A DNA stretch of 36,269 bases. It comes from Chlorobiaceae bacterium (lineage in GTDB: Bacteria > Bacteroidota > Ignavibacteria > Ignavibacteriales > Ignavibacteriaceae). Location of the stretch: positions 1 to 36,269 of the forward strand of contig PNNF01000022.1 in NCBI GenBank assembly GCA_013824085.1, written 5' to 3'. Shown one piece after another: positions 1 to 36,269 of the stretch. The notes under the pieces are model-generated. The model had not been told where the DNA came from. It searched no databases and saw only the letters and a list, made by a program, of their open reading frames with translations. The position numbers and the translations under genes are program-made. How positions within the stretch are numbered: the stretch's first letter is position 1; the number at the start of each line of letters is the position of its first letter.

Positions 1-293
1 ATGATTGTAGGAATGATGATTGTAGAATGACAATCCAAGTATTTATATTATTGCAATTGTCCCCACCGTCCCAACACAAAAACAATAGAACGCGGATGAC
101 GCGGATTGAAAACGGATGATCGCTGATAGAAAAAAAATTACAACTGTGAATCTGAATGAGCGAAGCGAACGTGGTGTGACTTTGTTTAACTACTTTTGAG
201 TTTGTTCCTCCAAATGTTTTCGCAATTAAAAAGAAACTAACGAGAGCAAATACTCTCTAATTCAATTCCCCAATAACTTGAAATATAATCCCA
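1..293. repeat. Non-coding edge with short imperfect repeats
   Basis: No convincing gene is present here. The 10-mer ATGATTGTAG occurs at 1-10 and again at 16-25. Around 89-128 there is a run of degenerate units of the type CGCGGATGA / CGCGGATTG / ACGGATGAT / CGCTGAT. Local repetition is seen directly. That it belongs to a dispersed family of intergenic repeats in this lineage is an inference. No clear terminator for the minus-strand gene ending at 294 is visible. Confidence 0.5.
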
Positions 294-1751
294 TTAAAAG
301 ATATTTCCATCTCCTAAAATTAAATTAGGGTCAAGTATTTTTTTGATTTCAAACAATTTGTTAATTGTATTTTCGTTATACATCATTTGAAAGTAATTTT
401 TCTTAAGTTTTCCAATTCCATGTTCGGCGGAAACTGTCCCATTTAATCTAACTGCTTCACTACAAATTTGTGCGATAATTTTTTTTGCAACTAGAAATTC
501 GGAATCATCTTTTGGTAAAATATTTAAATGAAGATGAGAATTTCCAAAGTGACCGTAAGCTACATAATTGAGATTATTTTCTTCTACAATTTTTTTTGAA
601 TTAAAATAAAATATCTTAAAATTATTATCTGGAACTGCAGTATCAGTTCCAAGCTTTCTAAAATTATTTTTTGAAATATATTCATTCACTTTATATGAAA
701 TAGCATGACGAAATTCTTTTAGTTTTTTTTTGTCTTTCTCATCAAAACCAATCCAAACTTTTTCATCATTAGCATTAAATTTTTTTATTAGGTCATACCA
801 TTTTTCGATTAGTAAATCAAAATTATTTTCAGTTACTTCTTGTTCAATCCAAACGCCACAAGCCGAAGCGCAATCAACTTCGGGGTAATCTTCCGACAAA
901 AATATTAATGAGTTTTTATCAAAATATTCAATGGCTCGAGCCGAAATATTTCCCGAGTTATTATTCAAGAGAGTTTGCGTACGAACTGCATCAACAAAGC
1001 TTAAACCATCTTCTTCGGAATTAAAGAATGCAACAAAAGAGATAAGTTCAACAGGAAGCGTTAAAATTTTTAGCTTTGCTTTGGTGATGACTCCAAGCGT
1101 TCCTTCGCTACCGATGAATAAATCTATAGCGTCCATATTTGATTTACAAAAATATCCCGCAGCATTTTTCACTTCAGGTGATTTTATCTCGGGTAATTCG
1201 ATTTTTATTTTTTTCCCAGACTTAGTTGATAACTCGAGAGCATTTCCCTTTGCAAAATTTTTTCCTCTTTTCAATTCTAAAATTTCACCGTCGCTCAAAA
1301 TAATTTCAATCTCAAGTACAAAATTTCGAGTTGCTCCATACTTAAAAGATTTTCCACCACTCGCATTAGTTGCAATTACTCCACCTATGAAACAATTTGT
1401 CTCTGTTGGATCCGGAGGAAAAAAATATCCTTTGGTGTTTAATTCATCTTGAAAATTTTTTAGGAGGACTCCTGATTCAACTATCGCATAATTATTTTCA
1501 AAATCAATTTCAATTATTCTATTTAATTTTTCTGTTGAGAGGACGAACCCTTCAGTAGGTATTGATGAGCCTGTCAATCCTGTATGATTTCCGCATACAG
1601 TAATTTTTATTTTTTTATTATTTGCATCTATAACAAGAGGAATTATCTCCTCTATAGATTCAGCGATAAAAACTTTTTCACAATTACCTTTGAAGTTAGA
1701 GGCATCGACTAAATAAATTTGTATCTCATCAAAAGCAGATTTTACAATCAA
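294..1751 (-). CDS. FAD-binding oxidoreductase, GlcD / D-lactate dehydrogenase type
   Basis: This is a 485-residue flavoprotein of the vanillyl-alcohol-oxidase fold, probably oxidising a 2-hydroxy acid such as glycolate or D-lactate. The N-terminal half carries the FAD-binding signature: CGNHTGLTGSS near residue 53, then PPDPTE and GGVIATNASGGKSFKYG around 112-140. The C-terminal half is FAD-oxidase_C, ending with the family motif NGTVSAEHGIGKLK. The length matches GlcD (about 460-500). No C-terminal iron-sulfur domain is present, so electrons must go to a separate acceptor. The start is a TTG whose bases overlap the TGA of the upstream gene as TTGA, with AAGGG about 12 nt before it. This indicates translational coupling. 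The exact substrate cannot be told from sequence. Confidence 0.85.
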   Translation of the reverse strand: MIVKSAFDEIQIYLVDASNFKGNCEKVFIAESIEEIIPLVIDANNKKIKITVCGNHTGLTGSSIPTEGFVLSTEKLNRIIEIDFENNYAIVESGVLLKNFQDELNTKGYFFPPDPTETNCFIGGVIATNASGGKSFKYGATRNFVLEIEIILSDGEILELKRGKNFAKGNALELSTKSGKKIKIELPEIKSPEVKNAAGYFCKSNMDAIDLFIGSEGTLGVITKAKLKILTLPVELISFVAFFNSEEDGLSFVDAVRTQTLLNNNSGNISARAIEYFDKNSLIFLSEDYPEVDCASACGVWIEQEVTENNFDLLIEKWYDLIKKFNANDEKVWIGFDEKDKKKLKEFRHAISYKVNEYISKNNFRKLGTDTAVPDNNFKIFYFNSKKIVEENNLNYVAYGHFGNSHLHLNILPKDDSEFLVAKKIIAQICSEAVRLNGTVSAEHGIGKLKKNYFQMMYNENTINKLFEIKKILDPNLILGDGNIF

Positions 1752-2176
1752 ACTCTTTTTTCCCTTCGAGTCATTCGTTCAATTAAAATTGTAAGTAGTA
1801 GTAGAAAAATCGCCAATATTCCTGCGCCTAAACCACTATATTTATTTCTATTATCAATTTGATTAATCATCTCATTCATCTCAAACTTTGACATACGATC
1901 ATACAAAGCAAGATTCAATAAAAAATTTGAGCGATCAATTTTTAGCGTAAGTGCTTGCACATTTTCATTGCTATTGAGTGTACTTTTATAAAGTGAATCC
2001 GCTTCCATAACCGCAGTATAATAATCAGTTGAAGTTTGTAGATTCATTCTGTTTGAATCATCAAGCAACAGTGAATATGAAATCCCAAGAAAAACTACGG
2101 AACTAATAAAAGCAGCCAATAAAAGCATCCACCTAAAAAATAAGAAGAGATCAACTTCTCCTTTTTTCTTTATCAT
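1748..2176 (-). CDS. Small two-TM membrane protein of unknown function
   Basis: This is a 142-residue protein that I do not recognise. It begins with a charged MIKKKGEVD segment, followed by a hydrophobic helix at about residues 10-38. A polar, probably extracytoplasmic, segment of about 70 residues follows. A second hydrophobic helix at about 112-135 is followed by a basic tail (ERMTRREKRV), which predicts both termini in the cytoplasm. It is the first gene of a two-gene unit and overlaps the GlcD-type gene by 4 nt. It could be a membrane partner of that oxidoreductase, but this rests on position only. The ATG start has no strong ribosome-binding site. Confidence 0.7.
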   Translation of the reverse strand: MIKKKGEVDLFLFFRWMLLLAAFISSVVFLGISYSLLLDDSNRMNLQTSTDYYTAVMEADSLYKSTLNSNENVQALTLKIDRSNFLLNLALYDRMSKFEMNEMINQIDNRNKYSGLGAGILAIFLLLLTILIERMTRREKRV

Positions 2177-2263
2177 ATATTTTCCATTAGAAATAAGTTT
2201 AAAAATATTTTGTTCAATCTAATATTTTGAGATGCAATTTGAAACAATCATTTTTACTAAATT

Positions 2264-2295
2264 TAGATAAGAATTATCTATCTCATTATCGATAA
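2264..2295. promoter_or_regulatory. Fur-box-like operator cluster upstream of aconitase
   Basis: A perfect inverted repeat TAGATAA-GAA-TTATCTA lies at 2264-2280, followed at 2286-2295 by the self-complementary TTATCGATAA. Together they give four GATAA half-sites in 32 bp. The core GATAAGAATTATC at 2266-2278 differs from the classic 6-1-6 Fur pattern (GATAAT-N-ATTATC) at one position. It lies about 70-80 bp before the aconitase start, in the divergent region between the oxidoreductase pair and aconitase. Control of an iron-sulfur enzyme by an iron regulator would make sense, but the regulator is inferred. Confidence 0.4.
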
Positions 2296-2346
2296 ATTTT
2301 CTTAAATTATAATAATTAAAATAGTTTTATAAACTCAACAGAGGTA

Positions 2347-4614
2347 ATGATGACCGCAAATCTTGAAATGATTAAAAAAGTTTATTCGGAAATAAAAAAC
2401 AAAATAGAAATTGCCCGAAAAATAGTTGGAAGACCACTGACTTATACAGAAAAAATTTTGTATGCACATCTCTATAACGAACCTAATACAGAATTGAAGA
2501 GAGGAATTGATTTTGCTGACTTCACTCCTGATAGAGTAGCTATGCAAGATGCAACAGCACAAATGGCGTTACTACAATTTATGTCGGCAGGAAAAAAAAC
2601 AACTGCTGTTCCATCAACAGTTCATTGCGACCATTTAATTCAAGCTCACGTTGGCGCAAAGGATGATCTGTTAAGAGCTAATGAAGAAAATAAAGAAGTG
2701 TTTGATTTTCTCGAAAGCATCTCAAGAAAATATGGAATCGGTTTTTGGAAACCGGGAGCTGGAATTATTCATCAAGTAGTTTTGGAAAATTATGCTTTCC
2801 CCGGAGGCATGATGATTGGCACAGACTCACACACACCCAATGCTGGCGGGCTTGGAATGATTGCTATTGGAGTTGGTGGAGCTGATGCAGTTGACGTAAT
2901 GGCGGGAATGCCTTGGGAATTAAAATGGCCAAAATTAATTGGGATTCACCTTACTGGAAAATTAAGTGGATGGACTTCTGCAAAAGATGTTATCTTAAAA
3001 GTTGCGGGAATTCTTACCGTTAAAGGTGGCACTGGCGCAATTGTTCAATACTTTGGTGAAGGTGCTCAATCAATCTCATGCACAGGCAAGGGCACTATTT
3101 GCAATATGGGCGCTGAGATTGGTGCGACTACATCTGTCTTTCCTTTTGATGAGAGTATGATAAAATACTTAAATGCAACAAAGCGAGAAGACCTTGCAGA
3201 ACTTGCTAATTCAATGAAAGATGTTTTGACAGATGATCCTGAAATTTATTTAGAACCTAAAAAATATTTTGATCAAGTGATTGAAATTAATCTCTCAGAG
3301 TTAGAACCGTTAGTCAACGGTCCATTCACACCAGATAAAGCATGGCCAATTTCTAAAATGAAAGAAGCTGTTAAGAGTGAAAATTATCCCGATAAAATTT
3401 CTGTTGCATTAATTGGAAGCTGCACTAACTCAAGCTATGAAGATATTGATAGAGCTGCATCAATTGCAAAGCAAGCAATCAACAAGGGATTAAAATCAAA
3501 AGCACAATTCACAATTACTCCCGGTAGCGAGCAAGTGCGTGCAACAATTGAAAGAGATGGACAATTAAAAACATTGGAAAATATTGGTGGAGTAATTCTT
3601 GCAAATGCTTGCGGTCCTTGTATTGGAATGTGGAAGAGAGTTGATATTAAAACAGGCGAACGAAATACAATTGTAACTTCATTCAACAGAAATTTTGCAA
3701 AACGAAATGATGGAAACGCTGAGACTTTTGCTTTTGTTGCTTCACCAGAAATTACTACTGCACTTGCAATTGCAGGAAGTCTTTCATTCAATCCATTGAC
3801 AGATTTTTTAGTTAATGAAAATGGAGAAAAAATAAAACTTGATCCGCCAGTTGGAGATGAACTTCCCGCAAAAGGTTTTGATGCAGGAGAGCTTGGATTT
3901 ATTGCGCCAATAGAAAATGGATTTTTATACGAAGTAAAAGTTGATTCAAAAAGTGATCGGCTTCAATTGCTTGAACCATTTGCAGCTTGGGATGGAAATG
4001 ATTTAGTTGACATGCCTGTGCTGCTAAAAGCTAAAGGAAAATGTACAACAGATCATATCTCTGCTGCTGGTCCTTGGTTAAAGTATCGTGGACATTTGGA
4101 TAATATTTCAAACAATATGTTAATTGGAGCAACAAACGCTTTTACCAATGAAACGGGAAGAACAAAAAATATCTTTACGAATGAATCTAAATCCGTTCCA
4201 GAAGTCGCACGTGATTATAAGAAACACCATCATCAATGGATTGTTGTTGGTGATGAAAATTATGGCGAAGGTTCATCTCGAGAGCACGCAGCATTAGAGC
4301 CAAGATTCTTAAATGGTAAAGCTATTATTGTAAAAAGTTTCGCAAGAATTCACGAGACAAATTTAAAGAAACAAGGAATGCTTCCGCTTACTTTTGCTAA
4401 TCCAAGTGACTATGATAAAATTAGAGAAGATGACAAGGTGAGTATTGTGGGCTTAAAAGAGTTTCAAGTTGGAAAACCTTTTAAGATGATATTAAATCAT
4501 AGCGACGGAAGTAAAGAGGAAATTTTATTGAATCATACTTTTAATGATAGACAGTTTGACTGGTTCAAGGCAGGAAGTGCACTAAACTTAATTGCCAAGA
4601 GTTCTAAGATTTAA
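2347..4614 (+). CDS. acn: Aconitate hydratase, mitochondrial (Aco2) type
   Basis: Aconitase converts citrate to isocitrate in the TCA cycle using a [4Fe-4S] cluster. The protein has 755 residues, the size of the mitochondrial-type enzyme rather than the ~890-residue AcnA or AcnB. The cluster ligands are Cys359 (in GSCTNSS), Cys422 and Cys425 (in ANACGPCIG). These are within one residue of the pig mitochondrial positions 358, 421 and 424. Other family motifs are [14 protein letters not shown] near 158, and in the swivelling C-terminal domain [15 protein letters not shown] and [14 protein letters not shown]. The start is one of two tandem ATGs (2347, 2350). GAGG at 2341-2344 sits slightly better for the second. 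The gene stands alone, with a terminator downstream and the Fur-like palindromes upstream. Confidence 0.97.
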
Positions 4615-4663
4615 ACCATTCTCAATTTCATAGAGCGCTGTTCTTGATTTTGTAATTACTGTT

Positions 4664-4697
4664 AAGGACTTCAAATTATTTGGAGTCCTTTTTTTTT
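4664..4697 (+). terminator. Rho-independent terminator after aconitase
   Basis: AAGGACT at 4664-4670 pairs with AGTCCTT at 4684-4690. The stem continues inward through T·G, C-G and three A-T pairs to a 3-nt loop. An uninterrupted run of T reaches 4697. It lies 50 bp after the aconitase stop codon. This is the clearest terminator in the window together with the one at 23517. Confidence 0.85.
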
Positions 4698-4704
4698 GAG
4701 ATGC

Positions 4705-4761
4705 TAAAATATTTTTTTGTTTCAGCTGGGGTGAACTGACACATTCGCCCCAAATATTTTA
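4705..4761. other. Nested inverted repeat (possible structured RNA or mobile remnant)
   Basis: The outer arms TAAAATATTT (4705-4714) and AAATATTTTA (4752-4761) are perfectly complementary. Inside lies a GC-rich stem of GGGGTGAA (4728-4735) with TTCGCCCC (4744-4751), eight pairs including one G·U, around an 8-nt loop. A 13-nt stretch bulges between outer and inner stems on the left side only. No T-run follows on either strand, so it is not a standard terminator. The inner stem is unusually GC-rich for this region. Confidence 0.4.
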
Positions 4762-4870
4762 CTAAAACAGAAACGCATCTTTTTATAGACGACCGCCTAA
4801 GAAAATAAATCTTTATTTCCTGCCACTTTATTCGATTATTAATTAAGCAAAAAATATATTTTAAAATAAC

Positions 4871-4899
4871 TTGACAAGTGAACAAACGAGCACTATATT
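4871..4899 (+). promoter_or_regulatory. lexA promoter, sigma-70-like
   Basis: TTGACA at 4871-4876 and TATATT at 4894-4899 are separated by exactly 17 bp. This is a near-consensus housekeeping promoter. It predicts a transcription start near 4906 and a very short leader of about 16-18 nt before the lexA ATG at 4923, with no recognisable Shine-Dalgarno sequence. Confidence 0.65.
4877..4894. promoter_or_regulatory. LexA operator 1 (in promoter spacer)
   Basis: The 18-mer AGTGAACAAACGAGCACT fills the spacer between -35 and -10. It matches operator 2 at 16 of 18 positions. The partial dyad AGTG-N2-C-N4-G-N2-CACT is shared by both copies. The GAAC-N4-GAGC core resembles the Gram-positive-type SOS box GAAC-N4-GTTC. 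Assignment to LexA is inferred from position on the lexA promoter. Confidence 0.65.
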
Positions 4900-4902
4900 T
4901 GT

Positions 4903-4920
4903 AGTGAACAATTGAGCACT
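4903..4920. promoter_or_regulatory. LexA operator 2 (over transcription start)
   Basis: The 18-mer AGTGAACAATTGAGCACT begins 26 bp after operator 1 and ends 2 bp before the lexA start codon. It is the more symmetric copy: AGTG-N2-CAATTG-N2-CACT is a perfect dyad. A repressor here would cover the transcription start and the whole leader. Confidence 0.65.
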
Positions 4921-4922
4921 AA

Positions 4923-5579
4923 ATGAAAAAAGAATTAACAGATCGACAAAAAGAAGTTTTAGACTTTATACTTCAATTCAGAAATGAAATTGGGTATCCA
5001 CCAACTCTAAGAGAAATTGGAAAACGATTCAACATCTCTTCAACTTTTGGAGTTAAGCGTCATCTTGAAGCTTTGGTGAAAAAAGGTTTTATCAATATTG
5101 AAGGCAATGCGAGCAGAGGAATTTCGTTCAACAATAATGATGAAAATGACTATGTGAAGTTTGACGACAAGATAATTTCTAATGATGATGTGTTTTCGCA
5201 AATACCAATTTTGGGTAGAGTCGCTGCAGGAACTCCGATACTTGCATCAGAAAATATTGAAGGAAGTATTGTTGTCGATAGAAATTTTGTGAAGAAAGCA
5301 GAAAACTGTTTCGCACTAAAAGTAAAAGGCGATAGTATGATTAATGCTGGAATTTTTGAAGGCGATTTTGTTATCGTTAATCAAACCATTGCAGTAAATA
5401 ATAACGAGATAATTGTTGCTTTGATTGACAATGAAGCAACTGTAAAAAGATTTAGAAAAGAAAAATCAAAATCTAAACTGTTACCTGAGAATGATAATTA
5501 TTCTCCAATTGATGTAACAAATAATCAAAATTTCCAAATAGTTGGAAAAGTAATTGGTGTTGTTCGTTGGTTTAATTAA
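4923..5579 (+). CDS. lexA: SOS repressor LexA
   Basis: LexA represses DNA-damage genes and cleaves itself when stimulated by RecA filaments. The 218-residue protein has the N-terminal winged helix (LTDRQKEVLDFI to about residue 65), with recognition-helix region ISSTFGVKRHLEAL. A 40-residue linker follows, then the S24 peptidase domain. The scissile bond is Ala102-Gly103 in RVAAGTP. The catalytic dyad is Ser138 (KGDSM) and Lys175 (ATVKRF), 37 residues apart as in E. coli (119/156). The linker is longer than in E. coli LexA (202 aa). The twin operators on its promoter imply autoregulation. The next gene starts 12 nt downstream with its own AGGAG, so the three genes 4923-6267 probably form one transcript. 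Confidence 0.97.
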   Translation: MKKELTDRQKEVLDFILQFRNEIGYPPTLREIGKRFNISSTFGVKRHLEALVKKGFINIEGNASRGISFNNNDENDYVKFDDKIISNDDVFSQIPILGRVAAGTPILASENIEGSIVVDRNFVKKAENCFALKVKGDSMINAGIFEGDFVIVNQTIAVNNNEIIVALIDNEATVKRFRKEKSKSKLLPENDNYSPIDVTNNQNFQIVGKVIGVVRWFN

Positions 5580-5591
5580 AAGGAGTAAGAA

Positions 5592-5840
5592 ATGAAATCA
5601 AAAATATTTTCAGAAGCAATCAACAATAGAAACAGATTAAGAATTTGTTATCAAACTACTGAGTTTATTATTGATCCATACTTTTTTTCAGTTGACAAGA
5701 ATGGGAAGAAAGTACTTTATGGAAAAGCTTCAAATTCTTCTGAGGTCAAAAAATTTGAATACAAAAAAATTGCAAATATAAAAATTCTTCATCAATCCAA
5801 ATTTTGCCCAATCATTCCAATCATACCTTTAGCAAACTAA
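5592..5840 (+). CDS. Small WYL-like domain protein
   Basis: This is an 82-residue protein with no signal or TM segment. Its layout follows a stand-alone WYL-type SH3-barrel domain. It has a leading helix (FSEAINNRNRLRICY), an IIDPYFF strand where WYL proteins have R-x-I-x-P-Y/H, a KVLYGK strand, FEYKKIANIKIL where the family has F-x-L-x-R-I, and a closing KFCP. The similarity is read by eye and is moderate. WYL domains usually sense nucleic-acid ligands in bacterial regulators. AGGAG at 5581-5585 gives a good ribosome-binding site, the best in this operon. It sits 12 nt after lexA and 4 nt before the next gene, which suggests a role in the DNA-damage response. Confidence 0.65.
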   Translation: MKSKIFSEAINNRNRLRICYQTTEFIIDPYFFSVDKNGKKVLYGKASNSSEVKKFEYKKIANIKILHQSKFCPIIPIIPLAN

Positions 5841-5844
5841 TGAG

Positions 5845-6267
5845 ATGAATACTAAAAGAAATTATATCGACCTTTTAGTAAGACAGCTTTGGAGTGAAGG
5901 ACTTACTGTTGTCAGTAGAAAGTTTGGCTCTTATTTATCAGAGCCTGCACCTATTGGTAATTATGAAGTTGATTTGATTGCAAGATATAAAAAAGATTAT
6001 GTGATTGGTTTAATAGTTTCTAAAGAAGAATTAAGTAATTCTCATTTCATGGAAAAAATAAGATTTCTCTCTTCGCGCAAAACAAAATATACAAATAGAG
6101 AAGTTGCTCTCTATCTTGGCGTTTCTCCTGAAGCATATCGTCTTGTCAGAGAATTAGTAAACACGCTTGATGAAGAAAAAAAACAAAAAATAAAAATTTT
6201 TTCACTTTTTGAGAAACCAGATTTTACTATATTTGACTCGGTTACAGCCGATGTCAGAATTGCCTAA
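5845..6267 (+). CDS. PD-(D/E)XK-nuclease-like protein, degenerate
   Basis: This is a 140-residue cytosolic protein that I cannot assign to a named family. Residues 1-65 look like a small restriction-endonuclease-like fold. A leading helix with Glu18 precedes a hairpin GNYEVDLIA with Asp43, and a strand GLIVSK with Lys60 follows. A true PD-(D/E)XK site would read E-x-K at the last motif. Here the first position is Val58, so cleavage activity is doubtful unless Glu41 or Glu61 substitutes. The C-terminal half is charged and helical (SPEAYRLVRELVNTLDEEKKQK). It starts 4 nt after the WYL-like gene and is the last gene of the presumed lexA operon. Confidence 0.6.
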   Translation: MNTKRNYIDLLVRQLWSEGLTVVSRKFGSYLSEPAPIGNYEVDLIARYKKDYVIGLIVSKEELSNSHFMEKIRFLSSRKTKYTNREVALYLGVSPEAYRLVRELVNTLDEEKKQKIKIFSLFEKPDFTIFDSVTADVRIA

Positions 6268-6340
6268 TTTAAATAGCTTCCTTTTTCCACTTTCTTAAAA
6301 GCAAATTTCTGATTACTTTTAACAGCTAAAATCTAAAAAA

Positions 6341-6373
6341 AATGGTTTTTAAGTTTTATTGCTAAAAACCGTT
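6341..6373 (+). terminator. AT-rich hairpin between lexA operon and uppS (possible weak terminator)
   Basis: GGTTTTTA at 6344-6351 pairs perfectly with TAAAAACC at 6363-6370. The stem extends through T·G and two A-T pairs, giving 11 pairs around an 11-nt loop. The run that follows (GTTTGCTAATATT) is only partly T-rich. It ends about 33 bp before the uppS start. It may close the lexA operon or act as a leader structure for uppS. Confidence 0.35.
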
Positions 6374-6405
6374 TGCTAATATTATTATTTAAAAAATAAA
6401 ATGTA

Positions 6406-7185
6406 GTGAAATTGTCTAAAGGAAAAGTTGATCTCGATTTAATTGTTCAAAAAAAATTAATGCAAAATGGTGAAATCCCTTCGCATATTGCAGTGATAAT
6501 GGATGGTAATGGGAGATGGGCTAAGAGCAAAGGATTCCCAAGAATTGCAGGACATAAATCTGGAATTGAATCTGTGCGAGACACAGTAAAGTCCTGCGCG
6601 CAACTTGGAGTAAAATATTTAACGCTATATACTTTTTCTACCGAAAATTGGAAAAGACCAAAAGAGGAAGTTTCTACGTTGATGAAACTGCTTGTAAAAT
6701 CATTAAGCAGCGAGCTCGACGAACTTTTACAGAATGATATCAGATTAGTTGCAATTGGTGACTTGTCAAAATTACCCGACGAAGTAATGAAAAAATTAAA
6801 TGAAGCAATTCTTAGAACAGAAAAAAATAATAGAATGACTCTTATTCTGGCTTTAAGTTATGGCTCGCGTTGGGAAATTCTTGAAGCAGTAAAAAAAATC
6901 TCAAGCGATGTCCAGCAGAATAAATTAGCAATTGATGAGATTGATGTTAAATGTTTTTCTAATTACTTAACCACTATTAATATTCCTGACCCAGATTTAC
7001 TGATTAGAACAAGTGGCGAATTTAGGGTTAGTAATTTTCTTCTCTGGCAGATAGCTTATGCAGAGATTTTTATTTCAAAAACACTTTGGCCCGACTTTAG
7101 AAGGAAGGATCTTTATGAAGCTATTGAAGACTTCCAAAAACGTGAAAGAAGATTCGGCAAAGTAAGTGAACAAATATCCAAATAA
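6406..7185 (+). CDS. uppS: Undecaprenyl diphosphate synthase (isoprenyl transferase)
   Basis: This cis-prenyltransferase extends farnesyl diphosphate with isopentenyl diphosphate to make the C55 lipid carrier for peptidoglycan and LPS. At 259 residues it has the usual family size. Diagnostic motifs are HIAVIMDGNGRWAK with the catalytic Asp33, YTFSTENWKRP, and near the C-terminus DLLIRTSGEFRVSNFLLWQ followed by Y-A-E-I-F. The start is GTG at 6406, because the nearby ATG at 6401 runs straight into a stop. An internal ATG at 6460, just before the conserved PSHIAVIMDG, is the alternative. It is the first gene of an envelope operon and bamA follows after 14 nt. Confidence 0.95.
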   Translation: MKLSKGKVDLDLIVQKKLMQNGEIPSHIAVIMDGNGRWAKSKGFPRIAGHKSGIESVRDTVKSCAQLGVKYLTLYTFSTENWKRPKEEVSTLMKLLVKSLSSELDELLQNDIRLVAIGDLSKLPDEVMKKLNEAILRTEKNNRMTLILALSYGSRWEILEAVKKISSDVQQNKLAIDEIDVKCFSNYLTTINIPDPDLLIRTSGEFRVSNFLLWQIAYAEIFISKTLWPDFRRKDLYEAIEDFQKRERRFGKVSEQISK

Positions 7186-7199
7186 GTTGAAGGTTTTTA

Positions 7200-9686
7200 A
7201 TGTTTTGTTTCTTTAATAAAAAATTATTTTTTCTTTTTTTGATTCTATCGTCGCTTTTAATTTCTCAAACACAGAGAACTACTTTCAAGATTCTTGGAGT
7301 AGCTGTCGAAGGAAATAAATCAGCTGATGCGAAGACTATCATTGCAAATACTGGCTTCAGAGTTGGTGATGAAATTACTATCCCCGGCGATCTTACAATA
7401 AATGCGATTCGACAACTTTGGAATCTTAATATTTTTTCCGATGTCCAAATCAAAATTGATCAGCAAGTTGGAGACGGAGTTTTCCTCCTCGTAAAAGTTG
7501 AAGAGTATCCAAGAATTGAAAAATATGAGTTCAATGGTAACGACGCGCTTGGAAATTCTGATCTTGAAAAAATTGTTACTTTTATTCGTGGACAAATTCT
7601 TAAGCCGCAGGAAGTTGAAAGAACTCGACAGCTTATGATTCGTAAGTATGAAGAAGAAGGTTATCTGAATGTTGAGATTGATGCAAAATCATTTGTCTTC
7701 TTTACCGCAGATACTTCAGGCGATGCAATAAATGTTATCTGGAGAAATAAAAAAGATCTTTCAGAAGAATACACAGTCGAATATGATCTGGACGACAGAA
7801 CATATTCTAATCTTATTGAAAAAATAAAAGATAGAATTTTATTACGTTATGATATTGTTGAAAATGAACAGATAGTTGTTCGGAATATTGATTTTATTGG
7901 GAATGAAGCGTTTGATGATTCTGAATTAATAAGTGAATTGAAAGAAACTGCTGTTAAAGTTTGGTGGAAGTTTTGGGATGGCGCAAAATTTTATAAAACT
8001 AAATTTGAAGAAGACAAAAAACTAATTGAAGAATTTTATAAAAAAAATGGTTATCGTGATGCCAGCATTATTTCAGATTCATTAGTTTATTCTGATGATA
8101 AAGAAAATGTAAACATCTACATTAAAGTTCATGAAGGTCCGCAATACAAAATTAGAAATATTAATTGGACGGGAAATACAGTTTATGAGGATGCAATCCT
8201 TAATGAACGTTTAGGAATGAAGAAAGGTGACATTTTTAATTTTGAGTTGTTCAATCAAAACTTAAGAGGAAACGAAAGACAAACTGACGTTGCTTCACTT
8301 TATCTTGACAATGGTTACTTGACTTTTAATTTGCAAACAACTGAAACTGTTGTACCACCTGATTCCATCGATATTGATATTGTTATTTCAGAAAAAAATC
8401 AATTCAAAATTGGAAGAGTAGATATTATCGGAAACGATAAAACAAAAGACAAAGTTATTCGTAGAGAATTGTTTACTATCCCAAGTGATTATTTTAACAG
8501 AGCATTACTTTTCAGAAGCTTGCAACAACTTGCAAATTTACAATACTTCAACGTTGAAAAACTTTATCAAGAAGGCGTTGACTACAACTTAGCAAATGAT
8601 AGCACTGTTAACGTAGTTTATAATGTTGAAGAAAAATCGAGCGATTACTTAAATGCTTCAGTCGGATATAGCGGAGCTTTCGGTTTTAGTGGCGCTGTTG
8701 GTGTTACTCTAACTAATTTTTCAATCGCCGAGCCTTTCCAAATGGGTGCGGGACAAATATTAAGTTTCAATTGGCAATTTGGAGTTGGAAATTTTTATAG
8801 AACTTTTTCTCTCGGATTTACTGAGCCTTGGTTCTTAGATACACCAACACTCATTGGGTTTGACGTTTTCGATACGCGTCAACAATACATTTATGACTTA
8901 AGTCAAACTGGGGCATCGATGCGTGTTGGAAGAAGATTAAAATGGCCAGATGATTATTTTTATATTCAAGGAAATTTAAAGTTTCAACGCAATAACGTTA
9001 TTGATGGTGGCGGTTTTTATCCCGCAGGCAAAACTCAACAAATTACTTTAGGAGCATCACTCTCAAGAAGAAATGTTGACAACCCAATCTTTCCAGCAGT
9101 CGGTTCTATTTTATCTTTCAATGCCGAAGTTTCTGGCGGACCATTTTTACCGGGAAATGTTGACTACTACAAAATTACTTTTAAGTCCGAATGGTATAAA
9201 AGACTTTTTGGAATTAATCGCTTAGTCTTTTATACTATTGCAGATATTGGTTATATGGAAGAGTTGGTTGAAAGAAAGCCAACGAATATTAATCCATTTG
9301 AATTTTTCTATATGGGCGGAAGCGGTTTAGTAATTGCAACTATTCCATTGCGTGGTTACGATGACAGAAGCGTTGGACCAATTGTTAATGGACAAGTTAT
9401 TGGTGGTAGAGTTTACGCTCGCTACACTGCTGAAGTTAGATTTGCAGTTGCGTTAGATCCAATTCCTCTTTACGTTCTTGGTTTTGCAGAAGCAGGCAGA
9501 GTTTTTGAAAATATTAATACTGCCGATATGTTTGATTTAAGAAGATCGGTTGGAGTTGGTGCAAGAGTTTTAATTCAGCCAGTAGGTTTAATTGGCTTTG
9601 ATGTTGGTTATGGTTTTGATCGAAAAGCAATTGATGGACAAAGCCCAAAATGGGTTTTCCATTTTCAATTCGGAAAAGGTTTCTAA
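7200..9686 (+). CDS. bamA: Outer-membrane protein assembly factor BamA
   Basis: BamA is the central Omp85 protein that inserts beta-barrels into the outer membrane. The 828-residue protein has an N-terminal signal peptide (KKLFFLFLILSSLLISQTQ). A periplasmic series of POTRA domains follows to about residue 415; repeated features are VEGNKSADAKTI, YEFNGNDALGNS, IDFIGNEAFDDSEL, INWTGNTVYEDAIL and VDIIGNDKTKDKVI. That gives five POTRA-like repeats, as in E. coli. The C-terminal barrel runs from about 430 and ends in the typical aromatic terminus (QFGKGF). Its place between uppS and ompH genes matches the conserved bam-skp-lpxD order. It is about the length of E. coli BamA (810). Confidence 0.95.
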   Translation: MFCFFNKKLFFLFLILSSLLISQTQRTTFKILGVAVEGNKSADAKTIIANTGFRVGDEITIPGDLTINAIRQLWNLNIFSDVQIKIDQQVGDGVFLLVKVEEYPRIEKYEFNGNDALGNSDLEKIVTFIRGQILKPQEVERTRQLMIRKYEEEGYLNVEIDAKSFVFFTADTSGDAINVIWRNKKDLSEEYTVEYDLDDRTYSNLIEKIKDRILLRYDIVENEQIVVRNIDFIGNEAFDDSELISELKETAVKVWWKFWDGAKFYKTKFEEDKKLIEEFYKKNGYRDASIISDSLVYSDDKENVNIYIKVHEGPQYKIRNINWTGNTVYEDAILNERLGMKKGDIFNFELFNQNLRGNERQTDVASLYLDNGYLTFNLQTTETVVPPDSIDIDIVISEKNQFKIGRVDIIGNDKTKDKVIRRELFTIPSDYFNRALLFRSLQQLANLQYFNVEKLYQEGVDYNLANDSTVNVVYNVEEKSSDYLNASVGYSGAFGFSGAVGVTLTNFSIAEPFQMGAGQILSFNWQFGVGNFYRTFSLGFTEPWFLDTPTLIGFDVFDTRQQYIYDLSQTGASMRVGRRLKWPDDYFYIQGNLKFQRNNVIDGGGFYPAGKTQQITLGASLSRRNVDNPIFPAVGSILSFNAEVSGGPFLPGNVDYYKITFKSEWYKRLFGINRLVFYTIADIGYMEELVERKPTNINPFEFFYMGGSGLVIATIPLRGYDDRSVGPIVNGQVIGGRVYARYTAEVRFAVALDPIPLYVLGFAEAGRVFENINTADMFDLRRSVGVGARVLIQPVGLIGFDVGYGFDRKAIDGQSPKWVFHFQFGKGF

Positions 9687-9716
9687 ATATAATTCTAAAA
9701 CAATAAAGGTGATAAG

Positions 9717-10238
9717 GTGAGAAAATTTATTTTTTTGATGGTGCTTGCACTTTCAACTTTTACAAATGCACAATTGGCTCAGAAACTTGGTTATGTTGAC
9801 TCTGAAGTGATCTTGAAACAACTTCCTGAAGCTATTAAAGCTCAAGGCGAGTTAGATGCGCTCATTCAAAAATGGAACACTCAAGTTGATAGTATGACGA
9901 TGGTTCTTCAAAAAGCTTATGCTGATTATCAAAAACAAGAAGCTACTATGGCTGAACCTAAAAAAAGAGAAATTCAACAAAATCTACTCGCTAAACAACA
10001 AGAAATTGAAGAGTTTAGAAGAGGAAAATTTGCTCAAGGTTCTGGTGAGATTTTCCAAAAACAAGAAGAACTCCTAAAACCTGTAAAAGAAAAAGTTATG
10101 AAGATGATTGAAGTTGTGGCTAAAGAAGAAGGAATGAATTTTGTTTTTGATAAAACAGGTGACATTCTTTTACTCTATGCTGATACTGCGTTTGATATTA
10201 CTTTCAAAGTTCTTGATAGTCTTAAAAGAGGAAAATAG
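9717..10238 (+). CDS. OmpH/Skp-family periplasmic chaperone, first copy
   Basis: Skp-type chaperones hold unfolded outer-membrane proteins in the periplasm and hand them to BamA. The 173-residue protein has a signal peptide ending near TNAQ. The OmpH entry motif LGYVDSEVILKQLPEA follows. Long charged helices form the two tentacle-like coiled coils (about 45-120). A closing beta/helix part has MNFVFDKTGDILL. GTG is used as start, with AAAGG 7 nt before it at 9705-9709. It follows bamA by 30 nt and is a diverged paralogue of the next gene. Confidence 0.9.
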   Translation: MRKFIFLMVLALSTFTNAQLAQKLGYVDSEVILKQLPEAIKAQGELDALIQKWNTQVDSMTMVLQKAYADYQKQEATMAEPKKREIQQNLLAKQQEIEEFRRGKFAQGSGEIFQKQEELLKPVKEKVMKMIEVVAKEEGMNFVFDKTGDILLLYADTAFDITFKVLDSLKRGK

Positions 10239-10304
10239 TTCGCTTTTACTCTTTGATAATTTTTTTTATTATTTAATTTAATGTTGACTTAAATAGGTGA
10301 TGTT

Positions 10305-10820
10305 ATGAAATACAGATTTGTATTGGCGTTGATTCTTTTTTTTGCTGTCTCAAGTTTTTCTTTTGCACAACTTAGAATTGGTTACGTTGACTCTGATGCA
10401 ATAATGAGTCAGCTACCCGATGCACAAGATGCACGAAAAGAGATTGACAATTTGATTCAAGAGTGGCAAGCTGAACTACGCAAACTTGAAGCTGAGTGGA
10501 AGACGAAGTATGAAGATTATGAGCGTAGAAAATTAATTATGAGTGATCAGACGAGAGCAGATCTTGAAAAAGAATTAGTTCAGATGGAACAAAATATTAC
10601 GCAATATCGAGAAAAAAAATTCGGCACGAATGGCGAATTATTCCTTAAGCAAGAAGAATTAATGAAACCAATTTTGAATAAAGTGTTTGCAGTAATAAAA
10701 GAAGTTGCCACTGAAGAAAATTACGATTATATTTTCGATAGAAGCAGTGAACTTTCTATCCTCTTTGCTAAAGAAGAGTTCGATTTAACTTCTCTTGTAT
10801 TAAGTAAACTCAAACAATAA
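10305..10820 (+). CDS. OmpH/Skp-family periplasmic chaperone, second copy
   Basis: This 171-residue protein has the same architecture as the preceding gene. It has a signal peptide (residues 1-21, ending SFA-Q), the motif IGYVDSDAIMSQLPDA, a coiled-coil stretch rich in E, K and R, and a final YDYIFDRSSELSILFA. The two copies share the framework GYVDS-x-x-I-x-x-QLP-[DE]-A and KQEEL-[LM]-KP but differ widely in the coiled coil, so the duplication is not recent. The ATG is preceded by AGGTGATG. It lies 1 nt before lpxD, so coupled expression with LPS synthesis is very likely. Confidence 0.9.
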   Translation: MKYRFVLALILFFAVSSFSFAQLRIGYVDSDAIMSQLPDAQDARKEIDNLIQEWQAELRKLEAEWKTKYEDYERRKLIMSDQTRADLEKELVQMEQNITQYREKKFGTNGELFLKQEELMKPILNKVFAVIKEVATEENYDYIFDRSSELSILFAKEEFDLTSLVLSKLKQ

Positions 10821-10821
10821 A

Positions 10822-11862
10822 ATGATTATTAGTCTAAAAGAAATTGCCCTTCTAACTGAATCAGAAATTTTTGGTGACGAAGGGCTCTTTATTAATAAGC
10901 CCGCACGTATTGAAGAAGCTGAAACAGGTGATTTGACTTTCTTGTATCTTAGTCAGTATGCAAAATATTTGGAGTCAACAAAAGCCGCTGCAATTTTTGT
11001 AAAACCGGGTTTCCAAAAAACAAGAAAAGATATTACCTACTTAGAAGTAAAAGATCCTAACAAAGCATTCGCAAAAGTTCTCATTCATTTTTTCAATAAC
11101 GTCTCCGAATTAATTGGAATTGATAAATCTGCCTTCATCGACGCAACCGCCACAATTGGGAATAATGTTTCAATCGGGAAAAATGTTGTGATAAGTGCAA
11201 ATTGTAAAATTGGTGACAACACAAAAATTTTTCACAACACAGTTTTACTCGAAAATGTTGAAGTTGGAAGCAACTCGCTTCTTTATCAAAACATTAGCGT
11301 TAGAGAAAATTGCAAAATTGGAGATGGTGTAATCATCCATGCAAATTCAGTGATTGGCTCTGATGGCTTTGGATATATTCAGAATGAAAAAAAAGAGTAT
11401 CAAAAAATTCCGCAAATCGGAAATGTTGTTATTGAAGATAATGTTGAAATCGGTTCTAACGTTTCGTTAGATAGAGCAGCACTCGGTTCAACGTTAATAA
11501 AAAAAGGGACAAAGATAGATAACTTAGTTCAAGTGGCGCACAATGTTGTAATTGGTGAACACACTGCAATCTCGGGACAAACAGGAATTTCAGGAAGTTC
11601 TAAAGTTGGGAATTACTGTGTCTTTGGTGGACAAGTTGGATTGGCGGGACATTTGGAAATTGGTGATGGCGTAATGCTCGCTGCACAATCTGGAGTTGCA
11701 AAATCAATTACTAAACCCGGAATTTATTTTGGTTCACCTGCAAAAGATAGAACTGAAGCGTTCAGAACTGAAGGACATTTGCGCAATCTCGAAAATTATG
11801 TTGAAAGAATTAAAGCACTTGAAAAGAAAATTTCTGAATTGGAAGAAAAGTTAAATAAATAG
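10822..11862 (+). CDS. lpxD: UDP-3-O-acylglucosamine N-acyltransferase LpxD
   Basis: LpxD adds the second, N-linked acyl chain in lipid A synthesis. The 346-residue protein has the N-terminal uridine-binding domain (to about 100). A left-handed beta-helix of hexapeptide repeats follows (I-G-x-x-V and related units, about 105-310). A C-terminal helix is predicted as coiled coil (IKALEKKISELEEKLNK). The catalytic base is His240 in NLVQVAHNVVIGEHT, next to E. coli His239. The start is 1 nt after the OmpH stop and has no separate ribosome-binding site. It shows the organism makes lipid A. It is the last gene of the uppS-bamA operon and converges on the amidohydrolase operon. Confidence 0.96.
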   Translation: MIISLKEIALLTESEIFGDEGLFINKPARIEEAETGDLTFLYLSQYAKYLESTKAAAIFVKPGFQKTRKDITYLEVKDPNKAFAKVLIHFFNNVSELIGIDKSAFIDATATIGNNVSIGKNVVISANCKIGDNTKIFHNTVLLENVEVGSNSLLYQNISVRENCKIGDGVIIHANSVIGSDGFGYIQNEKKEYQKIPQIGNVVIEDNVEIGSNVSLDRAALGSTLIKKGTKIDNLVQVAHNVVIGEHTAISGQTGISGSSKVGNYCVFGGQVGLAGHLEIGDGVMLAAQSGVAKSITKPGIYFGSPAKDRTEAFRTEGHLRNLENYVERIKALEKKISELEEKLNK

Positions 11863-11971
11863 TTTAACGATTTACTTCATTTCGCTTCATCATTTCTTGT
11901 AACAAAAACAAAATCATCTTATTCGCTGAACTCAAAAATTATTTTTGGAAAAATTCATTCGATAGATTTTA

Positions 11972-13234
11972 TTAATCACGCTTCCTAAATTTTTCATATA
12001 ATTCTTGTTGTCTATTTTCTAACGAAACATTTTTTCCATTTATAAAAAGATATTTTGTCTGAGAATTTATCTCAAGAATATTATTATCTGTAACAACAAT
12101 ATTTGCGATTTTCCCTTTTTCGATGCTGCCAATTAAATTATCAACTCCGAAAATTTGTGCAGGAAAAATAGTTAACGCTTTCAAACCAACATCTTCAGGC
12201 AATCCGTAAGCAATAGATTTAGCAGTGTGAAAAGGTAAATTTCTAACATTAGAACTTTCGCCTGTTCTGAAAGCAATTGTTACTCCAGCTTCATAAAGAA
12301 ATTTTGGATTCGTATAAGGTCTGTCGTATCTATCTTCGGGTCTTGTTGGCAGTGATAATATTGGTCCAACTAAGCATGGAATTTTTGCATCTGCAATTTG
12401 TTTTGCTACTCGCCAACCTTCCGTTACTCCACTAAAAATTACATTAATATTTTTATTCTTCGTCCAATCGATTGCTCTTAAAATATCAGTATCGCGATTA
12501 ACAGTTATAACCAAAGCAACTTCTTTTTCAAAGAGTGAAATAAATGGATCGAAGCGGAAATTTTTTTTGAACAGATGTAATTCGTTATTGAGTTTTGCTT
12601 TTTGATAATTGCGATTATAGTTTTCTGCCATTACCCACAGCTCATCTAAATTTTCCATTTGCCGAGTAAATCTTTTTTCTCTCTCTTTCAGTGCTGATTT
12701 ATCAAAAGAAGAAACGCGTCCTTTGGATGGAAAGACGAGATGAAGTCCCGCAATTTTTTTTACCGCCATTTGTTCAGGAGTAAATCCGAAAAGATTTATC
12801 AAGCTACTTTGTCCCGTAAATAAACTTCCTTGTGGCTCGGACAAAACAGTAGTAACGCCGCCGGCTCTATTGACGGGAATTAAAACACTATTTGGATTTA
12901 TAGCTGTAAGTGTCTGAACGTTCGGATTGAAGTCGCCTAATTCCAAATTGTCAATTGTTTCGGGAAGCGAGCCAATTTCAACTAAACCAATTGCACTGCC
13001 AGCATCAATTAAGCCGGGATAAATTTTTAAATTTGTGCAATCAATTTTTTCATAGTCATCGGGGATAGAAATATTTTTTCCGACGTCTATAATTTTTCCA
13101 TCAGAAATTAAAACTGTTCCTTGCTTAATTATTCCGTTTGTTACTGTGTAAACTTCACCATGTACTAGAGCATAATTTTGCGCAAGTAACGAAACAAAAG
13201 AAGAAAGAAAAAAGATAAAAATTTTTTTAATCAT
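11972..13234 (-). CDS. Exported amidohydrolase-like protein, metal ligands absent
   Basis: This 420-residue protein has a signal peptide (MIKKIFIFFLSSFVSLLAQ) and the amidohydrolase-superfamily fold. The small beta domain carries VTNGIIKQGTVLISDGKI and the typical entry strand IYPGLIDAG. Where active relatives have DAHxH, this one reads DAGSAIG. The later His positions are occupied by LVITVNRD and VIFSGVTEG, so no metal-binding histidines remain. The C-terminal closing unit is normal (GLPEDVGLKALTIFPAQIFGVD, then GSIEKGKIANIVV). It is the third gene of a three-gene unit, with its ATG sharing one base with the previous stop (TAATG). A non-catalytic partner or binding protein is the likeliest role. 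Substrate unknown. Confidence 0.8.
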   Translation of the reverse strand: MIKKIFIFFLSSFVSLLAQNYALVHGEVYTVTNGIIKQGTVLISDGKIIDVGKNISIPDDYEKIDCTNLKIYPGLIDAGSAIGLVEIGSLPETIDNLELGDFNPNVQTLTAINPNSVLIPVNRAGGVTTVLSEPQGSLFTGQSSLINLFGFTPEQMAVKKIAGLHLVFPSKGRVSSFDKSALKEREKRFTRQMENLDELWVMAENYNRNYQKAKLNNELHLFKKNFRFDPFISLFEKEVALVITVNRDTDILRAIDWTKNKNINVIFSGVTEGWRVAKQIADAKIPCLVGPILSLPTRPEDRYDRPYTNPKFLYEAGVTIAFRTGESSNVRNLPFHTAKSIAYGLPEDVGLKALTIFPAQIFGVDNLIGSIEKGKIANIVVTDNNILEINSQTKYLFINGKNVSLENRQQELYEKFRKRD

Positions 13235-14562
13235 TAATCAAACTCGTCCATACAGAAGTTGTAAAAAAAATCATTTAATGTGTTGCTGAAAGAATCAAAT
13301 CCAACTGGTAAATTTGGATTAACATTTAGTCGCATATCGTTGGGATCATTTTTGCGATCGAAATAAATTTTTCCATCTATCAGAGTCATTTCGCATCTTG
13401 AAAAACTACTCAATGGATGACGATTAAAAATTGCAATGTCAGCATCCTTACCAACTTCAAGACTACCAACGCTTTTGTCGATGCCGAGTTGAATTGCAGG
13501 ATTGATAGTGATTAGACGCAATGCCTCATCTTCATTCAAGTTTCCGTATCGCATCGATTTTGCAGCTTCAAGATTTAAGTATCGAACCAAGTTAGGCGAA
13601 TCAGAATTGATTGAAGTTATCACTCCATAGTTTGTAAGTATTGCGGGGTTGTGCGCAATTGCGTAATAGACTTCAAATTTATAAGACCACCAATCAGCGA
13701 ATGAAGAAGCGTAAGCTCCAAACTCTGCTAATTCTTTTGCCACTTTGTAACCTTCAAGCACATGCTGAAAAATTACTTTCTTAATATCAAATTCCTTGAG
13801 AACATTCAGCAGCATTATGATTTCATCAGAGCGATATGCGTGACAATGAATTATCATTTCACCATCTAACACATCAACAAGAGCTTCGAGGCGCAAATCT
13901 TTTTTTGGTTGAATTAAAGTTTGATTGTTCTTAAAATCTTCCCACTCTTTTTTATATTGCTTAGCATCAAGAAAAGCTTGTCGAATGATTTGCTCAATTC
14001 CCATTCTGCTTCTTGGATGAATATTATTACCTCTTCCATGCACTCTGATTGGGTTTTCGCCCAACGCAAACTTTATTGTTCGTGGAGCATTTTGAAAAAT
14101 TAATTCGGCGGGATTTTTTCCATATCGAAGTTTTAAAGTTTCGCATTGCCCACCAATCACATTTGCAGAGCCGTGCATTGTGTGAATTGTAGTAACGCCG
14201 CCCGCTAAGGCACGATACAAGCTTATGTCATCGTGTTCTATTGCATCTTCTATCTTAACTTCAGAAGTAATTGGATTGGTCGCTTCGTTTACGCCATCTT
14301 CTATCGCCATATGAGAATGAGCGTCGATAATTCCAGGCATTACAAAATAATCTGAAGCATCAATAATTTTTGTTCCTGCGGGAGAACTTAAATTTTTTCC
14401 AATTTTATAAATTTTTCCATCTTTAATTAACAAATCCGTTGCGAGCATTTTTCCGTTGGCAACAGTTAGTAAATTCCCATTTTTGATTAGAGTATATTCT
14501 TGTGAGACTAAAAATGAATTCAGCAATAAAAAAATTATGAGTAGCAATTTATTCGATTTCAT
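13234..14562 (-). CDS. Exported amidohydrolase (imidazolonepropionase-like), active site intact
   Basis: This is an exported metal-dependent hydrolase of the amidohydrolase superfamily. Signal peptide at residues 1-20 (MKSNKLLLIIFLLLNSFLVS). Likely metal ligands are His82 and His84 (IIDAHSH), Lys164 in TIKFALGENP as a possible carboxylated bridge, His239/His241 (IIHCHAYRSDE), His267 (QHVLEGYK) and Asp321 (NSDSPN). The superfamily includes peptidases and cyclic-amide hydrolases, and the substrate is not readable here. An in-frame ATG 12 nt upstream (14574) overlaps the previous gene further. I prefer 14562 because the signal peptide then starts normally. It is the middle gene of three overlapping paralogues and the only one with the metal site. 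Confidence 0.87.
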   Translation of the reverse strand: MKSNKLLLIIFLLLNSFLVSQEYTLIKNGNLLTVANGKMLATDLLIKDGKIYKIGKNLSSPAGTKIIDASDYFVMPGIIDAHSHMAIEDGVNEATNPITSEVKIEDAIEHDDISLYRALAGGVTTIHTMHGSANVIGGQCETLKLRYGKNPAELIFQNAPRTIKFALGENPIRVHGRGNNIHPRSRMGIEQIIRQAFLDAKQYKKEWEDFKNNQTLIQPKKDLRLEALVDVLDGEMIIHCHAYRSDEIIMLLNVLKEFDIKKVIFQHVLEGYKVAKELAEFGAYASSFADWWSYKFEVYYAIAHNPAILTNYGVITSINSDSPNLVRYLNLEAAKSMRYGNLNEDEALRLITINPAIQLGIDKSVGSLEVGKDADIAIFNRHPLSSFSRCEMTLIDGKIYFDRKNDPNDMRLNVNPNLPVGFDSFSNTLNDFFYNFCMDEFD

Positions 14563-15853
14563 ACTTACGCCCATTTATAAATAACATTTTAACTTTACTT
14601 TTTTCTTGAAAGAAAGGAAGATCTGTAAGAATAAAATTTGCAAAGTATCCTGCTTCCAACTTTCCAATTTTTCCATCCAGATTGAAAATTGTTGCAGCAC
14701 TTGTAGTTAGAGCTTTGAATAAATCATCTTCACTCATTCCGTGCTTTAACAAGAGCCGTAAATTTATCTTCGCAGTATCAAGGTTTGTCTTGAATGATCC
14801 GAACGTGAATGGAATATTATTTGATTTCAAAATTTTAGGATTCGATAAAAGATTTAATCGAACTTCTTCTTGTCGCTTTCGTAAATGACTAACTTCTTCT
14901 TTGATAAAATAACTTGAATAATCTTTTGAAAAATATTTTAGAGTATCAGTCGTAATCTTATCTAATGGCTTTTGTGGGAAGTCAAGTGAAAGTATCAACG
15001 GAACATTTGCTGATTTAATTTCATCAATTACTTTGAATGCTTCATCTGCACCCAATAAAATCAACTCGAAATTGAATTCTTTTTTTAATTGCAGCGCTCT
15101 TCTGATTTGGTTTGCAGTTTGTGCTTCAAACATTACAGGAATTTCTTTGCTCAAAACTTTCAGCAATATTTCTGATGTTTCGTCGAATTCAACTTTTGGT
15201 TGGGAATTATCGCGGAAAAATTTTTCCTTTCTTTCGCCATAATATTTTGCGTCATAAAAGAGTTGCCGAATTTTTGCCATCATTCCAATTAACGCTGAAG
15301 GATAAACTCTATTTGTGTTTTTGAAGCGATATAAAATTCCAAAGTGTGATAAAAGAATTTGATTTTCTTTGGAGTGTAAATCTAAGAATGTCGGCTGTCC
15401 GCTAATTAATCCGCCATCAAAAGAGAAAAGAGCATTTGTAAAACCAAACTCATGATGTTTTTTGAAATTGCCATCTATAAATAATCTGCTCTCAATTTCA
15501 GGTTGAATGCCAGCAATAAAATTAGGCGCAGTTCCCGGAGTGAATGCAACAGTATCACGTGGTTTTGGAATTTTGTGAGAATGCAAAAATGTAGCATCGA
15601 TGAGACCGGGATATAAATAATAGTTATTGCCATCAACAACAAAAGAATTTCTTCTTAGTGTTAAATCCTTCCCGATCTCTTTTATAAAACCGTCTTCAAT
15701 TAAAACCATTCCATCTTTTAAGATGTTATCAGAGCTAAAAACAATGTTCACATTCTTCAGCAAAACAGTTTCAAAAATTTCTTCAACAATTGGTTTTTGC
15801 TGAGCAAAAATTAATGTAGTTAGTGAAGCGATTAAAAAGATTAATTTTTTCAA
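14549..15853 (-). CDS. Exported amidohydrolase-like protein, metal ligands absent
   Basis: This 434-residue protein with signal peptide (KKLIFLIASLTTLIFAQQ) is the first gene of the triplet. The amidohydrolase frame is clear: DGMVLIEDGFIKEIGKDL, YYLYPGLIDA, and the C-terminal ALTTSAATIFNLDGKIGKLEAGYFANFILTD. At the first metal site it reads IDATFLHSHK instead of IDAHxH. The later positions are VMFEAQTANQI and LLGADEAFKV, without the paired histidines, and the final Asp motif is also lost. The start is TTG, and no in-frame ATG lies just upstream. The end overlaps the next gene by 14 nt (26 nt if its longer start is used). Probably a non-catalytic paralogue. Confidence 0.8.
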   Translation of the reverse strand: MKKLIFLIASLTTLIFAQQKPIVEEIFETVLLKNVNIVFSSDNILKDGMVLIEDGFIKEIGKDLTLRRNSFVVDGNNYYLYPGLIDATFLHSHKIPKPRDTVAFTPGTAPNFIAGIQPEIESRLFIDGNFKKHHEFGFTNALFSFDGGLISGQPTFLDLHSKENQILLSHFGILYRFKNTNRVYPSALIGMMAKIRQLFYDAKYYGERKEKFFRDNSQPKVEFDETSEILLKVLSKEIPVMFEAQTANQIRRALQLKKEFNFELILLGADEAFKVIDEIKSANVPLILSLDFPQKPLDKITTDTLKYFSKDYSSYFIKEEVSHLRKRQEEVRLNLLSNPKILKSNNIPFTFGSFKTNLDTAKINLRLLLKHGMSEDDLFKALTTSAATIFNLDGKIGKLEAGYFANFILTDLPFFQEKSKVKMLFINGRKYEIE

Positions 15854-16066
15854 AATTGACTTTATGTTGTTTAATCTAAATTAGGGAAATCAAAAGTTAA
15901 TAACAAAATATTTTTCGAGAAAATGTATCAAATGTAAAAACCGTTTCAAATTATTAAGAGGAATAGTTCAACACTAAATATTTTGAAATTCTAAATCGAA
16001 TTTTTGAGATGGAAAAAATATAGAGTTGTAGTTAATTAAATGAACGCTGAAATAAATTAAACTAAC

Positions 16067-16095
16067 TTGACTTTTAATTTAAGCTTACTTAAATT
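16067..16095 (+). promoter_or_regulatory. Promoter of the metal-uptake operon
   Basis: TTGACT at 16067-16072 and TAAATT at 16090-16095 are 17 bp apart, a good sigma-70-like spacing. The regulator ATG at 16117 is about 20 bp downstream of the -10 element. The perfect inverted repeat at 16072-16099 overlaps both elements, so a bound repressor would exclude RNA polymerase. Confidence 0.5.
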
Positions 16096-16099
16096 AAAA
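16072..16099. promoter_or_regulatory. DtxR/MntR-type operator
   Basis: TTTTAATTTAAG at 16072-16083 and CTTAAATTAAAA at 16088-16099 are perfectly complementary 12-bp arms around a 4-bp centre (CTTA). It ends 17 bp before a DtxR-family regulator gene, and the pattern TTTAAG-N4-CTTAAA recalls the TTTAGG...CCTAAA style of DtxR/MntR boxes. The dyad is seen directly. Binding by the adjacent regulator is inferred. Confidence 0.65.
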
Positions 16100-16116
16100 A
16101 CAAAAATTACTTAAAT

Positions 16117-16788
16117 ATGGCTACCGTTTCAAAAGAAGATTATCTTAGCGTCATTTTCAAAAATCTTGACGACAAGAATGAAGTAAAAGCAAATGTTATT
16201 GCCGAGAAGCTTTCTATTTCAAATGCAGCAGTAACAGATATGTTAAAAAAATTGTCAAATGAAGATTTGGTAATTTATGAAAAGTATAAATCGATTAAGC
16301 TGACAGAGAATGGCTTTCTCTATGCAAAAAATATGGTTCGCAGACATAGAATTTGGGAGATGTTTTTGCATCAAGTCGTGGGAATTCCTTGGGACAAAGT
16401 TCACGAAGAAGCCGAAAAACTTGAGCATTCATCATCGGACTATTTAATTAACAAGATCGAAGAGATGCTTAATTTTCCTGAGTTCGATCCACACGGCGAT
16501 CCTATTCCCGCAAAAGATTTAAAATTACCTAAACAAAAAAAATCTGTAAAACTTTCTTTAATGAAAATAAATCAAAAGGGAAGAGTCGTAAGAGTGAATG
16601 ATTTTGATAATGAATTTTTAAGCTACATCTCAAAAATTGGAATTGAACTAAATGCAAAATTAAAAGTGAAAGAAATTAGAGAGTTTGATAAATCGATGCA
16701 CATTCTTGTTGGCAATAAAGACTGGAACATCAGTCAAAAAATTGCAGACAATATTTTTATTGAAATTATTGATAAAGGGAATTTGTAA
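16117..16788 (+). CDS. DtxR/MntR-family metal-dependent transcriptional regulator
   Basis: This is a 223-residue repressor that binds DNA when loaded with Mn(II) or Fe(II). It has a winged helix at about 1-65 (IAEKLSISNAAVTDMLKKL), a dimerisation/metal domain at about 66-135 and an SH3/FeoA-like domain at about 145-220. Ligand positions line up with DtxR at a constant shift of two. His77, Glu81 and His96 form the ancillary site; Glu100, Glu103 and His104 belong to the primary site. Asp8 is also present. Glu100, where DtxR has Cys102, is the arrangement seen in manganese-type MntR. FDPHGDPIP closes the domain. It is first in an operon with a metal ABC transporter and has a perfect dyad in its own promoter, so it probably autoregulates the whole unit. 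Confidence 0.92.
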   Translation: MATVSKEDYLSVIFKNLDDKNEVKANVIAEKLSISNAAVTDMLKKLSNEDLVIYEKYKSIKLTENGFLYAKNMVRRHRIWEMFLHQVVGIPWDKVHEEAEKLEHSSSDYLINKIEEMLNFPEFDPHGDPIPAKDLKLPKQKKSVKLSLMKINQKGRVVRVNDFDNEFLSYISKIGIELNAKLKVKEIREFDKSMHILVGNKDWNISQKIADNIFIEIIDKGNL

Positions 16789-16789
16789 A

Positions 16790-17698
16790 ATGAAAAAATA
16801 TTTTAGTGCAATATTATTGTTAGTGATGACTTTATTTTTTTCAAGTTGTAAAACTAAACCTGAGGAAGAAAATCAAAAACCAGTTGTAGTCTCAAGCATC
16901 ACAATCATAAACGATTTAGTGAAACAAATCGCCAAAGATAAAGTTGAAACATTTAGTATTTGCGATATTGGAATTGATCCACATTCGTATAAATCAAAAC
17001 CTGAAGATTCAAGATTGATTGCAAGAGCAGATCTCGTTTTCGTAAACGGTTTAGGGCTTGAAGGTTGGATTACTAAACTGATTGAATCAGCAGGTGGTCA
17101 GAGCATTGTCAAAACAGTATCCGATGGCGTCGATCCTTTGCGTGACCAATATGGACACGGCGATCCTGACCCACACGCTTGGTTTGATCTTATGAATGTA
17201 AAAATTTATGTCGATAATATTTTAATTGGTTTGATTGAGATTGATTCGTTAAACAAAAATTTTTATACAGAGAATGCGAAAAAGTTTAAGATAGAATTAG
17301 ACTCACTTCACAATTGGACAAAGAAAAAAATAAAATCAATTCCAGAGCCGCAGAGAGTCTTAATTACTTCTCACGATGCGTTTCGATATTTTGGGAAAGC
17401 ATACGGAATTGAAGTGCACGGAATTCAAGGAATTAGCACTGAAGCAAAAGCTCAAACAAGTGATGTAGCACGATTAGTTGACTTAATAAAAAAACAAAAT
17501 ATTCCTGCAGTTTTTATTGAGACAAGTGTTAATCCAAAAATGATTGAACAAATTGCATCTGAAACAAACGCTAAAATTGGTGGAGCACTTTTTTCTGATT
17601 CTATCGGCGAGCCAAATTCAGAAGCGGGAACATTTGTTGGTGCGTTCAAGAAAAATGTAGAAACTATTATGAACGGGTTATCAGGAAAACTGAAGTAA
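16790..17698 (+). CDS. Metal-binding lipoprotein of a Mn/Zn ABC importer (TroA/ZnuA family)
   Basis: This 302-residue cluster A-I solute-binding lipoprotein has a signal peptide ending in the lipobox FSSC, with Cys20 as the lipidated residue. Metal ligands are His65 (GIDPHSY), His129 (DPDPHAWFD), His195 (ITSHDAFRYF) and Asp270 (LFSDSIG). Three His plus one Asp is the TroA arrangement, used for Zn or Mn. Mn-specific PsaA-type proteins have Glu at the third position. There is no long His-rich loop as in ZnuA; a short GHGDPDPH lies at 122-129. The ATG is 1 nt after the regulator stop. A longer in-frame reading starting at 16685 would overlap the regulator and lose the lipoprotein signal, so it is rejected. 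Confidence 0.93.
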   Translation: MKKYFSAILLLVMTLFFSSCKTKPEEENQKPVVVSSITIINDLVKQIAKDKVETFSICDIGIDPHSYKSKPEDSRLIARADLVFVNGLGLEGWITKLIESAGGQSIVKTVSDGVDPLRDQYGHGDPDPHAWFDLMNVKIYVDNILIGLIEIDSLNKNFYTENAKKFKIELDSLHNWTKKKIKSIPEPQRVLITSHDAFRYFGKAYGIEVHGIQGISTEAKAQTSDVARLVDLIKKQNIPAVFIETSVNPKMIEQIASETNAKIGGALFSDSIGEPNSEAGTFVGAFKKNVETIMNGLSGKLK

Positions 17699-17708
17699 CA
17701 AAAAAAAC

Positions 17709-18473
17709 ATGAACAATAATTTTGCAATAGAAGTAAATAATTTAACAGTTTCTTACTCAAAGAAACCTGCATTAAAAGGGATTGACTTAAAAATTCCACA
17801 TGGAAAAATTGTTGGAATAATTGGGCCAAATGGTGCGGGCAAATCCACTCTCATTAAGGGAATGCTTGGGTTAATTCCACTTGATAGTGGCGAGATAAAA
17901 GTATTTGGAAAATCGTTGAAAGAAAATTTCCCACGCATTTCATACATTCCGCAGAGAGAATCTTTTGATTGGGACTTTCCTGTTGTAGTTCAGGATGTAG
18001 TAATGATGGGACGATATCCGCACTTAAAATTATTTCAAAAAATTTCTGATGAAGATAAAGCAAAAGTTAAAGCAGCATTACAAAAAGTTGATATGCTCGA
18101 ATATGCTGAGCGACAAATTAGATTACTCTCTGGTGGACAGCAACAAAGAATTTTCATTGCAAGAGCACTCGCACAAGAATCTGATATTTTATTTTTAGAT
18201 GAGCCGTTTGTTGGAATTGACGCAGCAACAGAGACAACAATTTTTGCAATCATGAGAAAATTAAAATCTGAAGGAAAAACAATTTTGGTTGTGCATCACG
18301 ATTTGGGAAGAGTGACTGATTATTTTGATTTGGTGATATTGATAAATCAACGTTTAATTGCTTATGGAAAAACTTCAGAAAAATTTAATCGTGATAATTT
18401 AATTAAAACTTATGGCGGAAGATTGACTATTCTCGACAAAACCGAACAACTACGATCTCAAACTATTAATTAA
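17709..18473 (+). CDS. Metal ABC transporter ATP-binding protein
   Basis: This 254-residue ATPase of the ZnuC/MntB/TroB group powers metal import. Walker A is GPNGAGKST at 39-47, the Q-loop is in SYIPQRE, the signature is LSGGQ at 141-145, Walker B is ILFLDEP at 161-167 and the H-loop is VVHHD near 198. Residues SFDWDFPV after the Q-loop are characteristic of this subfamily. It starts 10 nt after the lipoprotein gene and ends 1 nt before the permease gene, so the subunits are translationally linked. It acts at the inner membrane as a dimer with the next gene's product. Confidence 0.95.
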   Translation: MNNNFAIEVNNLTVSYSKKPALKGIDLKIPHGKIVGIIGPNGAGKSTLIKGMLGLIPLDSGEIKVFGKSLKENFPRISYIPQRESFDWDFPVVVQDVVMMGRYPHLKLFQKISDEDKAKVKAALQKVDMLEYAERQIRLLSGGQQQRIFIARALAQESDILFLDEPFVGIDAATETTIFAIMRKLKSEGKTILVVHHDLGRVTDYFDLVILINQRLIAYGKTSEKFNRDNLIKTYGGRLTILDKTEQLRSQTIN

Positions 18474-18474
18474 T

Positions 18475-19764
18475 ATGGAATTGATTTATAAAATATTTAT
18501 TGAACCTTTTCAATATGAATTTATGCAGAGAGCAATGCTGGCTTCTGTAATTGTGGGCATAACTTGTGGGCTTGTTGGGACATTCATAATGCTAAGGCGA
18601 CTCTCGTTAATTGGTGATGCACTCGCTCACGCAGTTTTGCCGGGAGTAATTATCGGATTTATTATTGCAGGCAAAGGACAACTCGCAATGTTTATTGGTG
18701 CTGTCTTTTCAGGTTTGGTTACATCTTTGTTAATTGGATTCGTAAGTCGAAATTCAAAAATAAAAGAAGACACTGCAATTGGTGTTGTCTTTACAGGATT
18801 TTTTGCACTTGGTGTTTTGATGGTCAGTCAACTAAAACATGTGCATATCGATTTGTCGAGCTATTTGTTTGGCGATATTCTTGGAGTCTCATCAGACGAT
18901 TTAGTTTTATCGGGACTAATCGCAATTCTTGTTTTTGTTACAGTAATTATTTTTTATAGACAATTGTTAGTAACATCATTTGACCCAACAATGGCAGCGG
19001 TGATGGGGCTATCTACAGGACTTGTCCATTACTTGTTGATGGGATTACTGTCGATGACAATTGTCGCTTCTCTTCAGAGTGTTGGAGTGATACTTGTAGT
19101 TGCTATGTTAATTACACCTGCAGCAACTGCATATCTTTTGACAGATCGATTGCACAAAATGTTAATCTATTCAGTAATGATCGGAATATTCACTGCTACT
19201 GTTGGGCTCTTTTTTTCTTATCATTTCAATTTTGCATCAGGCGCTTCAATGGTGATTTTCGGAATGTTGATTTTTCTTTTCACTCTAATTTTTTCTCCAA
19301 CACAAGGAATTTTAAGTCGTTACATAAAGAAAAGAAAAATTGCAGAAAAAAATCTCGCTCAGGATGCATTAAAAAATTTATTTAAGAATTGTATTGATCA
19401 TCACCAGTTAAAAATTATTAGAGAAGTTATCGATATTTCTGATCTAAAAAATTTGTTGGGTTCACGCGGAAAAAAATTTAAGAAAGCATTAGCAAATTTG
19501 AAAAAAGAAGATTTGATTTCAATTGAAGGTGATCAAATCAGAATTACTGAAAAGGGGAAATCATTTGCATTAAGATTAATTAGGTCGCATCGATTGTGGG
19601 AGACTTACTTAAATCACGAAACTAATATGAACCTTGACATCATTCACTCAAGTGCAGAAGAACTTGAACATTTATTGACGGATGAATTATTAGATGAAAT
19701 TGATTTGGAATTAGGCTTCCCAAAATTTGATCCACACGGCTCACCAATTCCACAAAAAAACTAA
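18475..19764 (+). CDS. Metal ABC transporter permease fused to a DtxR-like sensor domain
   Basis: This 429-residue protein is much longer than a normal ABC-3 permease (about 280). Residues 1-285 are the permease with eight or nine TM helices and the conserved LSLIGDALAHAVLPGV motif. After a basic linker (SRYIKKRKIAEKN), residues about 295-429 form a cytosolic DtxR-like unit: a winged helix (ISDLKNLLGSRGKKFKKALANL, then IRITEKG) and a metal/dimerisation domain. All six ligand positions of the upstream regulator recur at a constant offset of 295: His372, Glu376, His391, Glu395, Glu398 and His399. The end motif FDPHGSPIP parallels FDPHGDPIP. The N-terminal Asp8 equivalent and the SH3 domain are missing. 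Probable role: metal-sensitive gating of import. Similar fusions may exist in databases; I cannot check. Confidence 0.93.
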   Translation: MELIYKIFIEPFQYEFMQRAMLASVIVGITCGLVGTFIMLRRLSLIGDALAHAVLPGVIIGFIIAGKGQLAMFIGAVFSGLVTSLLIGFVSRNSKIKEDTAIGVVFTGFFALGVLMVSQLKHVHIDLSSYLFGDILGVSSDDLVLSGLIAILVFVTVIIFYRQLLVTSFDPTMAAVMGLSTGLVHYLLMGLLSMTIVASLQSVGVILVVAMLITPAATAYLLTDRLHKMLIYSVMIGIFTATVGLFFSYHFNFASGASMVIFGMLIFLFTLIFSPTQGILSRYIKKRKIAEKNLAQDALKNLFKNCIDHHQLKIIREVIDISDLKNLLGSRGKKFKKALANLKKEDLISIEGDQIRITEKGKSFALRLIRSHRLWETYLNHETNMNLDIIHSSAEELEHLLTDELLDEIDLELGFPKFDPHGSPIPQKN

Positions 19765-19774
19765 CGGAGGGGAA

Positions 19775-20569
19775 ATGAAACTTACTATTACGTTAATTTG
19801 CTGTTTGATTTGCTCAAGCATTTCTTTTTCACAGAAATTCACAAAAGCAATCGAAGATAATTCATTCTTAATTGAAGAAGCATACAATCAAGAAGATCGT
19901 GTTGTTCAGCATATTTTTTCAATGCAATATTTAGATGCTGAATCTAAAGATGTATATTTTGATTTCACACAAGAGTGGCCACTGTTTGGACAAACATCTC
20001 AGCTAAGTATTTCATTACCATTTACTTCACTTGTAAGCGGCACTGCAAAAGGAATTGGTGATGCTATGTTGAATTATAGATATCAGCTTTTTAATAAAGA
20101 AAATTGGGCTGCAGTCTCACCACGCTTTTCATTAATTCTTCCTACTGGAAATAGAGAAAAAGGTTTAGGAGATGGGAAATTAGGTTTTGAGATTAATCTA
20201 CCTGCGAGCAAAAGATTATCAAATGATTTTGTTGTTCATGCAAATGCGGGAGTTACATTGATTCCTAATGCTATAAAAATTTTAAATGAGGAAAAACTTT
20301 TTTCACAGTATCATGTTGGCGGCAGTTTGATTTATCTCTATAGTTATAATTTAAATTTTATGATTGAGTTTCTAAATTCTTTTACAACTGAATATGATAT
20401 TTTAGGTGAAAGCAATTTAGCATCAGAGACAATTTTAAGTCCCGGTTTTCGTTTAGCAATTGATTTAGGGAATTTGCAAATTGTACCGGGTTTTGCATTT
20501 CCAATAAATTTATCAGATGAAAATAGTATTTCATATTTCGGTTATTTATCATTTGAACATCCATTTTAA
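19775..20569 (+). CDS. Outer-membrane beta-barrel protein, possible metal channel
   Basis: This 264-residue protein has a signal peptide (KLTITLICCLICSSISFSQ). Alternating amphipathic strands with glycine-rich turns follow, ending in the aromatic terminus SFEHPF typical of outer-membrane barrels. The motif GIGDAMLNYRYQLF followed by PRFSLILPTGNREKGLGDG is typical of the MetA/phenol-degradation transporter-like barrel family (Phenol_MetA_deg). The start is set by a strong GGAGGGG at 19766-19772, five bases before ATG 19775. A longer reading from 19727 would run through the end of the permease gene. It is the last gene of the metal operon, so passage of Mn/Zn or a metal chelate through the outer membrane is a reasonable guess. 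Confidence 0.8.
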   Translation: MKLTITLICCLICSSISFSQKFTKAIEDNSFLIEEAYNQEDRVVQHIFSMQYLDAESKDVYFDFTQEWPLFGQTSQLSISLPFTSLVSGTAKGIGDAMLNYRYQLFNKENWAAVSPRFSLILPTGNREKGLGDGKLGFEINLPASKRLSNDFVVHANAGVTLIPNAIKILNEEKLFSQYHVGGSLIYLYSYNLNFMIEFLNSFTTEYDILGESNLASETILSPGFRLAIDLGNLQIVPGFAFPINLSDENSISYFGYLSFEHPF

Positions 20570-20987
<418 letters not shown>

Positions 20988-20996
20988 TATTTTGAT

Positions 20997-21398
20997 GTGA
21001 AAAAGTTCTCTCTTTCAAAGAATGAACGAATAAAAAAAAGAAAGAGCTTTGAACAAATCTATTTAGGTGGTAGGTTTTTAATCTCCTCAGATAAAAAGTT
21101 AAAGCTGATTTATTTAGAAAATAATTTTGATGAAAAAGAAATTGTTCAAATAGCAGTAGCAGTCTCAAAAAAAGCGGGCAAAGCTGTCTGGAGAAATAGA
21201 ATGAAAAGATTGGTTAGAGAGGCTTACCGCTTAAACAAATTAGAACTTCTTGAATTTTGTAAGCAAGAGAACAAATCGGTACTGATAGTTTTTTCTCCTT
21301 ATGTTTTGAATGAAAAACAAAATAAAAAAATTGAGCTTTTTGAGATAACTCCGGGAATTGTAGATCTCATGAATAAATTAAAATCAATTCTCAGATGA
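20997..21398 (+). CDS. rnpA: Ribonuclease P protein component
   Basis: RnpA is the protein subunit of RNase P, which matures tRNA 5' ends. The 133-residue protein has the N-terminal [17 protein letters not shown] and the diagnostic RNR helix: [21 protein letters not shown] at about 59-79. The C-terminus is slightly longer than average. The start is GTG at 20997, 9 nt after rpmH. The stop TGA overlaps the yidD start as ATGA. Confidence 0.95.
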
Positions 21399-21604
21399 AG
21401 TATCTTTTTATTTTTTTTATTTCTATTTATCAAAAATTGATTTCTCCTCTTTTGCCACCGTCTTGTAGATTTTATCCAACTTGTTCAGAATACTCTAAAC
21501 AAGCATTCATCAAGTATGGTGTGTTTAAGGGCGGAGCAAAATCGATTTGGCGAATTTTACGATGCAACCCCTTGAATAAAGGGGGCGAAGACCCTTTAGT
21601 TTAA
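21395..21604 (+). CDS. yidD: Membrane protein insertion efficiency factor YidD
   Basis: YidD is a small inner-membrane-associated protein that assists YidC. The 69-residue sequence has the family hallmark [20 protein letters not shown] followed by [11 protein letters not shown], with both cysteines, and W-R-I-L-R-C-N-P near the end. The start overlaps the rnpA stop by 4 nt (ATGA), and yidC begins 15 nt downstream. Confidence 0.95.
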
Positions 21605-21619
21605 CTAAGAAAGAATTTT

Positions 21620-23491
21620 ATGGATAAACAAGCAACTCTAGGTTTTATTTTAATTTTTATCGTGCTAATGGTTTGGCTCTATATCAGTGCGCCAACTCCA
21701 CCACCACCTACAGATAAAACGCAACAGAACGATACGACTATTGTTAATCAAGACACTGCGAGTCCAACGCCTGCAAGAACTCAAACAAAAACTGACGCAA
21801 AAAAAATAGTAGAACCGACTGAAGATTTTGGACATTTTTTTGATTTACCAACCGCCACTCCGCAAATCATTACAATCGAAACTGATTTAGCTATTATCGA
21901 GATGACTACAAATGGAGGAAAGTTCCATAAATATTATCTCAAGAATTTTAATAATTGGTACATTCATGACTTACCTGAAGATGCAAGTCCGATTGAGAAA
22001 TATATTCAATTATTAAATTTTTCCAAATCAGGAAGCTTTGATATTGAGTTCATTACTACAGATGGAAAATCAATTTCAACTGGCGATTTAATTTTTAATA
22101 CTGATGCGACAAACTACTATTACAAATTAACTGGTGACGATTCACTCAACATTAAATTTTCTGTGCCCGCTGGAGAAAACGGTGAGATAGTAAAGCACTA
22201 CACCATCTTCGGAAATAAATACGATTCGGAATTTGATCTTGAATTAATCAATATGGGAAATATCATAAGCAACAAAACTTATGATGTAGTTTGGAATGCG
22301 GGTATTCGTAGCGTTGAAGAAAATTCTGCGGATGAATCTCTCTTTGCAAATTCATCTGTTTTTTATGGTGGCGAAAAAGTTAAACTGGACGCAGCAAAAT
22401 TTGACCAAACATATGAAGAAGATTTTAATGGACAAGTTGATTGGGTTGCTGTAAGAAATAAATATTTCGTTGCGATTATGATTCCACACAGCCCTGAAAA
22501 GGTGAATGGCGCTTATCTACACGGCACAAGTGAACCCAGACCAAACAATGGAATTAACGAATTTTATGCTGCCGGATTTAAGATGCCTTTCAATAATGAA
22601 GCGAATCTTAAAAAATCATTTACAATTTATTTAGGTCCAATTGATTATAACATCTTAAAAGCGCACGGAAAAAATCTTGACAAAATTGTTGACTTCGGTA
22701 GTTTCTTAGGATTAAAATTTATTATCAGACCTATCGCAGAATATGTGCTACTACCTTTGTTTAAGTTTCTTCACTCGTTCATACCAAATTACGGATTAGT
22801 AATTATTGTTTTTTCATTGATAATAAAGCTTGCGGTTCATCCTCTTACAAAAAGCACTTATACATCGATGAAGCGGATGCAACTTCTACAACCAAAAATT
22901 CAAGAACTAAAAGAGAAGTTTAAAGACGATCCGCAGAAGATAAATAAAGAAACAATGAAACTTTATTCGACGTATGGAGTTAATCCCGCTGGCGGTTGTT
23001 TGCCGATGTTGTTGCAAATGCCAATATTTATAGCGCTGTGGGGAATGTTCCAAGCTGCAGTTGAGCTGCGTCAACAACCATTTATTTGGTGGATTACTGA
23101 TCTATCAAGACCCGATACAATATTTCATCTTGGATTTAAAATCCCTCTGTTTGGTGTTGATACTGTAGCTGGTTTGGCTTTGTTAATGGGTGTTACAACA
23201 TTCGTTCAACAAAAGATGACGATTAAAGATCCCCAGCAACAAGCACTTATTTACATAATGCCAGTGATGTTAACAATTTTATTTATGACATTTCCATCTG
23301 GTTTAAATCTCTATTACTTTATGTTTAACCTTTTGTCAATTGCTCATCAACACTACATTAACAAGTATTCAAAATCGGTTGAGCTTGTTCCTGTTGCAAA
23401 TCCAAATAAGAAAAAAGGATTCATGCAAAGAATGATGGATGCTGCAGAGAAGCAATCTAAGCAGACACAAAACAAGGGGAAGAAAAAGTAA
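21620..23491 (+). CDS. yidC: Membrane protein insertase YidC
   Basis: YidC inserts and folds inner-membrane proteins. The 623-residue protein has a first TM helix (about 5-25), a Pro/Thr-rich linker, the large periplasmic P1 beta domain (about 70-350) and then the conserved insertase core with five TM helices. Core motifs are YGLVIIVFSLIIKLAVHPLT, the cytosolic hairpin QLLQPKIQELKEKFKDDP and NPAGGCLPMLLQMPIFIALW. The C-terminal tail is basic (QNKGKKK) and may contact ribosomes. It ends the rpmH operon, with a clear terminator 25 bp after the stop. Confidence 0.97.
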   Translation: MDKQATLGFILIFIVLMVWLYISAPTPPPPTDKTQQNDTTIVNQDTASPTPARTQTKTDAKKIVEPTEDFGHFFDLPTATPQIITIETDLAIIEMTTNGGKFHKYYLKNFNNWYIHDLPEDASPIEKYIQLLNFSKSGSFDIEFITTDGKSISTGDLIFNTDATNYYYKLTGDDSLNIKFSVPAGENGEIVKHYTIFGNKYDSEFDLELINMGNIISNKTYDVVWNAGIRSVEENSADESLFANSSVFYGGEKVKLDAAKFDQTYEEDFNGQVDWVAVRNKYFVAIMIPHSPEKVNGAYLHGTSEPRPNNGINEFYAAGFKMPFNNEANLKKSFTIYLGPIDYNILKAHGKNLDKIVDFGSFLGLKFIIRPIAEYVLLPLFKFLHSFIPNYGLVIIVFSLIIKLAVHPLTKSTYTSMKRMQLLQPKIQELKEKFKDDPQKINKETMKLYSTYGVNPAGGCLPMLLQMPIFIALWGMFQAAVELRQQPFIWWITDLSRPDTIFHLGFKIPLFGVDTVAGLALLMGVTTFVQQKMTIKDPQQQALIYIMPVMLTILFMTFPSGLNLYYFMFNLLSIAHQHYINKYSKSVELVPVANPNKKKGFMQRMMDAAEKQSKQTQNKGKKK

Positions 23492-23516
23492 TTTAATTTT
23501 TTAAGTGTTATTTTTG

Positions 23517-23543
23517 AAGGCGAATCTTTGGTTCGCCTTTTTT
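23517..23543 (+). terminator. Rho-independent terminator after yidC
   Basis: AAGGCGAA at 23517-23524 pairs perfectly with TTCGCCTT at 23532-23539 around a 7-nt loop, and the T-run reaches 23543. It closes the rpmH-rnpA-yidD-yidC operon. It also shows that the following gene must start at ATG 23561 and not at the in-frame TTG inside the hairpin (23528). Confidence 0.9.
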
Positions 23544-23560
23544 ATAATTTATTGAGTCAA

Positions 23561-26269
23561 ATGAAAAAAATCTGCTTACATATTTTTATCTTTTTATTTC
23601 TGTTTTCACCGTCAATCCTTCCGCAAGATTCCATAAGAATTTTAAAATTTGATTATGTCGAAAAAAAACTTCCTTTCGGATTAACAAAAAAAATCCCCGC
23701 TCAAAAACCTGTTGTTGGGTTAGCGTTGAGTGGCGGCGGTGCGAGGGGATTGGCACAAATTGGTGTACTCAAAGTTTTTGATGAATATAACATTCCGATC
23801 GATTTAATTGTTGGAACAAGCATGGGCTCTATTGTCGGCGGGCTTTATTCAAGCGGTTACGAAGTGGATGAACTTGATTCAATTGCAAAAACTATTGCTT
23901 GGGAAGATCTCTTAACTGTTGGAAAAAAAACTGACAGGCGTTCTCTTTTTGTTGATCAAAAAATTTCTGAAGATAAAGCAGTTTTTACTCTTCGGCTAGA
24001 TGGATTTAAACCGGTGCTTCCTACATCAATAAATGATGGACAAAAATTTGCAAATTATTTAAATTTGTTAGTCCTTCAAGCTCCCACAAAAGTTGAAGAT
24101 TCATTCGATGATATTGAAATAAAATTTCGTGCAGTTAGCACTAATCTCGAAACTGGTGAGCCAGCGATAATCTCACGAGGTAGTTTAAGTCAAGCGATGC
24201 GCGCAAGCTCAAGCGTAACATTTTTTTTAACACCCGTAAAAATTGATTCGCTACTTTTAGTCGATGGTGGACTTGTCGCAAACATTCCCGCAAAAATTAC
24301 GAAAGAACTTGGTGCCGAATTTGTAGTTGCAGTTAATACTACAAGTCAGTTGAACAATCGTGAACAATTAGAATTGCCTTGGTTCGTTGCCGACCAGATA
24401 GTTAGTATTCCGATGAGGTTGTTGAATGAAAATCAATTGCAATACGCTGATTTTGTCATTGAGCCAGATTTTCAAAATCAAATTTCTACAGAATTTTCAG
24501 AGATCGATTCGATTATTTTAATCGGTTACAATGAAGCAAAAAAAAATATAAAATATTTGAAACACCAACTTGATTCAATTTTTATTTCAAGGCTTCACGA
24601 AAATAATTTTTATCTAAATAATATTGTAATTGATACAGCAAAAAATATCGGCAGAGAATTCTTAAAAAAATATCTAACAAAAGATTCAGTTGCATCATCC
24701 GAAATACTTTTTGATCTCCATAAAATAAATCAGGAAGGATACTTCAACAATCTAAGAGCCGTAATTATAAATAGGAACGGAAATAATTTTATCTCGTTTG
24801 ACTATGATGAACCCTTCTTAATAAAGGAGATTGAAGTTGAGGACATTACTCTTTTAGCAGAAGTAGAGATTCAAAATATTTTTCAAAACTTAGAAGGAAC
24901 ACCTTATTCGGGAGAGAAAGTTTTATCTGCGATAAAAAAATTATTGTTACAATATCGGAAAAACGGTTTCTCTTTAGCTGAGCTTAAAGAAGTAAAATTT
25001 GATGAGGCAAGTGGAGTATTAAGATTAAGAATCAATGAAGGAAAAATTGATTCAATAATAATATTAGGAAACCATGTAACAAATGCGACAGTAATTTATA
25101 GAGAGCTTCCAATCAGTGTTGGCGATTTATTTCTTTATGAAAATGTTCAACAGGGCATGACAAATCTTAGAAGCACAAATTTATTTGAGAATGTAAATAT
25201 TGATATTGAAGAAATTAATGGAACTAATTTATTAGTGATTGAAGTTCAAGAGAAGACAACAAACGTTGCACGCTTCGGATTTAAGATTGATAATGAAAGT
25301 CGTGCCCAGCTTAGTGTTGATGTTCGTGATGAAAATATTTTTGGAACTGGAACTGAATTAGGATTGATGTTTTTCATTTCTAACAAAGAACGCTCAACAG
25401 TATTTGAACATAAAGCAAATCGAGTTTTTAATACTTATCTAACTTTTAATTTCAACGCTTATTATAAACTAATTGATGCGCTTAGCTATCGATACGAACC
25501 AACTTTTAATCCAAAGACGTTTAATAGAATTAGCTTCGGTGAATACAGGCAAATTTATTATGGTGCATCATTCTCTTTAGGCACACAAGTTAGAAGACTT
25601 GGGAATTTAATTTTTACTGGTCGATATGAAATTAATGAAGTAAAAAATTTGCATCAAGCAACTGTAAATCCTTACAACATTACTATACTGAGCTTAAGAG
25701 CTTCATCAACAATTGATACTCAAGATAAATATCCATATCCAACAACGGGATTAAGATTCAACGTTTACTATGAAACCGCTCAAGAATTATTGGGAAGCAA
25801 AATTGGTTTTTCTAATCTTGGACTTGAATACAAAGGCTACTTTACATTGGCGAAGTCGCATACTTTTTCGTCAAGTTTGAAATTAGGTTTTGCTGACAAA
25901 ACTCTTCCGTTGTCAAAACAATATTCGCTCGGTGGACAAAATTCTTTTTTTGGAATGCGCCAAGACGAGTATAGAGGAAGACAAATTTTTGTAACTTCAT
26001 ACGAATACCAATATCATCTTCCCGTGAAAATATTTTTTGATACTTATTTAATGATTCGTTATGACTTAGGCTCGATGTGGAATGTTCAAGAAGCGATTAG
26101 ATTTAAAGACTTAAAACATGGAGTTGGTGCAACTTTATCTTTTGATACTCCGATTGGTCCTGCTGACTTTTCAGTTGGCAGAAGTTTTTTGCTTTTGAGA
26201 AATCCAAATGAAACGATAATTAATTATGGTCCGATAAATTTTTATTTTTCAATCGGATATTATTATTAG
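23561..26269 (+). CDS. Patatin-like phospholipase with POTRA and outer-membrane barrel
   Basis: This 902-residue exported protein is of the PlpD-like type. A signal peptide (KKICLHIFIFLFLFSPSILPQ) precedes a patatin domain. The patatin domain has an oxyanion loop GGGARG near 60, the nucleophile elbow GTSMG with Ser87, and Asp235 in VDGGLVANIP, so the Ser-Asp dyad is complete. Residues about 425-580 contain POTRA-like repeats (including IDSIIILGNHVTNATVIYRE). The rest is a 16-strand-type Omp85 barrel (GQNSFFGMRQDEYRGRQIF near the end, terminus FYFSIGYYY). Family members present a lipase at the cell surface or in the periplasm. It is probably transcribed alone, between a terminator upstream and another downstream. 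Confidence 0.92.
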   Translation: MKKICLHIFIFLFLFSPSILPQDSIRILKFDYVEKKLPFGLTKKIPAQKPVVGLALSGGGARGLAQIGVLKVFDEYNIPIDLIVGTSMGSIVGGLYSSGYEVDELDSIAKTIAWEDLLTVGKKTDRRSLFVDQKISEDKAVFTLRLDGFKPVLPTSINDGQKFANYLNLLVLQAPTKVEDSFDDIEIKFRAVSTNLETGEPAIISRGSLSQAMRASSSVTFFLTPVKIDSLLLVDGGLVANIPAKITKELGAEFVVAVNTTSQLNNREQLELPWFVADQIVSIPMRLLNENQLQYADFVIEPDFQNQISTEFSEIDSIILIGYNEAKKNIKYLKHQLDSIFISRLHENNFYLNNIVIDTAKNIGREFLKKYLTKDSVASSEILFDLHKINQEGYFNNLRAVIINRNGNNFISFDYDEPFLIKEIEVEDITLLAEVEIQNIFQNLEGTPYSGEKVLSAIKKLLLQYRKNGFSLAELKEVKFDEASGVLRLRINEGKIDSIIILGNHVTNATVIYRELPISVGDLFLYENVQQGMTNLRSTNLFENVNIDIEEINGTNLLVIEVQEKTTNVARFGFKIDNESRAQLSVDVRDENIFGTGTELGLMFFISNKERSTVFEHKANRVFNTYLTFNFNAYYKLIDALSYRYEPTFNPKTFNRISFGEYRQIYYGASFSLGTQVRRLGNLIFTGRYEINEVKNLHQATVNPYNITILSLRASSTIDTQDKYPYPTTGLRFNVYYETAQELLGSKIGFSNLGLEYKGYFTLAKSHTFSSSLKLGFADKTLPLSKQYSLGGQNSFFGMRQDEYRGRQIFVTSYEYQYHLPVKIFFDTYLMIRYDLGSMWNVQEAIRFKDLKHGVGATLSFDTPIGPADFSVGRSFLLLRNPNETIINYGPINFYFSIGYYY

Positions 26270-26291
26270 AAGTGTTTGGTTTTTTAAGATT

Positions 26292-26338
26292 CCCTATCTG
26301 CCTGTTGTAACAAGCAAATAGGGATTTTTATTTTTTTT
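26292..26338 (+). terminator. Terminator after the patatin-barrel gene
   Basis: CCCTAT at 26292-26297 pairs with ATAGGG at 26318-26323. Inside, a second stem (GC-x-TGTT with AACA-x-GC) forms around a 2-nt loop. A T-rich run interrupted by one A follows to 26338. The T-run is on the plus side only, so it mainly serves the upstream gene and not the convergent glutamine synthetase. Confidence 0.7.
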
Positions 26339-26356
26339 AGAACTGTTGTTTCTGAA

Positions 26357-27736
26357 TTATAAATTAAAGTATAACTTAAATTCAAATGGATGTGGCATTG
26401 TGCCTATTGAACGAATATCTTCCTGTTTAATTTTAACCCATTGATTTAACAACTCATCAGTAAAAATATTTCCTCTTCGTAAAAAATCATTATCACTTTT
26501 TAATGCATCAAGTGATTCGTCTAAATTTCTTGGAAGAAACTTTATATTATCTTTTAAGTATTCATCAACATTTTTGTCGTATGGTCCGAATCCTTCTTTA
26601 ACAGGATCAATTTTATTTACGACGCCATCAATTCCAGCCAATAGAATCGCGGATAAACAGAAATATGGATTTGCAGTTGCATCGGGTGGTCGATATTCAA
26701 ATCTTGTTTCATCGGGATTAGAAACATATTTAGGAATTCGAATTGCACTTGCACGATTTCCTTGTCCATAAGTTAATCCAACGGGAGCTTCAAATCCCGG
26801 CACGAGTCTCTTGTAAGAATTTGTACTTGGATTTGTAAATGCAGAAAGTGCAGAACCATGTTTTAAAATTCCACCAATAAAAAATCTACCAAGTTCATTA
26901 ATATTTCCGTATTCACCTTTTTTATAGAAGGCATTTTTTCCTTTTTTTGAAAGGAACAAATGTAAGTGCATTCCGTTGCCCGCTTGGTGATACATCGGCT
27001 TTGGCATAAATGTAACATATAAATCTTTTTTGCGCGCGAAATTGAACAACGCATATTTAGCTGTTATTATATGGTCAGCAGTTAATAATAAATCAGTAAA
27101 ATATGTTTCGATTTCTTGCTGTCCTCTTTCACCAACTTCGTGATGATGATATTTTACTTTGATTCCAAATTGTTTTAATATTTTACATGCTTCATCTCTG
27201 AAATCATCATACACATCAAATGGATTTGCTGCGTGATAAGCATTGCGATGAAATTCTTCACCGTGCTCAATTTCATAAAATGATGACGCTGTTCTTGTAT
27301 CGTATTTAACTTTTGAAAAAATATAAAATTCAAATTCTGGTCCCCAAAATGATTGGTCGCAACCCGTAGTTTCAAATAGAATTTTTTCGGTTTGCTTTGC
27401 GATTAGTCTTCCATCCTGTTTGAATGGAGTTTTGTGTCCATCTGCTAAATGAATGTTACAATAAAAACTTAGAGTCGGAGCATCTCTAAAAGGATCAATA
27501 ACAGCAGTAGTTAAATCGGGTATCAAAATCATGTCACTGTTTTCAACTTTACGGAAGCCATAACTTGAGCCATCAAAACCAACGCCCTCTCTTAATAGTG
27601 TCGATAAAAGATTATCTGTAACTGGTAATGAGATGTGGTGCAGTCTTCCCGTTAAGTCAACACTTTTCAGATCAATAACTTCAATTTTATGTTTGCTGAT
27701 TAATTGATTGCAAGATGAAATGAGATTTGTTGCCAT
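26357..27736 (-). CDS. glnA: Glutamine synthetase, type I
   Basis: This enzyme makes glutamine from glutamate, ammonia and ATP; type I enzymes are dodecamers. The 459-residue protein has the beta-Grasp part with GVGFDGSSYGF and the metal/ATP site WGPEFEFYIF. Further motifs are GQQEIETYF, NGMHLHLFL, the latch NPSTNSYKRLVPGFEAPVG, NRASAIRIP and RFEYRPPDATANPY. It lacks the NLYDLP adenylylation loop of the GSI-beta enzymes, so covalent AMP control is unlikely and feedback or transcriptional control is more probable. ATG start; the upstream region (27780-27790) holds a short dyad GAAAT-A-ATTTC of unknown meaning. No glnB or amtB lies nearby. Confidence 0.95.
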   Translation of the reverse strand: MATNLISSCNQLISKHKIEVIDLKSVDLTGRLHHISLPVTDNLLSTLLREGVGFDGSSYGFRKVENSDMILIPDLTTAVIDPFRDAPTLSFYCNIHLADGHKTPFKQDGRLIAKQTEKILFETTGCDQSFWGPEFEFYIFSKVKYDTRTASSFYEIEHGEEFHRNAYHAANPFDVYDDFRDEACKILKQFGIKVKYHHHEVGERGQQEIETYFTDLLLTADHIITAKYALFNFARKKDLYVTFMPKPMYHQAGNGMHLHLFLSKKGKNAFYKKGEYGNINELGRFFIGGILKHGSALSAFTNPSTNSYKRLVPGFEAPVGLTYGQGNRASAIRIPKYVSNPDETRFEYRPPDATANPYFCLSAILLAGIDGVVNKIDPVKEGFGPYDKNVDEYLKDNIKFLPRNLDESLDALKSDNDFLRRGNIFTDELLNQWVKIKQEDIRSIGTMPHPFEFKLYFNL

Positions 27737-27969
27737 ATTGTTTTTTTGTTTGTGAGAGTAATTGTGATTTAGTTATAAACGAAATAATTTCTTTCTGAAA
27801 ATTAACTAAACTTATTCACTTCTCAAATCTAATCCGATTTAATAATTACTGAGTGAGGATGTAATTTATTTCGGTCTAACTTTTTTTGGAGAAAATTTTT
27901 CAGTTGGGGGGAGTAATGAAAAAAACGAAAGACATTTCTCTCATCAACTCGCACCCATAAAAATATTCG

Positions 27970-29217
27970 CTAATGTTTTTCTTCCCAGACTTTACAAATT
28001 TCTACAATTAATTTAACAGCCATTTCCATATCTTGAATAGAAACCCATTCTGTCTTTGAGTGAAACGCATGTTCGCCTGCAAAAATATTTGGAGTTGGCA
28101 ATCCCATAAATGAAAGTCTTGAGCCATCTGTTCCGCCACGTATTGGGTGAACAAGAGGAGTTATTCCTAATCGTAACATTGCTTCCTTAGCGTAATCACT
28201 AACTTGTGGATGATGCTGAAGAATATATTTCATGTTTTTATACTGATTAATAATCTGATGAGAAACTCTTGCACCCGGAAATTGTTTTACAATTTCTTCA
28301 GCTTTTGAGATTAGAAAATCTTCATACTCTTTTAATTTTTCTTGTTCAAAATCTCTTATGATAAATTTTACTGTTGTTAATTCTTCATTTCCATTAATGA
28401 TGAAAGGATGAACATATCCTTCGCGCCCTTCAGTAGTTTCAGGCGAGAATGAATCTTTTGGCAACGACTCAATAAATTTTGCAGCGAGCTTAATCGAGTT
28501 TATCATTTTCCCTTTTGCGTATCCGGGATGAATATTTTTTCCATGAAAATTTAGCACGAGTGCATCGGCTGAAAAAGTTTCAGTTTCAATTTCACCGCGT
28601 GTTTGTCCATCAACCGTGTATGCGTAACTTGCACCGAATTTTTTCACATCGAATTTTTCTGTTCCTCTTCCAATCTCTTCATCAGGAGTGAAACAAATTT
28701 TTATTGTGCCATGCTTAACTTCGGGATGCGTTAATAAATAATTTACCGCATCAACAATTTCTGCAACTCCAGCTTTATTATCAGCTCCAAGCAACGTAGA
28801 GCCATCTGAGGTAATAATATCAAAGCCAATCATTGTTTGAAGATCGGGATTTTCATTTGCTTTTATTATTTGATCATCTTTCGGTAAAACAATATCGCCG
28901 CCTTGATAATTTTTATGAATGATTGGATTTACATTTTCGCCAGAAACTGCAGGAGAAGTATCAACGTGAGAGATAAAACCAATTACTGGAACCTCTTTGT
29001 CAACGTTTGATGGCAGTGTAGCAATTACGTATCCGTTCTCATCCATATGTGCGTCAGTGAGTCCAAGCTGTTTCAACTCATCGGCGAGTGCTTGAGATAA
29101 TATTTTTTGTTTTGAAGTACTCGGAAAAGTTGTAGCATTGTCATCTGATTGTGTATCGTATTTTACATAATTTAAAAATCTGTCAACACAAATAAATTGA
29201 TATTTTGGATCGAACAT
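27970..29217 (-). CDS. pepT: Peptidase T (aminotripeptidase)
   Basis: PepT is a cytosolic di-zinc M20B peptidase that releases N-terminal residues from tripeptides. The 415-residue length matches the E. coli enzyme (408). Zinc and catalytic positions are His84 and Asp86 (SHVDTSP), Asp146 (LLGADNKAG), Glu180/Glu181 (FTPDEEIGRG), Asp203 (YTVDGQ) and His386 (GEHAFHSKTEW). The lid-domain motif PIRGGTDGSRLSFMG is intact. GGAG is 6 nt before the ATG. It lies 233 bp upstream of glnA on the same strand, and the gap includes a separate leader, so it need not be co-transcribed with glnA. Confidence 0.95.
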   Translation of the reverse strand: MFDPKYQFICVDRFLNYVKYDTQSDDNATTFPSTSKQKILSQALADELKQLGLTDAHMDENGYVIATLPSNVDKEVPVIGFISHVDTSPAVSGENVNPIIHKNYQGGDIVLPKDDQIIKANENPDLQTMIGFDIITSDGSTLLGADNKAGVAEIVDAVNYLLTHPEVKHGTIKICFTPDEEIGRGTEKFDVKKFGASYAYTVDGQTRGEIETETFSADALVLNFHGKNIHPGYAKGKMINSIKLAAKFIESLPKDSFSPETTEGREGYVHPFIINGNEELTTVKFIIRDFEQEKLKEYEDFLISKAEEIVKQFPGARVSHQIINQYKNMKYILQHHPQVSDYAKEAMLRLGITPLVHPIRGGTDGSRLSFMGLPTPNIFAGEHAFHSKTEWVSIQDMEMAVKLIVEICKVWEEKH

Positions 29218-29425
29218 TATTACTCCATTTTTTTCATGAATTAATTGTTACAAAGTTCCGACAGATTTAATTCAAAGCAAAACAAAAAATTTTATTCTGC
29301 TCCATTAATTCAAAATATTTCCGAAAACTCAAAGGAAAAAAAATATTCTTGAACAATACCAATTTTTTAATTTCTTTTTAATAGATACTTTTTGCTAAAT
29401 TTATAGTCTAAAAAGGAAAAAAAAT

Positions 29426-29923
29426 ATGACTATCTACGCAATAATGTTAGTTGTTCACGTTCTTTCAGCAGTTATTTGGCTTGGCTTGTTGCCGACTGAT
29501 TATTTCTTTAGAGGAGAAATAAAGAAAAATAAAAATTTGAGTGGAGAAAAGAAATTAATTTCTCTCTGGTTAAAAATTTCTAACATTTCTGGAATGATTG
29601 GTTTAACAGGTGTTTTGGTTACTGGATTTTTTCTAACTATGCAATTTGGATATGGATTTTTTCAATTTGCTGATGGAGGTGGGAATCATTGGCTCTACAC
29701 AAAACAATTTCTTACAGTTATTTTAATTTTAATTATCGGAATTTTAATTATTCCTACTGCAAAAAAATTACGCATTGCAATTGGTAGTGAACTTGAATCA
29801 ACAAATAATTTAAGTGAAGAAGTTTATTCAAATTTTAATAAATTAAAAAATCTTTTGACAGTAATGAATATTCTCGTCCTTGTTAATTTCTTGCTTGCTT
29901 TATCAAGAAGATTTATTGCTTAG
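29426..29923 (+). CDS. Four-TM membrane protein, CopD/DUF2269-like
   Basis: This 165-residue integral membrane protein has four predicted helices, at about 3-24, 52-74, 91-110 and 140-160. A conserved-looking histidine in the first (VVHVLSAVIWLGLLP) is followed by a polar loop. The H-x-L-S-A-x-[IV]-W-L-G pattern recalls CopD / DUF2269-type proteins, some of which bind haem or copper. The match is by eye and only moderate. It stands alone between pepT and dxr, with AAAGGAAAA upstream of ATG 29426. Confidence 0.65.
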   Translation: MTIYAIMLVVHVLSAVIWLGLLPTDYFFRGEIKKNKNLSGEKKLISLWLKISNISGMIGLTGVLVTGFFLTMQFGYGFFQFADGGGNHWLYTKQFLTVILILIIGILIIPTAKKLRIAIGSELESTNNLSEEVYSNFNKLKNLLTVMNILVLVNFLLALSRRFIA

Positions 29924-29994
29924 AAATTTTAATTTAGTGAATTGTTTTATCTTCAAAATTGTTTTGAATAGTTGTTATATTAATTAGAGATTAG

Positions 29995-31140
29995 ATGAAA
30001 AGAGTTTTAATATTAGGTTCGACGGGCTCCATTGGTATAAATACTTTGAACGTTATCAGAGAATTTCCCGAATTATTTTCAGTTGAGGGGCTTTCCGTAA
30101 ATTCTGGAATCGATATTCTTGAACAACAGATAAACGAATTTAAACCGCGTGTTGTTTGTGTTTGCGAAGAAAAATTTGCAGTTGAATTAAAGAAGAGAAT
30201 TGGTAACAAATGTGAAGTGCTTTCGGGAAAAAGCGGATTAGTAAAAATTGCTGCAGATTACGATTACGATATTTTAGTTGGTGCAATGGTTGGCTTTTCA
30301 GGATTAGAACCTACGCTTGAAGCAATTAAAAAAGGAAAGCGAATTGCTTTAGCTAATAAAGAAACTTTAGTCGTTGCGGGTGAAATTGTAACTAAGCTTT
30401 GCAAAGAATTTGGCTCTGAAATAATTCCTGTTGACTCAGAACACTCTGCAATTTTTCAATGCCTCGTTGGTGAAAAAATTTCCGAAGTTTCTAAACTTAT
30501 TTTAACAGCTTCTGGTGGACCTTTTTTAACTCGAGCAAAAGAAGAATTTAAAAAAGTAACACTTGAAGAAGCATTGAATCATCCCAACTGGAAAATGGGA
30601 AATAAAATTTCGATAGACTCTGCAACTATGATGAATAAAGGGCTTGAAGTAATTGAAGCTCATTGGTTGTTTAATCTTTCTAAAGAACAAATTGAAGTTG
30701 TCATTCATCCACAATCAATAATTCATTCGATGGTTGAGTTTGTTGATGGATCAATAAAAGCACAATTAAGTTTGCCTGATATGAGATTACCGATTCAGTA
30801 TGCACTTACTTTTCCAGAAAGACTGAAAGCTGAATTTGTAAAAACTAATTTTGCAGCAATAAAAAATATGACATTTTTTGAGCCCGATTTTGATAAATTT
30901 GAATGTTTGAATTTGGCTTATCAAGTTCTGCAAGCTGGTGGAACTACTCCTTGTATTCTAAACGCATCTAATGAAGTGGCTGTTGAAAAATTTTTACAAG
31001 GAAAAATTAAATTCTCTCAAATAAGTGAAATAAATAAAAGAGCACTTGATGAGATTGAGAATCACTTATTGCCCGATCTCGAGACAATATTTGAATGCGA
31101 TAATGTGACGAGAGAATTTTCTGAAAAATTGATTGATTAA
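29995..31140 (+). CDS. dxr: 1-deoxy-D-xylulose 5-phosphate reductoisomerase
   Basis: Dxr catalyses the first committed step of the MEP isoprenoid pathway, using NADPH and a divalent metal. The 381-residue protein begins with the nucleotide-binding LGSTGSIG. It carries ALANKETLVVAGE, the metal/substrate site PVDSEHSAIFQ, TASGGPF, HPNWKMGNKISIDSATMMNKGLEVIEA and HPQSIIHSMVEF. A possible promoter -10 (TATATT, 29976-29981) lies close to the ATG. rseP follows 9 nt after the stop with GGAGA, so the two are an operon. The pathway supplies precursors for the UppS encoded 23 kb upstream. Confidence 0.97.
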   Translation: MKRVLILGSTGSIGINTLNVIREFPELFSVEGLSVNSGIDILEQQINEFKPRVVCVCEEKFAVELKKRIGNKCEVLSGKSGLVKIAADYDYDILVGAMVGFSGLEPTLEAIKKGKRIALANKETLVVAGEIVTKLCKEFGSEIIPVDSEHSAIFQCLVGEKISEVSKLILTASGGPFLTRAKEEFKKVTLEEALNHPNWKMGNKISIDSATMMNKGLEVIEAHWLFNLSKEQIEVVIHPQSIIHSMVEFVDGSIKAQLSLPDMRLPIQYALTFPERLKAEFVKTNFAAIKNMTFFEPDFDKFECLNLAYQVLQAGGTTPCILNASNEVAVEKFLQGKIKFSQISEINKRALDEIENHLLPDLETIFECDNVTREFSEKLID

Positions 31141-31149
31141 GGAGATATA

Positions 31150-32511
31150 ATGGAAGAAATACTTTATTTTATAATTACTATAGGCATCTTAGTTTTTGTC
31201 CATGAGTTTGGACATTTTGCTGCTGCCAAGATGAGCGGGATGAGAGTTGATGCATTCGCTATCGGTTTTGGTTATCGACTTTTTGGCTACAATAAAAAAA
31301 CTGGTTTCTCGTTTGGTAGATTAGAAAAAGATTTTGACTGCGAAGGGAAGACTGATTACAGATTGTGTCTGCTTCCTTTGGGCGGGTATGTTAAAATTGC
31401 TGGAATGGTTGACGAAAGCATGGATACTGAATTTGCTAAACAACCACCAAAAGATTATGAGTTCAGAGCGAAGTCAACACCCAAGAAAATTTTTGTTATC
31501 ACCGCTGGAGTGTTGATGAATCTGCTGTTAGCAGTTTTAATTTTCTGGGGAATTAATTTCTTTCACGGAAAAAACTTTTCTAAAACTACAACTATCGCAC
31601 AAGTTGATCAAAATAGCCCCGCAGACTCCGCAGGTTTCAAATCTGGCGATAAAATTTTATCAATAAATGGTGTCGAAATAAATTATTGGGAAGAAGTTCG
31701 CACTTCAATTTTTATTAATGAATTAGGAAAAGATCTGGACGTTGTTGTCTCAAGAGATGGAAACAATGTTGAGTTAAATATTCCAAGAAAAATAATTCCA
31801 AGAGATGAGTCAACCGGATTGTTCCTTGTAGCTGCAGGACTAAAACCAGCTATTGCAGATGTTCTACAAAATTCTCCCGCAGATTCTGCAGGAATAAAAC
31901 CCGGCGATATTTTCTTAACCATCAATGGAACTGAATTAAACAGCATTCCTCAGACTCAAGCAATTATTACTTCAAAAAAACTTGATACAATTTCGCTCGC
32001 TTATTTAAGAGGAGTTGATACAATACAAACTGTTGCAGTTCCAAACAAAGATGGAAAAATCGGTATTGCACTTGGTGGTTATGCTTTCTTAGGTGAAACA
32101 GAAAAAATTACTTATGGTTTCTTCGCATCGTTTAGTATGGCTGGAAGCGATATTGTAAGAATGACACAACTAACATTTTTAATGCTCGGAAAAGTTATTA
32201 GTGGCGATATCCAATTCGGACAAGCATTTGGTGGGCCAATTAAAATCGCACAGTTCGCAGCTCGCTCTGCGGACTCTGGAATAATGAGTTTCTTGATGTT
32301 CCTTGCTCTCTTGAGTTTAAGTTTAGCTATTATTAACATTCTTCCATTTCCTGTTCTTGACGGCGGACATTTAATAATAATAATTATTGAAGGAATTGCG
32401 AAAAGAGAAATTCCAATAAAAATAAAAATCGCCATACAAAATTTTGGAGTAGTGTTGTTACTGCTTCTAATGGCGTTTATTATTTATAATGATATTATCG
32501 GACTCAAGTAA
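31150..32511 (+). CDS. rseP: Site-2 intramembrane metalloprotease RseP
   Basis: This 453-residue zinc metalloprotease cleaves membrane-anchored regulators and remnant signal peptides inside the inner membrane. The first TM helix holds the active site HEFGH (His18, Glu19, His22). The other ligand motif, N-I-L-P-F-P-V-L-D-G-G-H with Asp404, is in the last part. Two PDZ domains lie between (about 145-215 and 225-300), each with an NSPADSAG-[FI]-K-[SP]-GD carboxylate-binding loop. GGAGA precedes the ATG. It is co-transcribed with dxr, the classic neighbour. No sigma/anti-sigma pair is in view, so its natural substrate here is unknown. Confidence 0.96.
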   Translation: MEEILYFIITIGILVFVHEFGHFAAAKMSGMRVDAFAIGFGYRLFGYNKKTGFSFGRLEKDFDCEGKTDYRLCLLPLGGYVKIAGMVDESMDTEFAKQPPKDYEFRAKSTPKKIFVITAGVLMNLLLAVLIFWGINFFHGKNFSKTTTIAQVDQNSPADSAGFKSGDKILSINGVEINYWEEVRTSIFINELGKDLDVVVSRDGNNVELNIPRKIIPRDESTGLFLVAAGLKPAIADVLQNSPADSAGIKPGDIFLTINGTELNSIPQTQAIITSKKLDTISLAYLRGVDTIQTVAVPNKDGKIGIALGGYAFLGETEKITYGFFASFSMAGSDIVRMTQLTFLMLGKVISGDIQFGQAFGGPIKIAQFAARSADSGIMSFLMFLALLSLSLAIINILPFPVLDGGHLIIIIIEGIAKREIPIKIKIAIQNFGVVLLLLLMAFIIYNDIIGLK

Positions 32512-32622
32512 TTTTTTAAGAATTTTTTTTAGGATTAACAAGCATTTATAAAAACGTAAATATATTTATGTCCTCTATTTTCTCTTTATTAATTTATCGA
32601 AAAGTAGTTTTTAGTTTTAATT

Positions 32623-33903
32623 ATGCTTGCTGAAATAATTATTATTTTAATTCTCTTAATTGCTAATGGAGTTTTTGCACTTTCAGAAATTGCTATAGTT
32701 TCTTCCAGAAAAACTAAATTAGAAACCCTCGCAAAAAAAGGGAATAAAAGAGCAGAGACGGCATTAATTCTTGCTAACTCTCCTTCAATTTTTCTTTCAA
32801 CAATTCAAACTGGAATTACGTTGATTGGAATTTTTGCGGGTGTCTTTAGCGGTGCAACTATGGCTGATGAATTTGCAGCTGTTATAAATTTGATTCCTCC
32901 GCTCCAGCCTTATTCAGAGCTGTTGGGATTTATCTTAATTGTAATTATTATCACTTATTTTTCATTGATCATTGGTGAATTAGTTCCCAAAAGAATTGCA
33001 ATGAACAATCCAGAAAAATTTGCAATTATCGTTGCTCCTGCAATGCTACTACTTGCAAATATTGGAAAACCAATAATAAAAATTTTAGGTTTCTCAACTG
33101 AACTCATCTTAAAAATTCTAAACATAAAACAAAAATCCGAAGTCTCAGTTGCAGAAGATGAAATTAAGATGTTAATTTCTGAAGGAACTAAAACTGGCGA
33201 GATTGAAAAAACGGAACAAGAATTATTTGAATCTGTTTTTAGTCTTGGTGATAAACGCGTAGAAGCTTTCATGACTCCGAGAGCTAAAATAGAATGGCTC
33301 GATCTAAATGCACCTGATGAAGAGAATATAAAGAAAATAAAAAAATCGATTTACTCCAAAATTCCTGTGTGCGATGGAGATATTGAAAACATTGTTGGGA
33401 TAATTCGAGTTAATAGTTTGCTTTCTGATCCTAATTGGGAAAATAATTTGAATTTAAGAGAGAGAGTTATTATTCCGATTATAATTCCCGAAGGAACAAA
33501 GGCACTAAAACTTCTGGAAATTTTTAAAGAGAATAAAAAACATTTTGCAATTATCATTAATGAATTTGGTGGCGTGCAAGGATTAATCACTATCAACGAC
33601 ATTGTAGAAGAGCTTGTTGGAACTATGCCTATTGAGGAAGAATTGCCTGAGCCACTCGCAATTCAGAGAGAAGATGGTTCTTGGTTGCTTGACGGTGCAA
33701 TCGGCTTAAATCAATTTAAGGAAATATTAAAAATTGAATCGATAGATGGAGAAGAGACGGGAGCTTTTCAAACACTTGGCGGATTTGTTATGATGAAGCT
33801 GGGGAAAGTTCCAAAATCTGGCGATAAATTTTATTTTAATAATCTCTGTTTTGAAATTGTCGATATGGATAGAAATAGAGTTGACAAAGTTTTGGTATCT
33901 TGA
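32623..33903 (+). CDS. CNNM/CorC-type (HlyC/CorC family) membrane protein, ion transport
   Basis: This 426-residue protein has the standard three-part layout. A DUF21/CNNM transmembrane domain covers residues 1-190 (with ANGVFALSEIAIVSSR and IIGELVPKRIA). A pair of CBS domains covers about 200-325 (MTPRAKIEWLD; FAIIINEFGGVQGLITINDIVEELVG). A CorC_HlyC domain covers about 340-426 (GSWLLDGAIGLNQFKEIL). Such proteins export Mg2+ or Co2+, or maintain metal tolerance; older annotations call them hemolysins without good reason. It is 111 bp after rseP, with no strong signals between, so it may or may not share that transcript. Confidence 0.9.
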   Translation: MLAEIIIILILLIANGVFALSEIAIVSSRKTKLETLAKKGNKRAETALILANSPSIFLSTIQTGITLIGIFAGVFSGATMADEFAAVINLIPPLQPYSELLGFILIVIIITYFSLIIGELVPKRIAMNNPEKFAIIVAPAMLLLANIGKPIIKILGFSTELILKILNIKQKSEVSVAEDEIKMLISEGTKTGEIEKTEQELFESVFSLGDKRVEAFMTPRAKIEWLDLNAPDEENIKKIKKSIYSKIPVCDGDIENIVGIIRVNSLLSDPNWENNLNLRERVIIPIIIPEGTKALKLLEIFKENKKHFAIIINEFGGVQGLITINDIVEELVGTMPIEEELPEPLAIQREDGSWLLDGAIGLNQFKEILKIESIDGEETGAFQTLGGFVMMKLGKVPKSGDKFYFNNLCFEIVDMDRNRVDKVLVS

Positions 33904-33961
33904 ATTGCGATATAAATATTTTTTTTAGTATGAATAATTTTTAAATTAAAGTAGAGCGGTT

Positions 33962-36109
33962 ATGAATCATTCAAAAAATAAAAGTACAAATAATTTTACC
34001 CTCCAATTTTCACTAATCTTTTTTTTATTTATAACGATAATTTTAAGTAATAACATATTAGGTGCCACATTGTTTATCACTGACTTAAAAAAAGAAAATA
34101 GTTCACGCATTTTAAGCGTTCAAGAAAAACATGCTAAACTCGATAAATATTTTTCAAGTAAAAAACTTGGGGGATTTATTGAAAATGGCAAGACATTTTT
34201 CAGACTTTTTGCTCCACAAGCAAATCAAGTTTATCTCGTAACTTTTGATCACGTCGAGCAACTTCAAGGCAACGAAATATTAATGTCAAGAGATGAAGAC
34301 GGTGTGTGGGAAATATTTTTAGATGGTGAAAAGGAAGGATTGTTTTATGGATTCAAAGTTTTACACGAAGGTGATTCTGACCGCTCTGACAATGTCCTTT
34401 GTTTAGATCCGTATGCAAAAGCAGTCGCTTCGTTGAACACTTATTTTACTCCGCGAAAAGGAATAATTGTTCGTGAAGGAAATTTTGATTGGGAAGGCAC
34501 AGATTGGGTTAAATTAGATTGGCGCGACCTTGTTATTTATGAAATGCACATCAAAGACCAAACTGCTCATCCAACTGCAGGAGCAAAATCGCCCGGCACT
34601 TACAAGGGCTTAATTGAAAAAGGAATAACTGGCGGAATCGATTATATAAAATCGCTCGGTGTTAACGCTGTTGAATTTCTTCCCGCACAAGAATTTGCAA
34701 ATATTGAAATCCCTTATCGCGATTCATTAAAAGGCAGATTCAACACTTGGAATCCTTATGAAAGAAATCATTGGGGATATATGACTGCGGCGTTCTTTGC
34801 ACCAGAATCTTATTATGTCGATAGTTACAAAGGGCTTGAGTGGAACAAGTGGAAGGGGCAATCAAAAAAACAAATCAACGATTTTAAGGAGATGGTAAAA
34901 GGATTTCATAAAGAAGGCATTGCTGTAATTATGGATGTTGTCTATAATCATATCTCCGAATACGAATTGGGAAACTTAAAAGAAATTGATAGAGAATATT
35001 ATTTTAGACTCGATGAGCAGGGAAATTATATTGCTAATAGTGGCTGCGGCAATGATATTAGAACTGAAAGTCCAATGATGAGAAGAATGATTGTTGAGAG
35101 TGTTCTTTATTGGATGACTGAATACAAAGTTGATGGCTTCAGATTTGATCTTGGAAAATTGATTGATTGGGAAACTCTCGAAACTATAATTTATGAAGCA
35201 AGAAAAATTAATCCACATGTTATTTTCGTTGCTGAACCTTGGGGCGGTGGATATGATCCGAAAGGTTTTTCTTTGAGAGGTTGGGGAAGTTGGAATGATC
35301 AGATTAGAAATGGAGTCAAAGGTGAAAATCCGAAAACCGGACACGGCTGGCTCTTTGGTAAATGGTACGGAAATAATAATCCCGACAGAATAAAAAGTTA
35401 TGTGAATGGAACTCTAATTCGTGACGAGCACGGATTGTTTCAAAAGAAAGAACATTCGGTAAATTATCTCGAGTCGCACGATGGTTATACTCTTGGTGAT
35501 TTTATCCGAATTGGTTTGGGAATTAATCCTGATTCTGTAATAACCGATGTAGATAAATTTCAAAAACTTACTCCATTGCAATTGAAACTAAATAAACTCG
35601 GAGCGTTGTTTCTTTTTACTTCGCAAGGAATTATTATGATTCACTCTGGACAAGAATATGCACGAACAAAAGTAATTGATGCGGCTACCACGGCTCCAGA
35701 CAAAAGAATTGGGATGTTAGATCACAACAGTTATGAAAAAGACAACAACACAAATTTTATCGATTATAATCATGCAAAAGCAAACAGTGAGCTATTAAAT
35801 TATTATCAAGGATTGATAGCACTTCGCAACAAATATGATTCCTTCAGAAGAGCCGAATATGAAGAAGTTTCATTCTTTGATATTTCGAATAACGAATTTG
35901 CAATTGGATTTCAGATAAAACATAAAGATGAAAATTTTGTTGTTGTGATGAATGCGAATAAAGAAAAAAGTCAAAAGTTTGATTTGCCTGCGGGTAATTG
36001 GGAAATTTTAGTGAACGATAAAACTGCGGGTGTAAAATCACTCGGAAAAATTTCTAAAAAAATTAATGTTGCGCCATCAACGGGATACATACTGAAGAAG
36101 GCGAAATAA
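33962..36109 (+). CDS. Exported GH13 debranching-type alpha-glucanase (isoamylase/pullulanase-like)
   Basis: This 715-residue enzyme probably hydrolyses alpha-1,6 branches in glycogen- or starch-like glucans. An N-terminal hydrophobic segment at about 13-36 looks like a signal peptide or anchor. It is followed by an N-terminal CBM48-like domain (about 55-150) and the (beta/alpha)8 catalytic domain. Motifs are DVVYNH, GFRFDLG with nucleophile Asp396, FVAEPWGGG with acid Glu425, and ESHDGYT with Asp507. The NHWGYMTAAFFAPESYY stretch is closer to isoamylase/GlgX types than to the YNWGYDP of type-I pullulanases. A short C-terminal beta domain ends the protein. Cytosolic GlgX has no signal peptide, so this one acts outside the cytoplasm. 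No sus-like or other glycan genes are nearby. Confidence 0.9.
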   Translation: MNHSKNKSTNNFTLQFSLIFFLFITIILSNNILGATLFITDLKKENSSRILSVQEKHAKLDKYFSSKKLGGFIENGKTFFRLFAPQANQVYLVTFDHVEQLQGNEILMSRDEDGVWEIFLDGEKEGLFYGFKVLHEGDSDRSDNVLCLDPYAKAVASLNTYFTPRKGIIVREGNFDWEGTDWVKLDWRDLVIYEMHIKDQTAHPTAGAKSPGTYKGLIEKGITGGIDYIKSLGVNAVEFLPAQEFANIEIPYRDSLKGRFNTWNPYERNHWGYMTAAFFAPESYYVDSYKGLEWNKWKGQSKKQINDFKEMVKGFHKEGIAVIMDVVYNHISEYELGNLKEIDREYYFRLDEQGNYIANSGCGNDIRTESPMMRRMIVESVLYWMTEYKVDGFRFDLGKLIDWETLETIIYEARKINPHVIFVAEPWGGGYDPKGFSLRGWGSWNDQIRNGVKGENPKTGHGWLFGKWYGNNNPDRIKSYVNGTLIRDEHGLFQKKEHSVNYLESHDGYTLGDFIRIGLGINPDSVITDVDKFQKLTPLQLKLNKLGALFLFTSQGIIMIHSGQEYARTKVIDAATTAPDKRIGMLDHNSYEKDNNTNFIDYNHAKANSELLNYYQGLIALRNKYDSFRRAEYEEVSFFDISNNEFAIGFQIKHKDENFVVVMNANKEKSQKFDLPAGNWEILVNDKTAGVKSLGKISKKINVAPSTGYILKKAK

Positions 36110-36133
36110 AAATTTTATAAAACGCAAGAATCG

Positions 36134-36163
36134 GGATTGAAGGATTGACGATTTTAGGATTGA
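36134..36163. repeat. Short GGATTGA repeats
   Basis: GGATTGA occurs three times in 30 bp (36134-36140, 36142-36148, 36157-36163) in non-coding sequence after the GH13 gene. The style is similar to the degenerate repeats at the other edge of the window. No function is evident. Confidence 0.45.
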
Positions 36164-36242
36164 TTATTGACGAAGTTAATTAGAAGCGATTTTAGATAAT
36201 TGTTTTTATTTGATTCTTAACTCGAGAATTAATAATCAATTG

Positions 36243-36262
36243 CCACGTGATTTATCGCGAGG
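36243..36262. repeat. REP-like imperfect palindrome at window edge
   Basis: In the 20 bases CCACGTGATTTATCGCGAGG the arms pair as CC/GG, an A·A mismatch, then C-G, G-C, T·G, G-C, A-T and T-A around a 2-nt loop. Such compact GC-clamped hairpins in intergenic DNA resemble REP elements. The window ends 7 bases later, so its context cannot be seen. Confidence 0.4.
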
Positions 36263-36269
36263 TAAACTG

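Follow-up and report, generated by a model that had tools for sequence, protein, structure and literature searches.

The closest described relative of the protein analysed here is YtgCR (CT069) of Chlamydia trachomatis, in which a metal ABC permease is extended at its C-terminus by a DtxR-like domain that keeps its metal residues; for this protein, cleavage to yield an iron-dependent repressor and orthologous fusions in 11 phyla have been reported (PMC5599777). The cleaved product is described as repressing via DNA (PMC5599777; PMC7755916), YtgC as likely pairing with a second permease, YtgD, and YtgR as the only identified iron-dependent regulator (PMC5599777, PMC6504234). From the Chlamydia case it has been suggested that the permease-repressor fusion may be a transcriptional mechanism throughout bacteria (PMC5599777). 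No other characterised permease-DtxR fusion was found in the open-access PMC literature. In MetNI and ModBC, according to a review (PMC10710835), transport stops when added domains bind the cytosolic substrate.

The window (the whole stretch of 36,269 nucleotides that was analysed) contains a regulator, a lipoprotein, an ATPase and a permease-DtxR fusion separated by intergenic gaps of 1, 10 and 1 bp (Table 1). Permease-DtxR fusions as a type are already published, and the window holds a different form, with a single permease and, within one operon, a full stand-alone regulator and its candidate operator. The survey suggested by the initial annotation of this DNA found the fusion in many genomes, and the novelty of the type had to be given up in view of the characterised YtgCR (PMC5599777). 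The domain content agrees with the published description of YtgCR, but one permease stands in place of YtgC and YtgD, and a free regulator (16117-16788) is present where YtgR is described as the sole one. No second, YtgD-like permease gene was detected among the operon ORFs (16117-20569); the matches listed for the host genome (G000, 2.65 Mb, 98% complete) at E<=1e-10 are the fusion and the regulator, with no second permease among them, and the two PF02742 proteins of this genome both lie inside this operon. The likeness to MetNI and ModBC would be one of logic, cytosolic substrate on an added domain halting transport, whereas their domain is on the ATPase and has other folds and that of the window is on the permease and derived from DtxR. 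The 254-aa ATPase of the window has Pfam matches of ABC_tran and P-loop type only, with no regulatory domain of the MetNI/ModBC kind at its C-terminus, and the added domain sits on the permease instead.

Table 1. Features of the metal-importer operon and of the fusion protein in the window
Feature	Position	Strand	Basis
Candidate operator (for the stand-alone regulator): palindrome TTTAAGCTTACTTAAA, which forms the core of a perfect 12+4+12 inverted repeat	16078..16093	+	
Stand-alone MntR/DtxR-type regulator, 223 aa (HTH, metal domain, FeoA/SH3)	16117..16788	+	Pfam PF01325, PF02742, PF04023
Periplasmic metal-binding lipoprotein (ZnuA/PsaA family), 302 aa	16790..17698	+	PF01297, 276.6 bits
Metal-importer ABC ATPase, 254 aa	17709..18473	+	PF00005; top NCBIfam model by E-value is Mn/Fe ABC transporter ATPase, under cut-off
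Permease-DtxR fusion protein, 429 aa	18475..19764	+	ORF, Pfam, genome recurrence, AF2
ABC-3 permease domain, residues 13-273	18511..19293	+	PF00950, 271 bits; PsaBC 7kyp Z 34.1 over residues 4-282
Predicted single helix, residues 279-306, from last membrane helix to DtxR helix 1, bearing Asp297 (codon 19363-19365)	19309..19392	+	AF2
Diverged winged-helix half, residues 297-357	19363..19545	+	No PF01325 match; DSSP helices and strands
Metal-binding/dimerisation half, residues 358-427, with His372, Glu376, His391, Glu395, Glu398 and His399	19546..19755	+	PF02742

Past the permease by 10 bp, and with GGAGG ahead of its ATG, 19775-20569 encodes a 264-aa, probably secreted protein that has no Pfam match and is perhaps an outer-membrane barrel. 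The genes downstream of the fusion in the genomes G080 and G393 are of other kinds, and in G393 an Nramp-type transporter gene lies directly 3' of the fused permease (L047:2819-4189). At L101:2035-3915 and L116:689-2452 the binding protein and the importer ATPase are encoded in one frame (626 and 587 aa, respectively).

That the permease carries its own DtxR-type metal domain was confirmed by profile search. The full-length PF00950 match and the PsaBC fold place the membrane part among the ABC-3 (cluster A-I metal importer) permeases; it superposes on Streptococcus pneumoniae PsaBC at 43% identity, and the tail is what distinguishes it from the PsaBC permease chains, which have 282-290 residues and end without one. 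Fe_dep_repr_C was matched with 84.4 bits against a cut-off of 27, which answers the search for a DtxR domain after residue 290, and the ligand columns shared by tail and regulator assign this part to the metal domain of DtxR/MntR. The tail lacks a Pfam match to the PF01325 DNA-binding domain and also, as had been claimed, the SH3/FeoA domain, and it differs from the DtxR/MntR/IdeR regulators in these respects and in its fusion to a membrane protein. Regulator residues His77, Glu81, His96, Glu100, Glu103 and His104 correspond to 372, 376, 391, 395, 398 and 399, all at an offset of 295, so the statement that no insertion or deletion separates the two proteins holds for the metal half; it fails for the HTH half. 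For this reason, a fixed +295 offset being used where the HTH half has indels, the equivalent of Asp8 was overlooked and taken as lost, which is wrong, and regulator Asp8 aligns with permease Asp297 in gapped pairwise and in 142-row MAFFT alignments. By alignment, then, the tail has a complete ligand set. Among 31 DtxR/IdeR rows of the AF2-to-PDB alignments, judged by end points only, 23 start at the offset that places Asp297 on DtxR Met10, seven start two residues off and one starts one off; in the PDB sequence search the best matches stop short of the helix that bears Asp297. The primary-site set of Asp, Glu, Glu and His is the Mn(II)-type set of Bacillus subtilis MntR, and from this resemblance only we infer that Mn would be the likeliest metal for the tail.

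An AF2 model, obtained from 48 sequences as a monomer without metal, has a mean pLDDT of 93.9 and a pTM of 0.86, with block pLDDT of 95-96 for residues 281-300 and 88 for 301-310. In this model the tail keeps the winged-helix fold, and residues 289-429 superpose on the two-domain cores of DtxR-family proteins (8pw0, Z 17.5, 132 residues, rmsd 2.1; IdeR; DtxR). The claim of a retained winged helix therefore stands for the predicted fold, and falls short for the PF01325 profile. The predicted continuous helix 279-306 would still leave proteolysis possible.

The fusion recurs at 69% identity in G080 and is present in other genomes, so that it is not an assembly artefact. Full-length fusions were detected in two of the 116 sampled genomes of the order (G000 and G080), at least 26 matches reaching residue 426 or beyond were obtained from 395 sampled genomes of the phylum, and a fused permease was present in 49 loci among the best 80 of 575 matches on GTDB species contigs. 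These 49 loci come from Ignavibacteria, Saprospiraceae, other Bacteroidota, Balneolota, Planctomycetota, Verrucomicrobiota, Latescibacterota, Sumerlaeota and Omnitrophota, and among permeases the nearest named relative is L076 (label: Ignavibacteria). Among viral contigs, 31 pattern matches included no relative. A quick tree of 155 permease cores placed all 102 tailed ones within one starred set of 126, and the label tailed or untailed required six changes on it, four of them forced by starred branches; a single ancient fusion, lost later in places, is possible though unproven. In some relatives the permeases are plain or carry tails with a wHTH only.

A total of 80 fused operons were compared with respect to the number of permeases and the ligands of the tail. 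Residue 297 follows operon type, a pattern that is mostly one of a few clades and not of independent events, the first-permease type being essentially one clade on the quick permease tree. One permease was found in the fetched flank of 37 operons, among which 32 (all with 1 kb or more of downstream sequence, one record being present twice) have Asp at 297 together with a complete D-H-E-H-E/D-E-H set, and five have Asn; a second permease lies 2-3 kb beyond in three of these five and on another contig in a fourth. The completeness of the ligands, like the pattern at 297, comes from a few clades. In 21 operons a tailed permease is followed by a plain one, and 297 is Asn in 16, His in five and Asp in none. 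The window, with Asp297, thereby differs from the relatives that have one tailed and one plain permease; YtgCR was compared by its published description. The remaining 22 operons have two tailed permeases, and in six of them the tails are without the metal half. Where both tails have a metal domain (16 operons), 297 is H, N, R or K in all 16 first tails and Asp in 14 of the second ones, at 391 the first tail has Asp and the second His in 15 of 16, and seven of the 16 second tails have His, Met, Gly or Ser at 395; most ligands are lost in two first tails. Tandem tailed permeases with unlike ligand sets were recorded at L106, L107, L117, L120, L121, L124, L126-L128, L133-L135, L138, L144, L146 and L153, and tandem ABC-3 permeases of about 363-387 aa whose tails are a winged-helix-like stretch only, both without the metal half, at L069-L071 and L073-L075 (e.g. 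L071:1486-3707). Tails of the window's class (one permease in the flank and Asp at 297) and those accompanied by a plain permease have the ligands other than 297 unchanged or conservatively changed across several phyla. Such a match between ligand set and operon type might be one expectation if the tails act within an assembled pair of permeases.

The tail is homologous to the regulator of the operon, from which it is separated by two intervening genes and which the initial annotation had placed two genes upstream and described as repeated in the tail. Their local alignment score of 223 exceeds the maximum of 70 in 2000 shuffles, so the likeness is not due to chance. A recent copying of this regulator into the permease was rejected, fused tails and stand-alone regulators being separated in the tail tree. 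The F, R and T groups of this tree, which omits 27 fused tails lacking the HEH..EH pattern, are separate, R and T starred at 98 and the F edge weak (26).

The two halves of the tail have fared differently. PF02742 was matched by 31 of 31 tails of the window's class (the Portibacter record, present twice as L049 and L087, was counted twice in the 80-operon tally and scanned once, L087 being omitted) and by 30 of 30 stand-alone regulators, these comprising that of the window, 11 taken by place and 18 of 19 non-permease phmmer frames, an 88-aa fragment being dropped. PF01325, in contrast, was matched at E<=0.01 by all 30 regulators and by three of the 31 tails, as well as by three of 26 tails with N or H at 297. 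Recognition-helix position 38 is A, S or T in 30 of 30 regulators vs three of 31 tails, and position 40 is T or S in 29 of 30 vs two of 31. Mean pairwise identities of the HTH and metal halves were 0.23 and 0.56 in the 31 tails, 0.35 and 0.47 in the 30 regulators, and 0.25 and 0.53 in 29 tails, namely all those with N or H at 297 and His at 391, three of which come from two-tailed operons. Between the window and G080 the regulators are 75% (HTH) and 86% (metal) identical and the tails 36% and 59% in the corresponding parts, indicating that the whole tail evolves faster than the regulator and its HTH part most. On these sequence comparisons, the DNA-binding half of the tail is degenerate relative to the metal half, which is kept. 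Such decay at the level of a Pfam profile leaves DNA binding possible, since both cleavage and repression through DNA have been reported for YtgCR. A FeoA domain is present in 15 of the 31 tails scanned, and fusions of about 490-520 aa, mainly from Saprospiraceae and often with SH3/FeoA after the metal half, were recorded at L049-L051, at many of L077-L096 and at L141.

Fused and stand-alone PF02742 proteins of 75 fusion genomes were sorted by open-frame length (360 aa). A separate PF02742 frame of less than 360 aa is present in 67 of the 75, two of which are unsure (G486, a fragment at a contig end, and G493, a 328-aa frame), and lies within 8 kb of the fusion in 34; in the other 33 of the 67 genomes with both proteins there is none within 8 kb on the same contig. 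Regulator and fusion share an operon in the window, G080, L076 and L078. Eight genomes, some perhaps incomplete, have no PF02742 protein besides the fused ones (G298, G313, G404, G477, G485, G503, G505 and G510). Six tails, one each from six of these eight (those of G313 and G404 were omitted, and for the two-tailed L127 and L138 the second tail only was used), gave no PF01325 match at E<=0.01, two of them scoring at 0.011-0.012.

The palindrome TTTAAGCTTACTTAAA starts 39 bp upstream of the start codon of the window's regulator and ends 23 bp before its ATG. It is weak by count, one being contained in seven of 100 shuffles of the 36-kb window, and the presence of just one exact match genome-wide is within chance expectation and hence no evidence. 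The position is more telling: the window and five of nine relatives (L033, L034, L036, L040 and L041) have TTTAAGNNNNCTTAAA, with 0-1 mismatches, beginning 37-42 bp ahead of the regulator's start codon, and in a resampling control only 0-3 of 400 did as well for each of the five. In L037 the motif lies further upstream (6/400 resamples), and in L045, L076 and L078 the TTTAAGNNNNCTTAAA motif upstream of the regulator is no better than chance. Because its position recurs in these five of nine relatives, the palindrome fits the role of a candidate operator of the stand-alone regulator. No further regulon targets are claimed, sites with at most one mismatch numbering 44 genome-wide (the exact one included) vs 71 for the reversed control.

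We propose that the fusion may be the membrane subunit of an Mn(II)- or Fe(II)-type ABC importer with a captive DtxR/MntR metal sensor that gates transport, a reading that we hold to have about an even chance of being right. With a single permease gene, the importer would be a permease homodimer carrying two tails. High cytosolic metal would fill the primary site (Asp297, Glu395, Glu398 and His399) and the ancillary site (His372, Glu376 and His391), upon which the metal-filled tails would close on each other, helix 279-306 would relay their pairing to the membrane domain, and the transporter would be held in a non-transporting state, that is, under feedback trans-inhibition. The stand-alone regulator would add a slower transcriptional response through the palindrome at 16078-16093. 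Such a metal gate is favoured because the HTH half is degenerate and the metal half conserved, the junction is predicted to be helical, and a separate regulator is present in the operon. The transporter-intrinsic gate put forward at the outset is thus favoured by the comparative evidence and stays a proposal. Its particular form, two tails locking a permease dimer, suits the single-permease operon of the window, and closure of two tails is not general, because 21 of the 80 operons pair a tailed with a plain permease and six have tails without the metal half.

The main rival is that the tail, cleaved off or bound to the membrane, is a metal-dependent repressor of its own operon, as in Chlamydia, where YtgCR species of 49 and 28 kDa, promoter binding and repression in Escherichia coli are described along with the reported spread of such fusions over many phyla (PMC5599777). 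The eight of 75 genomes without a PF02742 protein beyond the fused ones and the winged-helix fold kept in the AF2 model agree with a repressor; we nevertheless regard it as rather unlikely for the window, where the operon has its own regulator and candidate operator and the junction is predicted as a single helix. At E<=0.01, moreover, 28 of the 31 tails in the window's class and 23 of the 26 with N or H at 297 have no PF01325 match, and none is restored in the tails of regulator-less genomes (0/6). The conserved ligands beside the exit of the importer would also suit a cytosolic domain that receives the ion there and passes it on, or that serves assembly or activity, with no inhibition; the metal-half identity of 0.56 in the window's class, above the 0.47 of stand-alone regulators, also speaks for it. 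DtxR-type sites in other proteins are known to be regulatory, and residue 297 varies with the number of permeases, hinting at a link with subunit pairing more than at plain delivery; neither argument settles the matter, and we consider such a delivery or priming role improbable.

Another candidate partner of the tail is the free regulator, which has the same dimerisation domain and shares the operon in the window, G080, L076 and L078, so that pairing at the membrane could sequester or modulate it and transport status would control transcription. Tails and regulators form separate tree groups, though, and 33 of 67 genomes with both show no regulator within 8 kb on the same contig, leaving this a slim prospect. 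Least credible to us, with a very small probability, is a functionless tail in decay. It would account for a tail identity between the window and G080 far under that of the regulators, and for relatives that are plain or wHTH-only and two-tailed operons that lost ligands, but not readily for ligands other than 297 that stay unchanged or conservative over several phyla, both in the window's class and where the tailed permease has a plain neighbour.

A parallel to the proposed metal gate occurs in feo operons of the same order. A frame of 330-392 aa matching fusion residues of about 259-427 was found, by hand count, in at least 66 of the 116 genomes, and ten feo-type loci were opened (L034:1281-3777, L041:2320-4812, L035-L040, L044 and L046), in which a membrane helix, recognized by eye, is followed by the DtxR metal half and FeoA; the four of the ten that were profile-scanned have PF02742 and one or two FeoA domains and no PF01325. 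Like the fusion, this anchored DtxR-FeoA protein has an N-terminal membrane helix, PF02742 without PF01325 and a stand-alone DtxR regulator alongside, which adjoins it in nine of ten loci (not L035). Unlike the fusion, it ends in one or two FeoA domains and is located in a feo operon, with a FeoB G-domain gene in nine of ten loci (none listed in L046; profile-confirmed for L034, G064, G023 and G060, the rest by eye), and L034 continues with a gene assigned by eye to the FeoB membrane domain. G000 and G080 (the latter 86% complete) show no anchored DtxR-FeoA protein, and the ABC fusion stands behind a related regulator instead. As recorded under G000:C12:23586-24023, one canonical-length FeoB frame (684 aa) is present elsewhere in the genome. 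Descent of the membrane helix of the feo-operon protein from the last helix of the permease was considered and is unsupported, an HMM of residues 255-290 giving E>=1 mixed with background; an HMM of 270-300 scores the feo-operon proteins better, but that span includes DtxR helix 1. A publication on Feo (PMC8749426) mentions FeoA bearing an additional domain as well as proteins with two FeoA domains, and no paper on a DtxR-FeoA membrane protein was found in the open-access PMC literature.

Taking Ignavibacteria, other Bacteroidota, Planctomycetota, Verrucomicrobiota and candidate phyla together, we tentatively suggest, as a possibility that we would not yet expect to hold, that permease-tethered DtxR domains may be mainly allosteric metal valves and not transcription factors, that the importer may read cytosolic metal through a captive DtxR dimer, whose ligand sets may have diverged when the permease gene duplicated to give a heterodimer, that YtgCR may be a special case, and that a similar principle may operate on the Feo importer in the form of the anchored DtxR-FeoA protein. 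The 67 of 75 sampled genomes that have a separate DtxR-type protein, with scanned tails mostly lacking the DNA-reading signature and keeping the metal half, bear on the transcriptional reading of these fusions, and whether tethered DtxR domains are valves or repressors has been made a testable question. If gating by the tail is true, a recycled regulator would give Mn/Fe ABC importers a rapid shut-off at the post-translational level.
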